A stretch of 64,000 nucleotides of DNA from Candidatus Thorarchaeota archaeon. GTDB lineage: Archaea; Asgardarchaeota; Thorarchaeia; Thorarchaeales; Thorarchaeaceae. The stretch covers positions 1,292,099 through 1,356,098 of the forward strand of contig JAIZWL010000001.1 of the NCBI GenBank assembly GCA_021498125.1. The letters are read 5' to 3'. The position numbers were made by a program, and so were the translations under genes. Position 1 is the first letter of the stretch, and each line of letters opens with the position of its first letter. Of the stretch, positions 1 to 64,000 are shown in pieces. The notes under the pieces were generated by a model, which was given only the letters and a program-made list of their open reading frames with translations, did not search any database and was not told the DNA's origin.

Positions 1-210
1 TGCATCATTCTCCCGTGGCTCAATCTCCCACGACATTTCAAGGCCCGGTTCTTCTTTAACAAATTGACTGAGCATTTCGAACCATGCTTGTTTGACATCA
101 TCAATATTGACGTATAGAAAGTCCATTAAGGGGACAGTTATCTCTACATTAAGAACACGGCCGTTTAAAATATAATAGTTCTCAATATTCCATGGCAATG
201 TCAAGTCCAC
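1..210 (-). CDS. Hypothetical protein, partial (runs off the window)
   Basis: An open frame on the minus strand runs from position 279 to the window edge with no stop. It lies in exactly the same frame as the DUF2299-like gene upstream and begins right after that gene's TAA. The only plausible start near the 5' end is a GTG at 210; the next ATG is about 30 residues further in. The visible peptide is acidic and rich in aromatic residues. I do not recognise a family. It could be a separate gene, or the tail of the upstream gene cut off by a stop codon. Confidence 0.35.
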   Translation of the reverse strand, partial: MDLTLPWNIENYYILNGRVLNVEITVPLMDFLYVNIDDVKQAWFEMLSQFVKEEPGLEMSWEIEPRENDA

Positions 211-279
211 CCATATTTGGTCTTGCTCATCCTGTAGATAAGTCTTGTTTGCCCAGAGCCCACTGCGAATTCTTGTTTT

Positions 280-795
280 TTATGTGTAGTATGATGGGCC
301 TGTGTCCTCTGGAGCGGGGGTCTTACCTCCAGTCTCTCCTGTCACATCATTAAGGATGTGAATGATCATGTCAACAATTCTGTGGACCTTTCTCATCGTG
401 CGCCATAGAATGTCATCGCCGAAGGCATCATCGTAGATGCGATCCGACACCACGAATCCGGGGCCGGGTGGTTTGGGTCCTGGTTGTCCGGGTTGAGGCT
501 GGATGAATCCTACGCTAATGTCCTGAGTGAACGCGAAACGCATGGTCTTGATCTGGAACTGTTTCATCTTCTCGGCAGTAAGGAGTTTGAGGTGCTGCGG
601 TGAGATCATGACCTGAGATTCTATCTGGACGAACTTTTGATCGTTGGGACGGACGACCGTGAAGAAGAACCTCATGAACTTCACTTTGTAAAGGAATTCC
701 GCTCGTGGATTTGAGATGCTCTCCACCTTCATGCCTTCTCGGGAGAACCACTCTCGAACGGCTTCTTTGATGCGTTCCGATTCATCGTCTTTCAT
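280..795 (-). CDS. Conserved hypothetical protein, DUF2299/YbjN-like
   Basis: This is a 171-residue soluble protein without a signal peptide. The N-terminal helix (ERIKEAVREWF) is followed by a strand-rich core and a final helical part ending in VDMIIHILNDV. The order of elements resembles the DUF2299 / type III chaperone-like fold, where the function is unknown. A Pro/Gly-rich loop (GFIQPQPGQPGPKPPGPGF) near residue 110 is probably a flexible insertion. The ATG at 795 has no strong upstream ribosome site. After its TAA the same frame stays open to the window edge. The family call is from pattern memory only. Confidence 0.55.
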   Translation of the reverse strand: MKDDESERIKEAVREWFSREGMKVESISNPRAEFLYKVKFMRFFFTVVRPNDQKFVQIESQVMISPQHLKLLTAEKMKQFQIKTMRFAFTQDISVGFIQPQPGQPGPKPPGPGFVVSDRIYDDAFGDDILWRTMRKVHRIVDMIIHILNDVTGETGGKTPAPEDTGPSYYT

Positions 796-846
796 TTATT
801 GTGTCTCCGTATTTCACGGCGTTATCTTGCTCTTAACGGTTGTGTC

Positions 847-1653
847 CTAGACATCTATGTACCATTGAGTCCGCTCATATGCGCTCTGATTTCGGTCCTG
901 AAAACAGGTTATTTCCTGTCTTACTGAGGCGACCGCAACCGTATTACCTCTCTCACGAATGACTCTCTCTTCTGAGTTTGGTCTGGTGGGTCGCACTCCC
1001 CACGGATCAATGAATTGACTGTGACCAAAGTATGTCTTTCCGTCAAAACCGGATCCTATTCGATTTGTTGCTGCAATATAGACCTGATTCTCAATCGCGC
1101 GACCAAGCAATAATGCATTCCAGTGATGGCTGCGCGGATCCGGGAACGCGGCTGGAATGAGTATCAGCTCGGCTCCCTCCAGAGCGAGACCCCGAGTCAC
1201 TTCTGGAAATCGCAGATCATAACAAATCTCAAGTCCCACTTTGATGCCTCCAGCATCGAGGAGCGCAAGAGTATCCCCCTGTTCGAACACGTCGCGTTCT
1301 TCTTGGAATGGATGGATCTTCCTGTAGGTCGCTACGGTCTTTCCCTTGGGCGAGGTCACAATCAGTGTGTTGAAGTATTTCTCTTCATGACGCTCAATGT
1401 CCGTTGCCACTACATAAGCTCCTTTTTCAGAAGCGAGCTCTTCCATGAACGATTGTGTTGGTCCCGGAATTCCGGCTCCCACATTCTCATAGTCGGCATG
1501 GCGAAATCCAATAGCAAAGAGCTCTGGTAGAACTATGAACTCTCTCTCCGTATTTGGAGTATAGTCTTTGAGAAGCCATCGAACTCGCTTGAAGTTTGTT
1601 TCTCTATCGCTCTCGACACACGGCATCTGAACTAGACATACACCAAAGTCCAT
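847..1653 (-). CDS. Carbon-nitrogen hydrolase (nitrilase superfamily), omega-amidase-like
   Basis: The protein would hydrolyse a C-N bond of an amide. With the start set at the second ATG (MDFGVCLVQM, position 1653) it has 268 residues, normal for the superfamily. The Glu-Lys-Cys triad is visible: E44 in VLPELF, K112 in YRKIHPF and C144 in EICYDLRFPE. The RKIHPF and CYDLRFPE phrases resemble omega-amidases that remove alpha-ketoglutaramate, but the substrate cannot be fixed from sequence. An earlier in-frame ATG at 1671 adds six hydrophobic residues and is less likely because family members begin just before the first strand. It is divergent from the por operon. Confidence 0.85.
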   Translation of the reverse strand: MDFGVCLVQMPCVESDRETNFKRVRWLLKDYTPNTEREFIVLPELFAIGFRHADYENVGAGIPGPTQSFMEELASEKGAYVVATDIERHEEKYFNTLIVTSPKGKTVATYRKIHPFQEERDVFEQGDTLALLDAGGIKVGLEICYDLRFPEVTRGLALEGAELILIPAAFPDPRSHHWNALLLGRAIENQVYIAATNRIGSGFDGKTYFGHSQFIDPWGVRPTRPNSEERVIRERGNTVAVASVRQEITCFQDRNQSAYERTQWYIDV

Positions 1654-1742
1654 GGAGATCACCACGAACATACTAAATGCAATGTCAGTTAAGCCTGACT
1701 ATCTTATCTGATTCTTTCCGATAACCGCACTCTTATACAGCG

Positions 1743-1797
1743 TAATACTTAATATCCGTTCAGTGCTGAAGCGGCTTTGTAATGACCGCAGTCGGAA
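1743..1797 (+). promoter_or_regulatory. Probable promoter and leader of the por operon
   Basis: An A/T-rich TATA-like stretch (TACTTAATAT, about 1746-1755) lies 40-50 bases before the GTG start of porD. A short palindrome, TTCAGTGCTGAA (1759-1770), sits between. The spacing suits an archaeal TATA box with initiation near 1775. The region is shared with the divergent nitrilase gene, which starts at 1653. This is inferred from spacing only. Confidence 0.35.
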
Positions 1798-2121
1798 GTG
1801 TTTCTTGTGGTCAATGAGGTTAACACTGAACCAAAATCAAGAGAAGACTTACCCAAGTCTCCTTACTCTAAACCCGTTGTCGGTTCTACCGGTAAGACGG
1901 GAAGTTGGCGGACTTTCGATCCTGTGATCGATTATGATGCCTGCAACAGATGTCGGATCTGCTGGATGTACTGCCCAGAGGCTACCATCGATCTTGATGA
2001 TGATGGTACACCCCATATCGATTATGACTATTGTAAGGGCTGTGGTATATGTGCGCAGGTCTGTCCGAAGAAATGCATCGAGATGGTGCGAACTGAAGAA
2101 CGTCGGGAGGCAACTGCATGA
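1798..2121 (+). CDS. porD: Pyruvate:ferredoxin oxidoreductase delta subunit (2x[4Fe-4S] ferredoxin)
   Basis: This 107-residue subunit carries electrons from the catalytic site of a 2-oxoacid:ferredoxin oxidoreductase to ferredoxin. Two complete C-x2-C-x2-C-x3-C cluster motifs are present, at C49/C52/C55/C59 and C79/C82/C85/C89. The N-terminal part with KTGSWRTFDPVID is typical of the four-subunit type delta chain. The start is GTG at 1798; no ATG lies in frame upstream. The stop overlaps the porA start by four bases (ATGA), so the two are translationally coupled. Confidence 0.93.
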   Translation: MFLVVNEVNTEPKSREDLPKSPYSKPVVGSTGKTGSWRTFDPVIDYDACNRCRICWMYCPEATIDLDDDGTPHIDYDYCKGCGICAQVCPKKCIEMVRTEERREATA

Positions 2122-3296
2122 AGACGAAATTGATGAGTGCGAATTACGCGGCTGCACGCGCAGTCGTGTCCGCTCGTGTTGAGGTCGTTGCCGCATACCC
2201 AATTACTCCTGCAACAACGGTGCCTGAGCAAGTAGCCCTTCTTAATGAAGAGGGGATTTACAAGGGTGAATTCATCCGTGTGGAGTCCGAACACTCTGCA
2301 ATGTTTGCATGTATAGGTGCCAGTTCGACTGGAGCAAGGGCATTCACAGCCACATCCTCTAATGGGCTTCTCCTCATGGATGAGGCTCTTCATTGGGCGG
2401 CTGCTGCACGACTTCCAATTGTGTTGGCGAATGTCAATCGTTCAGTATCCCCGGCTTGGAATATTCATGTCACTCATGACGATAGCATGAGTAAGCGCGA
2501 TACTGGCTGGCTTCAATTCTATGTGAGCAGTGTCGATGAATACTACCATACCATTATACAATCTTTCAAACTGGCCGAAGATGAACGTGTGCTGATGCCT
2601 GTCATGATCAGTGCTGATGGCTTTGTGTTAAGCCATACAGTCTCCACCTTCGATTATCTTGAACCTGAAGAAGTTGACAAGTTTCTCCCCCCCTACAAAC
2701 CTCCTCATTGGGTTATGGATCCTGCAAACCCTGTGTCTCATGGTAATATTGTCTTCCCTGAATATTATGAGGAATTCCGTTACCAGATGCATGAGGCCAG
2801 CAAGAATGCCCTCAAGGTCTACGCCGAGGTCGAACGTGATTACAAGAAGCTGTTCGGTAAATACTTTGGCGGCCCAGTTGTAGAGTACAAGACAGATGAT
2901 GCAGAAGTCGTCTTCACTTCTCAGGGAACCGTTGGGGCAGAGGCACTTGATGCAATAGACGAGCTTCGAGAAGAGGGATACAAAGTAGGAGCGGCCCGTA
3001 TTCGGATGTATCGTCCCTTCCCAGTTGATAATATCCGCAAACTCGGTAGTAGAGTCAAGGCCTTTGCTAGCTTTGATCGAAGTGCGTCCTATGGATACGG
3101 TGGTCAAGTTGCCATTGATATTCGTGCAGCTCTCTACCATACCCCACATCGACCAATGGTCAAGAGTTACATTGGTGGTCTTGGTGGTCGTGACATCACG
3201 GTCACTGACATCAAAGAGATCATCTTGGATACTGTCAAGGCCGTGGAGAGCGGTGAGATCGGTCCTGAAGAAACTTGGCATAATTTGATGGAGTGA
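2118..3296 (+). CDS. porA: Pyruvate:ferredoxin oxidoreductase alpha subunit
   Basis: This is the 392-residue alpha subunit of an archaeal pyruvate (or related 2-oxoacid) ferredoxin oxidoreductase, which converts pyruvate and CoA to acetyl-CoA and CO2. The early AAYPITPATTVPEQV and RVESEHSAMFACIGAS phrases belong to the pyrimidine-binding domain, and SPAWNIHVTHDDSM is typical of pyruvate-type enzymes. A C-terminal domain II (EVVFTSQGTVGAEA onwards) is complete. It overlaps porD by four bases and is followed by porB after six. The pyruvate specificity is likely but not proven, because several paralogues share these motifs. Confidence 0.93.
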   Translation: MKTKLMSANYAAARAVVSARVEVVAAYPITPATTVPEQVALLNEEGIYKGEFIRVESEHSAMFACIGASSTGARAFTATSSNGLLLMDEALHWAAAARLPIVLANVNRSVSPAWNIHVTHDDSMSKRDTGWLQFYVSSVDEYYHTIIQSFKLAEDERVLMPVMISADGFVLSHTVSTFDYLEPEEVDKFLPPYKPPHWVMDPANPVSHGNIVFPEYYEEFRYQMHEASKNALKVYAEVERDYKKLFGKYFGGPVVEYKTDDAEVVFTSQGTVGAEALDAIDELREEGYKVGAARIRMYRPFPVDNIRKLGSRVKAFASFDRSASYGYGGQVAIDIRAALYHTPHRPMVKSYIGGLGGRDITVTDIKEIILDTVKAVESGEIGPEETWHNLME

Positions 3297-3302
3297 TGAG
3301 AA

Positions 3303-4208
3303 ATGGTCGCAATAAGAGATCTACCCCTAAAGGAATACGTGTTAAAGGGAAATGCAGCCTGTGCTGGTTGTCAGGACATGGTTGCCCTGCGCCACGCTCA
3401 TAAGGCATTCGAAGGGAATGTCATCCAGATTGTGCCAGCATGTTGTACTAGTGTCGTTCAATCGCTCTTTCCACGGACAGGGCTTGGGATTCCCGTTCTG
3501 AACACTGCGTTCATGGCTTCGGGAGCAACTGCCTCTGGTGTTCGAGCAGCACTTCGTGCTAAGGGCAAAGATGATGTTCAGGTCATGGTCTGGGCTGGTG
3601 ATGGTGGCACCTTTGATATTGGCCTTCAAGGTCTTAGTGGTGCCTTTGAGCGAAGGACTGATTTTCTATATGTCTGCTACAATAATCAGGTCTATTCTAA
3701 TACCGGAACGCAGAGATCTGGTGCTACTCCACTCTATGCACAGACCACTACCACTTGGTATGGTAAGAAAGAACCTGAGAAGCTCTTTGATCTGATTGTG
3801 GCAGCGCATGAACCTGCATATCAGGCCACTGCAAACGCAGCTTACCCGCGAGACCTCTATGAAAAGTTCAGGCGGGCCAAGGAGATCCGCGGTCCCAAGT
3901 TTATCCATATCTTTATCCCCTGTCCGCAGGCTTGGAATTATCCTGTTGAGAAAGGTGTGGAGATTGGCAAGCTTGCCGTGGAGACCGGGTACTGGATCAT
4001 GTGGGAACGCATCGGTGACGAGTTCAAACTCGATCCTATCAGCAAGAGATACCAAGACCCTGCTAAGCGCAAACCAATTGAGGAATTCCTCAAGTTGCAA
4101 GGTCGTTTCTCAAAACTCTTTAAACCGAAGAAAGATGAGAAGAAGATTGCTGAGTTCGAGGCCTTCATTCAACATCGATGGGATGTTCTTCTGAGAACAT
4201 TCACATAG
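3303..4208 (+). CDS. porB: Pyruvate:ferredoxin oxidoreductase beta subunit
   Basis: This 301-residue subunit binds thiamine diphosphate and one [4Fe-4S] cluster. The TPP/Mg motif is GDGGTFDIG starting at G99, with the following asparagines in CYNNQVYSNTG. Cluster cysteines are C20 and C23 (ACAGCQ), one of C47/C48 (PACCTS) and the one in IFIPCPQAWN. Length is normal. It ends the operon, which therefore contains D, A and B but no gamma (C/G) subunit, so that chain must be encoded elsewhere or shared with another oxidoreductase. Confidence 0.94.
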   Translation: MVAIRDLPLKEYVLKGNAACAGCQDMVALRHAHKAFEGNVIQIVPACCTSVVQSLFPRTGLGIPVLNTAFMASGATASGVRAALRAKGKDDVQVMVWAGDGGTFDIGLQGLSGAFERRTDFLYVCYNNQVYSNTGTQRSGATPLYAQTTTTWYGKKEPEKLFDLIVAAHEPAYQATANAAYPRDLYEKFRRAKEIRGPKFIHIFIPCPQAWNYPVEKGVEIGKLAVETGYWIMWERIGDEFKLDPISKRYQDPAKRKPIEEFLKLQGRFSKLFKPKKDEKKIAEFEAFIQHRWDVLLRTFT

Positions 4209-4216
4209 TCTATGGC

Positions 4217-4249
4217 GAGGGGATTCCCCTCTCCTTCGTTTCTTTTTTC
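4217..4249 (+). terminator. Intrinsic terminator after porB
   Basis: A short G/C hairpin, GAGGGG-ATT-CCCCTC (4217-4231), lies nine bases after the porB stop and is followed by a pyrimidine stretch with TCTTTTTT. Archaeal termination depends mainly on the T-run; the hairpin is an additional hint. It fits the end of the por operon. Confidence 0.6.
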
Positions 4250-4386
4250 CGTAAAGATCTGTTTCTACTAGATTGTTTCTTGTTGCGTGAAGAGACGCTC
4301 ACTTTTCAGCACCGATATCGACAAAAGCCAACCTTAATAGATGAGTTATGAGTGACTAGGGCGGCCCATTTGCTATGGATTGATGC

Positions 4387-5664
4387 ATGATGTCGTTATC
4401 AGAGACTGAAGCAGCAATTTTGATCAAGGACCCTATCAGAGGGTACATTGCCTTCACCGAGACCGAAAAGAAAATTCTCGACCTGCATCTCACACAACGC
4501 CTGAGGAACATCCGCTGGCCAGCAGGAGTCTACAAGGTCTACCCTGGCGCAGACACCTCCCTGATGGGGCACATGTTGGGTTTCATGGGCATGACGGACA
4601 TCATGTTCGATTCTCTTCCTGCTGACGAGTCAACCGTATTCGGTGCCCGACTGACTGCGATGATCCTCACAGTTTCTCGTGGGGCGTGGGCCAACGTCAT
4701 GGAAGAGTTTCTAGAGAATGGTGGGGCTGATCGTTATCGAGTCGCGGAACTTGCGATCAAGAATTCCGATGTGAACGATATTATTGGCGATAGTACCTAC
4801 ACTGTTGAAGAGGTCATCGATTTCATCACACATGGGGTCCCGATCAAAAACATCCGCATCAATCTATCAACAGTTCCCATTAACCCCGAGCTCTTAGATA
4901 GTCTTGAGCGAGATGCATATTTTACAGGAGTTGACTATGCAAATATCGAATTCAAAAAGATGTTCCTCTCGATGGCCGTTGCCAAAAACCGACTTGTTGT
5001 GTCGCGTGATTCACGTTATACCCTTGAATCATATCTTGCGGCCGGGGCTAACATGTTCGAGGCAGTCTACTATCATAAGACTGTTCGTGCAGCCGAGCTA
5101 ATGCTGCTCAGGATTCTAGAGCTTGGTGGAGAAGAGCTATTCTCGTTCCCACTCAAAGATCCCTCAGTGTATCTTGCCTGTGACGACTTTACTTTTCATC
5201 ACCGCCTGTTGCATACCCCTCCTGATTCTTCTGATGACTTCAAGACTGCTGGGAAAATCTTTCGGGCGTATCGTGATCGTGATCTGATCAAGATGGCGAG
5301 TATGCGTTCCATTTCAGATGATCGCCTTCTCAAGCGGCTGGCAACGGACAAGGGGCGAAAAGAGACCGAACGCGAGATTGCAGAATCTGCTGATATCGAT
5401 CCACAGCGTGTCTATGTAGATATCCCCAAGAGGCCATCAGTGACCTTCTATCCGGGGCGTCATCCACTAGACTCGATATCAATGTTTGAACGCGGTTCTC
5501 GCGGATACGAATTCTGGAGTGTTGAGGAGATCAGTCCTATTGCAAAGAGCCTCCTGATGCCTATGCAAACAGTTCGTGTCTACACTACACGTGGTTATCG
5601 GCAGCGGATTCGAAAGGTGGCAGACTCCCTACTAGAGAGCTTTGATACTCCCGGCAGCGAGTGA
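4387..5664 (+). CDS. HD-domain protein of the SAMHD1/dGTPase-like group, catalytic residues lost
   Basis: The 425-residue protein follows the layout of HD phosphohydrolases that act on dNTPs or related substrates: KDPIRGYIAFTETEKKILD, then QRLRNI, then VYPGADTSLMGHMLGFM. The first metal histidine (H62) is kept. At the place of the HD pair and the following GHGPFSH phrase it reads ILTVSRGAWANV, so L94-T95 replace His-Asp. The last ligand region, normally D-x-D-K/R-x-D-Y, reads INPELLDSLERD (165-176). The later SYLAAGANMFEAVYYHKTVRAAELML helix and CDDFTF motif are intact. This looks like a folded but catalytically dead relative, perhaps a binding or regulatory protein. A second ATG follows at 4390. 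It is flanked by a terminator and stands alone. Confidence 0.7.
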   Translation: MMSLSETEAAILIKDPIRGYIAFTETEKKILDLHLTQRLRNIRWPAGVYKVYPGADTSLMGHMLGFMGMTDIMFDSLPADESTVFGARLTAMILTVSRGAWANVMEEFLENGGADRYRVAELAIKNSDVNDIIGDSTYTVEEVIDFITHGVPIKNIRINLSTVPINPELLDSLERDAYFTGVDYANIEFKKMFLSMAVAKNRLVVSRDSRYTLESYLAAGANMFEAVYYHKTVRAAELMLLRILELGGEELFSFPLKDPSVYLACDDFTFHHRLLHTPPDSSDDFKTAGKIFRAYRDRDLIKMASMRSISDDRLLKRLATDKGRKETEREIAESADIDPQRVYVDIPKRPSVTFYPGRHPLDSISMFERGSRGYEFWSVEEISPIAKSLLMPMQTVRVYTTRGYRQRIRKVADSLLESFDTPGSE

Positions 5665-5673
5665 TCTCTCTCG

Positions 5674-6249
5674 CTAGGAATGTTCGCCATTCCAAGAGTT
5701 CTGAGGGGTTTGTATTGCATCCAGATGAATCAGCACTCGCTCTACTACCGAGTCTACAAGATCTTCTATTGTTCGAGGTCTATGCCAAAATGCCGGACTT
5801 GCTGGTAACACAATGCCCCCCGCCTCCGTCACCCGTTCCATGTTTCTAATATGAATGAGGTTGAGTGGGGTCTCTCTCATGACAAGAAGAAGGCGCCTGC
5901 GTTCTTTCATCGCGCAGTCCGCAGCACGGGTGACCAGATTATCGGTAAAGCCCTGTGCAACCCCTGCAAGGGTCTTCATTGAACAGGGCACTATCACAAC
6001 CCCATCAAGAGGAAAGCTTCCCGAGGCTGGCCCTGCTGAGAGATCGGTTTCATCATACACCACATCGACTTCTTTCACGAGGTCGTCTATGGACAGATTC
6101 ATCTCGTACTGGAGTGTCCTTGCCCCCCATTTTGTGACTATTACATGAACCTCGTGCCCAAGCTGTTTGAGTGCCCGTATCGTCCGTACTCCATATATTG
6201 CCCCACTGGCACCAGTGATGCACACTAGGTATCTATGATTGTTCATCAT
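5674..6249 (-). CDS. ubiX: Flavin prenyltransferase, UbiX/Pad1 family
   Basis: The enzyme attaches dimethylallyl phosphate to FMN to make prenylated FMN, the cofactor of UbiD-type decarboxylases. The N-terminal flavoprotein motif CITGASGAIYG, the PCSMKTLAG loop, the RRRLLLVMRETPLN segment and the final PASPAFWHRP block are all diagnostic. The longer frame from 6348 overlaps the upstream gene; I chose the ATG at 6249 (MMNNHRYL) because GAGGAG lies directly upstream and the family begins there, giving 191 residues. It follows the DUF2070 gene by 46 bases, so the two are probably one transcript. No ubiD is in this window. Confidence 0.9.
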   Translation of the reverse strand: MMNNHRYLVCITGASGAIYGVRTIRALKQLGHEVHVIVTKWGARTLQYEMNLSIDDLVKEVDVVYDETDLSAGPASGSFPLDGVVIVPCSMKTLAGVAQGFTDNLVTRAADCAMKERRRLLLVMRETPLNLIHIRNMERVTEAGGIVLPASPAFWHRPRTIEDLVDSVVERVLIHLDAIQTPQNSWNGEHS

Positions 6250-6295
6250 CTTCTCCTCATGATAGTGTGCCTTTCTTGCATTAAGTGCTTCGTTA

Positions 6296-8137
6296 CTACA
6301 AGAGAAGTGCAAGGAGCATTGTGATGAGCGCGGTGCCTCCTGCTGCACGTAGCCCCGAATGCTTTGCTATAGATGCGCTCTCTGCAATATCTTGTGTCAA
6401 TGTATCGAAGCCCTTCTCTCCAAAGGTGCGTAGCCCTTTGATCTCGCCAAATCCCAGACCTACACGCACTTGTCGGGTGGCCTCTCGCGCCTTTGCGGCT
6501 GCAACTCCTATCGCTTCGAGAACCTCTATCGCCTTTATTCGTCCCACTGGTGGATATCCCGTGTTCGACATGGAAACCGCATTTACTACATGTGTGTCCG
6601 TGGTTGCAATCTCTACGTGTTTGAAGCCCTGTCCTTTGAGAAGACTGATGACCCGCTCTCGAAAACCCGGCTCGACATTATTTCCATCGACTGAGATCAG
6701 CACAGATTCACCCTCGACACTGTTGATGACCAGTGCGGTGATTCCACCGGGGCCCATCCCCTCTTCGATGTTGATATTGTCCGGTCTAAATTGATAGGCT
6801 CCTGCCGATACTTCTCCACGCACTGAGTTAAGCGTCCCAAAGAGTGCACTTGCCACTGCCCCTGCGTATTCTCCCGCATCGGGATCGTCGGGCATGAGCG
6901 AGACCGCGTCGTCACCAATACAATTATGTGCATCAACGATCGCCACGCGCTTGAGTGAGGGGATTCTTGATCGTGCAAGAGTAGCGGTCCGTATACCCAC
7001 CTCTAGACTGATGTCGTCTGTGAACTCCGGGGCGCTTGTTGTCATTGTCAAGGCGTCCTCGCCTGCGAACAATGTCCATACCTTGAATTTGCTATTATCT
7101 GACCAGTGTGGCCCTGACACGAGATCGTGGGTCTCGGTCTGCTCAATCAACCGATCAAGTTCGGCAATGACTTTGGTGTAATCATCTTTAGTAGTGAGAT
7201 TTTGGTGGTGTGTGCAGGTCCCATGTAGCACGAATCCAAGGACTCCATATTTTTCCCTGATGTGGTTCATGATGAAGTATGGTAGTGCACTACTTCCGAT
7301 CTCTCGAAATGGCCCCGGGTGAATATACAGGATCACTCCTACAGCATAGAGGCCAGAGGCATCTTCCAGTTTGATGATTTCTAGGGGGAGGTCTTGCACC
7401 GTGGAGATGTCTGTCATCATGGACTCAAACGGTATTGGATTGTCTACAAGGTATGCGTGACCAAAGGCTCGCAATAATCCTGGGCCACTGATCCCTAGGT
7501 CGCGCTCGAAGGGTCTGCTCACTGACCGGAAGATAAACGTGACAACTGCTGAATCAAGGGCTATCATGATCAGGATGATGAGTATTCCATTTGGTGGTAG
7601 CATTACAATAGTTGCGCCATAATTGACAAGGGCGATCCATGTCACCATGAGCACACCCGGAAACATTACTGACCCGATGAAGTTACGGACCGGGTGATGG
7701 TCGCTCAGTCCTGTGATCAAAAACGATAATGCAAGATATGCAAATCCCATTCCCAACAGAGTCAATCGGCCCTCAAAGTAATCTATCCCCACAAGGGCAT
7801 CAATGAGTCCACCAATTCCTGCAAGCACAAACCAGAATATCACTGCAAACAACATGGACCCCGTAGTTCTTCGTAGATCCAATGGCGAGTTCTTTTGGCG
7901 AACAATGAGATACAAGAGGCCTATTCCAAGAAAGGTTGTTATCCCAAAGAGAAGGATGTATTCGATTAAAACTGGTGCCAGTGACAGTAGATTTGCCCTC
8001 GTTCTCATAAGTGAGATTGCTGCGCTGGCAATGAGAACGGAGAGTGCAAGTCTTCCGACTATCCCCTCGAACGAGGGAAGCTGCCATACCTTTGAGTAAA
8101 GTCGAACGGTCTCTTTCACCTTTGCCTTTTCGCCCAT
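6296..8137 (-). CDS. DUF2070 archaeal membrane protein
   Basis: This 613-residue protein has about six or seven hydrophobic segments in its first 230 residues, a large soluble domain, and one more hydrophobic segment at the C terminus. The soluble part carries the DUF2070 signatures IHPGPFREIGSSALP, HGTCTHHQN, VDAHNCIGDD, ISVDGNNVEPG and TTDTHVVNA. The repeated His and Asp residues suggest a metal-binding, possibly hydrolytic site facing one side of the membrane, but no activity is known for the family. The ATG at 8137 gives the normal length. It probably shares a transcript with ubiX and is divergent from the PadR operon. Confidence 0.88.
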   Translation of the reverse strand: MGEKAKVKETVRLYSKVWQLPSFEGIVGRLALSVLIASAAISLMRTRANLLSLAPVLIEYILLFGITTFLGIGLLYLIVRQKNSPLDLRRTTGSMLFAVIFWFVLAGIGGLIDALVGIDYFEGRLTLLGMGFAYLALSFLITGLSDHHPVRNFIGSVMFPGVLMVTWIALVNYGATIVMLPPNGILIILIMIALDSAVVTFIFRSVSRPFERDLGISGPGLLRAFGHAYLVDNPIPFESMMTDISTVQDLPLEIIKLEDASGLYAVGVILYIHPGPFREIGSSALPYFIMNHIREKYGVLGFVLHGTCTHHQNLTTKDDYTKVIAELDRLIEQTETHDLVSGPHWSDNSKFKVWTLFAGEDALTMTTSAPEFTDDISLEVGIRTATLARSRIPSLKRVAIVDAHNCIGDDAVSLMPDDPDAGEYAGAVASALFGTLNSVRGEVSAGAYQFRPDNINIEEGMGPGGITALVINSVEGESVLISVDGNNVEPGFRERVISLLKGQGFKHVEIATTDTHVVNAVSMSNTGYPPVGRIKAIEVLEAIGVAAAKAREATRQVRVGLGFGEIKGLRTFGEKGFDTLTQDIAESASIAKHSGLRAAGGTALITMLLALLL

Positions 8138-8250
8138 TGATGTTTCCTCGTTTCGTTCATTCGCCCTCGCCCATTCTTATCAAGATTCCTTTCACGGTCA
8201 AATCTCATGTACTTGCCGTTCATGGTGCCCCCACGTGTTCCGACCAACAT

Positions 8251-8302
8251 GTTTATATCGCATTCGATATCGCATCCAATATCGTATTCGATATCGAGGT
8301 GT
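8251..8302 (+). promoter_or_regulatory. TATA box overlapped by a 12-bp tandem operator of the PadR operon
   Basis: Four head-to-tail 12-mers begin with ATATCG: ATATCGCATTCG (8255-8266), ATATCGCATCCA (8267-8278), ATATCGTATTCG (8279-8290) and ATATCGAGGTGT (8291-8302). Together they form perfect dyads ATATCG-N4-CGATAT at 8255-8270 and 8279-8294, 24 bases apart, plus a one-mismatch dyad at 8267-8282. The TATA-like TTTATATC (8252-8259) overlaps the first repeat, and the last repeat contains the GAGGTG ribosome site of the PadR gene. Binding of a dimeric repressor here would block both TBP and translation start. Autoregulation by the adjacent PadR protein is inferred. Confidence 0.75.
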
Positions 8303-8306
8303 CAAT

Positions 8307-8843
8307 GTGCCTAGTAGACCGAGCTGCGATGGACACCGTAGACTTCATGCGGTGCCTCGTGGATTACTGAGACTGGTGATCGCGCGATTACTAGAGTCTC
8401 GGGAGCTATCTGGTATTGACATCATTCGAAATTTGGAAGAGCGCAGTGGTGGCGCTTGGAAACCCAGTCCCGGCTCGATCTATCCACTTCTTGCCCAGAT
8501 GGAGGCAGATGGCTACATTGAGACGGTTCGTATAGAGGGGCGGTCCAAGACATATCGTCTATCAGACGAGGGACAGGAGCTTCTCATTCGGATTCGTGGG
8601 CATAAGGCGTTGCTACTACAAAAGATGCAGATAGGCCCTCTCTTCTGGCTTGGTCTTCTTGACCCAGTTGATCAGGCCATGGCATACTTGGACATGGTTT
8701 CCATTGCTTTTGAGCGATTGAATTTGATCCGTCCTGACCTAAAGGCACGCCAAAAGGGTCGCATCATTAAACGACTACATGAGATTAAGATAGAGCTTCA
8801 CGAAATAATTGAGGATATGGAGCATGGAGGAACTATAAAATGA
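8307..8843 (+). CDS. PadR-family transcriptional regulator
   Basis: This is a winged-helix repressor. The recognition part reads SGIDIIRNLEERSGGAWKPSPGSIYPLLAQMEADGYIE and the wing RIEGRSKTYRLSDEG, both typical of PadR, followed by a C-terminal helical dimerisation domain. I set the start at the GTG at 8307 because GAGGTG (8296-8301) precedes it and the upstream frame is Arg-rich translation of the operator repeats. That gives 178 residues, the size of PadR subfamily 1. The stop overlaps the next ABC gene by four bases (ATGA). It most likely controls the two exporter genes behind it and itself. Confidence 0.9.
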   Translation: MPSRPSCDGHRRLHAVPRGLLRLVIARLLESRELSGIDIIRNLEERSGGAWKPSPGSIYPLLAQMEADGYIETVRIEGRSKTYRLSDEGQELLIRIRGHKALLLQKMQIGPLFWLGLLDPVDQAMAYLDMVSIAFERLNLIRPDLKARQKGRIIKRLHEIKIELHEIIEDMEHGGTIK

Positions 8844-10684
8844 CAGCGAATGCACAAAGATACGCAAGTGCGTCTAGGTATATGCTCAGTGGCATCTTGA
8901 AGCATAAGGGCATTATAACTTTGGCAACTATATTGACGGGGGTCTCCGCTTACCTGACTACTATTCCTAGTGTCATTGTTGGTCGTGCCATTGATGTTCT
9001 GACTGTGAGCGGACTCTCTCCAGAATTTATGTCCCATGTATGGACTCTTGTTGACTTAGCTGTCATCTATATGGGTATGTATTTTTTTGTTGGCTATGCA
9101 TGGGCGGTAGTCACTTTCAAATGGGAACGCGATGCGCGTCAAGATTTCTTTGAGACCGTTCAAGACTATAGCATGGCCTTTCATGATGAGGTGGATTCCA
9201 AGCGGTTGCTGTCCGTCGCTATGCAGGATATTAACTGGATCCGGCTCTCACTTAATCCCGCATTGAGGAACATCATGGGTTCATTGCTATCGCTTTTCAT
9301 TACTGGTTTCTTGTTGATAAAATATGATACATTACCGAGCATTGCAAATTTCGTTGTGGTGAATGGTTTCTCGCTTCCCATATTCACTCTGATCGTATTC
9401 GTTGGATCCCCCATCTATGTTGCCTTTGCGTATCGCTATGCCAACACGATCGAACCAGTGAGACGTGCCCGCTCTGAGACCATGGAACATCTCACTTCTG
9501 TGGCACAGGGCGTATTTACAGGAATTGAGGTAGTACGAGCCTTTGGTGCGGAGAACAAAGAGAAACAGAAATTTCAACAGGTCAGTGTCAAGTACGCCGA
9601 CGTTGTGGCAAAGGAAGGTCGGCTCGCCGCGTTCTATCTTCCGGCCATTGTCCTGATCTGCATGACTACCGCTGCATTCTTCTATGGTACCTATGCGGTC
9701 TTTTCCGGGGTATTGAGTGTGGGTACACTGACATCTATTCTTGGTCTATTGATCGCGCTTGAGTTCATGAACTTCCAACTCCCAAGAATGCTTCTTATGT
9801 TTCGTGGTGGTTATGTCAATGCACAACGGATTGTAGAACTTCTGAACTGGAAAGATCCCCTTGTCGAGGCCGATGATGAGGCTACTGATGTTAATTGGTT
9901 AGGTGACATTACATTTGACCATGTTAGTTTCTCATATGATCACAATCACGAAGGGAATAAACACTATGCAATACAGGACTTGGACATTACAATTCCCGGT
10001 GGTTCGCGGGTGGCTCTTATTGGTGGCCCCGGTAGTGGAAAGAGCACCGTTCTAAAGTTGCTACTCCGATTTTACGATCCCATTGATGGGACGATCACAA
10101 TAGATGGAATCGATCTTCGTCGAATAAATACTAGGACAATACGCAATGCTGTTGGTCTTGTTGAGCAGGATATTTTCTTATTTAGGAGGTCAGTTCGAGA
10201 TAACATCGCCTTTGGGCGAAAAGATGCGACAATTGAGGAGATCATTGAGGCCGCAAAGAGAGCTCAGGCTCATGACTTTATTGTAGAACTTCCTGATGGG
10301 TATGATACGGTGATTGGCGAACGCGGGACGACTCTTAGCGGAGGGCAGCGTCAACGTCTGGCAATTGCCCGGGCCATTTTACAAGATCCTAAAATCCTGT
10401 TACTCGATGACTCTGTGAGTGCAGTTGATGCAGAGACCGAGTACCATTTACGTAAAGCTCTGAGCGAGGTCATGAAGGGCCGAACAAGTATTACAGTCAC
10501 TCAACGATTGCGTACATTACTCGAGTCCGACATGATCATTATCCTTGACAAGGGGCGGCTTATCGCCTCCGGTACTCATGCCGAATTGATTCGTGAGTCT
10601 CCTGTGTATCAGCATATCTTTGAACGGTTGCCGGGCGCGCAATCTATGGTTGCCCGAGTGTCCGGTAATGGAGGTGTTGCATAA
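8840..10684 (+). CDS. ABC exporter half-transporter with degenerate nucleotide site
   Basis: The 614-residue protein has six membrane segments (residues about 20-320) followed by an ATPase domain, the MsbA/LmrA architecture. Walker A is GGPGSGKST near residue 395 and the signature is LSGGQ near 498. Walker B reads LLLDDS, with Asp in place of the catalytic Glu, and the switch loop reads VTQRL, with Gln in place of His. These two substitutions are the hallmark of the inactive side of heterodimeric exporters such as TM287/288. The next gene starts on the base after its TAA and supplies the partner. Likely substrates are drugs, lipids or peptides; none can be named. Confidence 0.92.
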   Translation: MTANAQRYASASRYMLSGILKHKGIITLATILTGVSAYLTTIPSVIVGRAIDVLTVSGLSPEFMSHVWTLVDLAVIYMGMYFFVGYAWAVVTFKWERDARQDFFETVQDYSMAFHDEVDSKRLLSVAMQDINWIRLSLNPALRNIMGSLLSLFITGFLLIKYDTLPSIANFVVVNGFSLPIFTLIVFVGSPIYVAFAYRYANTIEPVRRARSETMEHLTSVAQGVFTGIEVVRAFGAENKEKQKFQQVSVKYADVVAKEGRLAAFYLPAIVLICMTTAAFFYGTYAVFSGVLSVGTLTSILGLLIALEFMNFQLPRMLLMFRGGYVNAQRIVELLNWKDPLVEADDEATDVNWLGDITFDHVSFSYDHNHEGNKHYAIQDLDITIPGGSRVALIGGPGSGKSTVLKLLLRFYDPIDGTITIDGIDLRRINTRTIRNAVGLVEQDIFLFRRSVRDNIAFGRKDATIEEIIEAAKRAQAHDFIVELPDGYDTVIGERGTTLSGGQRQRLAIARAILQDPKILLLDDSVSAVDAETEYHLRKALSEVMKGRTSITVTQRLRTLLESDMIIILDKGRLIASGTHAELIRESPVYQHIFERLPGAQSMVARVSGNGGVA

Positions 10685-12763
10685 ATGGCATTTCGTGGGC
10701 ATCGTGGTCCGAGTGGATCAAGTACGAAAGAAAAACTCAGTCGTCCGATTCTTCTGCTCCTGCGGCGAATGTTTGGCTACCTGGGGCCATTCAAGAGGGT
10801 TGTTGCTCTTGGGGCGGTTCTGTCCCTTATTGCAACAGTTCTGTCTGTGATCTCACCTTTTGTGATCACGAAAGGTATTGACCTTGTATTCTATACGAGC
10901 GGAAATGTCCAAGGTATCATCTATCTCGTGATATTGTACTTTGCTCTGAAAATCATAGTGTGGATCTTTAATGGAATCTATACTTGGATTCTCTCAGGAG
11001 CTCAAGCAAACTTTGTGCAATCTGTTCAGAAAGATGTTTATGACCATCTTATAGATGCCGATCTCTCGTATCACAAGGGGGAACAGAGTGGAAATGTCAC
11101 TTCACGTGTGACCTCTGATACGGTCAGTCTTGCAACTGGCATACAGATGTTCATTGATGTTGCTGGTCAGTTGCTGATGTTAGTTGCGACCTTCATTCTT
11201 CTCTGGACTACTTCTGTATTGATCGCATTGACCTCGCTGCTCGTTGTTCCCGGTATTGCCTTCATGGCTGTTCTCTTTGGAACCGTTGGGAAGCGGATTA
11301 TGCTTGCATCACAGCGTGCTTACGGCAAGGTTTCTGGTCAGATCGCAGAGAATCTAAGTGGTATTCATGTTGCAAAGGCATTCAATCGAGAGGAAGAGCT
11401 TGCCGAAGATATGCTCAAACTAAATGAGAAGGCATACCAATATGGAAAGAAGTTTCTCATTCTGATGACATCCATGCAGCCTCTCATGAGAGGTATTGGT
11501 ATGTTCGTGACTGCCGCGCTCTTGTTCGTCGGGAGTTCGTTGGTCGTCGGTACTGCTCCACTAATGTCGGTCGGAGAGGTCTTTCTTGGTATTCTTCTTG
11601 TTCAGAAATTCATGTGGCCTCTTCTCTTTCTCTCCATGACCTCCTCACAGGTTCAGGCCTCTCTGGCAGCAATGGATCGGGTTTCGGATGTCTTGGAATC
11701 GAAGCCGGCTATATGTGACTCTCCAGATGCGGTCCCACTTAGAGAGACCAGTGATGGTATTACCTTCGACCATGTGACCTTTTGGTATGTTGAAGGAACC
11801 GAGGTTCTCAAGGATGTGTCCTTTACGATTCGACCTGGAGAGACCGTCGCTCTCGTAGGTCATACGGGAGCTGGCAAGACAACTGTTGCTGCACTCATCA
11901 ATCGATTTTATGACCCGCAGAAGGGGAAGGTCCTGATTGGCGATCAGAATCTTCGAGATGTGACGCTAGCATCATTACACGACGCAATCTCGCTGATTCC
12001 TCAAGAGCCGTACCTCTTTGATGGGACGATCATTGAGAACATTCGCTATGGACGAGAAGATGCCACGGAAGAAGAGATCATTGAACTGTGTAAGATCATC
12101 GGTGCTGATGAGTTCATTGAAGTTCTCTCTGAGGGCTATCAGACTCTCGTGATCGAGAACGGTAAGAATCTCAGTGCAGGCCAGCGTCAGATGATCACGA
12201 TCGCCCGGACTATGCTGGCAAATCCACGGATTCTCATTCTGGATGAGGCCACTAGTAGACTTGATGCGTACAGTGAGGCTCTTGTCCAGGACGCTCAGGC
12301 AAAGCTCTTCTCTGAACGGACCACTGTTGTGATCGCGCACCGGCTCACAACGATCGCCAACGCTTCAAGGATAATCGTCTTTGATCATGGTAAGATTGTA
12401 GAAGAGGGTACTACTGAAGAGCTGCTTGCACTCGGTGGAGCCTTCAGGAAACTCTATGACACCTACTATGCACATCAAGGAGTCGGTGAGATCTCTGAGG
12501 ATATCCTTCGTGTCGCCAGTGAGGAGGTCTCAAAGGACGAGTCTAACTCTTCTTCTCCTCCACAGATGCCCTTTGCAATGATGGGCGGTGGACCCCCACC
12601 AGGTATGGCAATGGGCATGGGGCAGGGTAGTCCTAACCCTGAGAAGATGCGTCAGATGATGGAACGGATGAGTCCGGAGACGAGAGCGCGTCTTCTAGCT
12701 AATCCAAGTAAACTTCCTCCTGCAATGCGCGAGATGCTGGAAAAGTACGAGAAGAAAAAATGA
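10685..12763 (+). CDS. ABC exporter half-transporter, canonical site, with Met/Gly/Pro-rich tail
   Basis: The 692-residue partner has six membrane segments and an ATPase domain with Walker A GHTGAGKTT (near 392), a variant signature LSAGQ (near 496), Walker B LILDEA and switch histidine in IAHRL. The intact Glu and His together with the altered signature match the catalytic half of a heterodimer whose degenerate half is the gene just upstream. The last 70 residues form an unusual cytosolic tail, rich in Met, Gly and Pro (PPPGMAMGMGQG) and ending in a basic helix (MREMLEKYEKKK). The role of the tail is unknown; metal or partner binding is possible. Confidence 0.92.
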   Translation: MAFRGHRGPSGSSTKEKLSRPILLLLRRMFGYLGPFKRVVALGAVLSLIATVLSVISPFVITKGIDLVFYTSGNVQGIIYLVILYFALKIIVWIFNGIYTWILSGAQANFVQSVQKDVYDHLIDADLSYHKGEQSGNVTSRVTSDTVSLATGIQMFIDVAGQLLMLVATFILLWTTSVLIALTSLLVVPGIAFMAVLFGTVGKRIMLASQRAYGKVSGQIAENLSGIHVAKAFNREEELAEDMLKLNEKAYQYGKKFLILMTSMQPLMRGIGMFVTAALLFVGSSLVVGTAPLMSVGEVFLGILLVQKFMWPLLFLSMTSSQVQASLAAMDRVSDVLESKPAICDSPDAVPLRETSDGITFDHVTFWYVEGTEVLKDVSFTIRPGETVALVGHTGAGKTTVAALINRFYDPQKGKVLIGDQNLRDVTLASLHDAISLIPQEPYLFDGTIIENIRYGREDATEEEIIELCKIIGADEFIEVLSEGYQTLVIENGKNLSAGQRQMITIARTMLANPRILILDEATSRLDAYSEALVQDAQAKLFSERTTVVIAHRLTTIANASRIIVFDHGKIVEEGTTEELLALGGAFRKLYDTYYAHQGVGEISEDILRVASEEVSKDESNSSSPPQMPFAMMGGGPPPGMAMGMGQGSPNPEKMRQMMERMSPETRARLLANPSKLPPAMREMLEKYEKKK

Positions 12764-12798
12764 GATGTGATCATTCATTTATTCATTCGGACTACAGG

Positions 12799-13551
12799 TC
12801 ATGATGTCTGGGTCATGGCCTGTGTCGCTCCAATGGCCAGATATGCCTCAATGGTCAGGATACGGGCTAACTCTTGTGTTGGCAATACGCCAAAAATGTT
12901 CCATGCTAGATTTTGGGCGAGAAAGATTCCCGTGGCCAGTAATAGTAGTCCAATATGGACTCTTAGTGTTCCATGTCGAAATGACCATAGTAACCACCCA
13001 AGAGAATATGCTGATATTAATAGGACAACAAGTGCAGGCCCCTCAGAGAGTATCACTACTATGGACGAGTTTGAAAGTTGTGTGATTATGATTGATGTGA
13101 TGATGGCTGCTACCACGACCGCCATATGTGCCTTCTTCACAGCAATGTTTCCTATTGTTGCTATACATCCTTGAAAATAGCTGGTCACGCCAAGGGCCCA
13201 AAGTAAGAGTCCTGGGAGCTGAAGAATAAAGATAATCGAGAGGTAATCCACTGGGTTAGGCAGGAACCACACAATCGTGGCCATAGCCTCACTCAGTGTC
13301 AAAACAATGACCCCTAACGCGAAGAAAGAGTTCATTGCAGAAAATTGGTCTGAGCCAATGATCTCTCCGCTCTGCGAATACTTGCGGATTCCAATTGTTC
13401 CGATCACAATTGTCAACACTGGCCCGAGAAACAGGACTATGTATGTAAATGCTTGGAGGTTTCCACTGAACGCTCCTATTATCAATGACATGATGCCTAA
13501 AATCAGTGCGCCAATGAAGTATAATGCAGTGGAACGATTGATTGCGTTCAA
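12799..13551 (-). CDS. Integral membrane protein, uncharacterised
   Basis: The 250-residue protein is hydrophobic throughout, with about seven predicted membrane segments separated by short loops. One loop carries KYSQSGEIIGSDQF. No catalytic motif or recognised family is seen. Its ATG overlaps the stop of the longin-like gene upstream by four bases, so the two are translationally coupled and probably act together at a membrane. It ends 35 bases from the convergent ABC exporter gene. Confidence 0.7.
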   Translation of the reverse strand: MNAINRSTALYFIGALILGIMSLIIGAFSGNLQAFTYIVLFLGPVLTIVIGTIGIRKYSQSGEIIGSDQFSAMNSFFALGVIVLTLSEAMATIVWFLPNPVDYLSIIFILQLPGLLLWALGVTSYFQGCIATIGNIAVKKAHMAVVVAAIITSIIITQLSNSSIVVILSEGPALVVLLISAYSLGWLLWSFRHGTLRVHIGLLLLATGIFLAQNLAWNIFGVLPTQELARILTIEAYLAIGATQAMTQTS

Positions 13552-14819
13552 TGGTACGTCCCCGAGTCAGTTACACTGGGGACTTCGGGCACCCGCTTAA
13601 TAAGAGGTTTGCCCCTCTTGATCTCCGGGGCTATGATCTGTTCCCATTCTACCTCAACACTGCGATTTGGAAATTGTCTCTCTATGATTGTCTTGATACG
13701 TTCTACTATTGACCTTGTTGGGTTCTTGCCAATAAATCTCTCGATTCCTTGAACAATGTCTTGCATAAACGTTCGAAATCCATCGTACAGCAATGATGGT
13801 GAGACCGTGCCCTTTACTGATGCCGTGATCAACGAACTACGGACCTCCACATCAACACCATCCTCAAGATCGACAAATGACAACCATGGATATAGCCGTG
13901 TTAATTCCTTTTTTGTACTGAAAAACAATTTTCTCGCATTCACTATGCCAATGATCTTCGACCCCGCATCAAGCAATGTCTGTAGTACTGATGCTTGAAG
14001 GATCAGCGTTGCTTGTGCTGGAGGTACTTTCTCAATTGCTTTTCGCTGGGCGAGGATTGCTATCTCTTCCATGAACCGTTTGTAATCGCTCACTTGGGCA
14101 CGTTTAGCTGCAATTGCGACCGTGGTCTCTCCGTCCAACTCCGCAAGGGCTCTTCGTGTTTCGGCCGAAATATCGCGATAATCACTTAGGACTCTCTCAA
14201 TTGCATGTGCTTGATATATGTCGTCTGCACGAATGGGTTGAATGGTCACTACGGCCTTTTCCCAGACTGCCTCCGCTGCTCGTGCTATTGCAAGTTCAAC
14301 AGGTATCCCTAAGGTTTCAGCGGCCTCTTCTACAGAACAGCGCTCAGGGATTCCCTCCAAGAACCATCGCACATCAGGATGCATAGTTAGATCCTCCCAT
14401 CTCAACTTCTTTCTAACGATTGTGTCTGGGGTCACCTGTTCTAGAATGAACTCATTCATGACTGAGGGCTCGAATCTCGAATAGACTGCAAGATCCATGT
14501 CAACATATCTAAGTATGGAGAACTGGTTCTCAAACGCAACGATGATATTGCGCAGTTTTTCTCTCATTAGTTCACGGTCCTCTGAGACCACTAGTGCCCC
14601 TACTGTCCACTCTCCGAATTCCACTATTATCTTGTAATCCCGCCCCTCGAAGGCTCGGGCTGCAGATTCGAGAGTCTGTTTACTCTGTTCAAAAAATTGA
14701 GTCATGGCTGAAATAAATGATGAGATAAGATGGGGATCAAAGAGCGGCTCCTTGAAGTCTTTATGATAGAGGCATACTCCTGAATCCTTGAAGATGATAT
14801 AGAGGCTTTTTATTTCCAT
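13548..14819 (-). CDS. Protein with longin-like N-terminal domain, uncharacterised
   Basis: The first 125 residues follow the longin/roadblock-type pattern: strand IKSLYIIF, the turn DSGVCLYHKDF, a long helix (PHLISSFISAMTQFFEQS), strands DYKIIVEFGEWTVGALVVS and a second helix with ENQFSILR. Such domains are common in Asgard archaea and relate to eukaryotic trafficking proteins. The middle (residues 140-300) is helical and contains CSVEEAAETLGIPVELAIARA, resembling a winged-helix or repeated helical unit. The C-terminal part is mixed alpha/beta. The stop overlaps the start of a membrane protein, suggesting a membrane-associated partner. The longin reading is by eye and needs structure prediction. 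Confidence 0.5.
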   Translation of the reverse strand: MEIKSLYIIFKDSGVCLYHKDFKEPLFDPHLISSFISAMTQFFEQSKQTLESAARAFEGRDYKIIVEFGEWTVGALVVSEDRELMREKLRNIIVAFENQFSILRYVDMDLAVYSRFEPSVMNEFILEQVTPDTIVRKKLRWEDLTMHPDVRWFLEGIPERCSVEEAAETLGIPVELAIARAAEAVWEKAVVTIQPIRADDIYQAHAIERVLSDYRDISAETRRALAELDGETTVAIAAKRAQVSDYKRFMEEIAILAQRKAIEKVPPAQATLILQASVLQTLLDAGSKIIGIVNARKLFFSTKKELTRLYPWLSFVDLEDGVDVEVRSSLITASVKGTVSPSLLYDGFRTFMQDIVQGIERFIGKNPTRSIVERIKTIIERQFPNRSVEVEWEQIIAPEIKRGKPLIKRVPEVPSVTDSGTYH

Positions 14820-14957
14820 CTCATTCTCTCCATTCTTATGGTAAATTGGTCATGGATGATTCTTTACTGTTATCTTAACAATAACTAGGTTGTATGGATA
14901 TTATTCGCATCTATCCTATTGATATGATGTTGTATTTTTCGGGTATAGTTATGTGAT

Positions 14958-14999
14958 ATATTCCAACATGCTCTGATATTAACTAGCATGTTGCAATAT
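14958..14999. promoter_or_regulatory. Long inverted repeat, probable operator
   Basis: The arms ATATTCCAACATGCT (14958-14972) and AGCATGTTGCAATAT (14985-14999) are complementary at 14 of 15 positions with a 12-base A/T-rich spacer. It lies in the 268-base space between the divergent longin-like gene (start 14819) and the ZPR1 gene (start 15088). No T-run follows either arm, so a protein-binding site is more likely than a terminator. Which regulator uses it is unknown. Confidence 0.5.
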
Positions 15000-15058
15000 G
15001 AATATGAGGTGATTGCTTTTAGATAATGTGTGTATAGACTTGGCCGTGTCGGGAACTT

Positions 15059-15066
15059 CTATATGG
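15059..15066 (+). promoter_or_regulatory. TATA-like box of the ZPR1 gene (leaderless transcript likely)
   Basis: CTATATGG is centred about 26 bases before the ATG at 15088, the usual distance from an archaeal TATA box to the transcription start. There is no ribosome site directly before that ATG, which fits a leaderless message. The spacing supports 15088 over the earlier in-frame start at 15013. Confidence 0.4.
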
Positions 15067-15087
15067 TCAAAGTTCACGCACAATGCT

Positions 15088-15693
15088 ATGAATGACGATT
15101 TTGACATTCGATGTCCGATCTGTAACAAGCAGGGCCTTCAGGTCACATCCACCCTTTATTCGGTCCCCTATTTCAATCAGATTGCCATGTTCACAGTACG
15201 CTGTCCGCATTGTCATTTCACTCATAATGATGTCTTCACCACTGAGCAGAGATCGCCTTCACGATGGACATTATACGTTGATTCCCCAGACCTTCTTCGT
15301 GCCAGAGTCATCAGATCGAGTTCGGGTACAATTCGACTTCCTGAGTTTGGAATCGATATAGAACCGGGACCGTTGGCAGAGTCTTTCATCACTAATGTTG
15401 AGGGTGTGCTGCAACGAACCCGTCCTGTCGTGGAGACTGCGATCAACTTCGCCGAAAAACCTGAAGAGAAGGCTCGTGGCGCTGAGGTACTTGTCATGAT
15501 AGACCGCGCCATTGAGGGATCTTCTCCATTTACGATTATCATTGAGGACCCTGCTGGAATCAGCAGTATTCTTCCGGATGATATGTCAAAGGTCAAGCAT
15601 GAAGCGATTTCACCTGAGGACGCAAGTGAATTGAGGGGTGCACCGCTCTGGGTGGATACATTGCGTGACGAGCTACATGAGCGTAAGGATTAA
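15088..15693 (+). CDS. ZPR1-type zinc-finger protein
   Basis: This 201-residue protein has one C4 zinc finger, CPICNKQGLQV...CPHCHF (residues 8-40), followed by the conserved ZPR1 core (SRWTLYVDSPDLLRARVIRSSSGTI, then PGPLAESFITNVEGVL). Eukaryotic ZPR1 has two such modules and binds EF-1A; archaeal members have one and their role is not established. The start at 15088 places the finger near the N terminus, as in relatives; the upstream 25 residues look unlike protein. It is followed by tRNA-Ala on the same strand. Confidence 0.85.
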   Translation: MNDDFDIRCPICNKQGLQVTSTLYSVPYFNQIAMFTVRCPHCHFTHNDVFTTEQRSPSRWTLYVDSPDLLRARVIRSSSGTIRLPEFGIDIEPGPLAESFITNVEGVLQRTRPVVETAINFAEKPEEKARGAEVLVMIDRAIEGSSPFTIIIEDPAGISSILPDDMSKVKHEAISPEDASELRGAPLWVDTLRDELHERKD

Positions 15694-15721
15694 AACCACT
15701 AACATCATCGACCTGAAACAT

Positions 15722-15798
15722 GGGCCGGTAGATTAGCCCGGTAGATCGTCTGGTTTGCATCCAGAAGGCCGCGAGTTCAAATCTCGCCCGGTCCACCA
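15722..15798 (+). tRNA. tRNA-Ala (anticodon TGC), 3' CCA encoded
   Basis: The cloverleaf folds fully. The acceptor stem GGGCCGG pairs with CCGGTCC and contains the G3-U70 wobble pair that identifies alanine tRNA. The anticodon stem TCTGG/CCAGA encloses TTTGCAT, giving anticodon TGC. The T arm is GCGAG-TTCAAAT-CTCGC. A73 is followed by an encoded CCA (15796-15798). No intron is present. A C/T-rich stretch just downstream probably ends transcription. Confidence 0.97.
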
Positions 15799-15923
15799 CT
15801 TCTTTTCTTTCCTCTTCTGAGGCGCATTCTGCTTCATGTCATCTTGGGCGAAGTCGAATTGTGAGATATTCACATATCCTCAGAATTACAGGATTCCTTG
15901 AACGACTATCAACAGACGTAGAG

Positions 15924-16373
15924 TTAGAGATTCACAGTGAATGAGATAGTTGCGGTATAATCTTGAATATGTATATCTGTTGAAAATTCCACTACAGGCC
16001 ATGGAGCCAACCACCTTACCGTAATTGCATTCTGTACTTGCGCCTCAATACTCGATGGCGAATATCCCGGAACACCAGTTCTAACAGACTTGGCGGCTCC
16101 TACTGGGGTTCCATCGTTATCATACTCCACCGGCTCGTCCTGACTCGGCGCGTTGGGATCGTGCCTGTTGAGGTCTGCCACCACGTTGATGTCATGGACG
16201 CGCATGCTCACCAGACCGTAGGAGTCTAGGCGATACCCCAGGATGGCCACGTACTTGATCACACGGGAGGCGTTGTCGCACTCAGCGATGGGGTAGGCGT
16301 CCCCCTGACCGTCAATGGAGGCCATTAACGGCAGAAAGAAAACAACCTCGCAAGGGATGCCACTTTCGTCCAC
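15924..16373 (-). CDS. Hypothetical protein in a small membrane-protein cluster
   Basis: The 149-residue product starts with GTG at 16373, three bases after the stop of the membrane gene upstream. It has a hydrophobic stretch near its N terminus (VVFFLPLMASI), an acidic middle with SQDEPVEYDNDG, and a strand-rich end (DYTATISFTVNL). It has no cysteine motif or known domain that I recognise. Gene order suggests it works with the two membrane proteins encoded ahead of it. Confidence 0.5.
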   Translation of the reverse strand: MDESGIPCEVVFFLPLMASIDGQGDAYPIAECDNASRVIKYVAILGYRLDSYGLVSMRVHDINVVADLNRHDPNAPSQDEPVEYDNDGTPVGAAKSVRTGVPGYSPSSIEAQVQNAITVRWLAPWPVVEFSTDIHIQDYTATISFTVNL

Positions 16374-16376
16374 CTG

Positions 16377-16697
16377 TTATGATTGATATTGGGTGGTTTC
16401 TATAGCACGACGCAGCATCTGGGACAAGTATGCAGTTATGACTACGAGTGGGGATGCCCACAAGGCCACAACAACCACCATTGAGGCACTCTCTGGAACA
16501 AGAACTGTGGTGATCAGGCTTCCCGCAAGACCTATCGTTTCTGACAAGATGATCGAACGTAGAGCCGTATCAAAGAATCGTAGTCCAATTCCATGAAGCT
16601 TGCTGCCGAAGCCAAACAACAGCCAATAGAATATGGGGAGTAACACACTGATGCCCCAGCAAAACACAATGGGACTATCTAACAGAACTTCAATCAC
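16377..16697 (-). CDS. Small membrane protein, uncharacterised
   Basis: The 106-residue product has three or four hydrophobic segments and a short basic C-terminal end (MLRRAIETTQYQS). Its ATG overlaps the stop of the preceding 195-residue gene by four bases, so the two are coupled. No motif identifies a family. Confidence 0.5.
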   Translation of the reverse strand: MIEVLLDSPIVFCWGISVLLPIFYWLLFGFGSKLHGIGLRFFDTALRSIILSETIGLAGSLITTVLVPESASMVVVVALWASPLVVITAYLSQMLRRAIETTQYQS

Positions 16698-17281
16698 GTG
16701 GAAGCACCATCCAGATACGATTGAATAGATGTTTCAAGCAATACTGTGAATATGTAGTACGAGTACACACACATAAAGAATTGCACCACAACTCCGAGAA
16801 TTGTCCAGATAAGCCATGTCTTGAAATAAGCAAGATTCTGGCACGAGGTATATACTTTGTTTACAATATAATACATTATTGCACTCTTGATAATAGTGGA
16901 AACAATCAGTCCGCCATATCCAAAAAAGGAATCCAACCAACCTGCGAAAATTCCTAGTGCAAAGTCCAGGGAGATAGCTCCTGATCCAATTCCACATGCC
17001 AATCCAAAGAGCCAAAACTCCCAAGTCACTAGAGCTGTTGCTAATACTACTGCTACTGCGGTTAGGCCTCCTATGGAAAAAGCGGAGGGGAGCAGAGCTA
17101 AAGCATTTGATATTATTAATATTGATATATCACTTACTGCACGAAAACCATCTTCAATTTCTCCAGATTTGGAAACCTGTTGACCAACTTGCTGAGCCCA
17201 AATATCCCTATCATCCGCACTTAGCTCGTGAAACAGTGGCGAATCGTAGCTTGCTTCCTCAACTTGTAAATCACCAATCAA
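16694..17281 (-). CDS. Membrane protein, uncharacterised, next to an IS110 remnant
   Basis: The 195-residue product has a soluble acidic N terminus (to about residue 45) and four or five membrane segments. The start shown is TTG at 17281; the frame stays open further upstream into the decayed transposase, so the true 5' end may have been lost or replaced when the element inserted. It leads a three-gene, tightly packed cluster (16694-16697 overlap, then a three-base gap). No function can be assigned. Confidence 0.5.
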   Translation of the reverse strand: MIGDLQVEEASYDSPLFHELSADDRDIWAQQVGQQVSKSGEIEDGFRAVSDISILIISNALALLPSAFSIGGLTAVAVVLATALVTWEFWLFGLACGIGSGAISLDFALGIFAGWLDSFFGYGGLIVSTIIKSAIMYYIVNKVYTSCQNLAYFKTWLIWTILGVVVQFFMCVYSYYIFTVLLETSIQSYLDGAST

Positions 17282-17299
17282 ATCAATTGAAAAGTGAAG

Positions 17300-18138
17300 C
17301 TCACCTCTCCTAGCTCGGCCTTCACCACTGCTGCACTGGTCACGGCCATGCCGGGTATCGTTACCAGCAACTACTCGATGTTTCGGTCGCCCTGCTCCTC
17401 CCGTAATCGCTCCACCAGCACTGCGATGGCTACATCCTATCTCGTCACCCGCTCCTCTAGTGCCTCCATGTTCCTCACCAGGTCCGTGATGATCAGCCGC
17501 TGGACCTCTGACACCGCCTCAAAGGCCTTCTGCTGTTCCTCGGTCAACCCGGTGGCCTCACCTCTCAGAGCCCTGAGAAGTATCAGTCGTGCAGTCTTGC
17601 CAAAGGCATCACTGAGTCCCACGTCCACCAGTACTGTGTCAAGGACCCTGTGACAGCGGTTCTTTGTCCGTGCAAGGTCCCTCATCAGTCTGGCACGCAT
17701 TCTCGTGGCATCGCGCAGGTCCTTGATGACCCCCTTTGGAACATAGGAGGACCTGATAAATCCGGCTCGTAACAGGACCGCCAACCAGACACTATCCTTC
17801 AGGTCTGTCTTGTGCTGCGCCACGTTCTTGACCTGCCGTGGATTTGCCAGCACAATCTCGATACCCGTGCGCTCAACAGCCGTGAAGGAGGCTGCACACC
17901 AGTAGATCCCCGTGGACTCGACCACCGCCATGGAGACCCCGATGGCCCTCATCCAATCGGTCAGTTGGACGAACCCCTTCCATGAGTTGGAAAAGGTCCT
18001 CTGTGCAACAGGTTCCTCCGGCATAAGACCTAGGTCATCAGCCAGCCCCTGGAGAAAGTGTTTGTTGTGGTCTTCAAGGTCAGCAATTGCAGCACAGACC
18101 AGAGTCTTCTTGCTGACATCGATCGATTCCGCAATAGT
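17300..18138 (-). pseudogene. Decayed IS110-family transposase
   Basis: The frame encodes the DEDD-type transposase core: SIDVSKKTLV at the 5' end, then VVESTGIYW, LANPRQVKNVAQHKTDLKDSVWLA, and a C-terminal TIPGMAVTSAAVVKAELG part typical of the transposase_20 region. No usable start codon precedes IDVSK (a TAA lies just upstream), and two in-frame TAG codons occur, at 17437-17439 and near 17370. The C-terminal region stops short after about 15 residues of the final helix. It is therefore non-functional. TAG is used as an ordinary stop elsewhere in the window, so recoding is unlikely. Confidence 0.8.
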
Positions 18139-18352
18139 TTAGTGGACTCACATCAGTCATACTACTGACCCTCAGTTCGATGAGGACTGTGGACGACCGG
18201 GAGTGGCAAATTTCAATCCGTGCTCATGGCACAAGTAGAGCACTTCGTCTGGTCGTCCAGGGTCATTTTGACCACCGTCATCCCGGTGACATTCATGGAC
18301 CCGACCCAGTCAGTCCGGGTGGTAGACCTCCATTGCACACTCATATCTTTTG

Positions 18353-18384
18353 TCCAAGTTTTCTGTGGCTGTTGTCAACCCTTC
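18353..18384 (+). repeat. Dispersed repeat end, copy C
   Basis: TGTCCAAGTTTTCTGTGG followed by CTGTTGTCAACCCT matches the right end of the 185-bp repeat at 21940-22124, with differences at two positions. Similar ends occur at 43087-43115 and, on the other strand, inside the asparagine-synthase-like gene at about 52925-52955. The rest of this copy cannot be aligned by eye. It lies at the 3' end of the DUF59 gene. Confidence 0.5.
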
Positions 18385-18671
18385 CATGCTGCTTGTTCCA
18401 GCATGAGGAATCGCTGTTTTTCGCTCTCGTCCATTATGGTCTCGGTGAATTTTAAGTTGGCCCCGATTTCGGTCAATGGCCCCTGTACGGAATAAATGAG
18501 CTGGTTGCGTATTGGTATTCCCGGAAATGGCCATGCGAACTCGATGTTCACATCATCTCCATCGACAGAATACTTACGAATTATTCCCAGTTCCAATAGA
18601 GAAAGATCTATGGCGGGGTGTTTGATCTTTAGCAAGAGTTCACGAAGTGATTCGTCAGTCAGTTGGGTCAT
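18375..18671 (-). CDS. DUF59 / MIP18-like protein (Fe-S cluster assembly family)
   Basis: The 98-residue protein matches the small FSCA/MIP18 fold: ESLRELLLKIKHPAIDLSLLELGIIRKYSVDGDDVNIEFAWP, followed by the helix that usually carries a conserved Cys. That Cys is absent here, and the stretch reads GIPIRNQLIYSVQGPL. Relatives take part in Fe-S cluster maturation or in phenylacetate oxygenase assembly. It is a lone gene between an IS remnant and a MITE. Confidence 0.75.
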   Translation of the reverse strand: MTQLTDESLRELLLKIKHPAIDLSLLELGIIRKYSVDGDDVNIEFAWPFPGIPIRNQLIYSVQGPLTEIGANLKFTETIMDESEKQRFLMLEQAAWKG

Positions 18672-18871
18672 ATGGTCACCTTCTTTCCTGTTGTAAATTA
18701 ATGATGCAATCAGGTTACATCATAGTTATTTAGTGTGACGCTTGAATGCTTTTTGAGCTTTTGCCATTCGCAGCAACATCTCATCTCTTATTCATGTAGT
18801 GATGCGAATCGTGCTAATACTTCAATATGTCAAGATGTGTTTGAATAATACCTGAGATCATGGATTGATAG

Positions 18872-19002
18872 GGCTCTGTGTGAAAAGTCAGTGAAATAGT
18901 GATCATGAGAAGTATGAACACCATTTTGCGATCGAATCCAAAACGTTTCGGGATTCATTCTGACTTGAACGATCTATGTCTGTGGACTTTTCACACAGCT
19001 CC
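18872..19002. mobile_element. 131-bp MITE, copy 1
   Basis: The ends are inverted repeats: left GGCTCTGTGTGAAAAGTC and right GACTTTTCACACAGCTCC (16 of 18 complementary). The element is flanked by a perfect 9-bp target duplication, GATTGATAG (18863-18871 and 19003-19011). A nearly identical 131-bp copy, differing at only a couple of positions, lies at 54129-54259. No coding frame of note is inside. It sits between the DUF59 gene and the pyrophosphatase promoter. Confidence 0.92.
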
Positions 19003-19011
19003 GATTGATAG

Positions 19012-19129
19012 GTAATGCTTAAAGGGTGGGGTTTTTGGTCACAGCACAAGTACAAAGGAAAACTTAGGGCACTGCGCATCCCCATAAGGGAGGCCAACGC
19101 TCTGAAACCTTTGACAAGGTGAATTTAAA
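19012..19129 (+). promoter_or_regulatory. Promoter and leader of the membrane pyrophosphatase gene
   Basis: Directly after the MITE's right target duplication comes a possible TATA-like stretch (TGCTTAAAGG, about 19016-19025), a 100-base leader with CCCCATAAGGG, and a clear GGTGA ribosome site (about 19118-19122) before the ATG at 19130. The MITE insertion thus lies immediately upstream of the promoter and may alter its upstream control. Confidence 0.4.
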
Positions 19130-21457
19130 ATGCAAGGAGGAATATTTGACACATTCCTTTATCATTTCACGTTGCTGGAGAAAGGGATGCTACTCTTTGT
19201 GATAGCAGCAGCCATTATCTCTCTCATCTACGCTCATTGGCTCTGGAAAGGGGTCAAGGCCAGAGACAAAGGCACTGAGCAGATGCAGTTTGTATGGAAT
19301 GCTATCCGTGAGGGCGCTCTCTCATATCTCCAAAAGCAACTCAGGTCAATCATACCTACTCTGATAGTATTGACCATCTTCTTGTTTCTAAGCGTATACA
19401 TCGTCCCTCCAACTCCTGAGGCAACTGAGGTATTCGGTAATGACCCTCAATACACCAGTCTTGTCATTGCAGTTGGACGAACTATTGCCTTCATTCTGGG
19501 TGCTAGTTTCTCACTCATCGTGGGTCAACTTGGAATGAGGATCGCTGTGGAATCAAGTGTGAGAGTTGCCCAAGCAACACGTGAAGGTGGAAATCGCCGC
19601 AATCGGGCACTAGAAATTGCCTATCACGGCGGAACATTCACAGGCATGTTGACGGACGGTCTTGGATTGCTTGGTGGAACCTCGATCTTCATAGTCTTCG
19701 GTCTTGCTGCGCCAGACGCTCTTCTCGGCTTCGGTCTTGGTGGCACCCTTCTCGCTCTCTTTATGAGAGTCGGAGGTGGTATCTATACTAAGGCTGCTGA
19801 TGTCGGTGCTGACCTTGTTGGTAAGGTAGAGCAAGGTCTTCCTGAAGATGATCCTCGAAACGCCGCGGTCATTGCCGATCTTGTCGGTGACAATGTTGGT
19901 GATTGTGCAGGTATGGCAGCAGACATCTTCGAGTCTTATGAGGTCACTATCGTTTCCTCTTTGATTCTTGGTCTTGCTATCTATACACTAGAGGGTGGTC
20001 TCGGTCATGCTGCAATGTTCTGGATTGTCTTCCCGCTCGTTATTCGTGCGGTTGGAGTCATCTCATCGATGGTCGGTACCTTCATGGTGGCAGTCTGGAA
20101 GACCGAGAATGCAGAGCATGCAATGTTCATGTCCTATGAGGTATCCAGTCTTATTACAATCATAACTGCCTTCGCCATTAGCATTTTCTATGCTGGTGAT
20201 TGGCGGCTTGGAGCACTGATTGCGACTGGTGTGATGCTGGCTGTATCATTCAATCCGATTACAAGCTACTTCACCTCTACAGAGAAGGCTCCTGTCAAGG
20301 AGATTGTGAAGTCGGCGGACACTGGTACTGCCACAGTGATTCTACAGGGTCTCTCATCAGGCTACGAATCAACCGTTGCCGCTCTCATGGCAATCGTTGG
20401 CAGCTTTGTTATTGCTATGGCACTGTTTGCTGGTGCTGAGTTTGTATACGTCCTGTATGCAATATCTCTAGTTGGTATTGGCATGTTATCGCACACTGGT
20501 AACAATGTTGCAATGGACAGCTATGGTCCTATCAGTGACAATGCTAATGGCATAGGTGAGCTCTCTCCGGGTGACTTTGATAAAGATGCTCGACAGATCA
20601 TGGCAGATCTTGATGCAGTAGGTAACACGACCAAGGCTATCACCAAGGGCGTCGCTATCGCCTCAGCAGTGATTGCAGCAGTAAGTCTGTTCAACAGCTA
20701 TATTGTTGATATCACTCGTATCTCTGGTGCGACCGTTTCGCTCTTGCTGTCTGATCCTATGGTTTTCACTGGACTACTTATCGGTGGTGCGATTCCATGG
20801 CTTTTCTCAGCCCTTAATATCAAGGCTGTATCACGAGCAGCTGGTCAGATGGTACAAGAAGTCAGACGTCAGTTCCGAATCCCCGGTATCTTAGAAGGTA
20901 CTAAGAAACCTGACTATGGTCGAGCAGTTGCAATCTCCACAGCAGCAGCTCAGAAGGAACTCGTCAGCCTTGCTGTCATGACCATCTCGATACCTTTGAT
21001 TGTCGGAATCCTGCTCAATGTGAATGCACTTGGTGGATTCCTCGCGGGTGTTATCCTCTCAGGTCAACTACTGGCAGTCTTTATGGCAAACACCGGTGGT
21101 GCATGGGATAACGCAAAGAAGACAATCGAAGATGAGCCGAGCGATCCCGCCAACAACAGAGGTAAGGGCTCTGCGCGTCACAAGTCAAGTGTGGTCGGTG
21201 ACACCATTGGTGATCCGCTCAAGGACACTGCTGGTCCTGCACTCAACCCAATGATCAAAGTGATCAACCTACTCTCATTGATTGTTGCTCCAATCCTTGT
21301 GCAATATCAGTTTGGTTCAGACATGGTCATGAACCTGCTTTTGCTTGGTGGTGCATTGATTCTGATGCTCATCACAGCTTGGGCTATCAGAAAGAGTCGT
21401 GCACCTGCTGAGTTTGCAGCACCTATTGATGAGGAGTCCATAGAAACTACTCACTAA
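19130..21457 (+). CDS. hppA: Membrane-bound proton-pumping pyrophosphatase, K+-independent type
   Basis: This enzyme couples pyrophosphate hydrolysis to ion transport across the membrane. The 775-residue protein has about 16 membrane segments and all the active-site loops: GGGIYTKAADVGADLVGKVE, DLVGDNVGDCAGMAADIFESYE, GNNVAMDSYGPISDNANGIGEL and the late DTIGDPLKDTAGPALNPMIK. The phrase VGNTTKAITKG has Lys where K+-dependent enzymes have Ala, which marks the K+-independent, H+-pumping class. The start is supported by GGTGA seven bases upstream. It is a single-gene unit with its own terminator. Confidence 0.97.
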   Translation: MQGGIFDTFLYHFTLLEKGMLLFVIAAAIISLIYAHWLWKGVKARDKGTEQMQFVWNAIREGALSYLQKQLRSIIPTLIVLTIFLFLSVYIVPPTPEATEVFGNDPQYTSLVIAVGRTIAFILGASFSLIVGQLGMRIAVESSVRVAQATREGGNRRNRALEIAYHGGTFTGMLTDGLGLLGGTSIFIVFGLAAPDALLGFGLGGTLLALFMRVGGGIYTKAADVGADLVGKVEQGLPEDDPRNAAVIADLVGDNVGDCAGMAADIFESYEVTIVSSLILGLAIYTLEGGLGHAAMFWIVFPLVIRAVGVISSMVGTFMVAVWKTENAEHAMFMSYEVSSLITIITAFAISIFYAGDWRLGALIATGVMLAVSFNPITSYFTSTEKAPVKEIVKSADTGTATVILQGLSSGYESTVAALMAIVGSFVIAMALFAGAEFVYVLYAISLVGIGMLSHTGNNVAMDSYGPISDNANGIGELSPGDFDKDARQIMADLDAVGNTTKAITKGVAIASAVIAAVSLFNSYIVDITRISGATVSLLLSDPMVFTGLLIGGAIPWLFSALNIKAVSRAAGQMVQEVRRQFRIPGILEGTKKPDYGRAVAISTAAAQKELVSLAVMTISIPLIVGILLNVNALGGFLAGVILSGQLLAVFMANTGGAWDNAKKTIEDEPSDPANNRGKGSARHKSSVVGDTIGDPLKDTAGPALNPMIKVINLLSLIVAPILVQYQFGSDMVMNLLLLGGALILMLITAWAIRKSRAPAEFAAPIDEESIETTH

Positions 21458-21471
21458 TTCATGGCAGATTC

Positions 21472-21507
21472 GGGTGGCATTCTTTGCCACCCCTCCCCCC
21501 CTTTTTT
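21472..21507 (+). terminator. Intrinsic terminator of hppA
   Basis: A perfect 8-bp stem, GGGTGGCA / TGCCACCC (21472-21479 and 21485-21492) with a TTCTT loop, begins 15 bases after the stop and is followed by a C-run and TTTTTT. Confidence 0.8.
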
Positions 21508-21886
21508 ACTTGGTTCGCATGGATTTCCTTTTTCTTCTGTCTTTAATCTCATGACGGATCCATTTTATTGGGGCACGAAAGAACAGCCTTGGCCCTGCTA
21601 CTCTCATCACGGCTTTCATTTTCTTACGCATAGACGGTCTATAGCAATGGGTGGGGCACTTTCTGCAGGTTGGTTTGTCTTCACCGTATCTGCAATTGTC
21701 GAGCCTCTCATGTGCATACTTAAGAAGTTCTGCACAGTCATCACACAGTTCTCCTCGTTTTGTTCCATGCTTTTTACTGCAATAGATGTCGATCATCTCA
21801 GCAACTACTTCTTTTTCTGAAGCAATCACTGGTCCTATATTCTTAGTAGAATCTCCGCTCATCTCATTAACCAATGTTAATTTCAA
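21506..21886 (-). CDS. YgbA-like protein (nitrous oxide-stimulated promoter family)
   Basis: The 126-residue product has the family layout: MIDIYCSKKHG, LCDDCAELLKYAHERLDNC, GEDKPTCRKCPTHCY, and MRVAGPRLFFRAPIKWIRHEI. Eight cysteines and several histidines suggest a metal or Fe-S site. The E. coli relative is induced by nitric oxide; its biochemical role is not known. The ATG at 21886 adds about 20 residues before the conserved part; an internal ATG at 21859 or 21796 is possible. It converges on hppA. Confidence 0.85.
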   Translation of the reverse strand: MKLTLVNEMSGDSTKNIGPVIASEKEVVAEMIDIYCSKKHGTKRGELCDDCAELLKYAHERLDNCRYGEDKPTCRKCPTHCYRPSMRKKMKAVMRVAGPRLFFRAPIKWIRHEIKDRRKRKSMRTK

Positions 21887-21939
21887 CTATGCAGTATTTT
21901 AATTCTATGCTCTTTGCATGATGGATTTTGGTTAGTATG

Positions 21940-22124
21940 CCGTTGATTGAAAGTTGGACTTTCTTGGACAGGAGGTCCAGCGTCCGCCCACCAACGGCAG
22001 TGGGCTACTATTACCTCACCATCAAAGTGAAGGTCATACGTGGTCTGTGATTGGAAGTATATACACTCCTGTTTTCAATGTCTAAATATGTCCAAGTTTT
22101 CTGTGACTGTTGGCAACCCTCTCA
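21940..22124 (+). repeat. 185-bp dispersed repeat, copy A (second copy lies inside the asparagine-synthase-like gene)
   Basis: This stretch aligns end to end with the reverse complement of 52922-53107 at roughly 80-85% identity by eye. Read from an ATG at 21937, it encodes a 37-residue peptide (PLIESWTFLDRRSSVRPPTAV and on) before a TGA at 22048, matching the inserted peptide of the large gene. Similarity stops abruptly at CCGTTGATTG on the left and CAACCCT on the right. It is a mobile or duplicated segment, not a normal gene. Confidence 0.75.
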
Positions 22125-22196
22125 TGAGCACGTGATTCCCTTGTTGGACTTTGAGGTCTCCAGAAGTGCTGTGATCAAAAGAAAGTAGAGAGGTTA

Positions 22197-22297
22197 CGGT
22201 TCGAGCCTGAAGAAAGAAAGTAGGCATATTTCGCGTGGTTAGGAGGGGGGAGATTGATCTCCAATGAGGAGATATGGAAGGCTTCCGACTCGAACCG
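22197..22297 (+). ncRNA. Possible structured RNA element
   Basis: A perfect 9-bp inverted repeat, CGGTTCGAG (22197-22205) and CTCGAACCG (22289-22297), extended by GAAG/CTTC, encloses further hairpins GCCT...AGGC (22205-22224) and GGAGAT-TG-ATCTCC (22249-22262). The 101-base region lies in a 449-base stretch without genes (22051-22499). No known RNA family is recognised, and it is not a tRNA. Nothing else is seen in this intergenic stretch apart from an A/T-rich section at 22310-22450 that should hold promoters. Confidence 0.3.
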
Positions 22298-22499
22298 CAG
22301 TATTATTCCAAATCCTCTTTTAATAAGTATTGAGCTTACTGCATAAAATATTGTGATTTTCTGGGCAAACTTGGTTATCCATAGAGCTATTCAAATTAAC
22401 GGCGTTATCACAAATATTGAGATACCGAAATGGTAAAAATGGTCAAAACGACAAAACGCATATCAACTGAATTGAACGGGGAGGTGCCGTTTCTTGGCA

Positions 22500-22859
22500 C
22501 TAGTAGCCCCATTCTTGTCCCAGTCGTTGTCTGTACCAGCGTTGTCCCCGCTTGGTCAGATGATAGTAGCCTTGGAATTCCTCGATGAGGTGCATACTGA
22601 CCATACTCTGGAGAACTCCAAAGAGGCGGTCATCAGACGCACCAGTGATCTGTTTGAGGTCTTGAAACCTGAGTTTGCCTTCACGTTTCAAATGCTGTGC
22701 AATCTCGAACTTACCAACAGCACGAGTTTCACGACGTGTAATGATGTGTCCACAGTTTGTACAGAGCAGGTCTCCTTTTAGATCGTCACGAGCGACTTCT
22801 TTGCTACCACAGACTGGGCATGTTGTCTTTGAAAATCGCAATGCTCGTCTATGTGACAT
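22500..22859 (-). CDS. Zinc-ribbon and winged-helix protein
   Basis: The N-terminal third has a TFIIB/TFS-type zinc ribbon, CPVCGSKEV...LLCTNCG (residues about 14-37). The remainder is a winged-helix domain (AQHLKREGKLRFQDLKQITGASDDRLFGVLQSMVSMHLIEEF, then wing YYHLTKRGQRWY). It is a likely DNA-binding regulator or transcription-associated protein. The start at 22859 (MSHRRAL) is preferred over 22871 because the first four residues of the longer frame are not typical; either is possible. 119 residues. Confidence 0.7.
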   Translation of the reverse strand: MSHRRALRFSKTTCPVCGSKEVARDDLKGDLLCTNCGHIITRRETRAVGKFEIAQHLKREGKLRFQDLKQITGASDDRLFGVLQSMVSMHLIEEFQGYYHLTKRGQRWYRQRLGQEWGY

Positions 22860-22947
22860 AATTAAGACCAATTGTCCCGCATCGTGACCGCAGATAAAAC
22901 TAGCGAATGCGCAGTTATCCGTCTAGGTCAATCTGGTTCTGTTCATC

Positions 22948-23460
22948 TCACGTATCGCGTACAACCAAGTTTTTGAAGATCTCTTCATAATCGATCTCGA
23001 AGGGAACCCGCACTCCCGGACGCACATCTCCAGAGTTGCGGTCGAACTCTATGTATCCGCTCTTTGCCAGATCTCTCAGATCTTCACGAATGCTCCTGAG
23101 GCTTTTTTTCCTGATTCCTTGGACCTGTTTGACCGAGACCCACCCGCCTTTTTGATACGCAAGAGTCATCACTGCAAGGAGTGTTGCGGCAAGACGATCG
23201 GGAAGGACCTCTTGAGCAATGTCCATATCCTTCGTAGGTTGGACATCAATGTAGAATACCCTATCTATAGGGTTGAATTTGATAGATAGACCAAGAGGTT
23301 CAAGAAGATTGTGCAACGCTGCAAGTCGTCCGAACAGTACTGCTCGGCCCTCTAGCTCCGGATAACCAAGTGCGTCCAGCATATCTTCCACATCGGCACC
23401 AATTGGTTTTCCAGTTCTCGTGAGCAGATTCATCAAGACCGAGTATTCATTCAGGCCCAT
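22948..23460 (-). CDS. scpB: ScpB-like condensin subunit (KITE protein)
   Basis: The 170-residue protein has two winged-helix parts: residues about 1-80 (TRTGKPIGADVEDMLDALG...EGRAVLFGRLAALHNLLEPLGLSIKFN) and about 85-150 (QEVLPDRLAATLLAVMTLAYQKGGWVSVKQVQGIRKKSLRSIREDLRDLAKSGYIE). It would bind the kleisin ScpA and bridge the SMC heads. Its ATG overlaps the ScpA stop by one base (TAATG). It is the last gene of the SMC operon. Confidence 0.8.
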   Translation of the reverse strand: MGLNEYSVLMNLLTRTGKPIGADVEDMLDALGYPELEGRAVLFGRLAALHNLLEPLGLSIKFNPIDRVFYIDVQPTKDMDIAQEVLPDRLAATLLAVMTLAYQKGGWVSVKQVQGIRKKSLRSIREDLRDLAKSGYIEFDRNSGDVRPGVRVPFEIDYEEIFKNLVVRDT

Positions 23461-24122
23461 TATTGTTGACCTCTCTTGTCTGTGGTTATCTTTGTCAGAG
23501 TCTGATTGTCAGAGTCGTAGACTAGCAGCCCACGCGAGATAAGGATGATGATCATGAGGAACCGTTCGAGAATCACATCGATATCATCTGACTTTAAGAT
23601 CGCATGGATTGATATTGTTTCATTAGCAGGCAGGGCGTCATAAAATGCCGTTATTTTTTCGAGGGTGATCGCCTCTTCTGTCCGGATAACAAACTCTTCC
23701 TGTGCATCGGTGTCATCATCATCGGATGAATCACCTGTGGGTCGTTCTGCCTGTGCAGTGATCCCTCTAAGCAGTCTCTCCAGTGCTTTAGACAGATTGT
23801 GATAGTCCAATTTTGGAATGGTCAATGGTCGCCTGTATCGCATGGCCTTTCCAACTTGTCGTGTAGTCATCCGTTGCAATATCTTCACGTACACATCAGG
23901 TGCTAAGAGGATCCGCGCCAGTTCCTGAATTCGGTGGACTTTTGCGCCTAAGATATTGTTGAGGATCTCATCGATCGTGAGTCTTGCTGGGAGTCTGTCC
24001 TGAAGGTCTTTGAGTTGACGATACGGGTCGATGAGTGAGAGCTGTAACGGATCGACTCTCCCCTTGTCAATGGCCTCAGCCATCTGCTTTGCCTTTTTCG
24101 AGAGATCGCCGGACTCTGACAT
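23460..24122 (-). CDS. scpA: ScpA kleisin subunit of the SMC complex
   Basis: The 220-residue protein is short for a kleisin. The N-terminal helical domain would bind the SMC neck. A middle acidic linker (SSDDDDTDAQEE, about residues 130-142) is followed by a C-terminal winged helix (ITLEKITAFYDALPANETISIHAILKSDDIDVILERFLMIIILISRGLLVY) that would bind the SMC cap. It starts two bases after the SMC stop and overlaps ScpB by one base. The identity rests on position in the operon as much as on sequence. Confidence 0.78.
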   Translation of the reverse strand: MSESGDLSKKAKQMAEAIDKGRVDPLQLSLIDPYRQLKDLQDRLPARLTIDEILNNILGAKVHRIQELARILLAPDVYVKILQRMTTRQVGKAMRYRRPLTIPKLDYHNLSKALERLLRGITAQAERPTGDSSDDDDTDAQEEFVIRTEEAITLEKITAFYDALPANETISIHAILKSDDIDVILERFLMIIILISRGLLVYDSDNQTLTKITTDKRGQQ

Positions 24123-24124
24123 CT

Positions 24125-27100
24125 CTAGTTAGCCACCTTTGACATTGGGTCGTCCGGCTTCTCTTCTGCCTCATCGTCCTTTTCCAGTTCGCTCAGGATT
24201 GGCCCCTCAATTATCCTTGCTGGCGAATTGCCACTGGGCGCTGCCACTCCGATAAGTCGGTCAGCATACTTTAGCAGGGTCGTTGATTTTGCTGGGGTGA
24301 AGACCAAGAGCTGGCTCTCTTTTGACGCCTCTCTAAGAAGTTGCGCAGCAGCATTTGTATTCTCCAGATCGAGAAACGTATCGACCTCATCGAGGACATA
24401 TATCGGAGCCGGGTTGAACTTGTGGAGGGCAAGGATCAATGCGACAATGAGCATGGATTGTTCTCCACCCGAGCCGGCCTTGATCCCCAAAAATTCCTCT
24501 GCATGAGTCCGGATCTGAAAATGAATTCCGGCCGAATCATCTTGCTGTATGTGTTCCAGTCGTATCTCGCCTGTAAAGTCGATCTTTCGTAAAAGCCTGT
24601 TGACGTACTTCTCGACTTTTCGCAATGTCTTGGCCATATCTTTTTGATATTGGTCCTTAAGCGAGTCGATCGTGGAGATTGCTTCTGCGAGTTCCTCTTT
24701 AAGAGTGGCTACTTGTGCGTTCAGTACTTCCATGCGTTCTTTGAGTTGTTGATCCCTGACAGCAATTGATTCATCAACATCGGTGTAGTCCGTGAGCACA
24801 TCTCTGACCCGTGACAGTTCTGCATAGACCACCTCGTGATTTCTAATGGTGTTAGGTTGTGGTACGCCCTCGACACTGACAAGAATCTCATTTCTACGGA
24901 GTTCGAGTCTGCTCAGGGTGGCAAGTGTCTTACTGACCTCTGTCCTACTGGTCCTCAGTTCCATGTCTATCTCAGCAAGGCGTGTGTTTAGTTGGCGTTG
25001 ATCCGCGTGTATTTGGTCAAGTTGTTCCGAGAGAGCCTGTTTTTGTTTTTGATGTTCCTTCATTTGCTTGTCTAAATTGGCTATGTCTTGTAGTATCTCG
25101 CTGGACTCGTCTTCTGATTGCCCTAATGACTCAAGAAGTTCGTTTCTGCTTGTTTCCATCATCTCAATGTTCTCACGGATCGAATCCAGTTGCTCGCGGA
25201 AGTTTTTCATGCTCTGTTCAGATATGGCCACTCTTGCTTTGGCATCACCAAGGTCACTCTCGATATTTCTAAGTCTGATCCGGATAGCTTCCATCTCACC
25301 CGTTATGCGTTCACGTTCAGGAGGTTGATGTTGCTCAAGTTCTGCAACATGTACCTTTGCACGCTCGTGATGTGATGTCAGTTGAGCGATCTCTTCTTCG
25401 AGTTGTGTGATGTTCTCCTTGACCTGTGGAAGTTCCTCTGTGATCTCTTTCCTGCGTTTCCATGTGGTCTTCCATGCTCCCATCTGTGAGACAAGTTCAA
25501 GAATCTTGGTCCTCTTCTCGGAGACCACAGTGATCTCCGCATTGATCTCTGCTATCTTCTTCTCGACTTGTTGTGCTCTCTTCTTTGCTTCTTTCTGTTT
25601 CTTCAAGAATGGTGCAGTGGAGAGGATCTTAGGTGGCCCCTTCTTTGGGTGTCCGACGACGGTCTTCTTACGGCTCTCAAACACCTCTCCCTTTAGAGTG
25701 ACGGCACTGATGCCTTTGTAGGCAAGGCGCGCAGCAGTCTTCGAGTCTGTCGTCACCGCATAGTCCCCGAATGCGATCCTGAACTTTTGTAGAAGCGTGT
25801 CAGTCAGGCCCAGTAGTTCCCAGAGCCATCCCCGTACCCGTGAGTTCGGAGGTAACTCTGGAGCAGGGGCGACTTCCTGTTGAAGATCGACTAGGATGAT
25901 CGGAGCGGGGGCCTCGATCTCATCTCGTAATCGCCTAGTGAGTTGAAAGTCCGCTTTTTCAGTTGTGATGAATGCGTGGACAAGAATGTCTGATAGGACT
26001 GCCTCAGCCGGTGCCGCAAGCTCTTCATTTCCGACCAAGAGACCTCCAACTGGTCCTACGACACCTCCGAGCTGGTGTTCGTGCAAAAGCTTTTGGAGTT
26101 CTTGGACACTGGGCGGGATTCGTTCTGCGGTCTCCGATAATTTGAGTTCGAGGCTCTTGATCTCTTTTTGAAGTTCGGCAAGCTGGCTCTTTTCGCCAAA
26201 CAGGCTCTCATTGAGAGTAGCGAGGCGTGCATCTAGTTCTTTGAGTTGCCTGTCAAGGTCCTCTGCTGAGGAGGTCTCAAGAGTGGACCACGCTTGCCCC
26301 CACTTGTTTTCCATGGCCTCGATCTCTGCCTCAAGATGTTGCTGTTTGGTCAGGAACGCGCGTAACTCGATTCTTTTGTCTTTGAGTTGTAGGGCGAATC
26401 CGGAGACCTCCGTCTGAGCCTCACGCCGTTTTCGATCCCATTTCTCAAACTTCGCAAGTTGGGTCTCAAGCTCTTCTAATTCTCTTACGATCTTGTCCCG
26501 TTCTTGAGCAAGTTGTTGGGATTCAATCTCGGCCTTACCATGTGCCTTTACCACCCGTTTGAGATCGTCGCCTATTCGCCTTAGTTGTATCTTATCAGCT
26601 TCAATTGTCTCTTCTAGCTTCTTGATCTCTGAGAGTGTCTTTGCATTTCCCTTCTCAATTCGTTCTAGCTGTTCTTGTTTTGATTTAATTCTCGACTCGA
26701 GTCGGCCCAGCTCTCTCTCAATACTTCGTTGTTCACGTTCTAGTCTGGTCCTCTTCTCCTCCACTGCTTCGATCTCCTTGGAGACCTTTGCCTTGTCATC
26801 ACGGAGTTCGTTCATTCCTTCTTTCTGAGCCTCGATCTGTTTCTTAATCGACTCAATCCTCATCTCCACGTCCTGAAGAGTGGCCCAGGCATACTCACGT
26901 TCGAGGGCGCGTCGCTGTCTTTCGTATTCTCGTTTCTTCTCAAGTCGTTGCATATCTTTAGTGAGAAGGTGGATATCGCTCTCAACTGCTTTAGTCTCTG
27001 CGATGGCCTCTTCTAGTCTTTGCCTGTCGGCACTCAACTCTGATTCTTGTAGAATGATTTTATCTCGGGACCTGTCGAGGCCAGTTCCCTCCTCGATCAG

Positions 27101-27502
27101 TCGGAGGACCTGTTCCGGAGACGCATCTCGTAGATCATTTGTACGGCCTTGTGCCATGAAGACGAGTGGATTGTCGATATTGAAATGAAGATCTTCGATT
27201 GCCCGGCGCATCTCAGCGGCACGAACACGCTTTCCATCTATGTATGCTCGTGGAGTTCTTCCCATCTCAATCTTTCTTGTAAAGACCCGTGTTGTTCTAT
27301 GGTCCCGGACTGTGATCTCTATCTCTGCACTTCCGGTATGATTTCGAATGAACTGGCTCCATCTGTCATACCTGTTCTCTCGTTGATTTGACCCAAGGCA
27401 AAACTTGATGGCGTGAAAGATCGCGCTCTTTCCGGCGCCATTTGGTCCTACTATGATTGTTAGACCCGGTGTGAGTCTGACCAGTGCGTCTTTGAAGGTC
27501 AT
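24125..27502 (-). CDS. smc: SMC chromosome-organising ATPase, possibly Smc5/6-related
   Basis: The protein has 1125 residues from the first ATG. Walker A is GPNGAGKS near residue 20, two long coiled coils run from about 165 to 460 and 625 to 970, and the hinge lies between (about 465-620). The signature is GSGGEQSM near 1010 and Walker B is IYVLDEVDTFLD near 1038. The head phrase NIDNPLVFMAQGRTNDLRDASPEQ looks more like Smc5 than canonical SMC. The first ATG cuts off the conserved first strand (VQIESIRLKNF), which is encoded upstream; a CTG at 27550 with GAGGAGGG before it may be the real start. It forms a complex with ScpA and ScpB to organise DNA. Confidence 0.9.
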   Translation of the reverse strand: MTFKDALVRLTPGLTIIVGPNGAGKSAIFHAIKFCLGSNQRENRYDRWSQFIRNHTGSAEIEITVRDHRTTRVFTRKIEMGRTPRAYIDGKRVRAAEMRRAIEDLHFNIDNPLVFMAQGRTNDLRDASPEQVLRLIEEGTGLDRSRDKIILQESELSADRQRLEEAIAETKAVESDIHLLTKDMQRLEKKREYERQRRALEREYAWATLQDVEMRIESIKKQIEAQKEGMNELRDDKAKVSKEIEAVEEKRTRLEREQRSIERELGRLESRIKSKQEQLERIEKGNAKTLSEIKKLEETIEADKIQLRRIGDDLKRVVKAHGKAEIESQQLAQERDKIVRELEELETQLAKFEKWDRKRREAQTEVSGFALQLKDKRIELRAFLTKQQHLEAEIEAMENKWGQAWSTLETSSAEDLDRQLKELDARLATLNESLFGEKSQLAELQKEIKSLELKLSETAERIPPSVQELQKLLHEHQLGGVVGPVGGLLVGNEELAAPAEAVLSDILVHAFITTEKADFQLTRRLRDEIEAPAPIILVDLQQEVAPAPELPPNSRVRGWLWELLGLTDTLLQKFRIAFGDYAVTTDSKTAARLAYKGISAVTLKGEVFESRKKTVVGHPKKGPPKILSTAPFLKKQKEAKKRAQQVEKKIAEINAEITVVSEKRTKILELVSQMGAWKTTWKRRKEITEELPQVKENITQLEEEIAQLTSHHERAKVHVAELEQHQPPERERITGEMEAIRIRLRNIESDLGDAKARVAISEQSMKNFREQLDSIRENIEMMETSRNELLESLGQSEDESSEILQDIANLDKQMKEHQKQKQALSEQLDQIHADQRQLNTRLAEIDMELRTSRTEVSKTLATLSRLELRRNEILVSVEGVPQPNTIRNHEVVYAELSRVRDVLTDYTDVDESIAVRDQQLKERMEVLNAQVATLKEELAEAISTIDSLKDQYQKDMAKTLRKVEKYVNRLLRKIDFTGEIRLEHIQQDDSAGIHFQIRTHAEEFLGIKAGSGGEQSMLIVALILALHKFNPAPIYVLDEVDTFLDLENTNAAAQLLREASKESQLLVFTPAKSTTLLKYADRLIGVAAPSGNSPARIIEGPILSELEKDDEAEEKPDDPMSKVAN

Positions 27503-27556
27503 GAAGTTCTTCAGACGAATTGACTCGATCTGAACATCGCCGTTTCCCAGATTCTT

Positions 27557-28630
27557 CTACCCTCCTCGCCCCATGACGCGCTTGAGTCTGTCATGGTTCT
27601 TTTTAGCACTGATGAGACGTATGAGGCGATCCTCTTGGTCTCCTAGAAGCACGAATGGAAATCGGGCCACGAACTTGCTGTCTTTGGCCGATAGCGGCAG
27701 TCCCGCGTTGAGTGTCTCTACGACATGTTGAGATTGTGTATAATCTTCTGAGACCATCATCAGATACAATTGGTCAAGAAAATCATTTGGATATATAGTG
27801 TTCATCTGCCCGGTGATCATTTTCGCTCCCGAAATCTTACGCACTATCTCCGCGGTTCCACCAATTCCGCCAACCGGAACAATGCCCTTGTCCTGAAGAA
27901 GGTCGATCACATCCTTCAGTGTGACCGTCCCGCTCTCTCTCTTGATGGCTAATGCAGTCGCTAGATGGAGAAGATCAGAGTAGCCCCACCCTTCGGTCAT
28001 CTCGATAATTGTGGGAATATCAATACCCTCTGCTCCAGCAAGAACCTCCGAGATGACTTTGGTCCTGTCCTCATTTGTCGGATTGCTAAACACAAAGGTC
28101 CTATCAAAGTCTACTACACTGGCTGCCTCAAGTCTCTCAGGCCGTGCCGTTGAGGCTATCACAATAAGTTCATCCTCGTCCCATGTGACTCCCCGAAGAA
28201 GATCTCCAACCAGCATGCCCACTTCTCTTGAGGCTGTGAAGAGCGTATCAATCTGATCAATATAGACAACAGCTGGTCGTTCGCGTCGAGCAAGTTCGAA
28301 GAGCGTGCGTACTGCCACAAGCAGACGATCACTACTGAAGGACTCTGACACGCGAAACCGAATCTTCTTGAGTGGGACCTCCTTGCCAAGTGTGTCCGCA
28401 AATGCCTCAAAATTAGTTCCCACAGGACCCGCCAGCAAAACACGCCCGCCGAAGACCAGTCCCAACTCGGTCAGTCTCTCTCTTGCAGCTTTGAACTCCT
28501 GTATCTCTTGGTGAAATAAGATGGCCTTTTGTCTGACTGAGAACTGTTGCATACCCTCATTGCTGATGTCTTCAGGTGCGACTATTGTGATCATACGTGA
28601 GATGGCACTGTCTTCCACTTCTGCTACCAC
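27557..28630 (-). CDS. AAA+-like protein with degenerate Walker motifs, first gene of the SMC operon
   Basis: The 357-residue protein follows the classical AAA+ (Cdc48/FtsH-like) order, but Walker A reads GPVGTNFEA (68-76), lacking the Lys and Thr that bind ATP, and Walker B reads VVYIDQID (121-128), with Gln for the catalytic Glu. The second region of homology remains (SVVDFDRTFVFSNPTNEDR), including a possible arginine finger at R177, and a C-terminal helical lid follows. It probably cannot hydrolyse ATP. It starts with GTG at 28630 and ends 54 bases before the first ATG of smc in the same frame. A structural or loading role for SMC is inferred from position. Confidence 0.72.
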   Translation of the reverse strand: MVAEVEDSAISRMITIVAPEDISNEGMQQFSVRQKAILFHQEIQEFKAARERLTELGLVFGGRVLLAGPVGTNFEAFADTLGKEVPLKKIRFRVSESFSSDRLLVAVRTLFELARRERPAVVYIDQIDTLFTASREVGMLVGDLLRGVTWDEDELIVIASTARPERLEAASVVDFDRTFVFSNPTNEDRTKVISEVLAGAEGIDIPTIIEMTEGWGYSDLLHLATALAIKRESGTVTLKDVIDLLQDKGIVPVGGIGGTAEIVRKISGAKMITGQMNTIYPNDFLDQLYLMMVSEDYTQSQHVVETLNAGLPLSAKDSKFVARFPFVLLGDQEDRLIRLISAKKNHDRLKRVMGRGG

Positions 28631-28797
28631 CCGGCAGTCTAGTCTAGTAACATTTGTTTATTATCTATTCGTATACGTGAAATAATTGGCGCCCATGGTC
28701 TGTAACGCAAGTGGGTATTATAATTCTTATTTATCCGGCTCTTATGGTTCAATGCGCGTGATTTTTTGAGAGGTGATTGGCAGTCACTAGAGTGGAA

Positions 28798-28807
28798 TTT
28801 ATATATA
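28798..28807 (+). promoter_or_regulatory. TATA box of the AbrB-like gene
   Basis: TTTATATATA lies 30-39 bases before the ATG at 28837. Transcription would begin near 28828, leaving a leader of under ten bases. This supports the short form of the protein. Confidence 0.5.
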
Positions 28808-28836
28808 TTATGACAAATAGTGATTATGTGAGAATA

Positions 28837-29064
28837 ATGATTGTTCGACTTGATGAACGAGGGAGAGTCTGCATTCCAAAGGCCATGCGGGAGAAAACCG
28901 GAAACACATTTTTTATTGTAGAGACCCAACGAGGGATTCTCCTTGTGCCAGTGCCTTCCGATCCTGTAAAACAACTTGCGGAGATCGGGCGAAAGATTCC
29001 AGAGTTGTCCATCGAGGAACTTCGACGGGCGATTGCCGAACAGGCACAGGTGGAGTGTGCTTGA
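28837..29064 (+). CDS. AbrB/SpoVT-type DNA-binding protein
   Basis: A 75-residue swapped-hairpin protein begins MIVRLDERGRVCIPKAMREKTG, the classic start of this fold, and continues with TFFIVETQRGILLVPVP. A helical tail (DPVKQLAEIGRKIPELSIEELRRAIAEQA) follows. Two earlier in-frame ATGs (28777 and 28810) would read through the TATA box and are unlikely. Such proteins act as small regulators or antitoxins; no toxin gene is adjacent. It is divergent from the SMC operon, whose first gene starts at 28630. Confidence 0.82.
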   Translation: MIVRLDERGRVCIPKAMREKTGNTFFIVETQRGILLVPVPSDPVKQLAEIGRKIPELSIEELRRAIAEQAQVECA

Positions 29065-29162
29065 TCTGCGGTGATACCGATTAATCAGTTCCGATACGGT
29101 GTTCGATAAACTCGGGCTTGAGATGATTCGACTTGAGAAATGACCTAAAATTCGAATCTTGA

Positions 29163-29170
29163 TTTTATAT
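29163..29170 (+). promoter_or_regulatory. Possible promoter of the MoxR-VWA operon
   Basis: TTTTATAT is the best TATA-like match in the 217-base space before the MoxR gene. A second A/T stretch (ATTTAAAG, near 29200) is also possible. The start TTG at 29282 has GAGGT five bases ahead of it. Confidence 0.3.
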
Positions 29171-29281
29171 GAACGACTTGGTGGTCTATCAAAGATTCTA
29201 ATTTAAAGAGACTAATTGGAGTCTATGACCACATCAACCATAAGCAGTGGTGTCCCTTGCCATATAGGAGCGTGAGGTCAG

Positions 29282-30988
29282 TTGTCAACACCAAGTGAAC
29301 GTCTGCGGCAAAAAGTGCATGAGGTAATAGCAACGGTGGAGAGTCATGGACTCTTTGTCCACTCGGGCGACCTACACATACGGTTCCGTCCCTCAACAAG
29401 CAGTTCTCGTGCCAAGTCTATTCGTCTGCCGCTGATAGTTGGTGCCTGCGTGATCAATGCACTTGTCCCTCGCTCTGCAATGTTACTAGTTGGTGGCCAT
29501 GGTGGAGGTAAGACGACACTCATCAAGCTCTTGGGCCGAATCATGACCGGAAAGAGTATTGGTGAGATCGAGGACGGCATTCTTCGGGGTCATCCACAAC
29601 TGACCGAAGAGAAGATGGTTGCGACACTACGCCCCGGGCCATTGATGAAGGATGGAGTCGAGGTCATAGTCTGGCGAAAGTTCGTGACCGATTTTTGGAA
29701 GATCATAGATGAGATCAACCGCCTCACACCACACGCCCAGAATATTCTCTTGTCAATGCTTGCAGAAGGCGAGTTGAAGTATTACGATGAGGTCATGCAC
29801 TGTGAAGAGTTCTGTCTCTATGCAACAATGAATCCCACGGACTCGGGAACCTTTGACCTAGCGCCTCCGTTTCTCGACAGGTTTGGACTTGCTGTCCCGA
29901 TAACCATGCCCACGGTAAGTGATCTTGAGACCATCTTAGCCACACGCGACGAACGGCTCTTTGGGTATGACGAACTCTGGCAGGTCCCCGCTCTGTTGAC
30001 TGAGGAAGACTTGCTCACGATCTGGAATCTGGCAGATAAGGTCCATGTGTCCCTTGAGGCCTCGGAGTACATCCGTGCTCTTATTCGTGAGTTCGGTGCC
30101 TGTGTTCGAGTCGACAAAAGTCAGACGCAGAGCCTCACCGTTGAGACCGGTCTCTGTGATGGTTGTCACTATAACACTGCTAAGAGTGTCTGTAACAAGG
30201 TAGTACTCCCGTTGAGCGTTCGAGCTGCAAAGGATCTGAATCGGTACAGTAAGGCTGTTGCATGGCTGGTCGGTGCGAGTGAGGTCTCAGTTGAGATCGT
30301 GAAATCGATTGCGCCACTGGTCTTCTGGCATCGGACTCGGTATACTCGTGATGAGGTCTCTAAGCAGCCTTTCTATGGGGACCGGTACAAGTTCACCCAA
30401 CGCCTCGTAGATCTTGCCACTGCTCGATTTGCGGCCCGTGAGCCCGCCCTGAAGATTCTGGCACGCCTCAAGAGAGGTGATGCGACCAAGAAGGAGATCA
30501 CGGAACTTCAAGAGATGGCTAAGAGTGACCTGATCGTCCAGATTGACTATGTGCAATTGGCAAAGGACCTCACCAAGTCCGGATACACAAAGATAGTCAA
30601 GCGGATAGACAAGGCCATTGTCAGTCGTGATGTTCCTGAACTGTCAAAGTTGCTTGATGAGCTGATGTCCAATGGTACGATTCCAAATAGAGGTATGTTG
30701 ATCGGGCGGGTCTCGGAGGCGTTGCACAGGCTTACCCTCTCGCAGTTTACTCTTACGTTCGAGACATGGCAAGAACTGTGGACTGCAATCAGTCTCAAGT
30801 ATCCCCCGATGACGCCTATTCTGAAGGAGACCCTCCACCCTCCCAAACGCCGTGTGATCCGGACCGAGCAGCTTACACTTGTGATCTATGCAACTGGCGA
30901 CTCTCCCGAATCGTCCGTCTTTATTGAGGTCTCAGGCGGGGCTCCGGCTCTTGAACTCAAGGCGATGATCGAGAAGGAGCTGGCATAG
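29282..30988 (+). CDS. MoxR-type AAA+ ATPase
   Basis: The 568-residue protein has Walker A GGHGGGKTT (71-79), Walker B WKIIDEINR (D142, E143), and sensor 1 in YATMNPTDSGTFDLAPPFLDRFGL, the standard MoxR phrase. After the lid domain, around residue 290, there is an unusual cysteine motif, CDGCHYNTAKSVC, that could bind zinc. The C-terminal 250 residues are long for the family. The start is TTG with GAGGT upstream. It is followed after three bases by a VWA protein, its usual partner; MoxR ATPases act as chaperones for VWA proteins and metal-centre assembly. Confidence 0.87.
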   Translation: MSTPSERLRQKVHEVIATVESHGLFVHSGDLHIRFRPSTSSSRAKSIRLPLIVGACVINALVPRSAMLLVGGHGGGKTTLIKLLGRIMTGKSIGEIEDGILRGHPQLTEEKMVATLRPGPLMKDGVEVIVWRKFVTDFWKIIDEINRLTPHAQNILLSMLAEGELKYYDEVMHCEEFCLYATMNPTDSGTFDLAPPFLDRFGLAVPITMPTVSDLETILATRDERLFGYDELWQVPALLTEEDLLTIWNLADKVHVSLEASEYIRALIREFGACVRVDKSQTQSLTVETGLCDGCHYNTAKSVCNKVVLPLSVRAAKDLNRYSKAVAWLVGASEVSVEIVKSIAPLVFWHRTRYTRDEVSKQPFYGDRYKFTQRLVDLATARFAAREPALKILARLKRGDATKKEITELQEMAKSDLIVQIDYVQLAKDLTKSGYTKIVKRIDKAIVSRDVPELSKLLDELMSNGTIPNRGMLIGRVSEALHRLTLSQFTLTFETWQELWTAISLKYPPMTPILKETLHPPKRRVIRTEQLTLVIYATGDSPESSVFIEVSGGAPALELKAMIEKELA

Positions 30989-30991
30989 GAC

Positions 30992-32728
30992 TTGACGCTG
31001 ACACAGCCTAACGCTCGTAATTCCCCACTGGTCGATGTGGCCCGGAAGGCATGGTCTCAGGCTCTCTCCGATTTCTATTCCCCACCTCTTCCGGAACCTG
31101 TCATAGAGCATAGTGATGAGGCGACGAGTTTCTTCTATGTGGACGACAAGACTTGGACGATTCATATCAACACGGCTGGAGTGCCGCATTACATGACCCC
31201 TGCTGAGGCCGAGCCGTTTCTGCGTTCCATCTGCCATCATGAACTTCAGCACTATCTCGTCTGCCCCTATGATACTGTGACCAGTGCCATGATGTTCGCT
31301 CGGGCGAGGCGTCATGTCAACAATGCGACGGCCATGTTTGTGTGCAATCTCTTTGCCGATCTTGTTGTTGATTCCCTCCTGTTGAAACGTTTCCCGCAAC
31401 TGACGCATGATCGCATCCTGTCCTCCATACACGAGTCTGCTATTCGCGGCGAAACCCACTCTGATCTCTGGGTGCTCATCGTCACATGCTATCGTGTGAT
31501 GTGGGGATTTCCGATCCCCCGCTCTGTTAATGTACCTGATGATACCTTTGAGGCCGCTGAGGCAATAGTGGCTGTCACGAAAAAGTATCGGGATAACGAG
31601 CGGAAATGGCCAAAGGCTACTGAGGAGATCGCAAAGATCATCGCGCAATGGCGTCACTCGGATGATGAGCAATTATCCGGAGCTGGCGGTGATCTCTCAG
31701 GTGGCGAGGAAGGCGGGGGTGAGGGTGGTGATAGACGAATAGAGATCACTATCCCCTTAGACGTTGATGCTATCATGGGTAGCCCCGTTGAGATCCGCAA
31801 CGGCGATATCGCGCGAAGGTGCGCAAACCCCTCTCAGGCCTCCACCTCCGATGATGAGCTGGCACGCCTCGCCTCTGATGTTGAGTCACGGGGCGGCGAT
31901 CTGGATGATCTCCGGGCAGTCCTTCTTCTCTTAGGTGCAGGAACCTATGGTCGCGGTTGGACTCGTTTCTGGTACCGTGCAAAGGTCCGGCGTCTGATTC
32001 GTATCGATGTCCATGAGCAGCGTCCGGAAGGTGCAATTCCTCTGACGCCTCAAGTGTGGCGGCTTGGCGATCCTATCGAAGAACTGGACCTTGTTCAGTC
32101 CCTGCAGGCCTTTCCTGTTCTGGTTCCAAACATGTCCACACGCCGATGGCTGCGCATCGAGTCGTTTGGTGATACAGAGTCACGAACGCCGCCAGACCTC
32201 TTAATCGTGATCGATTCGAGTGGTTCGATGACTTGGTCAATGAGCAGGACGCGACTCTCTGGTGAGTATCATCTTGCATTGATTTCCGCCTTCGGGGCTA
32301 TGAACTTTGCATTTGCTCGTGGTTGCCGCGTTGCAGCAATCAACTTCTCTGTGGAAACTCGAATTGCAAAGTGGTCACGGGATCGACAGACAATTGAGGA
32401 TGTTCTCCTCTCCTATCAGGGAGGCGGGACAATCATGCCAGTGGGTGACATGATACGCTTGTGTGATGAGGCACGAAGACCAGTTCTTGTTCTTATGATC
32501 ACAGATGCGGAGGTTGATAACGGGCCAGAGATGGTTTCAGCGGTCAAACATCTATCCAGTCGAGGTCATCATGTCTTCATGTTCCATATTCATGCTGGTG
32601 AGAATGAGAACTATATCCAATTGCAAAAAAGGCTCCTTAATGCGGGTGCTAGAATAGTCCCTGTGAATAATCAATCAGACCTTGTTGGATTAGTTCTAAG
32701 AGATACCCGTGCTGTATATGGTATTTAG
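30992..32728 (+). CDS. VWA-domain protein with HExxH metallopeptidase-like N-terminal domain
   Basis: The 578-residue protein begins with a domain carrying HHELQH (H83, E84, H87), an HExxH zinc motif, with a downstream FVCNLFADLVVD helix that could supply the third ligand. This resembles the DUF2201 metallopeptidase-like group. A Gly/Glu-rich linker (about 230-250) leads to a VWA domain: MIDAS IVIDSSGSM near residue 405, and later MITDAEVDN. The start is TTG at 30992, three bases after the MoxR stop. The two form a MoxR-VWA module. Its last 160 residues are repeated in diverged form at 36296-36790. Confidence 0.85.
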   Translation: MTLTQPNARNSPLVDVARKAWSQALSDFYSPPLPEPVIEHSDEATSFFYVDDKTWTIHINTAGVPHYMTPAEAEPFLRSICHHELQHYLVCPYDTVTSAMMFARARRHVNNATAMFVCNLFADLVVDSLLLKRFPQLTHDRILSSIHESAIRGETHSDLWVLIVTCYRVMWGFPIPRSVNVPDDTFEAAEAIVAVTKKYRDNERKWPKATEEIAKIIAQWRHSDDEQLSGAGGDLSGGEEGGGEGGDRRIEITIPLDVDAIMGSPVEIRNGDIARRCANPSQASTSDDELARLASDVESRGGDLDDLRAVLLLLGAGTYGRGWTRFWYRAKVRRLIRIDVHEQRPEGAIPLTPQVWRLGDPIEELDLVQSLQAFPVLVPNMSTRRWLRIESFGDTESRTPPDLLIVIDSSGSMTWSMSRTRLSGEYHLALISAFGAMNFAFARGCRVAAINFSVETRIAKWSRDRQTIEDVLLSYQGGGTIMPVGDMIRLCDEARRPVLVLMITDAEVDNGPEMVSAVKHLSSRGHHVFMFHIHAGENENYIQLQKRLLNAGARIVPVNNQSDLVGLVLRDTRAVYGI

Positions 32729-32770
32729 TGTCTGAGAAATTTGGCATCATGTTTCTTTGTCAATCTGTAT

Positions 32771-33616
32771 TCACGTTCTATATCCCCGATGACTACGCAG
32801 CACAAATGTAATAATCAATGTAATGATGATAATGCCAAATATTATATTATTCGCTATAGAGAGGTACTCCACCACCAACGGATTGCTTGAGTAGAGCATA
32901 TTTGATAGAAACGACCCCTCTTGTCCAAGAAGTCCTATGGTGAGCGATTCAACAATAGTCGATGGCTCCACGAAGACTATCCATCCCATCTCAAGATTCG
33001 CAGAGAGTTCAAGTATGATCATTCTCCATGAAATGAACACAAGTGGGGCGGCGAAATATGCAAGAGCCGAGGACATGGTTTCAATCAACATGGTCGTGAG
33101 TGAAACAATCAATATTGCCACCACAAAAAAGGCAATTCCTAGGATGATTATTCCCTGAAGCATTATTATTGGATATTTTGTGATTGGAACTCCGAGTATG
33201 ATCACAATGTCAAGTATTAGTAATTGTAGTTGTGTGATGCAGAGGCCTAACAAGTAATCTGCTGTTAATAGCTCGCTTTGTTTCACTGGAATAGTTGATA
33301 GCAGCGTCAGATCGATTTTATGCTTTGTTTCTCCACCTAGTGCGTCTACAAGGAAAACTGCGCTGATTCCCGCCTGAAATGGTAGGAGTAAAGCAGATAT
33401 CTGTAACGCCAATACAAGAAGCCCTACCAATGAGCCGTCCGAGTTGAATGACTCTGTGCCAACTGATCTAGTGCCGAGTACACCCAGCACTATGGGTTCA
33501 CAGAGAAGAAACATCAAAACTATAGGTCTTTTCAGGGACTTCAAGCGAAGTGCGATCAAGAGACTCATCTTGCTCTTCAATTGACCTACTACCTCTAGGA
33601 GTGGCTGATGTTTCAT
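32771..33616 (-). CDS. ABC-2 type permease, second of a pair
   Basis: The 281-residue protein has six hydrophobic segments and the ABC-2 transporter pattern, including LGGETKHKIDLTLLSTIPVKQSELLTADYLLG before the third segment. It follows the other permease after nine bases and should form a heterodimer with it, energised by the ATPase at 34477-35406. Substrate unknown. Confidence 0.8.
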   Translation of the reverse strand: MKHQPLLEVVGQLKSKMSLLIALRLKSLKRPIVLMFLLCEPIVLGVLGTRSVGTESFNSDGSLVGLLVLALQISALLLPFQAGISAVFLVDALGGETKHKIDLTLLSTIPVKQSELLTADYLLGLCITQLQLLILDIVIILGVPITKYPIIMLQGIIILGIAFFVVAILIVSLTTMLIETMSSALAYFAAPLVFISWRMIILELSANLEMGWIVFVEPSTIVESLTIGLLGQEGSFLSNMLYSSNPLVVEYLSIANNIIFGIIIITLIITFVLRSHRGYRT

Positions 33617-33625
33617 TATCCATTA

Positions 33626-34477
33626 TCACCAAGTTTTGCTTTTACGGAGAAAGAGTTTCCATGCGATGGATGCAGTGATATAGACTATGATTGCGAAAAA
33701 CACAACCTGTACAATAAGAAACTGCCATGTGAAGTAAAACCCAAGATAGCTTTCTACTACCGAATTATGCTCATTGGGATTCAGCATTTGTAGCAACAAG
33801 TTTCGTACTAACGCAGCGGGGCTCAAAGTTGGAAATGGAACCAAGCTGGACGAATAAAGACCAGTTCCTAGCTCAATTCCTGTCAGTCCATCCCACAGTA
33901 TTATAAATGCTATATTTATTGCAAACGCAACGCTTGACTTGTCAGTTGCGATATGGACAATAGACATGATGCTGACAAATATTATCGCAGTTATGATTGA
34001 AACCAATACTATTGGTCCCACGTATCTGACAAAAAGAAATGATGATTGGGCAACGAGTTCGCTATCTGCGTTCATGAGCCACTTTTGTGCAAAGATTGCC
34101 ACACCACAAGATAGTTCAATGAGGAAAACTGTGAAAGATAGCACGATCTGTCTTGAAAAGAATATGGTCTTACGTGAAATCGGATGCGATGCGAGTGTAT
34201 TCACCTGCTTTCTGAATGATGAAGACGAGTACATCCAGCCAACGACTGCAACTACTACATAGAGTGTGATATACAAGTTCTGAGTGTACTTCACAGTGAA
34301 TTCGAAGAACAGCGCCTGCTCGCTTCTGAGCGTGCCAGAGGTCACCCACACAACTGTAAAAAAGCTTGGAATAATGAATATAGCCAGTAGTCTACGAAGG
34401 TTCGCTCTATTATAAATTGAGTTGAGCGTCAATTTGAGAACGAGCGTAAACCGATCAATTGAGTCGGGTACTTGCAT
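33626..34477 (-). CDS. ABC-2 type permease, first of a pair
   Basis: The 283-residue protein has six membrane segments with the SSFRKQVNTLASHPISRKTIFFSRQIVLSF phrase typical of ABC-2 permeases. Its ATG shares one base with the stop of the upstream ATPase (TAATG), so translation is coupled. It forms the channel with the next gene. Confidence 0.8.
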   Translation of the reverse strand: MQVPDSIDRFTLVLKLTLNSIYNRANLRRLLAIFIIPSFFTVVWVTSGTLRSEQALFFEFTVKYTQNLYITLYVVVAVVGWMYSSSSFRKQVNTLASHPISRKTIFFSRQIVLSFTVFLIELSCGVAIFAQKWLMNADSELVAQSSFLFVRYVGPIVLVSIITAIIFVSIMSIVHIATDKSSVAFAINIAFIILWDGLTGIELGTGLYSSSLVPFPTLSPAALVRNLLLQMLNPNEHNSVVESYLGFYFTWQFLIVQVVFFAIIVYITASIAWKLFLRKSKTW

Positions 34478-35406
34478 TATTCCCTCCTCCGGGCAAGCTC
34501 CTTGAACGCACGTTCAAGATTTCCCTCTTCCTGTCGAAACTCGAGCAAGACGCCTCCGCAATCTTGAAGTCCCTGATGAATGCGTTGGGATGTTTCTTGT
34601 ATGTCTGCATTTTCCACAACAAGCTCATCGTCCTGGAATTGAACTGCCATCTCTGGATATAGCTCTTTCAGTCGATTGTAGAGATCAGCCAATTTTGTGG
34701 CACGGATTACTACATTACCTCTCGGCAAATCTGCTAGAATCTGGGTTGGGCTTCCTTTAGCTATTATGCGTCCATTAAAGAGAAATCCCACCTCAGTACT
34801 TATGCGCTCAAGCTCGTGTAAGATATGGCTAGAAATAAGGAAGCCGACACCGTGTTCGGTGAAGTATTGCTTGATAAGATCAAGTACCAAAAACCGTCCA
34901 TTAGGGTCAAGGTTGGCGGTCGGTTCATCCAGAATGATTAGTGACGGATTTCCCATAAAGCTTGCTGCAACTCCAATCAACTGTTTCATTCCTTTGGAGT
35001 AATCGACGATCCATCGGTCGGCCGCATCTTCCAGTTTCAAATAGCTGATAAGTTGCTGAGCCTGCCTCTTTGCCTCCTTGAATTGCATTCCCCGTATTCG
35101 GCCAATGAAGATGAGATACTCCAGTCCTGATATGCCTGCAGGATACTCCGCCACTTCATGTAGAAATGATACTTTCTTCTTGACCTCATACGCTTCCCTC
35201 CAACAGTCCATACCCTCTATGTGAATCGAACCGCTATCAGGTTGTAAGAGTCCACATAACATTCGGATAATTGTTGTCTTTCCTGCTCCGTTTGGCCCGA
35301 TAAGACCAAATATTTGGTTCTCGATCTCCAGACTCACATTATTGACTGCAATGATTCTTCTTTTATTTCCGTATGTCCTTGTAACATTTTCGAGTATTAT
35401 TTTCAC
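34477..35406 (-). CDS. ABC transporter ATP-binding protein
   Basis: The ATPase has Walker A GPNGAGKTT, signature YSKGMKQLIG and Walker B LIILDEPTANLD, followed by the H-loop SSHILHELERI; the C-terminal 80 residues match the DrrA/NatA accessory region. The frame begins at 35508, but I set the start at GTG 35406 (VKIILENVTRTYG), where the domain begins and a GGAGAG lies upstream, giving 309 residues. It powers the two ABC-2 permeases downstream. Confidence 0.9.
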   Translation of the reverse strand: MKIILENVTRTYGNKRRIIAVNNVSLEIENQIFGLIGPNGAGKTTIIRMLCGLLQPDSGSIHIEGMDCWREAYEVKKKVSFLHEVAEYPAGISGLEYLIFIGRIRGMQFKEAKRQAQQLISYLKLEDAADRWIVDYSKGMKQLIGVAASFMGNPSLIILDEPTANLDPNGRFLVLDLIKQYFTEHGVGFLISSHILHELERISTEVGFLFNGRIIAKGSPTQILADLPRGNVVIRATKLADLYNRLKELYPEMAVQFQDDELVVENADIQETSQRIHQGLQDCGGVLLEFRQEEGNLERAFKELARRRE

Positions 35407-35462
35407 AACTCGTTCTCTCCAACATATTCTCCAGCAACAGTATGAGATTAAGCAATAGTGGT

Positions 35463-35502
35463 GGTGACCGAAACCCTGATGGGTTTCATAAATTCGGTCA
35501 CC
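35463..35502 (-). promoter_or_regulatory. Compound inverted repeat between the secreted protein and the ABC genes
   Basis: Perfect 10-bp outer arms, GGTGACCGAA (35463-35472) and TTCGGTCACC (35493-35502), enclose a second hairpin, AAACCC-TGAT-GGGTTT (35471-35486). It lies upstream of the ABC ATPase start and downstream of the 207-residue secreted protein gene, so it may attenuate transcription between them or act as a binding site for a regulator. Confidence 0.45.
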
Positions 35503-35537
35503 TTTCACTTTACGAATTTACATGGTGAAATTATTAT

Positions 35538-36143
35538 TTAATAGCTCCAAGATATTTGATCTATGTACATTCTTGCTGAACTTGTGGTGTCTTTTGACGT
35601 ATATCCTATCAATGTACCATATGCCCCACCTGCAACAAATTTGACGCATATGAGCAGGTTTCCGCCATAGACATCATTTGTCGTTGCAGATATCGTGGGC
35701 TGGAAGTTAATATACGATTTATGGTTGGATGGTCCAATGTCACCACTAGTCCATGCGCAATGTTCCCAAAGTATTGTATGTGTATCGGCATTCAAAATTA
35801 GAACGTTCACATCAATTTGGCCATGACCAAAAATATTGGTCGATATATATGCGTAAATTCGAACAGTTGCGGTTATTGTCAAATAGTGATTGCCATTGAT
35901 ATTATCCCGGGCTCCAAGAAGGGCCCATCCATTTGAGGGAAAGCCTATTGCATTAACATGTGCAACGACATATCCATAATTATCATACGGATATGCATCT
36001 GAAGTACATCCCGCACCTGCGCCGTGATCAGAATAGGGGTACCCTGGCGTATCACTATTAGAGTATGCTGCAACGCCCTGCAGATTTACCGATGTCCATA
36101 CGACGCAAACCAGTAATAGAAGAACAATAGTCCTATGTTTCAT
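35538..36143 (-). CDS. Secreted protein, uncharacterised
   Basis: The protein has a clear signal peptide (MKHRTIVLLLLVCVVWTSVNLQGVAA, 26 residues described here by its ends MKHRT...GVAA) followed by a Tyr/Gly/Asn-rich mature part with few charges, predicted to be all-beta, ending TSSARMYIDQISWSY. The ATG at 36143 has GGAGG ten bases upstream and gives 201 residues; a TTG at 36161 is less likely. It precedes the ABC-2 export genes on the same strand and may be functionally linked to them. No family is recognised. Confidence 0.65.
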   Translation of the reverse strand: MKHRTIVLLLLVCVVWTSVNLQGVAAYSNSDTPGYPYSDHGAGAGCTSDAYPYDNYGYVVAHVNAIGFPSNGWALLGARDNINGNHYLTITATVRIYAYISTNIFGHGQIDVNVLILNADTHTILWEHCAWTSGDIGPSNHKSYINFQPTISATTNDVYGGNLLICVKFVAGGAYGTLIGYTSKDTTSSARMYIDQISWSY

Positions 36144-36222
36144 ATTTTCTATTTCCTCCAAACTTTATTGTTTGAGCCTGTTGGAACTCACACCCCAAGC
36201 TCAACCAAAAAAAAACAAGCGC

Positions 36223-36230
36223 TTTATAAA
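36223..36230 (-). promoter_or_regulatory. TATA box of the secreted-protein gene
   Basis: TTTATAAA, a self-complementary TATA sequence, lies 80 bases before the ATG at 36143 on the minus strand, followed by a poly-T stretch. It is the strongest TATA match in the region. Confidence 0.4.
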
Positions 36231-36295
36231 CATTACTTATTTTTATACCACACACAGCTTGGCTTGTTGTTGATTTATATGCTGTAGAAAATGGG

Positions 36296-36790
36296 TTGAT
36301 GAACAGGACGCGACTTTCCGGTGAGTATCATCTTGCGCTTGTATCTGCATTTGGGGCTACTGACTTTGCATTGAGTCGGGGCTGTCGTGTGGCTGCAATC
36401 AACTTCTCTGTTGAGATCCGTACTACGGGATGGGGTCGTGACCGCCATAAGATTGAGGATGTTCTTCTCTCCTATCAGGGTGGGGGCACCGTCATGCCCG
36501 TGCACGAGATTACTCGGTTGTGTGCTGACGCGCAGAGGCCTGTCTTAGTCCTGATGATCACTGATGCTGAGGTAGATAATTGGGATGAGATGGTGGCCAT
36601 GACCCGGCATCTCACAGATCGGGGGCATCACCTGTTCCTCTTTCATATCGGCGCTGCTGATACTGGTGAACAGGAGGAGGCGCGTGTCAGTCTATCCCGG
36701 GCTGGAGCCACTGTAATTCCTGTACGCAATGTCAATGATCTCGTGGGGCTTGTTCTGCGTGATATTCACGCGATATATCGGGCCCCATGA
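36296..36790 (+). pseudogene. Truncated VWA domain, diverged copy of the 3' end of the gene at 30992-32728
   Basis: The 164-residue frame aligns with the last 165 residues of the VWA protein upstream (TRLSGEYHLAL, AINFSVE, EDVLLSYQGGGT, MITDAEVDN, GLVLRD) at roughly 65-70% identity by eye. Similarity begins just after the MIDAS DSSGS, so the metal-binding loop and all N-terminal domains are missing. A TATA-like TTTATATG (36274-36281) about 20-25 bases before the ATG at 36299 means it could still be transcribed without a leader. It is best read as a leftover of recombination at the edge of the ABC-2 island. Confidence 0.7.
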
Positions 36791-36944
36791 TAAAGGAGTC
36801 ATCTATGCTCTTAGACGATTCCGGAAGAAACGTTCTATCTCCAAAGTGGATGGATCCATTCAATTTCCAGAGCCTGTTTCAACGTGTGAGAAATATACTC
36901 AAACATGGTAGAAGTAATTGAAATAGAACGGAGTTGAATGAACG

Positions 36945-37358
36945 TTGGTCACGCGCGAGCCTCTTGAGGTGATAGATCATTCTCTTGAGACCGTAGTCCA
37001 TATGGTTCGTGAAGATGAAGATGTCCTTGGAGTTGTTGTCTTTGGTAGTTATGCTCGCGGTGAACCATACAATGACGTTGATGTCTGTATAGTCCTCTGG
37101 CCTTCGTGTGTAGAGTCCGTAAATCCTCTCAAGAAAGAGATCAAGTATTCTGAGCATGGATTGGATGTGTCGATCTATCAGCGATTGCCTCTATACATTC
37201 AGGTCGAGGTTCTAAAGGATGGAGTCATCAAATACATGAAAGATGAAGATGCCTATTATGACATTGCAATATGGACGATTAAAGAATGGGAGGACTTTCG
37301 CCCTCGCTATCTTATGTACTTGGAAACAGTCTTAGATGGGCCAAAGGATTCTAAGTAA
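36945..37358 (+). CDS. MNT-type nucleotidyltransferase (putative antitoxin)
   Basis: The 137-residue protein has the minimal nucleotidyltransferase motif GSYARGEPYNDVDV (G34-V47, with D44 and D46 as metal ligands). In HEPN-MNT systems this enzyme AMPylates the toxin. The start is TTG at 36945; no better start lies in frame. Its 3' end overlaps the HEPN gene by 23 bases, the usual arrangement. Confidence 0.85.
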   Translation: MVTREPLEVIDHSLETVVHMVREDEDVLGVVVFGSYARGEPYNDVDVCIVLWPSCVESVNPLKKEIKYSEHGLDVSIYQRLPLYIQVEVLKDGVIKYMKDEDAYYDIAIWTIKEWEDFRPRYLMYLETVLDGPKDSK

Positions 37359-37752
37359 ACTTGATGAGCATGACCAGATCATGCATGAAATCAGGATAGT
37401 CTTGCCTCCAAGCTATGTTGAATACAAGAGTTCTCTTACTCAGAAACGTGCAATCGAACGCCTGATTCAAATAGCAATAGAGTGCGTGATTGATCTCTGT
37501 GCAGTGATTGTGAGCGCTCAACGACTTGGGATTCCCTCTTCTGAAATGGATGTATTCTCACAATTGGAGGGGATAGTATTTGATGCATCAACTATTGTGA
37601 AACTTAGGGAAATGAAACGATTTGGGAATAGGATTGTTCACAGATATGGAAACATCGATGACGCCTATGTGTTAGAGGCTGTACATGAGCTCTTGAGTAA
37701 TCTGGCAAAGATTTCCGACCTGACTCGTCAGTTCTTGGTTTCGCATGACTGA
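37336..37752 (+). CDS. HEPN-domain protein (HepT/DUF86-like putative RNase toxin)
   Basis: The 138-residue all-helical protein carries the HEPN active-site helix KRFGNRIVHRYGNID. Arg95 and His102 make an Rx6H motif and Tyr104 sits at the position AMPylated in related HepT toxins. Family members cleave RNA, often tRNA, when released from the MNT partner. It overlaps the MNT gene by 23 bases. The motif spacing differs a little from the common Rx4-HxY form, so activity is likely but not certain. Confidence 0.82.
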   Translation: MGQRILSKLDEHDQIMHEIRIVLPPSYVEYKSSLTQKRAIERLIQIAIECVIDLCAVIVSAQRLGIPSSEMDVFSQLEGIVFDASTIVKLREMKRFGNRIVHRYGNIDDAYVLEAVHELLSNLAKISDLTRQFLVSHD

Positions 37753-37817
37753 TTCATACCGCAAATATCTGTGATATATTTACTTAAATTATATCTGATA
37801 TGCTCACGAATGTAGAC

Positions 37818-40091
37818 TCATTCCTCATACGCCTGTTTCTTGCGGGCAAAGATCACTATGACCATTATCGTGAGTCCTGTTGCAAGCAGAACTCCTGCAA
37901 CTGCCATACCAAAATATGTGGTGCTTGTGGTTGACGGGATAGATACGTTTGTTGTCGTTGATGGTTGTTCAGAGTTAGTTGTTGTAGTGGCACTGATATC
38001 TGGAATTTTCGGGAAGATGTTGATTGTGTAGCCCGGTTGGATCTGATTCTGCGAGATTAGGAGAATGCGTGTTCCATTGGTCACTACACTGACATTGAAT
38101 GAGAAAATTTTATTATGTGAGGTGAAAGTCCCCAGCGACCTGTTTGCATCAAGAGAATGAACAAAATATGTGCCATCCGGAAGACCATACTGACTCAAAT
38201 CAATTGTATAATTAAACACGCGGCTCTCATTGTTGAAGTTACAGATGGCCGCCAACAGAGTGTCATCCTCGACAAGTCCCTGCGTGATGAGCACATTCTC
38301 AGTAGCGTTAGTGGAGATCGAGTTTGTGATGTTGAGAAACTTTGCGAATGCTCGTATCAGCGTTCTATAGAGCAACCAAAGATCTGGTTCCTTCTCATGG
38401 TCATAGTTTGCGACTTTTCCCGGGTCGGTCGTGGCGTCAAGCGTTCCGCAATAGAGGATCCATCCACTATCGGGCATTGAGGCATTATGGTAGAGTACAA
38501 TGGATGTGTCATTAATTCTTGTGCGAGTACCATTGTCGTCCACAATGTATTCGAGTCCTAATAGGTGATAATCGGCACTGAAATTATCCGATCTAAGATA
38601 GCGTGAATAATAGTATGGCGCATCATACACAAGATTGAGGTCGAGCAGATTTGGAGTTGTAATGTTCAATAGAATATGTCCGCTGCGAACATATTCAGTG
38701 GAATTGTGCTCGATGAGATAGGCCAATCTTGACTCCTCTGGTCCCGGTTCATTACCCACACCTCCCAGAAACACAACATTTCCGCCATTCGCAATATAGT
38801 CGTTGATTTTGGTGACTGTAGCATTGTAGTGCCAATAGTCCGTCAGCAGAATGAGCGAGTACTTGGAGAGATCAACGTCCGTCTTTGCGAAACATCTCTG
38901 ATTGATGAGATCGTATTCAGTGAACAGTCTTAGATTTGAAACGTGGCATATCGGTTCTCCGGTCTGGTAGCCATCACCCACAACAAGTACCTCCGGACTG
39001 GAGTTCAGAGTCGGAAGGTAGTTCAGCTGGCCTGCTAAGTTATCAACATACTTGAACAACTTGCGCCCCATCACATCAGTTCTTCCCTGTCCCCAGCTCC
39101 ATGTGTAACTGTTATTGTTCTCAGGTGCCCAATCAAAGAAACCGAGAGCATCGACTCCTGAGACATAGGATGTCCAGGTCTCCCGGCGGATCTGCTCATA
39201 GCTTCCCTCGTGATAATAGAGCCCATCTCCCGCCGTGTTGAGAAAGTCCCAGATCGTTCCCCAGATGGTCATGAAGAGAGGCCTCTCCGAGAGTGAGGTC
39301 TTGTATCTGCGGATGGTCTCGTACAAGAGCCAAGGATAGTCTTTTGCATAGTAACAATCGAGCAGGTTGATGTCTGCATTCACTTCATATGCCGCACAGA
39401 GATCATCGACTATGCCCCATGTGGGCGGCATGAGAATGAATTGGGTGACCAGAGCGTGTGGGATCTTGCTCTTGATATAATCATAAAAATAATTGTAGAC
39501 CCAGACCGACTTGTTGTTGAGCCATTCAACTTCAGTCCACCGTTCAGAGTTGTTCGCCTCATATAGTGGCTTGAGATGAAATCCCGTGTCTGCAAAGTAG
39601 ATGTTGTCGTACTTTGCAATATCGTCGGAAACCTTGGAGTAGATGTCGGAAAACCGTAGCCATGCAGGTTCCTCATCGCCAACCCCTACAGCCCAAATAC
39701 TTGAGGTATTCATGTACCGTTCCGGAGGCGGTGCGTTAGGATCTTCATAACTTGGAACTGGCCCGAGATTGAGACCGAAATCTACTGCTTCTTCGGCCCA
39801 ATGTCGGATTGTTGTATTGTAGATGATGTCCAGTGGATTTGTGATGTTGTTGCACCAGAACCCGGTCATATGGATCACTTTTGCACCAGCAGATGCCACA
39901 CGATCTATGTATTCAAGATCAAAGGGGGATAGTTGTCCTGCCGAATACCAGATAGTGAAGTTCCCGATGATCAGGTCATCTAGACCGAAGAGACCTCCGT
40001 GCATGGTGTCAATGGCCACAGTGCATGGGACTATTGCCATCTGAAGTAGAACTAAGACAATAGATGCACCGCAAATACACCTTGAAACCAT
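37818..40091 (-). CDS. Large cell-surface protein, glycoside-hydrolase-like with C-terminal membrane anchor
   Basis: From the ATG at 40091 the protein has 757 residues: a signal peptide (MVSRCICGASIVLVLLQMAI), a TIM-barrel-like domain (to about residue 380, with VGVGDEEPAW and FFDWAPENN), a flavodoxin-like domain resembling the trimerisation domain of beta-galactosidases (ILLTDYWHYNATVTKINDYIANGGNVVFLGG), a beta-sandwich part, a Thr/Ser-rich stalk and one membrane segment ending in KKQAYEE. More than twenty Asn-X-Ser/Thr sites suggest heavy N-glycosylation. The domain reading is by eye; the substrate is unknown. An upstream TTG at 40148 is less likely. Confidence 0.65.
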   Translation of the reverse strand: MVSRCICGASIVLVLLQMAIVPCTVAIDTMHGGLFGLDDLIIGNFTIWYSAGQLSPFDLEYIDRVASAGAKVIHMTGFWCNNITNPLDIIYNTTIRHWAEEAVDFGLNLGPVPSYEDPNAPPPERYMNTSSIWAVGVGDEEPAWLRFSDIYSKVSDDIAKYDNIYFADTGFHLKPLYEANNSERWTEVEWLNNKSVWVYNYFYDYIKSKIPHALVTQFILMPPTWGIVDDLCAAYEVNADINLLDCYYAKDYPWLLYETIRRYKTSLSERPLFMTIWGTIWDFLNTAGDGLYYHEGSYEQIRRETWTSYVSGVDALGFFDWAPENNNSYTWSWGQGRTDVMGRKLFKYVDNLAGQLNYLPTLNSSPEVLVVGDGYQTGEPICHVSNLRLFTEYDLINQRCFAKTDVDLSKYSLILLTDYWHYNATVTKINDYIANGGNVVFLGGVGNEPGPEESRLAYLIEHNSTEYVRSGHILLNITTPNLLDLNLVYDAPYYYSRYLRSDNFSADYHLLGLEYIVDDNGTRTRINDTSIVLYHNASMPDSGWILYCGTLDATTDPGKVANYDHEKEPDLWLLYRTLIRAFAKFLNITNSISTNATENVLITQGLVEDDTLLAAICNFNNESRVFNYTIDLSQYGLPDGTYFVHSLDANRSLGTFTSHNKIFSFNVSVVTNGTRILLISQNQIQPGYTINIFPKIPDISATTTTNSEQPSTTTNVSIPSTTSTTYFGMAVAGVLLATGLTIMVIVIFARKKQAYEE

Positions 40092-40368
40092 ACGCTTACT
40101 CTCTCTTAGCAGAATGATCCATATTTCTGAATGCATGAATGTTGTCAAAAATCAATTTATGATTTTTGAATTCTCAATCCTGCGAAAAATCGAGTACATG
40201 TGGACTGCCCATTTGGATTCCTTGCCACTGCAAAGCCTAAATATTATCATATTATTAAATGGATCAGCGGTAGAACAGAAAGGAAAGTAATAAATAAAAA
40301 GGCCTATCTTTTAGTAAATCTATAGCGCGGTTCCCACGGATCCAAATATTCATAATGAATTCTAATTC

Positions 40369-41283
40369 CTATTTGCCAATCGTTTCACGAATAGTATCTA
40401 CGATCTCCAACAACTGTTGCTTTTCTTCACGGGTTAATTGCTCTTTACCTATACGCTCCCGAATATATTGTAATGTCTGTTTCAAGCCAGCCTCTCTCAA
40501 CAAAATGTCAAGACCCACCTCGTCAATGACGGCCTTCACGCCCACCTCGTCAATGACGGCCTTCACGCCCACCTCGTCAATGACGGCCTTCACGCCAAAA
40601 TCCTCGATGAGTTCTTTCAATGTGGCTACTTCAGTCATGGTGATCCCCTTTTTTCTTAACAGGCGTTGAATTGTCTTCCGTTTGACCTTATAGAGCGTAT
40701 ACCCATATAATCTCTTAGTCTCAGGACTTGTAAGGACCATGTCCAGCACCTGCTCGATATCTGTCTCTCGAAAGAGCAGAAACGGCAGGTTTTCAGGGGT
40801 CAGCATGAGACCGTTCACGTCCACGAAATATACTTGGAGTCCACCGCCGACCGCTTCCGTGGGCGACGGATATCTGCTTATACCCGGAGCCATAGTCTCG
40901 GTGTGTGAAGTGATCAGATGCCGGAGAGTATCAGACGCCCCGACATAGACCACCATGGCAGCGATCCCCGGCTCAAAAAAGTGGAGCCGCTTCTCCATGG
41001 CAAATAAGCCACAATACCCGATCAATCGCCAGATGTGCGACTCATTTAGCGGATCGGTAGGGCCCTTGAACTCGTAAACGACAAATGGTGGAAGCTGGTT
41101 GATGAGCCAGGCGACAACGCCCATATCCTGAGGCAAGGGACAGATACGTTGGGTGATAAAGTCCACTCGAAGTGGAAACTTTGCCACTTCGGACCCAGCA
41201 ATTGATCGGACACAGTCACGTGATAGAAGTAACTCCATAATGCCCTTGAAGGCCGAGTCATGCTGGTCACGTTCGTCAGTCAA
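40369..41283 (-). CDS. PD-(D/E)XK nuclease-like protein (Rpn/PDDEXK transposase-like group)
   Basis: The 304-residue protein has the N-terminal HDSAFKGIMELL helix, the catalytic Asp in RVDFIT and E-x-K in VVYEFKG, followed by ESHIWRLIGYCGL, the pattern of the Rpn/PDDEXK_2 group. A helical tail follows, with three identical copies of GVKAVIDEV (about residues 230-256) encoded by a perfect 27-bp tandem repeat. Such proteins are often linked to mobile DNA. It lies next to a MITE copy (41348-41479). Confidence 0.72.
   Translation of the reverse strand: MTDERDQHDSAFKGIMELLLSRDCVRSIAGSEVAKFPLRVDFITQRICPLPQDMGVVAWLINQLPPFVVYEFKGPTDPLNESHIWRLIGYCGLFAMEKRLHFFEPGIAAMVVYVGASDTLRHLITSHTETMAPGISRYPSPTEAVGGGLQVYFVDVNGLMLTPENLPFLLFRETDIEQVLDMVLTSPETKRLYGYTLYKVKRKTIQRLLRKKGITMTEVATLKELIEDFGVKAVIDEVGVKAVIDEVGVKAVIDEVGLDILLREAGLKQTLQYIRERIGKEQLTREEKQQLLEIVDTIRETIGK
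40516..40596 (-). repeat. Three perfect 27-bp tandem repeats within a gene
   Basis: The unit starts CACCTCGTCAATGACG on the plus strand and is repeated three times without change at 40516, 40543 and 40570. On the coding strand each encodes GVKAVIDEV. Being identical in DNA, the copies are recent or kept alike by slippage; the length is a multiple of three so the frame survives changes in number. Confidence 0.93.
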
Positions 41284-41347
41284 CTGGGTGCCTCTCTTAG
41301 TTTAGTCTACAGGACTACTTGGTTCTTATAGACATACTGCCACCAGT

Positions 41348-41479
41348 GGCTCTGTGTGGAAAGTCCACAGGTATGAACAGGATCAATCAAGATAGGGAAC
41401 TAGTGTAATCTGAATAGGATATCACGTTAAGGTGATTTTCTCTCTTACGATCTTGCTTATCGCCTTTTCACACAGAGCC
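41348..41479. mobile_element. 132-bp MITE-related element, copy 3 (diverged, inverted)
   Basis: The ends GGCTCTGTGTGGAAAGTC and GCCTTTTCACACAGAGCC are inverted repeats with two mismatches and match the ends of copies 1 and 2, but the interior is different and the orientation is opposite. No target duplication is seen (flanks GCCACCAGT and GATCATGTT), which suggests later rearrangement or a deletion on one side. Its right 48 bases supply the first 16 codons of the next gene. Confidence 0.75.
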
Positions 41480-41887
41480 GATCATGTTGAAGTCTTTATT
41501 TGTGATTCGAACAACTATTCCACATGGCTTGCTGGCGGTAACGTGACAAAATATGCTAGCAAGACTGAACTTCAATCTGGGACTATTGGCTCCTTTATAG
41601 TCCCATATTCTGGGACATGGTATTTGGTCTTTGTTGCTACTGGCGAGCCCGACACAATAACGATCCCCATAGGTTTCAATATAGAAACTTCAGGTACCGT
41701 GACGACAACAACTCCTACAACTTCTACACAACCAAATACTTCTACGCAGTCAAATACAGATACGACTAACATTCCATGGATTCCATGGTTCTCAAGTGAT
41801 TATCTTTTTCTTATTATGATAGCAATTGTGGGGCTGGTTTCTGTAGCTGTTCTATGGCAAGTGACTAAACGTAAGCGTGCTCCATAG
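41432..41887 (+). CDS. Membrane-anchored surface protein fragment with MITE-derived N terminus
   Basis: The 151-residue frame starts within the MITE: residues 1-16 (MIFSLTILLIAFSHRA) are read from the element. The rest is a beta-rich domain (FIVPYSGTWYLVFVATGEPDTITIPI), a Thr-rich stalk and a C-terminal membrane segment with a basic end (KRKRAP), the layout of a cell-surface protein anchored at its C terminus. The element seems to have replaced the original 5' end. The hydrophobic 16 residues could act as a poor signal; whether it is expressed is unknown. Confidence 0.55.
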   Translation: MIFSLTILLIAFSHRADHVEVFICDSNNYSTWLAGGNVTKYASKTELQSGTIGSFIVPYSGTWYLVFVATGEPDTITIPIGFNIETSGTVTTTTPTTSTQPNTSTQSNTDTTNIPWIPWFSSDYLFLIMIAIVGLVSVAVLWQVTKRKRAP

Positions 41888-42188
41888 ATGCTCTCTATTC
41901 TGGTTATGATACGGGGCATTTCTCTTGCCCATTTTTATTTACTAATTTTGTGCGGAAGATACTAGATAGTTGTTAAAGATACATGAAAAATATGGTAGAT
42001 GCGCCTTTGTTTTCTAGTAGCATGATTGGTTTTGATATATGTTGATGAGTCATATGTTTCATTTCTGTTGGGATCGCGGACGGTCAATTGACCTACTAAT
42101 TGAACATGGAATAATTAGATGTTCAGAGATAAATGACGGGACTTGTAGCATTTTTGTTTGACCTTTTGTTTTGGATCATTCAATAGTT
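41888..42188. other. Gene-free stretch
   Basis: This A/T-rich interval lies between the surface-protein fragment and the 3' end of thyX. I see no RNA fold, repeat or frame in it that stands out; T-runs near 41925-41945 may end transcription of the preceding gene. Confidence 0.5.
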
Positions 42189-42809
42189 TCACAGTTCTTC
42201 TGTTTTGTATTTAGTAACTACATCATCAATAAGAAACGACAGGTCATGGTCTTTCAGAATGGCCGCTATTTTTGATGCCAACTCTCTAATCTCAAAGTCC
42301 GCACGTGGATGCAGCCTGAGCCGGAGAAAATTACGTAGCGCTCGTGCGTTAATGGTCATCGTGATCTCTGTTGCGAGACCCTGTGGGAGGACTCTCCGTG
42401 CGTAATCTGGATCTTCGCCCTTTTCTATCAAGGTTTCATAGTAGTCACGACAAGTATTCCAGAAATCCTCGTAGATCTCTCTATATTCGGAATTCTCCGG
42501 ATACACGAAGTCCGCAGGACCATATTTTCTTCTGCGCCTTGCGCTCTTCTGGATAAATGACGCGATTCTATGGCGTACTAGTTGATGCGTCAGAACTCGG
42601 CTGACTCTTTGGATGTTAAATATAAATATCAGTGGTTCAATGGCAGTCTCGTGGCCCATTTTTATTATTTTTCGCAGAAATGTCTTTGCCTCATCATAGG
42701 TCATGTTCTTTAGTTCATTATAGCTGGCAGAATGGTAAGAGGTCTTTGTTATTGCTGCGGTCTTTATCACTGTGTCACTATCGGGTATCTGAATGACTTC
42801 GATCTTCAT
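42189..42809 (-). CDS. thyX: Flavin-dependent thymidylate synthase
   Basis: ThyX methylates dUMP to dTMP using FAD and methylenetetrahydrofolate. The signature reads RHRIASFIQKSARR (R79-R92), a variant of the usual RHR-x7-S motif. The DRVSRVLTHQLVRHR region and the C-terminal NARALRNFLRLRLHPRADFEIRELA block are intact. I chose the ATG at 42809 because GGAG lies eight bases upstream and the family begins at this strand (MKIEVIQIP), giving 206 residues; a frame from 42875 adds 22 residues. It stands alone. Confidence 0.93.
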   Translation of the reverse strand: MKIEVIQIPDSDTVIKTAAITKTSYHSASYNELKNMTYDEAKTFLRKIIKMGHETAIEPLIFIFNIQRVSRVLTHQLVRHRIASFIQKSARRRRKYGPADFVYPENSEYREIYEDFWNTCRDYYETLIEKGEDPDYARRVLPQGLATEITMTINARALRNFLRLRLHPRADFEIRELASKIAAILKDHDLSFLIDDVVTKYKTEEL

Positions 42810-43086
42810 GTGGTCCACTCCAATCCTCTCTCTATTCTCACGCACTACATTACCTTTTGAATCTATGAGTTCCAAGTTCTTGCTCTATTAGGCGAATGAA
42901 CAGATACTCTGACAAGGTGATGTTGGTGCTGCTCATTGGTTCTCTTATCAAAGTTGACAAAACTGTAATCTCTCTAGGTGCCAGATTTTTAGTGATTTTG
43001 ACCATTTCTGTAATTAGAATACGTTTCAAGATGATATCATTCGTTTCAGTATTTGACTGACCAGAACTAGTTATCCTAAAACAGCC

Positions 43087-43172
43087 AAAGTTTTCTGTAA
43101 CTGTCTACAACCCAAACTTTTATGACTGCTGTAGATGCGGCACGCCACGTATTAAGGGACGAGGCGTAACCC
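43087..43172 (+). promoter_or_regulatory. Nfn promoter region with a dispersed repeat end (copy D)
   Basis: In the 363-base space between thyX and the Nfn genes, CCAAAGTTTTCTGTAACTGT followed by CTACAACCC (43087-43115) resembles the right end of the 185-bp repeat. Directly behind it is a TATA-like CTTTTATG (43117-43124), then GAGGCG a few bases before the ATG at 43173. The repeat end thus borders the promoter. Confidence 0.4.
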
Positions 43173-44012
43173 ATGTACAAGATAGTACGAAAAAAGGTAC
43201 TCAATCCTGTCGTCAAGTTGATGGAGGTCAGCGCGCCGGACATCGCAAAAGTATGCCAGCCGGGTCAATTTATCATGATCCGCGTGAATGAGACTGGTGA
43301 GCGATTTCCGTTGACCGTTGCAGACTTCGACAGAGAGAAGGGAACCGTCACAATCGTCTTTCAAGAGGTCGGCAAATCGACGATGCTCCTCGGCACGCTC
43401 AATGAGGGCGATGAGATCCTCGATTTTGTAGGTCCTCTGGGACGACCGACGCATATTGACAAATTTGGTACAGTGTGTGTTGTTGGTGGCGGTTGTGGAA
43501 CAGCAATTGCATATCCTGTTGCAAGGGCCTTCAAAGAGGCCGGTAACCATCTCATCACGATCAATGGCGCAAGAACAATGGACCTTCTGATCTACAGAGA
43601 TGAGATGCAATCAATCAGTGATGAGTTCTACGAGACCACTGACGATGGTACCTGTGGGATTCACGGGTTTGTTACCACTGTTCTTGGAGACCTCATCCAG
43701 CAGGGTCGGAAGATCGACCTCGTCTTTGCGGTAGGACCTGCAATCATGATGAAGTTCGTGGCGAAGACCACTGAGGCGACGGGGATAAAGACCATTGTCA
43801 GCCTCAACAGTATTATGGTTGATGGAACTGGTATGTGTGGTGCATGCCGAGTTCATGTTGGTGGTCAGATGAAGTTCGCTTGTGTTGACGGTCCTGAGTT
43901 TGACGGTCATCAGGTTGACTTCAATGAGCTTCTCGGGCGTTTGAATGCGTACAGGGAGCAAGAGGCCATTGCTCTGGAACGATGGAAGAAAGAACATGGA
44001 GGTAGCAACTAA
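43173..44012 (+). CDS. nfnA: NfnA / sulfide dehydrogenase-type ferredoxin-NADP+ reductase small subunit
   Basis: The 279-residue subunit has a FAD domain (ERFPLTVADF), an NAD(P) domain (CVVGGGCGTAIAYPVARAF) and a C-terminal [2Fe-2S] site. The latter reads VDGTGMCGACR...FAC: C222, C225 and C237, with D217 in the place of the fourth ligand, as in NfnA. Together with the next gene it catalyses electron exchange between reduced ferredoxin, NADH and NADP+. The stop shares one base with the next start (TAATG). Confidence 0.9.
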   Translation: MYKIVRKKVLNPVVKLMEVSAPDIAKVCQPGQFIMIRVNETGERFPLTVADFDREKGTVTIVFQEVGKSTMLLGTLNEGDEILDFVGPLGRPTHIDKFGTVCVVGGGCGTAIAYPVARAFKEAGNHLITINGARTMDLLIYRDEMQSISDEFYETTDDGTCGIHGFVTTVLGDLIQQGRKIDLVFAVGPAIMMKFVAKTTEATGIKTIVSLNSIMVDGTGMCGACRVHVGGQMKFACVDGPEFDGHQVDFNELLGRLNAYREQEAIALERWKKEHGGSN

Positions 44013-45436
44013 TGTCTTCAGATAAGCCGAAACGGGTACGAAAACCACCCACAAAGAAGATTCCGATGCCTGAGCAAGACCCCGCTGAGAGGATCAAGAA
44101 CTTTGAAGAGGTTGCTCTTGGATATACTGTTGAGCTTGCTGTTGCTGAAGCAGAGAAATGCCTGCAGTGTCGCAACCCCCGTTGTATGAGCGGTTGCCCT
44201 GTTGAGGTACCAATCAAAGAGTTCATTGAACTGATCACTAAACGGGACTTCATGGGCGCGGCTGCAAAGATCAAGGAAACAAACAGTCTACCTGCCATCT
44301 GTGGTCGAGTCTGTCCTCAGGAGAGTCAGTGTGAGGCGAGTTGTATCTATGGCATCCGCAATGAGCCTATTGCCATCGGTCGTCTAGAACGCTTTGTTGC
44401 AGACTATGCACGTGAGCATGGTGAAGGTCTGCCTGAGATGGCACCAAAGAACGGCTTTCGTGTCGCAGTTGTTGGCTCGGGCCCATCGGGTCTCACATGC
44501 GCTGGCGATCTTGCAAAACTTGGTTATGAAGTCACGATCTTTGAGGCATTTCACAAGCCGGGTGGAGTTCTTGTCTATGGCATTCCACAGTTCAGGCTTC
44601 CAAAGGACATCGTTCAGAAAGAGGTTGATTATCTCAAGCGAATGGGTGTCGAACTCAAGTGTGATTATGTCATTGGAAAGATCCGCACGATCGACCAGTT
44701 GATGAATGAAGACGGCTACGACGCGGTCTTTGTTGGTTCGGGAGCAGGAGCCCCTAACTTCCTAAACATTCCCGGAATCAATCTTGTCGATGTCTATTCA
44801 GCAAACGAGTTCCTGACACGTGTCAATCTCATGAAGGCATACAGATTCCCTGAGTATGATACTCCCATCAAGATCGGGAAGAAAGTTGCTGTGATTGGTG
44901 GTGGCAACGTGGCAATGGATGCATCAAGGACGGCTCTACGTCTAGGTGCTTCTGATGTCCATATTGTCTATCGTCGATCCCGCAAGGAATTACCTGCCCG
45001 AGCTGAGGAAGTCCATCATGCAGAAGAGGAAGGTGTACAGTTCCAGTTGCTCACTAACCCCGTTGAGATTATTGGCGATGAGAAGGGAAATGTTGTGGGC
45101 ATGAGATGTATTCGCATGGAATTGGGCGAGCCTGATGAATCCGGTCGCAGGCGTCCTGTACCTATCCCCAATTCTGACTTTGTCATTGATGTGAATACGG
45201 TCGTCATTGCAGTGGGTAACTCTCCGAACCCGATTATCTCCCAGACCACTCCTGGTCTTGAAGTATCGAAGTGGGGCGGTATACTCATTGACGAAGAGAC
45301 TGGGATGACTTCCCGTGAAGGGATCTTTGCTGGTGGAGATATTGTCACTGGCGCAGCGACCGTCATCAGTGCAATGGGTGCTGGTAAGCGAGCCGCTCGC
45401 GGTATTCACGAATATCTCTCTAAAAAGAAGAAATAA
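44012..45436 (+). CDS. nfnB: NfnB / glutamate synthase small-subunit-like flavoprotein
   Basis: The 474-residue protein has an N-terminal two-[4Fe-4S] helical domain (EKCLQCRNPRCMSGCPVEVPI, then AICGRVCPQESQCEASC), an FAD-binding motif (VAVVGSGPSGLTCAGDLAKLGYEVTIFE) and an NADPH motif (VAVIGGGNVAMDASRTALRLGA). The set matches both GltD and NfnB. Because nfnA is coupled directly upstream and no gltB is present, the Nfn/sulfide dehydrogenase role is more likely than glutamate synthesis. Confidence 0.9.
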   Translation: MSSDKPKRVRKPPTKKIPMPEQDPAERIKNFEEVALGYTVELAVAEAEKCLQCRNPRCMSGCPVEVPIKEFIELITKRDFMGAAAKIKETNSLPAICGRVCPQESQCEASCIYGIRNEPIAIGRLERFVADYAREHGEGLPEMAPKNGFRVAVVGSGPSGLTCAGDLAKLGYEVTIFEAFHKPGGVLVYGIPQFRLPKDIVQKEVDYLKRMGVELKCDYVIGKIRTIDQLMNEDGYDAVFVGSGAGAPNFLNIPGINLVDVYSANEFLTRVNLMKAYRFPEYDTPIKIGKKVAVIGGGNVAMDASRTALRLGASDVHIVYRRSRKELPARAEEVHHAEEEGVQFQLLTNPVEIIGDEKGNVVGMRCIRMELGEPDESGRRRPVPIPNSDFVIDVNTVVIAVGNSPNPIISQTTPGLEVSKWGGILIDEETGMTSREGIFAGGDIVTGAATVISAMGAGKRAARGIHEYLSKKKK

Positions 45437-45444
45437 TTTAATAT

Positions 45445-45500
45445 GGGATGTGCCTGTCACTGGCCATCCCTCTTTTCTTTTTGTTTTGTTTTGCTTTGTT
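45445..45500 (+). terminator. Terminator after nfnB
   Basis: A hairpin with arms GGGATG (45445-45450) and CATCCC (45475-45480), extended by CC/GG inside, begins nine bases after the stop and is followed by a long T-rich stretch (45481-45500). Confidence 0.65.
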
Positions 45501-45554
45501 TCAAAAGAAAGATTTGATTAGGCGTTATCTCTGATGATAGTCGAGGTCAGAATC

Positions 45555-47078
45555 ATGCAGCAGGATCCAATCACCACTGAGGAAATGCAAGTAGCAGAAT
45601 TGAATGCCCAGTATCTTGGGATTAATCACGGAATGTTGATGCAGGCTGCCGGACGAGAGGTCTCGCGTGTCATTATTGATTGTGAAAAGATTGTTGGTGC
45701 TCGTGTTGTTGCGGTCTGTGGCGGTGGTGGTAATGGTGGCGATGGAATGGTGGCCGCCCGTCATCTACATGAGGCTGGTGCGAAGGTTGAAGTCTTGCTC
45801 GTTGGGGGTTCACGTGGGATCACCAGCCCTGATGCAAAGTTCAATTGGTACATCCTGCAAAATCTCTCAGGGGTCAAGATCACCGAGCTGAGGACTGAGA
45901 GTGCAGTGAGTTCCTGTTCTGCATTCAAGGAGGCCTCGATCATTATTGATGCTCTTCTTGGATTTGGCCTCCGTAGTCCGATACGTGAACCGATTGCAAC
46001 CGCGATACAAATGATCAATGATTCTTCTGCTCGCAAATATTCTATCGACCTTCCCACAGGTATTCATTCTGAGACTGGTGAAGTGCTCAATACTGCTGTT
46101 GTGGCGGATGTGACTATTACGCTCCATGCGCCCAAGCATGGTCTCTTGAAGGCGACCGATCATGTTGGGGATCTAGTGGTCGTACCCATTGGGATACCTC
46201 CAGAGGCCTATACGATCTGTGGTGATGGTGACCTCTGGCTGTTCAACCGTCCTCGTTCGTTACAATCCAAGAAAGGCGATTTCGGTCGTATCCTTGTTGT
46301 TGGTGGGAGCGATGTCTTCTCTGGTGCTCCCGCTCTGGCCGGAATGGCCGCGTACCGTTCAGGTGCAGATCTTGTGAGTGTTGTTGCTCCCGAGCCTGTG
46401 GTCTCAGCAATCCGCTCGTACAGTCCCAACCTTATGGTGGCTAGCACTGGGACTAAGATTCTCTCGCCGGAAGCGGTAGATGTTGTTCTCCACCATACGC
46501 GGAAGAGCGATGTTGTGATCTTGGGTCCCGGTCTTGGTCGTGCTGATGAAACCCGTTCAGCGGTGAAGTCCATCCTAGACGATCTGGTCTCTAATCATCA
46601 CAATATAGTTCTGGATGCTGATGGTCTAAAACTGGTGGCTGGCAGTGGCATCAAGTTCGGTCCTGAGCATACGGTCTTGACCCCCCATTGGGGGGAGCTG
46701 GGTATCATTATTGGCCATGATATTGGTGACTCACATGATTTGGATAACCGGATATCTCAGGCAATCGAGGCGGCTAGACTGTATGACGCAACGATCCTGT
46801 TAAAGGGTGCCACGGACATCATTGCTCGGCCTGACGGGAAATTCAAATTAAACAAGACTGGTTGTCCTGCGATGACTGTTGGTGGAACTGGTGATGTGTT
46901 GACCGGGATCACTGCTGCTTTTCTTGCACGAGGCAAGGGTGCCTTTGCGGCGGCTTCTGCTGCTGCCTTTGTCTCTGGTCTTGCAGGGGAGGCGGCTTTT
47001 GAGAAGCTTGGTGATCACATCGTAGCAACGGATTGTATTGAAGAGATACCGTTGGTAATGCACGCTGAGTCTAAGTGA
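45555..47078 (+). CDS. nnr: Bifunctional NAD(P)H-hydrate epimerase / ADP-dependent dehydratase
   Basis: This enzyme repairs damaged NAD(P)HX. The N-terminal epimerase domain (to about residue 210) has GGGGNGGDGMVAARHL and the DLPTGI phrase; the C-terminal carbohydrate-kinase-like dehydratase has FGRILVVGGSDVFSGAPALAG, VILGPGLGR, LDADGLK and NKTGCPAMTVGGTGDVLTG. I chose the ATG at 45555 because GAGGTC precedes it; the frame from 45534 adds seven residues. The 3' end overlaps the convergent CoA gene by eight bases. Confidence 0.95.
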   Translation: MQQDPITTEEMQVAELNAQYLGINHGMLMQAAGREVSRVIIDCEKIVGARVVAVCGGGGNGGDGMVAARHLHEAGAKVEVLLVGGSRGITSPDAKFNWYILQNLSGVKITELRTESAVSSCSAFKEASIIIDALLGFGLRSPIREPIATAIQMINDSSARKYSIDLPTGIHSETGEVLNTAVVADVTITLHAPKHGLLKATDHVGDLVVVPIGIPPEAYTICGDGDLWLFNRPRSLQSKKGDFGRILVVGGSDVFSGAPALAGMAAYRSGADLVSVVAPEPVVSAIRSYSPNLMVASTGTKILSPEAVDVVLHHTRKSDVVILGPGLGRADETRSAVKSILDDLVSNHHNIVLDADGLKLVAGSGIKFGPEHTVLTPHWGELGIIIGHDIGDSHDLDNRISQAIEAARLYDATILLKGATDIIARPDGKFKLNKTGCPAMTVGGTGDVLTGITAAFLARGKGAFAAASAAAFVSGLAGEAAFEKLGDHIVATDCIEEIPLVMHAESK

Positions 47079-48060
47079 TGACTGGCATCTGATCAAGTAG
47101 AGCGCGTGCACGGCTCTTGTTCTCTTCAGTCACGGGCACCCATACGATTCCCTTGTCTGGTTGGCCGTATAACATGACGGATCCCTCGGGAGCAAGCAAT
47201 ACGACCGGGAAGCCAAGTAGATCCTCTTCGCCCTCAACAAAAATAAGTGATTGATGTCTGTCACGTAGAGCAGTGCCTATTGTCGACCAAGCCTCAGGAT
47301 AGATGGCCGCAGCCGGATTGTAGATTCTATACTCTCTCTGGAGTGTGATGGTCTTGTCATAGATTCCTCGTTTTGTGCTTCCATCTACTATACATAGATC
47401 GGGCTTGGCTCCAGCCTCGATAAGCGTGGCACTTGTCACATCTCCCACAGTGATCACTTGTTTTGGAGTCTCGTCTTCAAGTCGTTTCACAGCTTGCTCT
47501 TCAGGGGGGCCATCCCTCACATCGAAGAGATCCCCCTTTGGTGACTTTAGGTCTCCACGCCGTTCCATCTCTAATCTACGTGGAGGTTCTTCTGTACCAA
47601 CGAGTCTGCGGCCCTCCCTGTCGATCTGGCCAAGTCGTATCCTTGCAGAGGAGACCTTGTCGCCATCATCTGCTCGTACAGGTTTGATGTACTTATGCTT
47701 GTCAATGTCCCCAAAGACCTCTTTCCGTTGATGTACTCCCTTCTCATCAATTTCCGTACAACACGGACCTTTAAACATCACAAAGGTAGTAGCACCCTCT
47801 ATTTTCAATAGGTCCTCATACCTATCAAACACGGTGATTTCAATAATGCCCTCAAGGTCATTGAGCTCCAGATACTTTTGCAAAGCTTTCACACGAACTT
47901 CAACTGGCTGGATAATCTGACCAAGTTCAAGGTCATGCCCCATCAATTCTCCATCCGTGACAACGGCAATCGGTCTGTCCGCATCTTGGATATAGTCAAT
48001 GAGTACTTGATGTCCTACATGCAGGCGATCAAAGAGATTTAGGGCATATGTCTTGGTCAT
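47071..48060 (-). CDS. Fused pantetheine-phosphate adenylyltransferase and GTP-dependent dephospho-CoA kinase
   Basis: The first half (residues 1-150) is a nucleotidyltransferase with the HxGH motif HVGH (14-17) and a KVSSARIR helix at its end, the archaeal CoaD type. After a charged linker (about 150-195) comes a DUF359 domain: VGDVTSATLIEAGAKPDLCIVDGSTKRG, NPAA, and VEGEEDLLGFPVVLLAP, now known as GTP-dependent dephospho-CoA kinase. The one chain would thus carry out the last two steps of CoA synthesis. It converges on nnr with an 8-base overlap and begins 83 bases from the divergent phosphoesterase. Confidence 0.9.
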   Translation of the reverse strand: MTKTYALNLFDRLHVGHQVLIDYIQDADRPIAVVTDGELMGHDLELGQIIQPVEVRVKALQKYLELNDLEGIIEITVFDRYEDLLKIEGATTFVMFKGPCCTEIDEKGVHQRKEVFGDIDKHKYIKPVRADDGDKVSSARIRLGQIDREGRRLVGTEEPPRRLEMERRGDLKSPKGDLFDVRDGPPEEQAVKRLEDETPKQVITVGDVTSATLIEAGAKPDLCIVDGSTKRGIYDKTITLQREYRIYNPAAAIYPEAWSTIGTALRDRHQSLIFVEGEEDLLGFPVVLLAPEGSVMLYGQPDKGIVWVPVTEENKSRARALLDQMPVIT

Positions 48061-48143
48061 TCAGACATCTCCTTCTTTCCGAGAGACGAAGTTTAATATC
48101 AGTGTTTCACTGCCTACATCAAAAAACTTGTAGAGTAGAGAAA

Positions 48144-48836
48144 ATGAGGATTGCGGCAGTAGCAGATGTCCACAGTCCCCGGTTCTTACAGGAATTCACA
48201 ATGAGTCTTCAGGAATGTCAGAGACCTGATATCTTCCTGCTAGCGGGTGATATCATCGAACGCGGGAGCGCTGAACAATTCGCAGTGGTACTCGATACCA
48301 TAGATGACGTACTCGGCAAGGGTTTTCCAATAGTATCGTGTTTTGGAAATGAGGAATATACTGAGGTCCGGAAGAACATTATCTCATTAGTGTCGGGGCG
48401 TGTAGTGATACTTGATGAGAAGGCTGAGATCTTTACGATTGATGGAGTCCGTGTCGGTATTGTTGGCACTCAAGGTTCATTAGATCGTCCCACCACTTGG
48501 CAGGAACGACATATGCCCAGCATTCGTAGTACTTTTGAGCGTCGGGCACATCGTGCAGAATCATTGCTCCGAAAGATTCGTTCTGATGTTGATCGTCGTA
48601 TCTTACTAATGCATTACAGTCCCTGTCTTGAGACCTGCGAGGGCGAGAACACTCGATCCTTCCCTTGGCTTGGAAGTCGTAAGTTCTATCGTGTTTTAAT
48701 AAAAGAAAGACCTGACCTCGTGATCCATGGGCATGTACATAATGCTGTGGTCCACGAGGCAGAGATTGGGGGAACGCTAGTGCGTAACGTCGCGCTCCCC
48801 GCAGTTGGTCGAGTGACCGAACTTGATATCTGGTAA
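48144..48836 (+). CDS. Metallophosphoesterase
   Basis: The 230-residue protein has the calcineurin-like metal motifs in order: ADVH (D-x-H), LAGDII (GD), CFGNEEY (GNxx), LLMHYSP and HGHVHNA (GHxH). I chose the ATG at 48144 (MRIAAVADVH), because the fold begins there; the frame from 48048 overlaps the divergent gene. The substrate is unknown. Confidence 0.9.
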   Translation: MRIAAVADVHSPRFLQEFTMSLQECQRPDIFLLAGDIIERGSAEQFAVVLDTIDDVLGKGFPIVSCFGNEEYTEVRKNIISLVSGRVVILDEKAEIFTIDGVRVGIVGTQGSLDRPTTWQERHMPSIRSTFERRAHRAESLLRKIRSDVDRRILLMHYSPCLETCEGENTRSFPWLGSRKFYRVLIKERPDLVIHGHVHNAVVHEAEIGGTLVRNVALPAVGRVTELDIW

Positions 48837-48838
48837 AC

Positions 48839-49261
48839 TCACTTGTGACCTGTCACTTTCATCGTAGGCTCGAACTTGTATCCGTAGACGATAATCCCTT
48901 CTTGTCCGAACTCGCGAATCTTTCTGAAGCAGGCACGTACTCGCATACCTATCTCGATCTCTTCGGGTTCGCAATTGACAATCTGTGCTGTCAAACGTGG
49001 GCCCTCGTCCAATTCTACTTGGGCTACGATGTACGGCACCTGTCGCTTGAAGTCTTGAGGTGCTTGTCGTACAATTGCAAATGTGTGTATTTTTCCAAGT
49101 CCTTTGAAGTGGAACTCTTCAAGGTCTCCTTTCCTTCGACATTTTGGACAGACAAGACGCGGAGGGAAGTAGTATGTGTCACACGTTTTGCAATGGCTGC
49201 CTTCAATGTTGTATAGTGACTTGATCTTTCTCCAAATCTGTGCTACACCTTTATCTGACAT
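48839..49261 (-). CDS. DUF35 OB-fold / zinc-ribbon protein of the mevalonate cluster
   Basis: The 140-residue protein has an N-terminal helix, a C4 rubredoxin-like zinc ribbon (CKTCDTYYFPPRLVCPKC) and an OB fold. In archaea this protein holds thiolase and HMG-CoA synthase in one complex and channels acetoacetyl-CoA. It follows the thiolase gene after five bases, fitting that role. Confidence 0.92.
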   Translation of the reverse strand: MSDKGVAQIWRKIKSLYNIEGSHCKTCDTYYFPPRLVCPKCRRKGDLEEFHFKGLGKIHTFAIVRQAPQDFKRQVPYIVAQVELDEGPRLTAQIVNCEPEEIEIGMRVRACFRKIREFGQEGIIVYGYKFEPTMKVTGHK

Positions 49262-49266
49262 TTACA

Positions 49267-50427
49267 TTACCTCCCAAGAATATGCACGATTGCAGTTGCA
49301 CCCGTACCTCCGACGCTGACCGTCATTCCTTTCTCGGCACCATCCACCTGCCTCTTCTCGGCATCGCCCCTGAGTTGAAGTGCGATCTCTACGACCTGCG
49401 CGACACCTGTGGCTCCGATTGGATGACCCCTTGCTTTGAGTCCGCCTGAGGGGTTGACCGGGAATTTGCCATCTAATTCCGTAAGTCCCTCTTCTAGGAT
49501 CTTACCGCCCTTTCCTTTCTCGGTGATCCCAATGTCTTCTGTCAGAATGATCTCTCCGATCGTGAAGCTGTCGTGTAGCTCGAAGACATCAATGTCTTTG
49601 ATGGTCAGACCTGACTCCTGTAAAGAGGTCTTACTTGCACGAACTGCTGCATCCATGGTCGTGATATCTCTACGGTCATGGAGTGCCAATGTATCGCTTG
49701 CTTGTTCAGATGATACTACATAGACAGGCGAGTCCGTGAACTCTTTTGCCTTCTCGGCAGAACACATGATGAGGCCAGCCGCTCCATCTGTCACTGGGGC
49801 CGAGTGTAGGACCCTGATCGGGTCTGCTATCAACCCTGATCTCATGACGACCTCTAATGGGACCGGTCGCTGGAACTGCGCCCATGGGTTCCACTGGGCA
49901 TTCTTATGGTTCTTCACGGTCACCATGCTGAGGTGTTCCTCAGTAGTACCGTATTCCTTCATGTGACGCCTTGCCATGAATGCGTATAGGGCTGGTAGTG
50001 TTGCACCGAACATGCCTTCCCATTCCCAGTCAGTTGCTACACTCATGGTGTCCATTGCTGCGCTCTGAGTCACGTCGCTCATCTTTTCGGCACCCAGCAC
50101 AAGCATCATATCATGCTCACCGGACTTGATTGCCATGTATGCCTGACGGACCGCAGCGGCACCGCTTGCGCAGGCAGCTTCCACACTATAGGCTGTGACA
50201 CTGCTCATGCCACCCATGTCTGCTGCAAGGGCCCCAAGATGTTCTTGCCCTGTGAATCGACCCGCGCTCATGTTTCCTACGACAATTCCGTCAATATCTT
50301 TACCGTGTACTCCAGAATCGAAGATGGCTGTCATTGCCGCTTCAAGGGTGATTTCTCGAATGCTCTTGTCCCAGAGCTCGCCAAACTTGCTCATTCCGAC
50401 TCCAATAATTGCTACATCTTTTTCCAT
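49267..50427 (-). CDS. Acetyl-CoA C-acetyltransferase (archaeal thiolase)
   Basis: The 386-residue thiolase condenses two acetyl-CoA to acetoacetyl-CoA, the first step of the mevalonate route. The nucleophile is C86 in VEAACASGAAA; the NPSGGLKARGHPIGATG motif gives the catalytic His, and the final VSVGGTGATAIVHIL replaces the usual CxG cysteine with SVGG, as in the SCP2-like archaeal type. It lies between HMG-CoA synthase and DUF35. Confidence 0.93.
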   Translation of the reverse strand: MEKDVAIIGVGMSKFGELWDKSIREITLEAAMTAIFDSGVHGKDIDGIVVGNMSAGRFTGQEHLGALAADMGGMSSVTAYSVEAACASGAAAVRQAYMAIKSGEHDMMLVLGAEKMSDVTQSAAMDTMSVATDWEWEGMFGATLPALYAFMARRHMKEYGTTEEHLSMVTVKNHKNAQWNPWAQFQRPVPLEVVMRSGLIADPIRVLHSAPVTDGAAGLIMCSAEKAKEFTDSPVYVVSSEQASDTLALHDRRDITTMDAAVRASKTSLQESGLTIKDIDVFELHDSFTIGEIILTEDIGITEKGKGGKILEEGLTELDGKFPVNPSGGLKARGHPIGATGVAQVVEIALQLRGDAEKRQVDGAEKGMTVSVGGTGATAIVHILGR

Positions 50428-50439
50428 TATTTTCCCTCC

Positions 50440-51483
50440 TTATGCTAATGACTTGATCTTCTTCCTGTATTTCGCATAGGTTGAGTAGTCAACGTACTTC
50501 TTGCGCTCGATATAGTCATCAACCGTCGGGACTTTACCTCTGTGATTCTCAATCTCGTCTTCGACTGTTATGGCGAACGCATCACTTCCTGCGCCTGAGC
50601 CGTATGACACCATGAAGATCCGTGAACCCGGTTTTGCAATGTCAAGTACCCGCGCCAAGCCTATTATTGAGGATCCGGAGTAGGTATTGCCAATTCGTCT
50701 GACAACAAGACTATCCTCGAGTTTCTCTTTTGGCACGCCCAACTGCTTTCCCATTGCAACAGGGAATTTTCCATTTGGCATATGGAACACAAAGTAGTCC
50801 CAGTCATCAATGGTTGTCTTTGTTTTCTCAAAGAGAAGTTTTGCGGCTGCACCGACATGCCTAAAGTATGCGGGCTCACCTGTGAATCGTGCTCCATGGC
50901 TTGGGAAGTCCTCACCCTCTCTTCGCCAGAAGTCTGGAGTGTCTGTTGTGAACGATACTGTAGTTTCAATGGTCGCTACAGGGTTGTCATTTCCAATGAC
51001 AAAGGCTGCTCCACCTGCTGCTGCCGAGTACTCGAGAGCATCACCAGGTCTGCCTTGAGCCGTGTCCGAGCCAATGGCCATTCCCAGCTTGATCATGTCC
51101 GATTGGACCAGTCCCATACATGTCTGAATCGCGGCTGTTCCAGCCTTGCATGCAAATTCATAGTCAGCACATGTGATGTTGTGGTCGCAGCCAATCGCTT
51201 CAAGAACGATCGTTCCGGTTGGCTTGACCGCGTATGGGTGAGATTCTGAACCAACATAGATTGCTCCGATATCCTTCGGGTCAATCCCTGCATATTTGAC
51301 CGCATTCCGAGCCGCCTCAGTTGAGATTGTTATAACATCCTCATCCGGACCCGGTACGGACTTTTCAAATACACCAAGGCCTTTTCCTAATTTTGCACCG
51401 TCTTCACCCCAGACAGTTGCAATATCTTCGGTCTTGATGCGATATTTTGGTATGTATACACCATAACCAATAATTCCAACCAT
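50440..51483 (-). CDS. Hydroxymethylglutaryl-CoA synthase
   Basis: The 347-residue enzyme adds acetyl-CoA to acetoacetyl-CoA. The catalytic Cys is C112 in [14 protein letters not shown]80 lies in [13 protein letters not shown] and the histidine in FHMPNGKFP. Length and motifs are those of archaeal HMG-CoA synthase. It is the first gene of the operon HMGS-thiolase-DUF35, which supplies mevalonate for ether-lipid synthesis. Confidence 0.95.
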
Positions 51484-51773
51484 GGTCGCTTACCTCTTTA
51501 TTTCGGTGAACGCCGAATTGTATTACGTCACTTGGCTCAGGTTTCGAGCGAGAGCCTCTTATGAAGCTTTTCGTATAACATGAGCGCCATGACGACACAC
51601 ACCGAATGATGTGTTCCAATATCGTAGTATGACGATACTGCTCGCAGTGCCTACTATTTATCAATACCGACCTATCAACTTGCAATGTCTTTTTTTCAGT
51701 CGGCATTAGCCGAAAATGTCCGAACTGATTAAGGCTATAAGGCCCCGTTCACATCTTTCATTTGGGTGTTTAA

Positions 51774-51968
51774 TTGGCCGAACTGCAAGGAATTGTCAAG
51801 CCGACAACAGTGTATGTTAAGGAGCGCAAGACCGTAGTCCAGCTTTTGCAGGAACTCAACTTGAGCACAGATCATGTTGTTTTGGTTGAAGGTAGACGCC
51901 TCTCCCTGGATGACTTTATAGATCCCGATGACACAATTATCATCTTGCCGCTGATTGCTGGCGGATAG
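51774..51968 (+). CDS. Ubiquitin-like beta-grasp protein (ThiS/MoaD/SAMP type)
   Basis: The 64-residue protein ends in the diglycine LIAGG required for activation by an E1-like enzyme, and has the beta-grasp pattern TTVYVKERKTVVQLLQELNLSTDHVVLVEGRRL, then DPDDTIIILPLIAGG. The start is TTG at 51774. It could carry sulfur for thiamine, molybdopterin or tRNA thiolation, or act as a protein modifier. Its last 29 bases overlap the 3' end of the convergent asparagine-synthase-like gene. Confidence 0.82.
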   Translation: MAELQGIVKPTTVYVKERKTVVQLLQELNLSTDHVVLVEGRRLSLDDFIDPDDTIIILPLIAGG

Positions 51969-53583
51969 AGTTATTCCTGACAAGTGAGACTACCGGACTC
52001 CAATCTATATCATATTCAGAAACAGTGGAAACGCTGTCAACCCCAAGTTCTTGTGCAATCCGATCAAGGACTACCTGAACAAGTCTCTCCGATCCCTTCT
52101 TTGAAAAGTTGTTTGGCTTTCCTATATTGGAATGGACTGCGCTGATCAAGAGCTTGTCCGAAGACGAGCTGAATTGTGTTGCACGCTTCGGAGCCCATGC
52201 AAGTTCCTTCGGAAGCCCTAATTCTTGTGCCAGTTCTCGAAAGATGTACTTTCGCGTGATAGATTCCTCAATTCGTATCTTCCATCTCGCTGGAATTCCT
52301 AACGCAAGTGACACAAAATCGTTGTAGAGGTATGGAAAGATAAGATCACAACCACCATACGCAACTGCTTTCTCATCGCGTTCGAGATTTGCCCTATGTG
52401 TTATTGAGACCTCGTGCAGCAGCTCGCGTTCAAGTGCCTCTGATCCCCTCTCTTGCATGATCTTGACATGACGCGCATACCCGGCAAATAATTCATCAGG
52501 TCCTTGGCCTGAGAGCAGGATCCCGTAGCCGTCTTTGTTTGCCGCCTTGGCAGCCACCATGAATGGTAAGGCGATTGCCACGTTCATTCGGTTACTATCC
52601 TCTATGGCATAGATTACCTCAGGGAGAAGACTCCATGTCGAGTCAGCATCAATCGTGATATTTCGTAATTCCATATTCAGGAGGTCTGCTGCTCTTGCTG
52701 CTGCCTTTGCATCATGAGAACTCTCTGCATTGACCGAGTATAACACCGTCCTCTTGCAGAAGCGCTTACTCAGGTGCGCGACGAGTCCACTATCCACCCC
52801 GCCTGAGAATAGAATCCCTGTGTTCATGCCTTGGAGTCTCTTGAATGATCTCAGTAGCACGTCTGCTAGATGTTCGACAAGTGTGTCCTCAGAAATGTCC
52901 TTGCCCTGTGCCTGTGCCTCTAAGGGTTGCGGGCAGCTACACCAAACTTGGACATATTTGGACATTGTTTGTAGGAGTTTAATTACTCCCAGCCACAAGT
53001 CACGTATGACCTTCACTCTGATGGTGAGGTTGTTATTGCCCACTGCCGTTGGTGGGCGGACTATGGACCTCCTGTCCAAGAAAGTCCAACTTGCAATCAA
53101 CGGTTGAGCAAAGCGGACATTTGAGGCCTCGCGTCCATCATAGCTAATCTGGTAGCCTGTCTCCAAACGTGAGATGTTCTGTAGTTCTAACGGGCCGAAT
53201 GCCTTTCTCTCTGTTGCGAAATAGAATATATTATTAGATTCTGCATAGAAGGCTCCTCTCATGTAGAAGTTTCCACGAGCGATCGTGACACCATTCTCGT
53301 TGCTGATGACAATGTGTAACGACTCATGTCTGTCATCAGTGTCAGCAGAGGTGTCTTGGAAATCCCCCATCTTGTCAATGATCTCAATAGATTGCTCTAG
53401 TTCACGTAGCTCGGGTGTAAGAGCATCTTTTTTTATAATTCCTATGATCACACTGATGGGATCGTACTTTCGTTCAACGATTGTGATGTCCCCACGATGC
53501 TTCAGCATCTTGTACATGGACTCTATGGAGCTGAGCGAATCATCCGGTAGGCTACGCCCACAGATCATACAGACAGCGCCCAC
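51940..53583 (-). CDS. Asparagine-synthase-like protein with degenerate glutaminase part and an inserted repeat
   Basis: The 547-residue protein has an N-terminal region recalling class II glutaminases (AVCMICG..., MLKHRG) but without Cys at position 2. The C-terminal synthetase domain has the PP-loop ILFSGGVDSGLVAHL (near residue 262) and LLSGQGPDELFAGYARH. Residues about 159-220 (from PLIASWTFLDRR to SCPQP) are encoded by a 185-bp repeat also found at 21940-22124, inserted without breaking the frame. The architecture recalls eukaryotic ASNSD1. It may use ammonia to amidate an unknown substrate. Confidence 0.78.
   Translation of the reverse strand: MGAVCMICGRSLPDDSLSSIESMYKMLKHRGDITIVERKYDPISVIIGIIKKDALTPELRELEQSIEIIDKMGDFQDTSADTDDRHESLHIVISNENGVTIARGNFYMRGAFYAESNNIFYFATERKAFGPLELQNISRLETGYQISYDGREASNVRFAQPLIASWTFLDRRSIVRPPTAVGNNNLTIRVKVIRDLWLGVIKLLQTMSKYVQVWCSCPQPLEAQAQGKDISEDTLVEHLADVLLRSFKRLQGMNTGILFSGGVDSGLVAHLSKRFCKRTVLYSVNAESSHDAKAAARAADLLNMELRNITIDADSTWSLLPEVIYAIEDSNRMNVAIALPFMVAAKAANKDGYGILLSGQGPDELFAGYARHVKIMQERGSEALERELLHEVSITHRANLERDEKAVAYGGCDLIFPYLYNDFVSLALGIPARWKIRIEESITRKYIFRELAQELGLPKELAWAPKRATQFSSSSDKLLISAVHSNIGKPNNFSKKGSERLVQVVLDRIAQELGVDSVSTVSEYDIDWSPVVSLVRNNSIRQQSAAR
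52922..53107 (-). repeat. 185-bp dispersed repeat, copy B (within a coding region)
   Basis: On the minus strand this stretch aligns with 21940-22124 over its whole length at about 80-85% identity by eye, with the same end points. Here the frame is open, while copy A has a TGA in the matching frame. The ends are CCGTTGATTG and CAACCCT. Confidence 0.75.
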
Positions 53584-53644
53584 TACTTAGCACCTTAGAC
53601 TGAGGGTATGGTCGCTGTAAGCACATCTTCCAAATCCATGAAGA

Positions 53645-54094
53645 TCATGTTGTCGGAACATACTCGAGAATGACCTTCTGAACTCCCGAGATGGCCCGGA
53701 GCCTCTTTTCGAACTCTTCTTTGGTCAGTAGCAACTGCTTTGGAGGGAAGTAGCATTCATAATAACACTGGCTCTTCGTCTGACAAATACCACTTGTAAA
53801 TAGTATATCTTCAAGGCCACCTTCACTGAAGACGCCTGTCAGGTCTTCCAAGAAACTCTTGGACAACTTTTCGATCTCAAGTTTGAGGTAGAGAACCTTG
53901 TCCGTGTCCACAGGATAGAGCTTGACATTCCCGTCTTTCTTTACAAGGATGACGAGACTGTATGGTTTCTTGATACCCTCGACAAAATCTTCTGGAAGCG
54001 TGATGACCGTACCTGTCTGTACTTTCATGACCCGTGCTTGTGTAAGATCTGGTTTGCTCACGTAAATTTCCTCCGGGATAACCAAAGCTTTCAT
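53645..54094 (-). CDS. Hypothetical protein, AbrB-like N terminus
   Basis: The 149-residue protein has an N-terminal segment reading ARVMKVQTGTVITLPEDFVEGI, which resembles a swapped-hairpin AbrB motif, then a helical middle and a part with three cysteines (GICQTKSQCYYECYFPP). The end (FEKRLRAISGVQKVILEYVP) resembles an ACT-like or ferredoxin-like half. I do not recognise the family. It lies between a MITE copy (26 bases upstream of its start) and the asparagine-synthase-like gene. Confidence 0.55.
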   Translation of the reverse strand: MKALVIPEEIYVSKPDLTQARVMKVQTGTVITLPEDFVEGIKKPYSLVILVKKDGNVKLYPVDTDKVLYLKLEIEKLSKSFLEDLTGVFSEGGLEDILFTSGICQTKSQCYYECYFPPKQLLLTKEEFEKRLRAISGVQKVILEYVPTT

Positions 54095-54128
54095 TGCACA
54101 TTCTGATTATATTTCTTGTGGGAACTCA

Positions 54129-54259
54129 GGCTCTGTGTGAAAAGTCAGTGAAATAGTGATCATGAGAAGTATGAACACCATTTTGCGATCGAATCCAAAA
54201 CGTTTCGGGATCCATTCTGACTTGAACGATTTATGTCTGTGGACTTTTCACACAGCTCC
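54129..54259. mobile_element. 131-bp MITE, copy 2
   Basis: The copy is almost identical to that at 18872-19002 (about two base changes) and has the same length and orientation on the plus strand. It is flanked by a perfect 9-bp target duplication, GGGAACTCA (54120-54128 and 54260-54268). It lies in the small gap between two minus-strand genes and shows no insertion damage to either. Confidence 0.94.
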
Positions 54260-54275
54260 GGGAACTCACAATCAC

Positions 54276-55853
54276 TCATTTTTTCCGGCGGAACCATCCT
54301 CTGACTTCACCAATTATCCCCTTCTCAGGTTTCTCGACAAGATGAAGCTTCCACAGTTCCTTAGCAGATGAATAATATTCCAAGAAGCCAACGCCTCCTT
54401 CACGTCTTGCTCGCTCAAGCTCCTGTAGCCGATCGAGTAGCCATGCTTTACGAGTGATTGGAATATTCGCAGTCACATCATCAAAGAGGTGTGGGTGCAT
54501 GTCAAAGACCAGAGCTCTGTCGCTCATGTATTCAATGACTCCTCTGCGCAGTGTGTCCGAGATTGGATCGATATCTGTAAAGAACGAAGCACTCACAATG
54601 ATATTGGGATATCGATCTGGAATCCCAAGTGCGAAATTGAATGAGCGTGTGAACTTTGAGAGGTGGGTGGTAGCGTCCAAGAAAAGTATGGTTTCGGGCT
54701 TGCCTTCATATTCTTTTTCTGAGATATCGATCTCAGGGCGAAGACCCTCTTTCTCAGATCCTATCTTTTGGGTGTCCATGTCGGGAAGGTCTCTATAATC
54801 ATCTCCACTGAGTTCCTCATATTGAAGCGTATCGTCGACTTCTGGCGAATAGTCTTTATCTTCAGTCTTCTTCTCATCCTCTGGACTCGGTTTCTTCTTT
54901 GGTCGTAGATGAGGTGGGAGATACCCGACCTCCTCAACAAGGTGCTGAAGAATGAGCGGAAGAAAAAGATCATACAGGCTTCCACGTGTTTCTGTGATCA
55001 GCAGCACGGTCTTGTACTGGCGGACATGCTCTTCGAGCCCGGACTGATCTTCTTCTTCTTTCTCATAGAAGAACTTTCTCAGATTGTCTATTGTATATCC
55101 TTCTTCGACACGCTCTTGCCACTCTTGGTATACCTGTTTGACTTCCTGTTTCCGTCTGTCCTTGACAAGGCTCATGAACTTTCCAAGGTACTTTACTCCA
55201 CGAGTCACTGCGGTCGTTGGTGAGATGAATACCGTCATGAGACCAACCGCTTCGCCTACATACTCGCTGGCCTCCGTAGATTTGATTCTTCCCATGACCT
55301 CTTCAGTGATTGATGGTGGCCCAAGTTTTTCGATGAGTACTTCTCGCATTCCCTCAAAGTTCTCGATTTGAGCATCTGCCGGGCTGACCTCTTCGCCTAC
55401 TGGTGATGCATCCGAGATCACCTCTGCAAAGATATTGGGTTTTTTGACAATCCATTGAAGTGGGATCTTGAGGCTCTTGTGCTTATGTAACCACGTTCTC
55501 TCAGAGTTTGCTGCGCCAAAATAATATTTTACAGAGTTTGGGAATGTCTTATCAAATATCTCCATGAACTGATTGTATCCCTTTTCTGTGCTAAGGCCCA
55601 TCTCTCCTTTTTCCATCGCATCGACTACAATGACAAGCCCATTCTCTCTCTTCTTTGCAAGTTTTGCCATTGCTAGCATGACCTGTTTTGGTGAAAGATA
55701 CAGCATCTCGCTCTCAACATAAGGGGCATCATAGAACGTGAGGAGTCCTAATCTCTTCCAAGGCCTGTCGGCAAGCTGAGTCTTAGCTAAATGATAAAAC
55801 CATTCAAAACCGCGAGTGTATTTTGGAACTACTTCGATCTTTGCCTCGGACAT
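54276..55853 (-). CDS. Uncharacterised 525-residue protein with acidic linker
   Basis: No family is recognised. The N-terminal 170 residues look like a Rossmann/VWA-like alpha-beta domain (RLGLLTFYDAPYVESEMLYLSPKQVM, LVIVVDAMEKG, YYFGAANSERTWLHKHKSL). A helical middle part follows, with a second alpha-beta strand (YKTVLLITETRGSLYDLFLPLIL), then a long charged linker (about 320-375, rich in Asp, Glu and Lys), and a C-terminal domain with ETILFLDATTHLSKFTRSFNFALG. Two possible nucleotide-binding folds are suggested by the strand-turn-helix pattern but no Walker motif is present. It is likely cytosolic. Confidence 0.6.
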   Translation of the reverse strand: MSEAKIEVVPKYTRGFEWFYHLAKTQLADRPWKRLGLLTFYDAPYVESEMLYLSPKQVMLAMAKLAKKRENGLVIVVDAMEKGEMGLSTEKGYNQFMEIFDKTFPNSVKYYFGAANSERTWLHKHKSLKIPLQWIVKKPNIFAEVISDASPVGEEVSPADAQIENFEGMREVLIEKLGPPSITEEVMGRIKSTEASEYVGEAVGLMTVFISPTTAVTRGVKYLGKFMSLVKDRRKQEVKQVYQEWQERVEEGYTIDNLRKFFYEKEEEDQSGLEEHVRQYKTVLLITETRGSLYDLFLPLILQHLVEEVGYLPPHLRPKKKPSPEDEKKTEDKDYSPEVDDTLQYEELSGDDYRDLPDMDTQKIGSEKEGLRPEIDISEKEYEGKPETILFLDATTHLSKFTRSFNFALGIPDRYPNIIVSASFFTDIDPISDTLRRGVIEYMSDRALVFDMHPHLFDDVTANIPITRKAWLLDRLQELERARREGGVGFLEYYSSAKELWKLHLVEKPEKGIIGEVRGWFRRKK

Positions 55854-55934
55854 GTATGTGCCACCTCACAGGGCCGTCGAATCACGGTCCTGTGTAGTGG
55901 ATTGATATATCTGATACATATGAATCTTGGCCAA

Positions 55935-57152
55935 TTAGTCCAATCTCAATGCGACAACACCTGCTATTGCCGCAAGAACGAAGATCACCACAATCAGCAA
56001 TATTCGCCAATCAATTAATGGTGGTGCCGGATTGTTCGGATCCTCTACTGAGAGAAGGGACCTGACATTCTCTCCATTGAGCATGCTGAGTGTCTGCATT
56101 GCATAACCTATGTAGGTGGTCTCGCCCTCGTCATTATTGGGTGTGAGTGCCCAACTACCGTCGGCAGCCTGACAGTCAATGATGAAGTCTGTGGCTATGG
56201 ATGAGTTCACGCTATCCAGAGCGCCCAGAAGTTTAAGGCCTTCAAGGGCATAGTAAGTGCTTACCAGATTTGTGTCATTGGTCAGGTATCCCTCAGTGAA
56301 TCCACCAATGTATTCCTCTGCGATTGGAGTGATCACTTGTCGCGCAAGGAGCCAGTCTCGAATCCCCTGCGTGTTTGCAAGTGTAGTAAGGCTCTTGAGA
56401 ATATCCATTGCAAGAAGCGCTGCAGCTGTCGGTGTCACGCCCGCAATCTTTGAGTCTGGTGTGGACATGAATGCGTTGCCTTCTCTACAACTAAGAATAT
56501 ACTCGATGACTGCGGTCTTATTTAGCCACTTAGTCATCGTTGTGGCGTAAGGTATGTTATCTTCAGTTTCTATTCGTGTGGCCATATAGTCCATCACATA
56601 GAGTGCTTGATATGTTGCAAGAAGATTTGCCTTACCATCTATCGTCTGAGCAAAGCCACCCTCATCGGTGAAGGTTCGGTTCAGAAAGACAAGCATTGCG
56701 GTCTCGTTAATGTCCACGCTGGTCATTCCAATGTAATCATTCTGAAGTTCGAGAATCTGCCAGGCACGAATGGCAAAGTACGATGCCTGAACTTCTGGAT
56801 TTCCTGCGATAAAGCTGGAGAACCCACCATAATTGTCTTTTTCTTCACTTATCAGTGTCCATTGTGTTCTCGAAATAAAGTCCTTCGTGTCAGTGAGATT
56901 GATCACTGGAGGTCGGGCTGATAAATCACCAAAGATGTTGTATGCCTCCAATGCCGCAAAGGTTGGTTCGACTCGTGACAGAGTCTCTGCCTTCAGGGAG
57001 TACCCGCCCTCTACGGTATCGTGTTGATCACTTATGTACGCATATAGAGAATCTATCCGTGTGCTCGGATTTGCCGAAGCTGGTTGTATGAATACCGCTA
57101 GGACCACAAACGTCACTGCGAATATTAGACCTGCAGCCTTGATCTTATTCAT
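55935..57152 (-). CDS. Secreted prenyltransferase-like (alpha/alpha toroid) protein with membrane anchor
   Basis: The 405-residue protein has a signal peptide (MNKIKAAGLIFAVTFVVLAV...ASA), several repeats of the form GGF/GSW after helices (DNYGGFSSFIAGNPEVQASYFAIRAW, DEGGFAQTIDGKANLLATYQALYVM, IGGFTEGYLTNDTNLVSTYYALEGL, DGSWALTPNN) and a C-terminal membrane segment ending in ALRLD. The repeats are those of the squalene-cyclase/prenyltransferase toroid, but the catalytic residues are not apparent and the location is outside the cell. It may be a surface binding or assembly protein. Confidence 0.75.
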   Translation of the reverse strand: MNKIKAAGLIFAVTFVVLAVFIQPASANPSTRIDSLYAYISDQHDTVEGGYSLKAETLSRVEPTFAALEAYNIFGDLSARPPVINLTDTKDFISRTQWTLISEEKDNYGGFSSFIAGNPEVQASYFAIRAWQILELQNDYIGMTSVDINETAMLVFLNRTFTDEGGFAQTIDGKANLLATYQALYVMDYMATRIETEDNIPYATTMTKWLNKTAVIEYILSCREGNAFMSTPDSKIAGVTPTAAALLAMDILKSLTTLANTQGIRDWLLARQVITPIAEEYIGGFTEGYLTNDTNLVSTYYALEGLKLLGALDSVNSSIATDFIIDCQAADGSWALTPNNDEGETTYIGYAMQTLSMLNGENVRSLLSVEDPNNPAPPLIDWRILLIVVIFVLAAIAGVVALRLD

Positions 57153-57308
57153 GGAATGACACCTATGCTGTTACATTCGCTTTTCGAGTAAGAATACTCT
57201 TGCGTCGAAGCCTCGGACTGCGGGGCAGTTATTAACGTTTCCCACGAGTTCAGAGTCGTACTAGAGCATCACTGAAGGTCTCTTTTCAATCTATGCGACC
57301 ACAGTCAC

Positions 57309-57345
57309 TTAAAAAAAAAAAGAATGGAAAGGGCGCAGAGGCCCT
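57309..57345 (-). terminator. Terminator of the thioredoxin reductase gene
   Basis: On the minus strand, AGGGC and GCCCT (57341-57345 and 57330-57334) form a small stem a few bases after the stop, followed by a run of eleven T. Confidence 0.55.
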
Positions 57346-57351
57346 CTTCGA

Positions 57352-58299
57352 TTATTTTGATGACTTACTCTTTAGATCACGAACGTACTCATACGCAGAA
57401 TCAGCAGCGATTGCACCATTGCCACACGCAACAACGACCTGTTTCATTGTGTCCGTGACATCACCCGCAGCATAGATTCCCGGGATGTTGGTGGCCTGTT
57501 TCTTATCGGTTATGATCTCACCTCGGCCATTCACCTTGACCCCAAATTCCTTGGCGACCTCGCTTGAGGGAACGATCCCTAGAGCCATAAACACACCATC
57601 GGTCGGTAATTCCTTTTGTTCGCCTGACTTCACGTTCTCAATGACAATATGGGTCACGAGCTGCTCGCCCTTGATCTCTTTGACAACCGTGTCCCACAGA
57701 ATCTCTACATTGCTTGCAAGAATTTGATCCTGTAACGCCTTCTCTGCACGGAGTTCATCTCTTCGATGGATGAGGTAGGTCTTGCCTACGATCTCGGAGA
57801 GGTAGAGCGCCTCGGTCACGGCCGTGTTTCCTCCACCAACCACTGCCACTGTCTTTCCTCTGAATAGTGGTCCGTCACATGTGGCACAGTATGACACTCC
57901 TCGACCAGTATATTCTTTCTCACCCGGCACTCCCAGCTTTCTGTATTCTCCACCCATTGCGAGTACTATTGCCTTTGCCTTGTACTCGCCTCGTTTTGTC
58001 ACTATCGTAAACTCTTCAGTAGCTTCATCTTTACTAATTGATGAGACCTCTGTGATCTCCTTAATTGTCGCCCCGCTCTTCAAGGCCTGTTCCTTCATCT
58101 TCTCGGCAAGTTCCATTCCAGGGATGAAGTTGAAACCCGGATAGTTCTCGATCCCCGGACTAGTTGCCTGTGCGCCTCCAGCCACTTTACTCTCAAGGAG
58201 TAGAGTCTTCATACCATATCTTGCTCCGTATATTGCGGATGTCATACCGGCTGGACCGGCACCGACTATTATTAGGTCCCATTCACTGTCTGTACTCAT
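57352..58299 (-). CDS. trxB: Thioredoxin reductase
   Basis: The 315-residue flavoprotein has the FAD motif VGAGPAGMTSAIYGARYG, the redox-active CATC (C138, C141 in SYCATCDGPLF), the NAD(P) motif VAVVGGGNTAVTEALYL and the C-terminal GIYAAGDVTDTMKQ. It reduces thioredoxin or a glutaredoxin-like protein; whether it prefers NADPH cannot be fixed, since the usual HRRxxxR is HRRDELR here, favouring NADPH. It is the last of a minus-strand run. Confidence 0.95.
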   Translation of the reverse strand: MSTDSEWDLIIVGAGPAGMTSAIYGARYGMKTLLLESKVAGGAQATSPGIENYPGFNFIPGMELAEKMKEQALKSGATIKEITEVSSISKDEATEEFTIVTKRGEYKAKAIVLAMGGEYRKLGVPGEKEYTGRGVSYCATCDGPLFRGKTVAVVGGGNTAVTEALYLSEIVGKTYLIHRRDELRAEKALQDQILASNVEILWDTVVKEIKGEQLVTHIVIENVKSGEQKELPTDGVFMALGIVPSSEVAKEFGVKVNGRGEIITDKKQATNIPGIYAAGDVTDTMKQVVVACGNGAIAADSAYEYVRDLKSKSSK

Positions 58300-58352
58300 T
58301 TTGGTTACCCCTTTGATTTTTGGTCTATCTCGTCACTAATCTGTTTTTCTTG

Positions 58353-59219
58353 TCACTCGTCAATAAGTGCTCTAATCAGCTTTTTGTCGATGCCCTTTTG
58401 TGGATGTAGTTCTATACGTTCCACGGGCAATAACATATCTTCGATCCGTGTAAATGTCACTTCTCGAATTGGTGCCTCTCCCCGCTTTGTTAGAAATGCA
58501 GCCTTTCTCATCTTTGCAGGATCATAGACAAAGACCTGCCCTGGTCCTACGACAAGAACGTTATCTACTGCTTCAAGGCCTTCCCATGGCCAGATCGAGT
58601 CGTTGAAGGACTCGATGATCACGTAGTCGGTTTCTCTTGTAACAACCCTGAAGGCACTGTTGACTGCGGTCTCAAAATGGGCGCATTCGAATTTGTGTGC
58701 CTCTTCCAAGGATGATACTTCAACTATCTCGGAGTCAGCGGCTAATGCATTAGCCTCTTCCTCAGTGATGATCAATTTGCCTCTCTCGATCAGTCCACGT
58801 GCCATCGCCATCTTGTTCTGTATCGCATTGTCCTTGGCAATGCTTATTCGTTGCAATGCCAGAAACGAGTCCCACCCTGCAAGACCTAAGGTGCTCAGAT
58901 AGGCTCTTCCTGGTCTCTCTAATCGTGCGGGAACAAATAATGAGTGGACTGGATTCACCAGCAATGGCGATATTGTTGATCCTATGCTCTCTCTGGCACG
59001 AGTCGCATCGTAGGACACCAGTTGCCCAGTATTGATGCATTCTCGTGTGTGAGCATATCTGTACCAATAGTTATGCCCACTGACCGGTTTGAAGTACTCG
59101 GTCCTTCTCTCCTGACTCTTCAGGTACTCAGCAAGCTGTATTGCAAGTGAGGTCTTACCCGAGTCAAAAGGGATCATGCCGAGAACCAAGAGCTTGCTGA
59201 CCAACGAAACCGACTCCAT
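58353..59219 (-). CDS. P-loop ATPase, uncharacterised archaeal type
   Basis: The start is set at the ATG at 59219 (MESVSLVSKLLVLGM), just after the thermosome terminator; 288 residues. Walker A is GMIPFDSGKTSLA near residue 15, followed by the FKPVSGHNYW phrase, which recalls MinD-like or dethiobiotin synthetase-type P-loop proteins. The helical middle contains ITEEEANALAADSEIVEVSSLEEAHK. I recognise the start of an archaeal P-loop family but cannot give its function. A frame from 59270 would run through the terminator and is unlikely. Confidence 0.6.
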   Translation of the reverse strand: MESVSLVSKLLVLGMIPFDSGKTSLAIQLAEYLKSQERRTEYFKPVSGHNYWYRYAHTRECINTGQLVSYDATRARESIGSTISPLLVNPVHSLFVPARLERPGRAYLSTLGLAGWDSFLALQRISIAKDNAIQNKMAMARGLIERGKLIITEEEANALAADSEIVEVSSLEEAHKFECAHFETAVNSAFRVVTRETDYVIIESFNDSIWPWEGLEAVDNVLVVGPGQVFVYDPAKMRKAAFLTKRGEAPIREVTFTRIEDMLLPVERIELHPQKGIDKKLIRALIDE

Positions 59220-59222
59220 GAA

Positions 59223-59257
59223 ATAAAAAAAAGAAGTGTGCGGAGCCCGAAGGCTCC
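59223..59257 (-). terminator. Terminator of the thermosome gene
   Basis: On the minus strand GGAGCC-TTCG-GGCTCC (59257-59242), a stem with a stable UUCG-type loop, is followed by a run of eight T. It lies between the thermosome stop and the next start codon. Confidence 0.75.
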
Positions 59258-59274
59258 TAACTATGCACAAGCGT

Positions 59275-60933
<1,659 letters not shown>

Positions 60934-61166
60934 TTTTATCACCGTCTAGTCTTGTTCTGAACCATGCCTTCTCAGATTGGCATAGGTCCTGTCGTTAACA
61001 ACAAAACTGTACATGGACTTCGACCCCGCAATTCGCTTAAAAATATTGGGGCATGGCACCAAAGCGTAATATATTATTTATTATTCGGTGGGACACCATA
61101 CCCAAACAATCAATAATGACAGCGGTGAAGATGTTACGTATTGTAATTTGTTAAGGTGGTTGCTGG

Positions 61167-62882
61167 ATGGATCTCTCGATAAATATTGGTGGTATGGCCG
61201 GACAAGGAATTGACACAATAGGTGACCTGCTTACAAAGGTCTTTGTTAAGACTGGCTTTTACATCTTCACGGTCAAGGATTTTGAGTCACGGATTCGAGG
61301 TGGGTACAACTTCACTCAAATTCGGGTGGCTGACAATCCTGTTCATTGTTCAGTGGATGACATTGATCTAATTGTGGCGCTCTCTAAAGATGCGATCTCG
61401 GCCAAGCGTGACCAGTTGGTTGAGGGTGGCATCATCATCTTTGATGATCGGTTCGATTTTGATGCCCTTGAAGAGTGTCACTATCCAGCTCCCTTGTCCA
61501 AGAAGGCAAGAGAGGTCGGCGGCTCGACACGAATGACAAATGCCGCTGCACTAGGTGCGCTCCTCTCAGTAATTCGTTTTCCGTTCTCTTTGGCTGAGCA
61601 AGTTCTCACAGAGATCTTTGGCAAAAAGGGGGAGAAGATAGTTGAGGCCAATGTTCGTGTAGCAAGATCTCTATACGACCTAACAGAGGAGACATTCAGC
61701 GGTTCTTGTCGCCATAATCTCAGTATGATCGACAGTATCCCGTCTGAGAATAGGCTCATTATCAATGGAAACCAAGCGATCGCTTATGGTGCGATGGCAG
61801 CTAATGTCAAATGGGTCTCATCATACCCCATGAGCCCTTCAACTTCTGCGTTCATTGAGATAGTTTCTCACGCGAACGATCTCAAGATAGGTACACTTCA
61901 GACAGAAGACGAGCTGGCCTCTCTTGCAATGGCCATTGGGGCCTCCTATGGTGGTGTGCGATCTATGGTGACCACTTCCGGTGGCGGTTTCTCTCTCATG
62001 GTTGAGGCGTTGGGTCTGGCAGGAATGACGGAGACCCCTGTTGTCATTTACAATGCTCAGCGTCCGGGACCGAGCACGGGACTTCCGACGCGTACCGAGC
62101 AGTCTGATCTTCTCTTCACAATATTTGCAAGTCAGGGCGAATTTCCACGGATCGTACTTGCACCCCGAGACCCTCTGGATGCTTTTGATGTCGTGACGCG
62201 ATCGTTCAATCTTGCGGAACGATTCCAAGTCCCCGTCATCATTCTTGGCGACCAGTACCTCGCGGATTCAGTCATGAATGTTCCACGAATTGATGTGACC
62301 AACGTGGAGATCGACCGGGGGAAACTTGCAGCCGATAGGTTGGACGATCCTTACATGAGATATCGATTAACCGATGATGGTATCTCTCCACGTGCTTTTC
62401 CGGGCGATCGTGGCAGATTCATTGTGTCTTCTGGTAACAGTCACCTCGAAGATGGGCACATCACTGAGGACCCGGCAATTCGAAATGCAATGGTGCAAAA
62501 GTTTCTCCGGAAAATCACCGCCATTAAAGATGCACTGAAGCCTCCTGACCTCTATGGGGCAAAGACAACCAAGACAGTGGTAGTCACTTGGGGGTCTCCG
62601 TGGGGTGCGGTCCGTGAGGCGATTGAACATCTAGAACACGAAGGGGTTTCTATTGGCCATCTTCACTTTACGGACATCTATCCGCTTCGTACGAAGCTTC
62701 TGAAGGATGTGTTTACCTCGGCTGAACGTGTCATCTCCATTGAGCATAATGCCACATCACAGTTCGCCAAGCTAGTGACTATGGAGACCGGTCTGAAGTT
62801 TGATGGATATATTACCAAATTTGACGGGAGGCCGATGACGCCGAGATGGGTCATCTTACAGTTGAAGGAGGTTGGTATCTAA
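61167..62882 (+). CDS. korA: 2-oxoacid:ferredoxin oxidoreductase, fused gamma-alpha subunit
   Basis: The 571-residue chain joins a gamma domain (residues 1-190: GGMAGQGIDTIGDLL, DFESRIRGGYNFTQIRV) to an alpha domain (from about 200: GNQAIAYGAMAANVKWVSSYPMSPSTS, QTEDELASLAMAIGASYGG, YNAQRPGPSTGLPTRTEQSDL). This is the two-subunit type found for 2-oxoglutarate or broad 2-oxoacid oxidation. The stop shares one base with korB. Substrate remains open. Confidence 0.92.
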   Translation: MDLSINIGGMAGQGIDTIGDLLTKVFVKTGFYIFTVKDFESRIRGGYNFTQIRVADNPVHCSVDDIDLIVALSKDAISAKRDQLVEGGIIIFDDRFDFDALEECHYPAPLSKKAREVGGSTRMTNAAALGALLSVIRFPFSLAEQVLTEIFGKKGEKIVEANVRVARSLYDLTEETFSGSCRHNLSMIDSIPSENRLIINGNQAIAYGAMAANVKWVSSYPMSPSTSAFIEIVSHANDLKIGTLQTEDELASLAMAIGASYGGVRSMVTTSGGGFSLMVEALGLAGMTETPVVIYNAQRPGPSTGLPTRTEQSDLLFTIFASQGEFPRIVLAPRDPLDAFDVVTRSFNLAERFQVPVIILGDQYLADSVMNVPRIDVTNVEIDRGKLAADRLDDPYMRYRLTDDGISPRAFPGDRGRFIVSSGNSHLEDGHITEDPAIRNAMVQKFLRKITAIKDALKPPDLYGAKTTKTVVVTWGSPWGAVREAIEHLEHEGVSIGHLHFTDIYPLRTKLLKDVFTSAERVISIEHNATSQFAKLVTMETGLKFDGYITKFDGRPMTPRWVILQLKEVGI

Positions 62883-63745
62883 TGATCACAGTTGAAGCCC
62901 TTGAAGGACCACAAAAGATCACATGGTGTACGGGTTGTGGGAACTACGGGATCCTTGCCGCGTTAAAGAAAGCAATCGTGGAATTAGACATTTCTCATGA
63001 GGACTACGTGTTGGTCTCGGGAATCGGTTGCTCTGGAAAGATCCCGCATTATATCAACCTGAACTCGTTTCATACTCTACACGGAAGACCAATTCCTGTA
63101 GCAACAGGGCTACACATGGCAAACAAAGATCTTCATGTTCTTGTGCATACGGGAGATGGTGACTGTCTCGGTGAGGGCATGGGACACTTCATACATGCGG
63201 CCCGACGCAATGTTGATCTCGCAGTCTTCATTCATAACAACGGTGTCAATGCTCTAACCAAGGGCCAGTTCTCGCCTGCTGCTCCACGAGGTTACATCTC
63301 AAAGACTTCGCCTCCGCCTCCTGGTTCCCCAATGGAACCTGTCAACGGGGTCGCTCACGCAATTGTAGCAGGTGCTACATTCGTTGCACGGGGCTACTCT
63401 GGTGATCAGAAGATGCTGGTTGAGCTCATGAAGGCGGCCATTACTCATCGAGGATTTGCGGTCGTTGATATTCTGCAACCCTGTGTCACATGGAATCGTA
63501 AACTCACTTGGCGCTACTTCAATGAGCGGACATACTCTCTTGAAGAGGCCGGTCACGATCCCACAGATCGAGGTCTCGCGCTTCAGAAGGCATTCGAGTA
63601 TAATGGGAAGATTCCAATTGGGATCTTCTATCGTACAGAGGCTCCTCTTCTTATTGACGGGCTGTCTTTGCCTGATGTCCCTCTCAAGGATCATGTGACT
63701 GATAGGAGCCGACTGCAGGCACTAATTGATGATCAGATTCTCTAG
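62882..63745 (+). CDS. korB: 2-oxoacid:ferredoxin oxidoreductase beta subunit
   Basis: The 287-residue subunit binds TPP and one [4Fe-4S] cluster. The TPP motif is HTGDGDCLGEGMGHFIHAARRN, with NNGVNALTKGQ after it; cluster cysteines are in WCTGCGNY, SGIGCSGK and LQPCVTW. I chose the ATG at 62882, which shares a base with the korA stop (TAATG); the frame from 62846 is inside korA. It is followed 20 bases later by a fumarase gene, so the three may form one TCA-branch operon. Confidence 0.93.
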   Translation: MITVEALEGPQKITWCTGCGNYGILAALKKAIVELDISHEDYVLVSGIGCSGKIPHYINLNSFHTLHGRPIPVATGLHMANKDLHVLVHTGDGDCLGEGMGHFIHAARRNVDLAVFIHNNGVNALTKGQFSPAAPRGYISKTSPPPPGSPMEPVNGVAHAIVAGATFVARGYSGDQKMLVELMKAAITHRGFAVVDILQPCVTWNRKLTWRYFNERTYSLEEAGHDPTDRGLALQKAFEYNGKIPIGIFYRTEAPLLIDGLSLPDVPLKDHVTDRSRLQALIDDQIL

Positions 63746-63765
63746 TTGGAATCAACTTGGGAGGA

Positions 63766-64000
63766 ATGGCCAGTTTGAAAAAGCGACGAAAAGAATCAGA
63801 CTCTCTTGGCGAAGTCGAGATTCCCCAAGATGCTTACTGGGGTGCGACGACTCAACGAGCTATTGGCAACTTTCAGATCAGTGATCAGACCATGCCGGAG
63901 ACGTTTATTCTCTCTCTGGCACGAGTCAAGAAGGCCTGCGCTCTAGCCAATATGGAATTGAAAAGTCTTGATGCTGAACGTGGCAATGCCATATTGCAGG
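63766..64000 (+). CDS. Class II fumarase / aspartate ammonia-lyase family protein, partial
   Basis: The first 78 residues match the start of class II fumarases: RKESDSLGEVEIPQDAYWGATTQRAIGNFQIS, followed by the helix LARVKKACALANMEL. The gene runs off the window, so fumarase and aspartate lyase cannot be told apart. The ATG at 63766 comes one base after GGGAGG, too close for normal initiation; the TTG at 63775, nine bases after that site, may be the true start. It follows korB by 20 bases. Confidence 0.85.
   Translation, partial: MASLKKRRKESDSLGEVEIPQDAYWGATTQRAIGNFQISDQTMPETFILSLARVKKACALANMELKSLDAERGNAILQ

Follow-up and report, generated by a model that had tools for sequence, protein, structure and literature searches.

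The gene cluster described here, located in a stretch of 64,000 nucleotides from a Candidatus Thorarchaeota genome (the window), raises the question of what an AAA protein that has lost its catalytic residues contributes to an operon encoding an SMC protein. The cluster lies on the minus strand in the order X-smc-scpA-scpB, and its genes overlap or sit a few bases apart. Its first gene, designated X (27557..28630, minus strand), is an open reading frame with a GTG start and a TAG stop and encodes an AAA-derived protein of 357 aa.

The protein consists of one helix followed by an AAA domain with its lid and a C-terminal helical domain. It matches the Pfam family AAA (PF00004) with 36.6 bits (E 7e-9) at a cut-off of 21.2 bits and is thereby a member of this family, its matches in the PDB are classical AAA proteins (NVL, Cdc48, PAN and FtsH), and its confident AlphaFold model (mean pLDDT 84.9) resembles the structures of FtsH, PAN and p97. 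The fold shared with the classical AAA proteins PAN, FtsH and CDC48/p97 extends over residues ~57-245, including the lid. Unlike these proteins, X lacks the Walker A lysine, the Walker B glutamate and the sensor-1 asparagine and carries an additional C-terminal domain without a match in the PDB or Pfam.

At residues 68-76 the sequence GPVGTNFEA stands where GPPGTGKT would be expected (former Walker A, GPVGTNFE, 28406..28429, minus strand), the GKT having given way to DFE in the relatives' consensus GPPGTDFE. The former Walker B (AVVYIDQID, 28247..28273, minus strand) has glutamine in place of glutamate, while the relatives mostly have glutamate followed by lysine or arginine. Neither the GKT/S of a catalytic Walker A (GTNF in the window) nor the acidic pair of Walker B (DQ in the window, mostly EK or ER in relatives) is thus present. 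The initial annotation had read both altered motifs, GPVGTNFEA and VVYIDQID, exactly as they stand, and the AAA-like nature it had assigned to the protein is confirmed by Pfam, PDB and AlphaFold. Its statement that the arginine-finger region is kept holds for one arginine; the second one of the LRPGRFDR box is lost, the box reading VVDFDR in X (remnant FDR, 28100..28108, minus strand). The sensor-1 asparagine is gone as well (STARP), and no aromatic-glycine pore loop was seen in X.

The Walker A lysine is missing in 28/28 Thorarchaeia copies of X that were compared, the replacement having the consensus GTDFEAF. Homologues with an intact Walker A in close relatives, which according to the initial annotation would have indicated a sequencing error or lineage-specific decay, were not found among these copies, all of which are dead at the same positions. 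In close pairs the dN/dS of X amounts to 0.08-0.135 overall where measurable, and to 0-0.05 in the C-terminal domain where synonymous sites are unsaturated, indicating that purifying selection acts on both the AAA and the C-terminal part. Taking together the loss of the lysine in all Thorarchaeia copies, the conserved GTDFEAF and the low dN/dS, the dead state is old and maintained. The AAA core is increasingly degraded across the Asgard lineages, as would be expected if X were in decay, or an artefact of the assembly, and served no function today; nevertheless, such an explanation is extremely improbable, given that the reading frame is open in all genomes, that six close pairs show strong purifying selection and that the replacement motif GTDF is maintained across genera. 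Sequencing error and lineage-specific decay are ruled out by the 28 dead copies and the dN/dS values. Judged by sequence, X has retained the AAA fold, and none of its close relatives possesses the catalytic residues.

The second gene of the cluster (smc, 24125..27550, minus strand) encodes an SMC protein of a second Asgard type, here referred to as SMC-A. Its start is most likely the CTG at 27548-27550, 6 nt past the TAG of X, where relatives have TTG, GTG or ATG. This start is preferred because in those relatives that can be read smc begins no more than ~25 nt past X and aligns at this point; the alternative ATG at 27502 would cut into the first strand. A GGAGG is located 10 nt upstream of the CTG, within the end of X. 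A fusion of X and SMC, or a readthrough of the stop, was rejected, since the common frame seen in the window occurs in only about one third of the genomes, the proportion expected by chance.

The product of smc belongs to the SMC superfamily, as indicated by the Walker A GPNGAGKS, the signature SGGEQ and the Walker B LDEVD, a coiled coil between them and a match to SMC_N (132.9 bits). It fails the models of canonical prokaryotic SMC proteins, scoring 238 bits against TIGR02168 (cut-off 567) and 255 bits against TIGR02169 (cut-off 729). The canonical SMC of the same genome is encoded elsewhere (G000:C1:100496-104068; TIGR02169 885 bits), adjoined by its own ScpA gene with PF02616. In the phylogenetic tree the SMC-A proteins of Thorarchaeia and of the Asgard families f2, f27, f4 and f6 form one clade (support 100/99) apart from the canonical SMC (100/100).

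The two genes downstream of smc encode candidates for a kleisin and a kite protein. Neither the scpA-like product (23460..24122, minus strand, 220 aa) nor the scpB-like product (22948..23460, minus strand, 170 aa) matches a Pfam or NCBIfam model above cut-off, PF02616 included in the case of the former, and both are divergent. For the first one ScpA chains are among the top matches in the PDB profile search (4i99_C, E 0.049; 5xns_C, 0.14; 5xg3_C, 0.35), and these weak matches together with the gene order suggest its identity as a kleisin. The second one, a putative tandem winged-helix protein, yielded only weak winged-helix matches in this search (MAGE-B1, E 0.75), so that its assignment is weaker still than that of the kleisin, both assignments relying on sensitive profiles. 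The tight operon with smc, scpA and scpB proposed in the initial annotation therefore stands with regard to gene order, whereas the names ScpA and ScpB apply to divergent proteins and the SMC is not a canonical one.

Smc-ScpAB of bacteria is likewise encoded by a single cluster that holds the genes for an SMC, a kleisin and a kite-like protein; it differs in having no AAA-derived subunit and in its SMC, the prokaryotic SMC models being those that SMC-A fails. The euryarchaeal Smc-ScpA also combines an archaeal SMC with a kleisin and is described as consisting of these two components, with no kite (PMC7055376); its counterpart in the window genome is the separate canonical SMC. The suggestion in the initial annotation that an AAA subunit fixed to an SMC operon is not a standard part of bacterial or euryarchaeal condensin is supported and can be refined, the partner being the second, Asgard-specific SMC and the MoxR-VWA pair described below being a further element of the system. 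An assignment of the cluster to a defence system (Wadjet, Lamassu) was rejected, as merely generic SMC-superfamily matches were obtained (LmuB, 107 bits) and no Jet or Lmu companions were detected in the cluster. A zinc-ribbon and winged-helix protein encoded 3' of scpB (22500-22871, minus strand) is conserved in Thorarchaeia. It was rejected as a part of the module since its gene remains in genus g4, where smc is missing.

The distribution of X was followed by whole-genome profile searches and inspection of neighbourhoods across Asgard families. X is located directly 5' of smc in 24/24 Thorarchaeia loci, one of which has a partial smc at a contig end (G035), and 27/27 named Thorarchaeia loci agree with this order. 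In total, SMC-A follows immediately, in the same orientation, after 61 of the 64 X genes; two of the remaining three are broken by contig ends (G035 and G048), and the third (G192) has no SMC match among those listed. SMC-A without X was met only once, there with a truncated start. The order of X before smc and the scpA and scpB candidates was also found in families f2 (7/7 loci read) and f27 (4/4) as well as in f4, f6, f11 and f28. The neighbourhood, for which the initial annotation had recommended a search of Asgard genomes, is therefore conserved before the same SMC type in several families. Nearly all genomes are metagenome-assembled, and their incompleteness inflates absences. A loss of X in G011 and G015 was accordingly rejected, the operon being cut by contig breaks. 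Loss of the whole module is backed by genus g4 only, in which X, SMC-A, ScpB and MoxR are jointly absent (G006 and G017) and the flanking zinc-ribbon gene is present in the middle of a contig.

The C-terminal helical domain (27560..27793, minus strand; YPNDFLDQLY...MGRGG) is common to the Asgard families and, judged by sequence, is the conserved core of X and its most conserved part, a feature that the initial annotation had not noticed. It comprises ~75 aa, is confidently predicted (pLDDT 93.7), is not contained in Pfam and gave nothing below E 3 in a fold search of the PDB. The domains of Thorarchaeia and f2/f27 align with an hhalign probability of 98.8% (E 5e-17), and a weaker link (88%, E 3e-6) connects those of f11/f28 to the others. 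Searched alone in 129 genomes, it was detected in 64, with one copy each, and it may thus serve as a simple marker for locating and testing the system.

The AAA part varies between the families. No Pfam match was obtained for the X proteins of f2 and f27 that were scanned; the N-terminal part of the f2 protein is a degenerate AAA remnant (hhalign against Thorarchaeia 96%, E 4e-9). In f4 and f6 the lid and the C-terminal domain are retained and most of the AAA core is lost. With so little of it remaining in f4, f6 and f27, the AAA part may be of minor importance. All X proteins examined within the SMC-A clade lack the Walker A lysine, whereas those of f11 and f28, which are located outside this clade, possess an intact GKT with D-N at Walker B. 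The restriction of the intact Walker A to these two more distant families marks this as an old loss rather than a sequencing error, and the decay was probably a single event that took place after the association had formed. In all probability SMC was originally accompanied by an AAA protein that bound nucleotide, a state that persists in f11 and f28, and the simplest history comprises one association with such a protein followed by one loss. The SMC partners in f11/f28 (L112-L115) are ~850 aa long, with coiled coils much shorter than in other Asgard SMCs. An AAA protein with fully intact motifs encoded directly before a very divergent 1,075-aa SMC in family f20 (G106, L118:2936-7050) was set aside due to the very long branch and the lack of a recognised ScpA or ScpB; it is possibly an independent AAA-SMC pair.

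The remnants of the fold might indicate that X binds nucleotide or joins mixed hexamers of the CDC48/PAN type as a non-hydrolysing member of the ring, since the P-loop glycine frame GPxGT and one finger arginine survive in most Thorarchaeia copies and the model resembles FtsH, PAN and p97. Such a role appears very unlikely considering that almost all relatives have lost both the lysine and the Thr/Ser of Walker A and have a scrambled Walker B. Furthermore, little of the AAA core remains in f4 and f6, and a ring role could therefore not be a general one.

We infer the membership of X in the SMC complex and its function from operon order, co-occurrence and covariation of evolutionary rates, all of which are indirect evidence. 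The rates of X covary with those of SMC, with partial correlations of 0.81 for the AAA part and 0.74 for the C-terminal part (permutation p 0.0005) when two neighbouring genes are controlled for. X is probably a non-catalytic, AAA-derived subunit or a dedicated adaptor of the SMC-A/kleisin/kite-like complex, specific to Asgard archaea. It would be docked onto the SMC-kleisin core through its C-terminal domain, and the dead AAA-like domain would provide a platform for binding. The energy for loading or releasing rings or for remodelling the head state would come from SMC itself, perhaps also from the neighbouring MoxR-VWA proteins, which might, speculatively, be recruited for loading, release or remodelling of SMC rings.

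These neighbours are encoded on the plus strand by a gene for a MoxR-type AAA+ ATPase (AAA_5; 29282..30988) with an intact Walker A (GGHGGGKTTL) and a gene for its paired VWA/MIDAS protein (30992..32728). They resemble the RavA-ViaA-like pairs, in which an AAA_5 ATPase is likewise encoded beside a VWA protein; unlike pairs of that type, the Asgard pair is linked to SMC loci. MoxR-VWA is a good candidate for, and likely, the active AAA+ machine of the pathway. It divergently adjoins X in almost every Thorarchaeia locus long enough to cover this position, and in f4 and f6 it is co-directional and just upstream of X. MoxR is present in 55/60 genomes with a dead X, in 0/4 f11 genomes with a Walker-A-intact X and in 4/65 genomes without X, two of the latter being truncated-contig cases; these numbers were tallied by hand and do not represent independent events. 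Moreover, covariation with VWA is seen for the AAA part of X (partial correlation 0.52) and not for the C-terminal part (0.08). All this could be explained if the SMC complex were remodelled by an active AAA+ protein, namely the adjacent MoxR-VWA, which X served as adaptor or co-chaperone, X being a transient visitor to the complex rather than a stable subunit. We regard this as rather unlikely. In f2 and f27 a distance of 2.4-3.2 kb separates MoxR-VWA from the canonical smc in the four genomes in which, among the matches listed, both are on one contig (G053, G142, G145 and G136; in G136, family f27, at L138:14440-18001), a position that again ties it to SMC and yet places it near the other SMC and away from X. 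In addition, MoxR was not detected in five f2 genomes with X, and the whole pattern derives from few independent events.

With X as a probable subunit or dedicated adaptor, the dead-AAA protein encoded with the second Asgard SMC suggests that SMC machines have a component not described before. A literature search that covered few subscription papers and preprints returned no account of X, of its operon or of any SMC subunit derived from AAA proteins, and no paper tying a MoxR-VWA pair to SMC. In Smc5/6 no AAA-derived subunit is known. Known SMC subunits are of the kite or the HEAT-repeat (hawk) kind, and an AAA-derived subunit would, if true, be a third kind. Kites are retained in Smc5/6, and hawks took their place in condensin and cohesin (PMC5228436).

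X occurs in the archaea closest to eukaryotes, and the SMC-A paralogue could inform the origin of multiple SMC complexes and of Smc5/6. By profile scores SMC-A is nearer to eukaryotic SMC5/6 than the canonical SMC, its profile scoring SMC5/6 chains with 196-218 bits and the canonical one with ~95, but the SMC-A profile scores chains of cohesin and condensin (SMC2/3) equally or higher, up to 270 bits. Two versions of SMC are distinguished among archaea, one of them 'SMC5/6-related' (PMC9389158, citing Yoshinaga and Inagaki 2021), and SMC-A may have its place near the latter. It is conceivable, though doubtful, that the second SMC machine of Asgard archaea comprises, besides kleisin and kite, a class of subunit derived from a dead AAA+ motor, that a midasin-like MoxR-VWA remodeller, which loads or unloads the rings, functionally replaced the lost ATPase and that the SMC belongs to the lineage from which eukaryotic Smc5/6 arose.

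A third SMC of 1,492 aa is encoded in family f27 (L142:6126-10601); it branches with the canonical SMC and scores 633 bits against TIGR02169, and similarly long SMCs occur in f2. In the window, the gene for a small AbrB/MazE-like protein, which may be a regulator, separates X-smc from the divergent MoxR-VWA genes (28777-29064, plus strand). Furthermore, a partial duplicate of the VWA gene, ~61% identical to its C-terminal part, is located ~4 kb downstream (36296-36790, plus strand).
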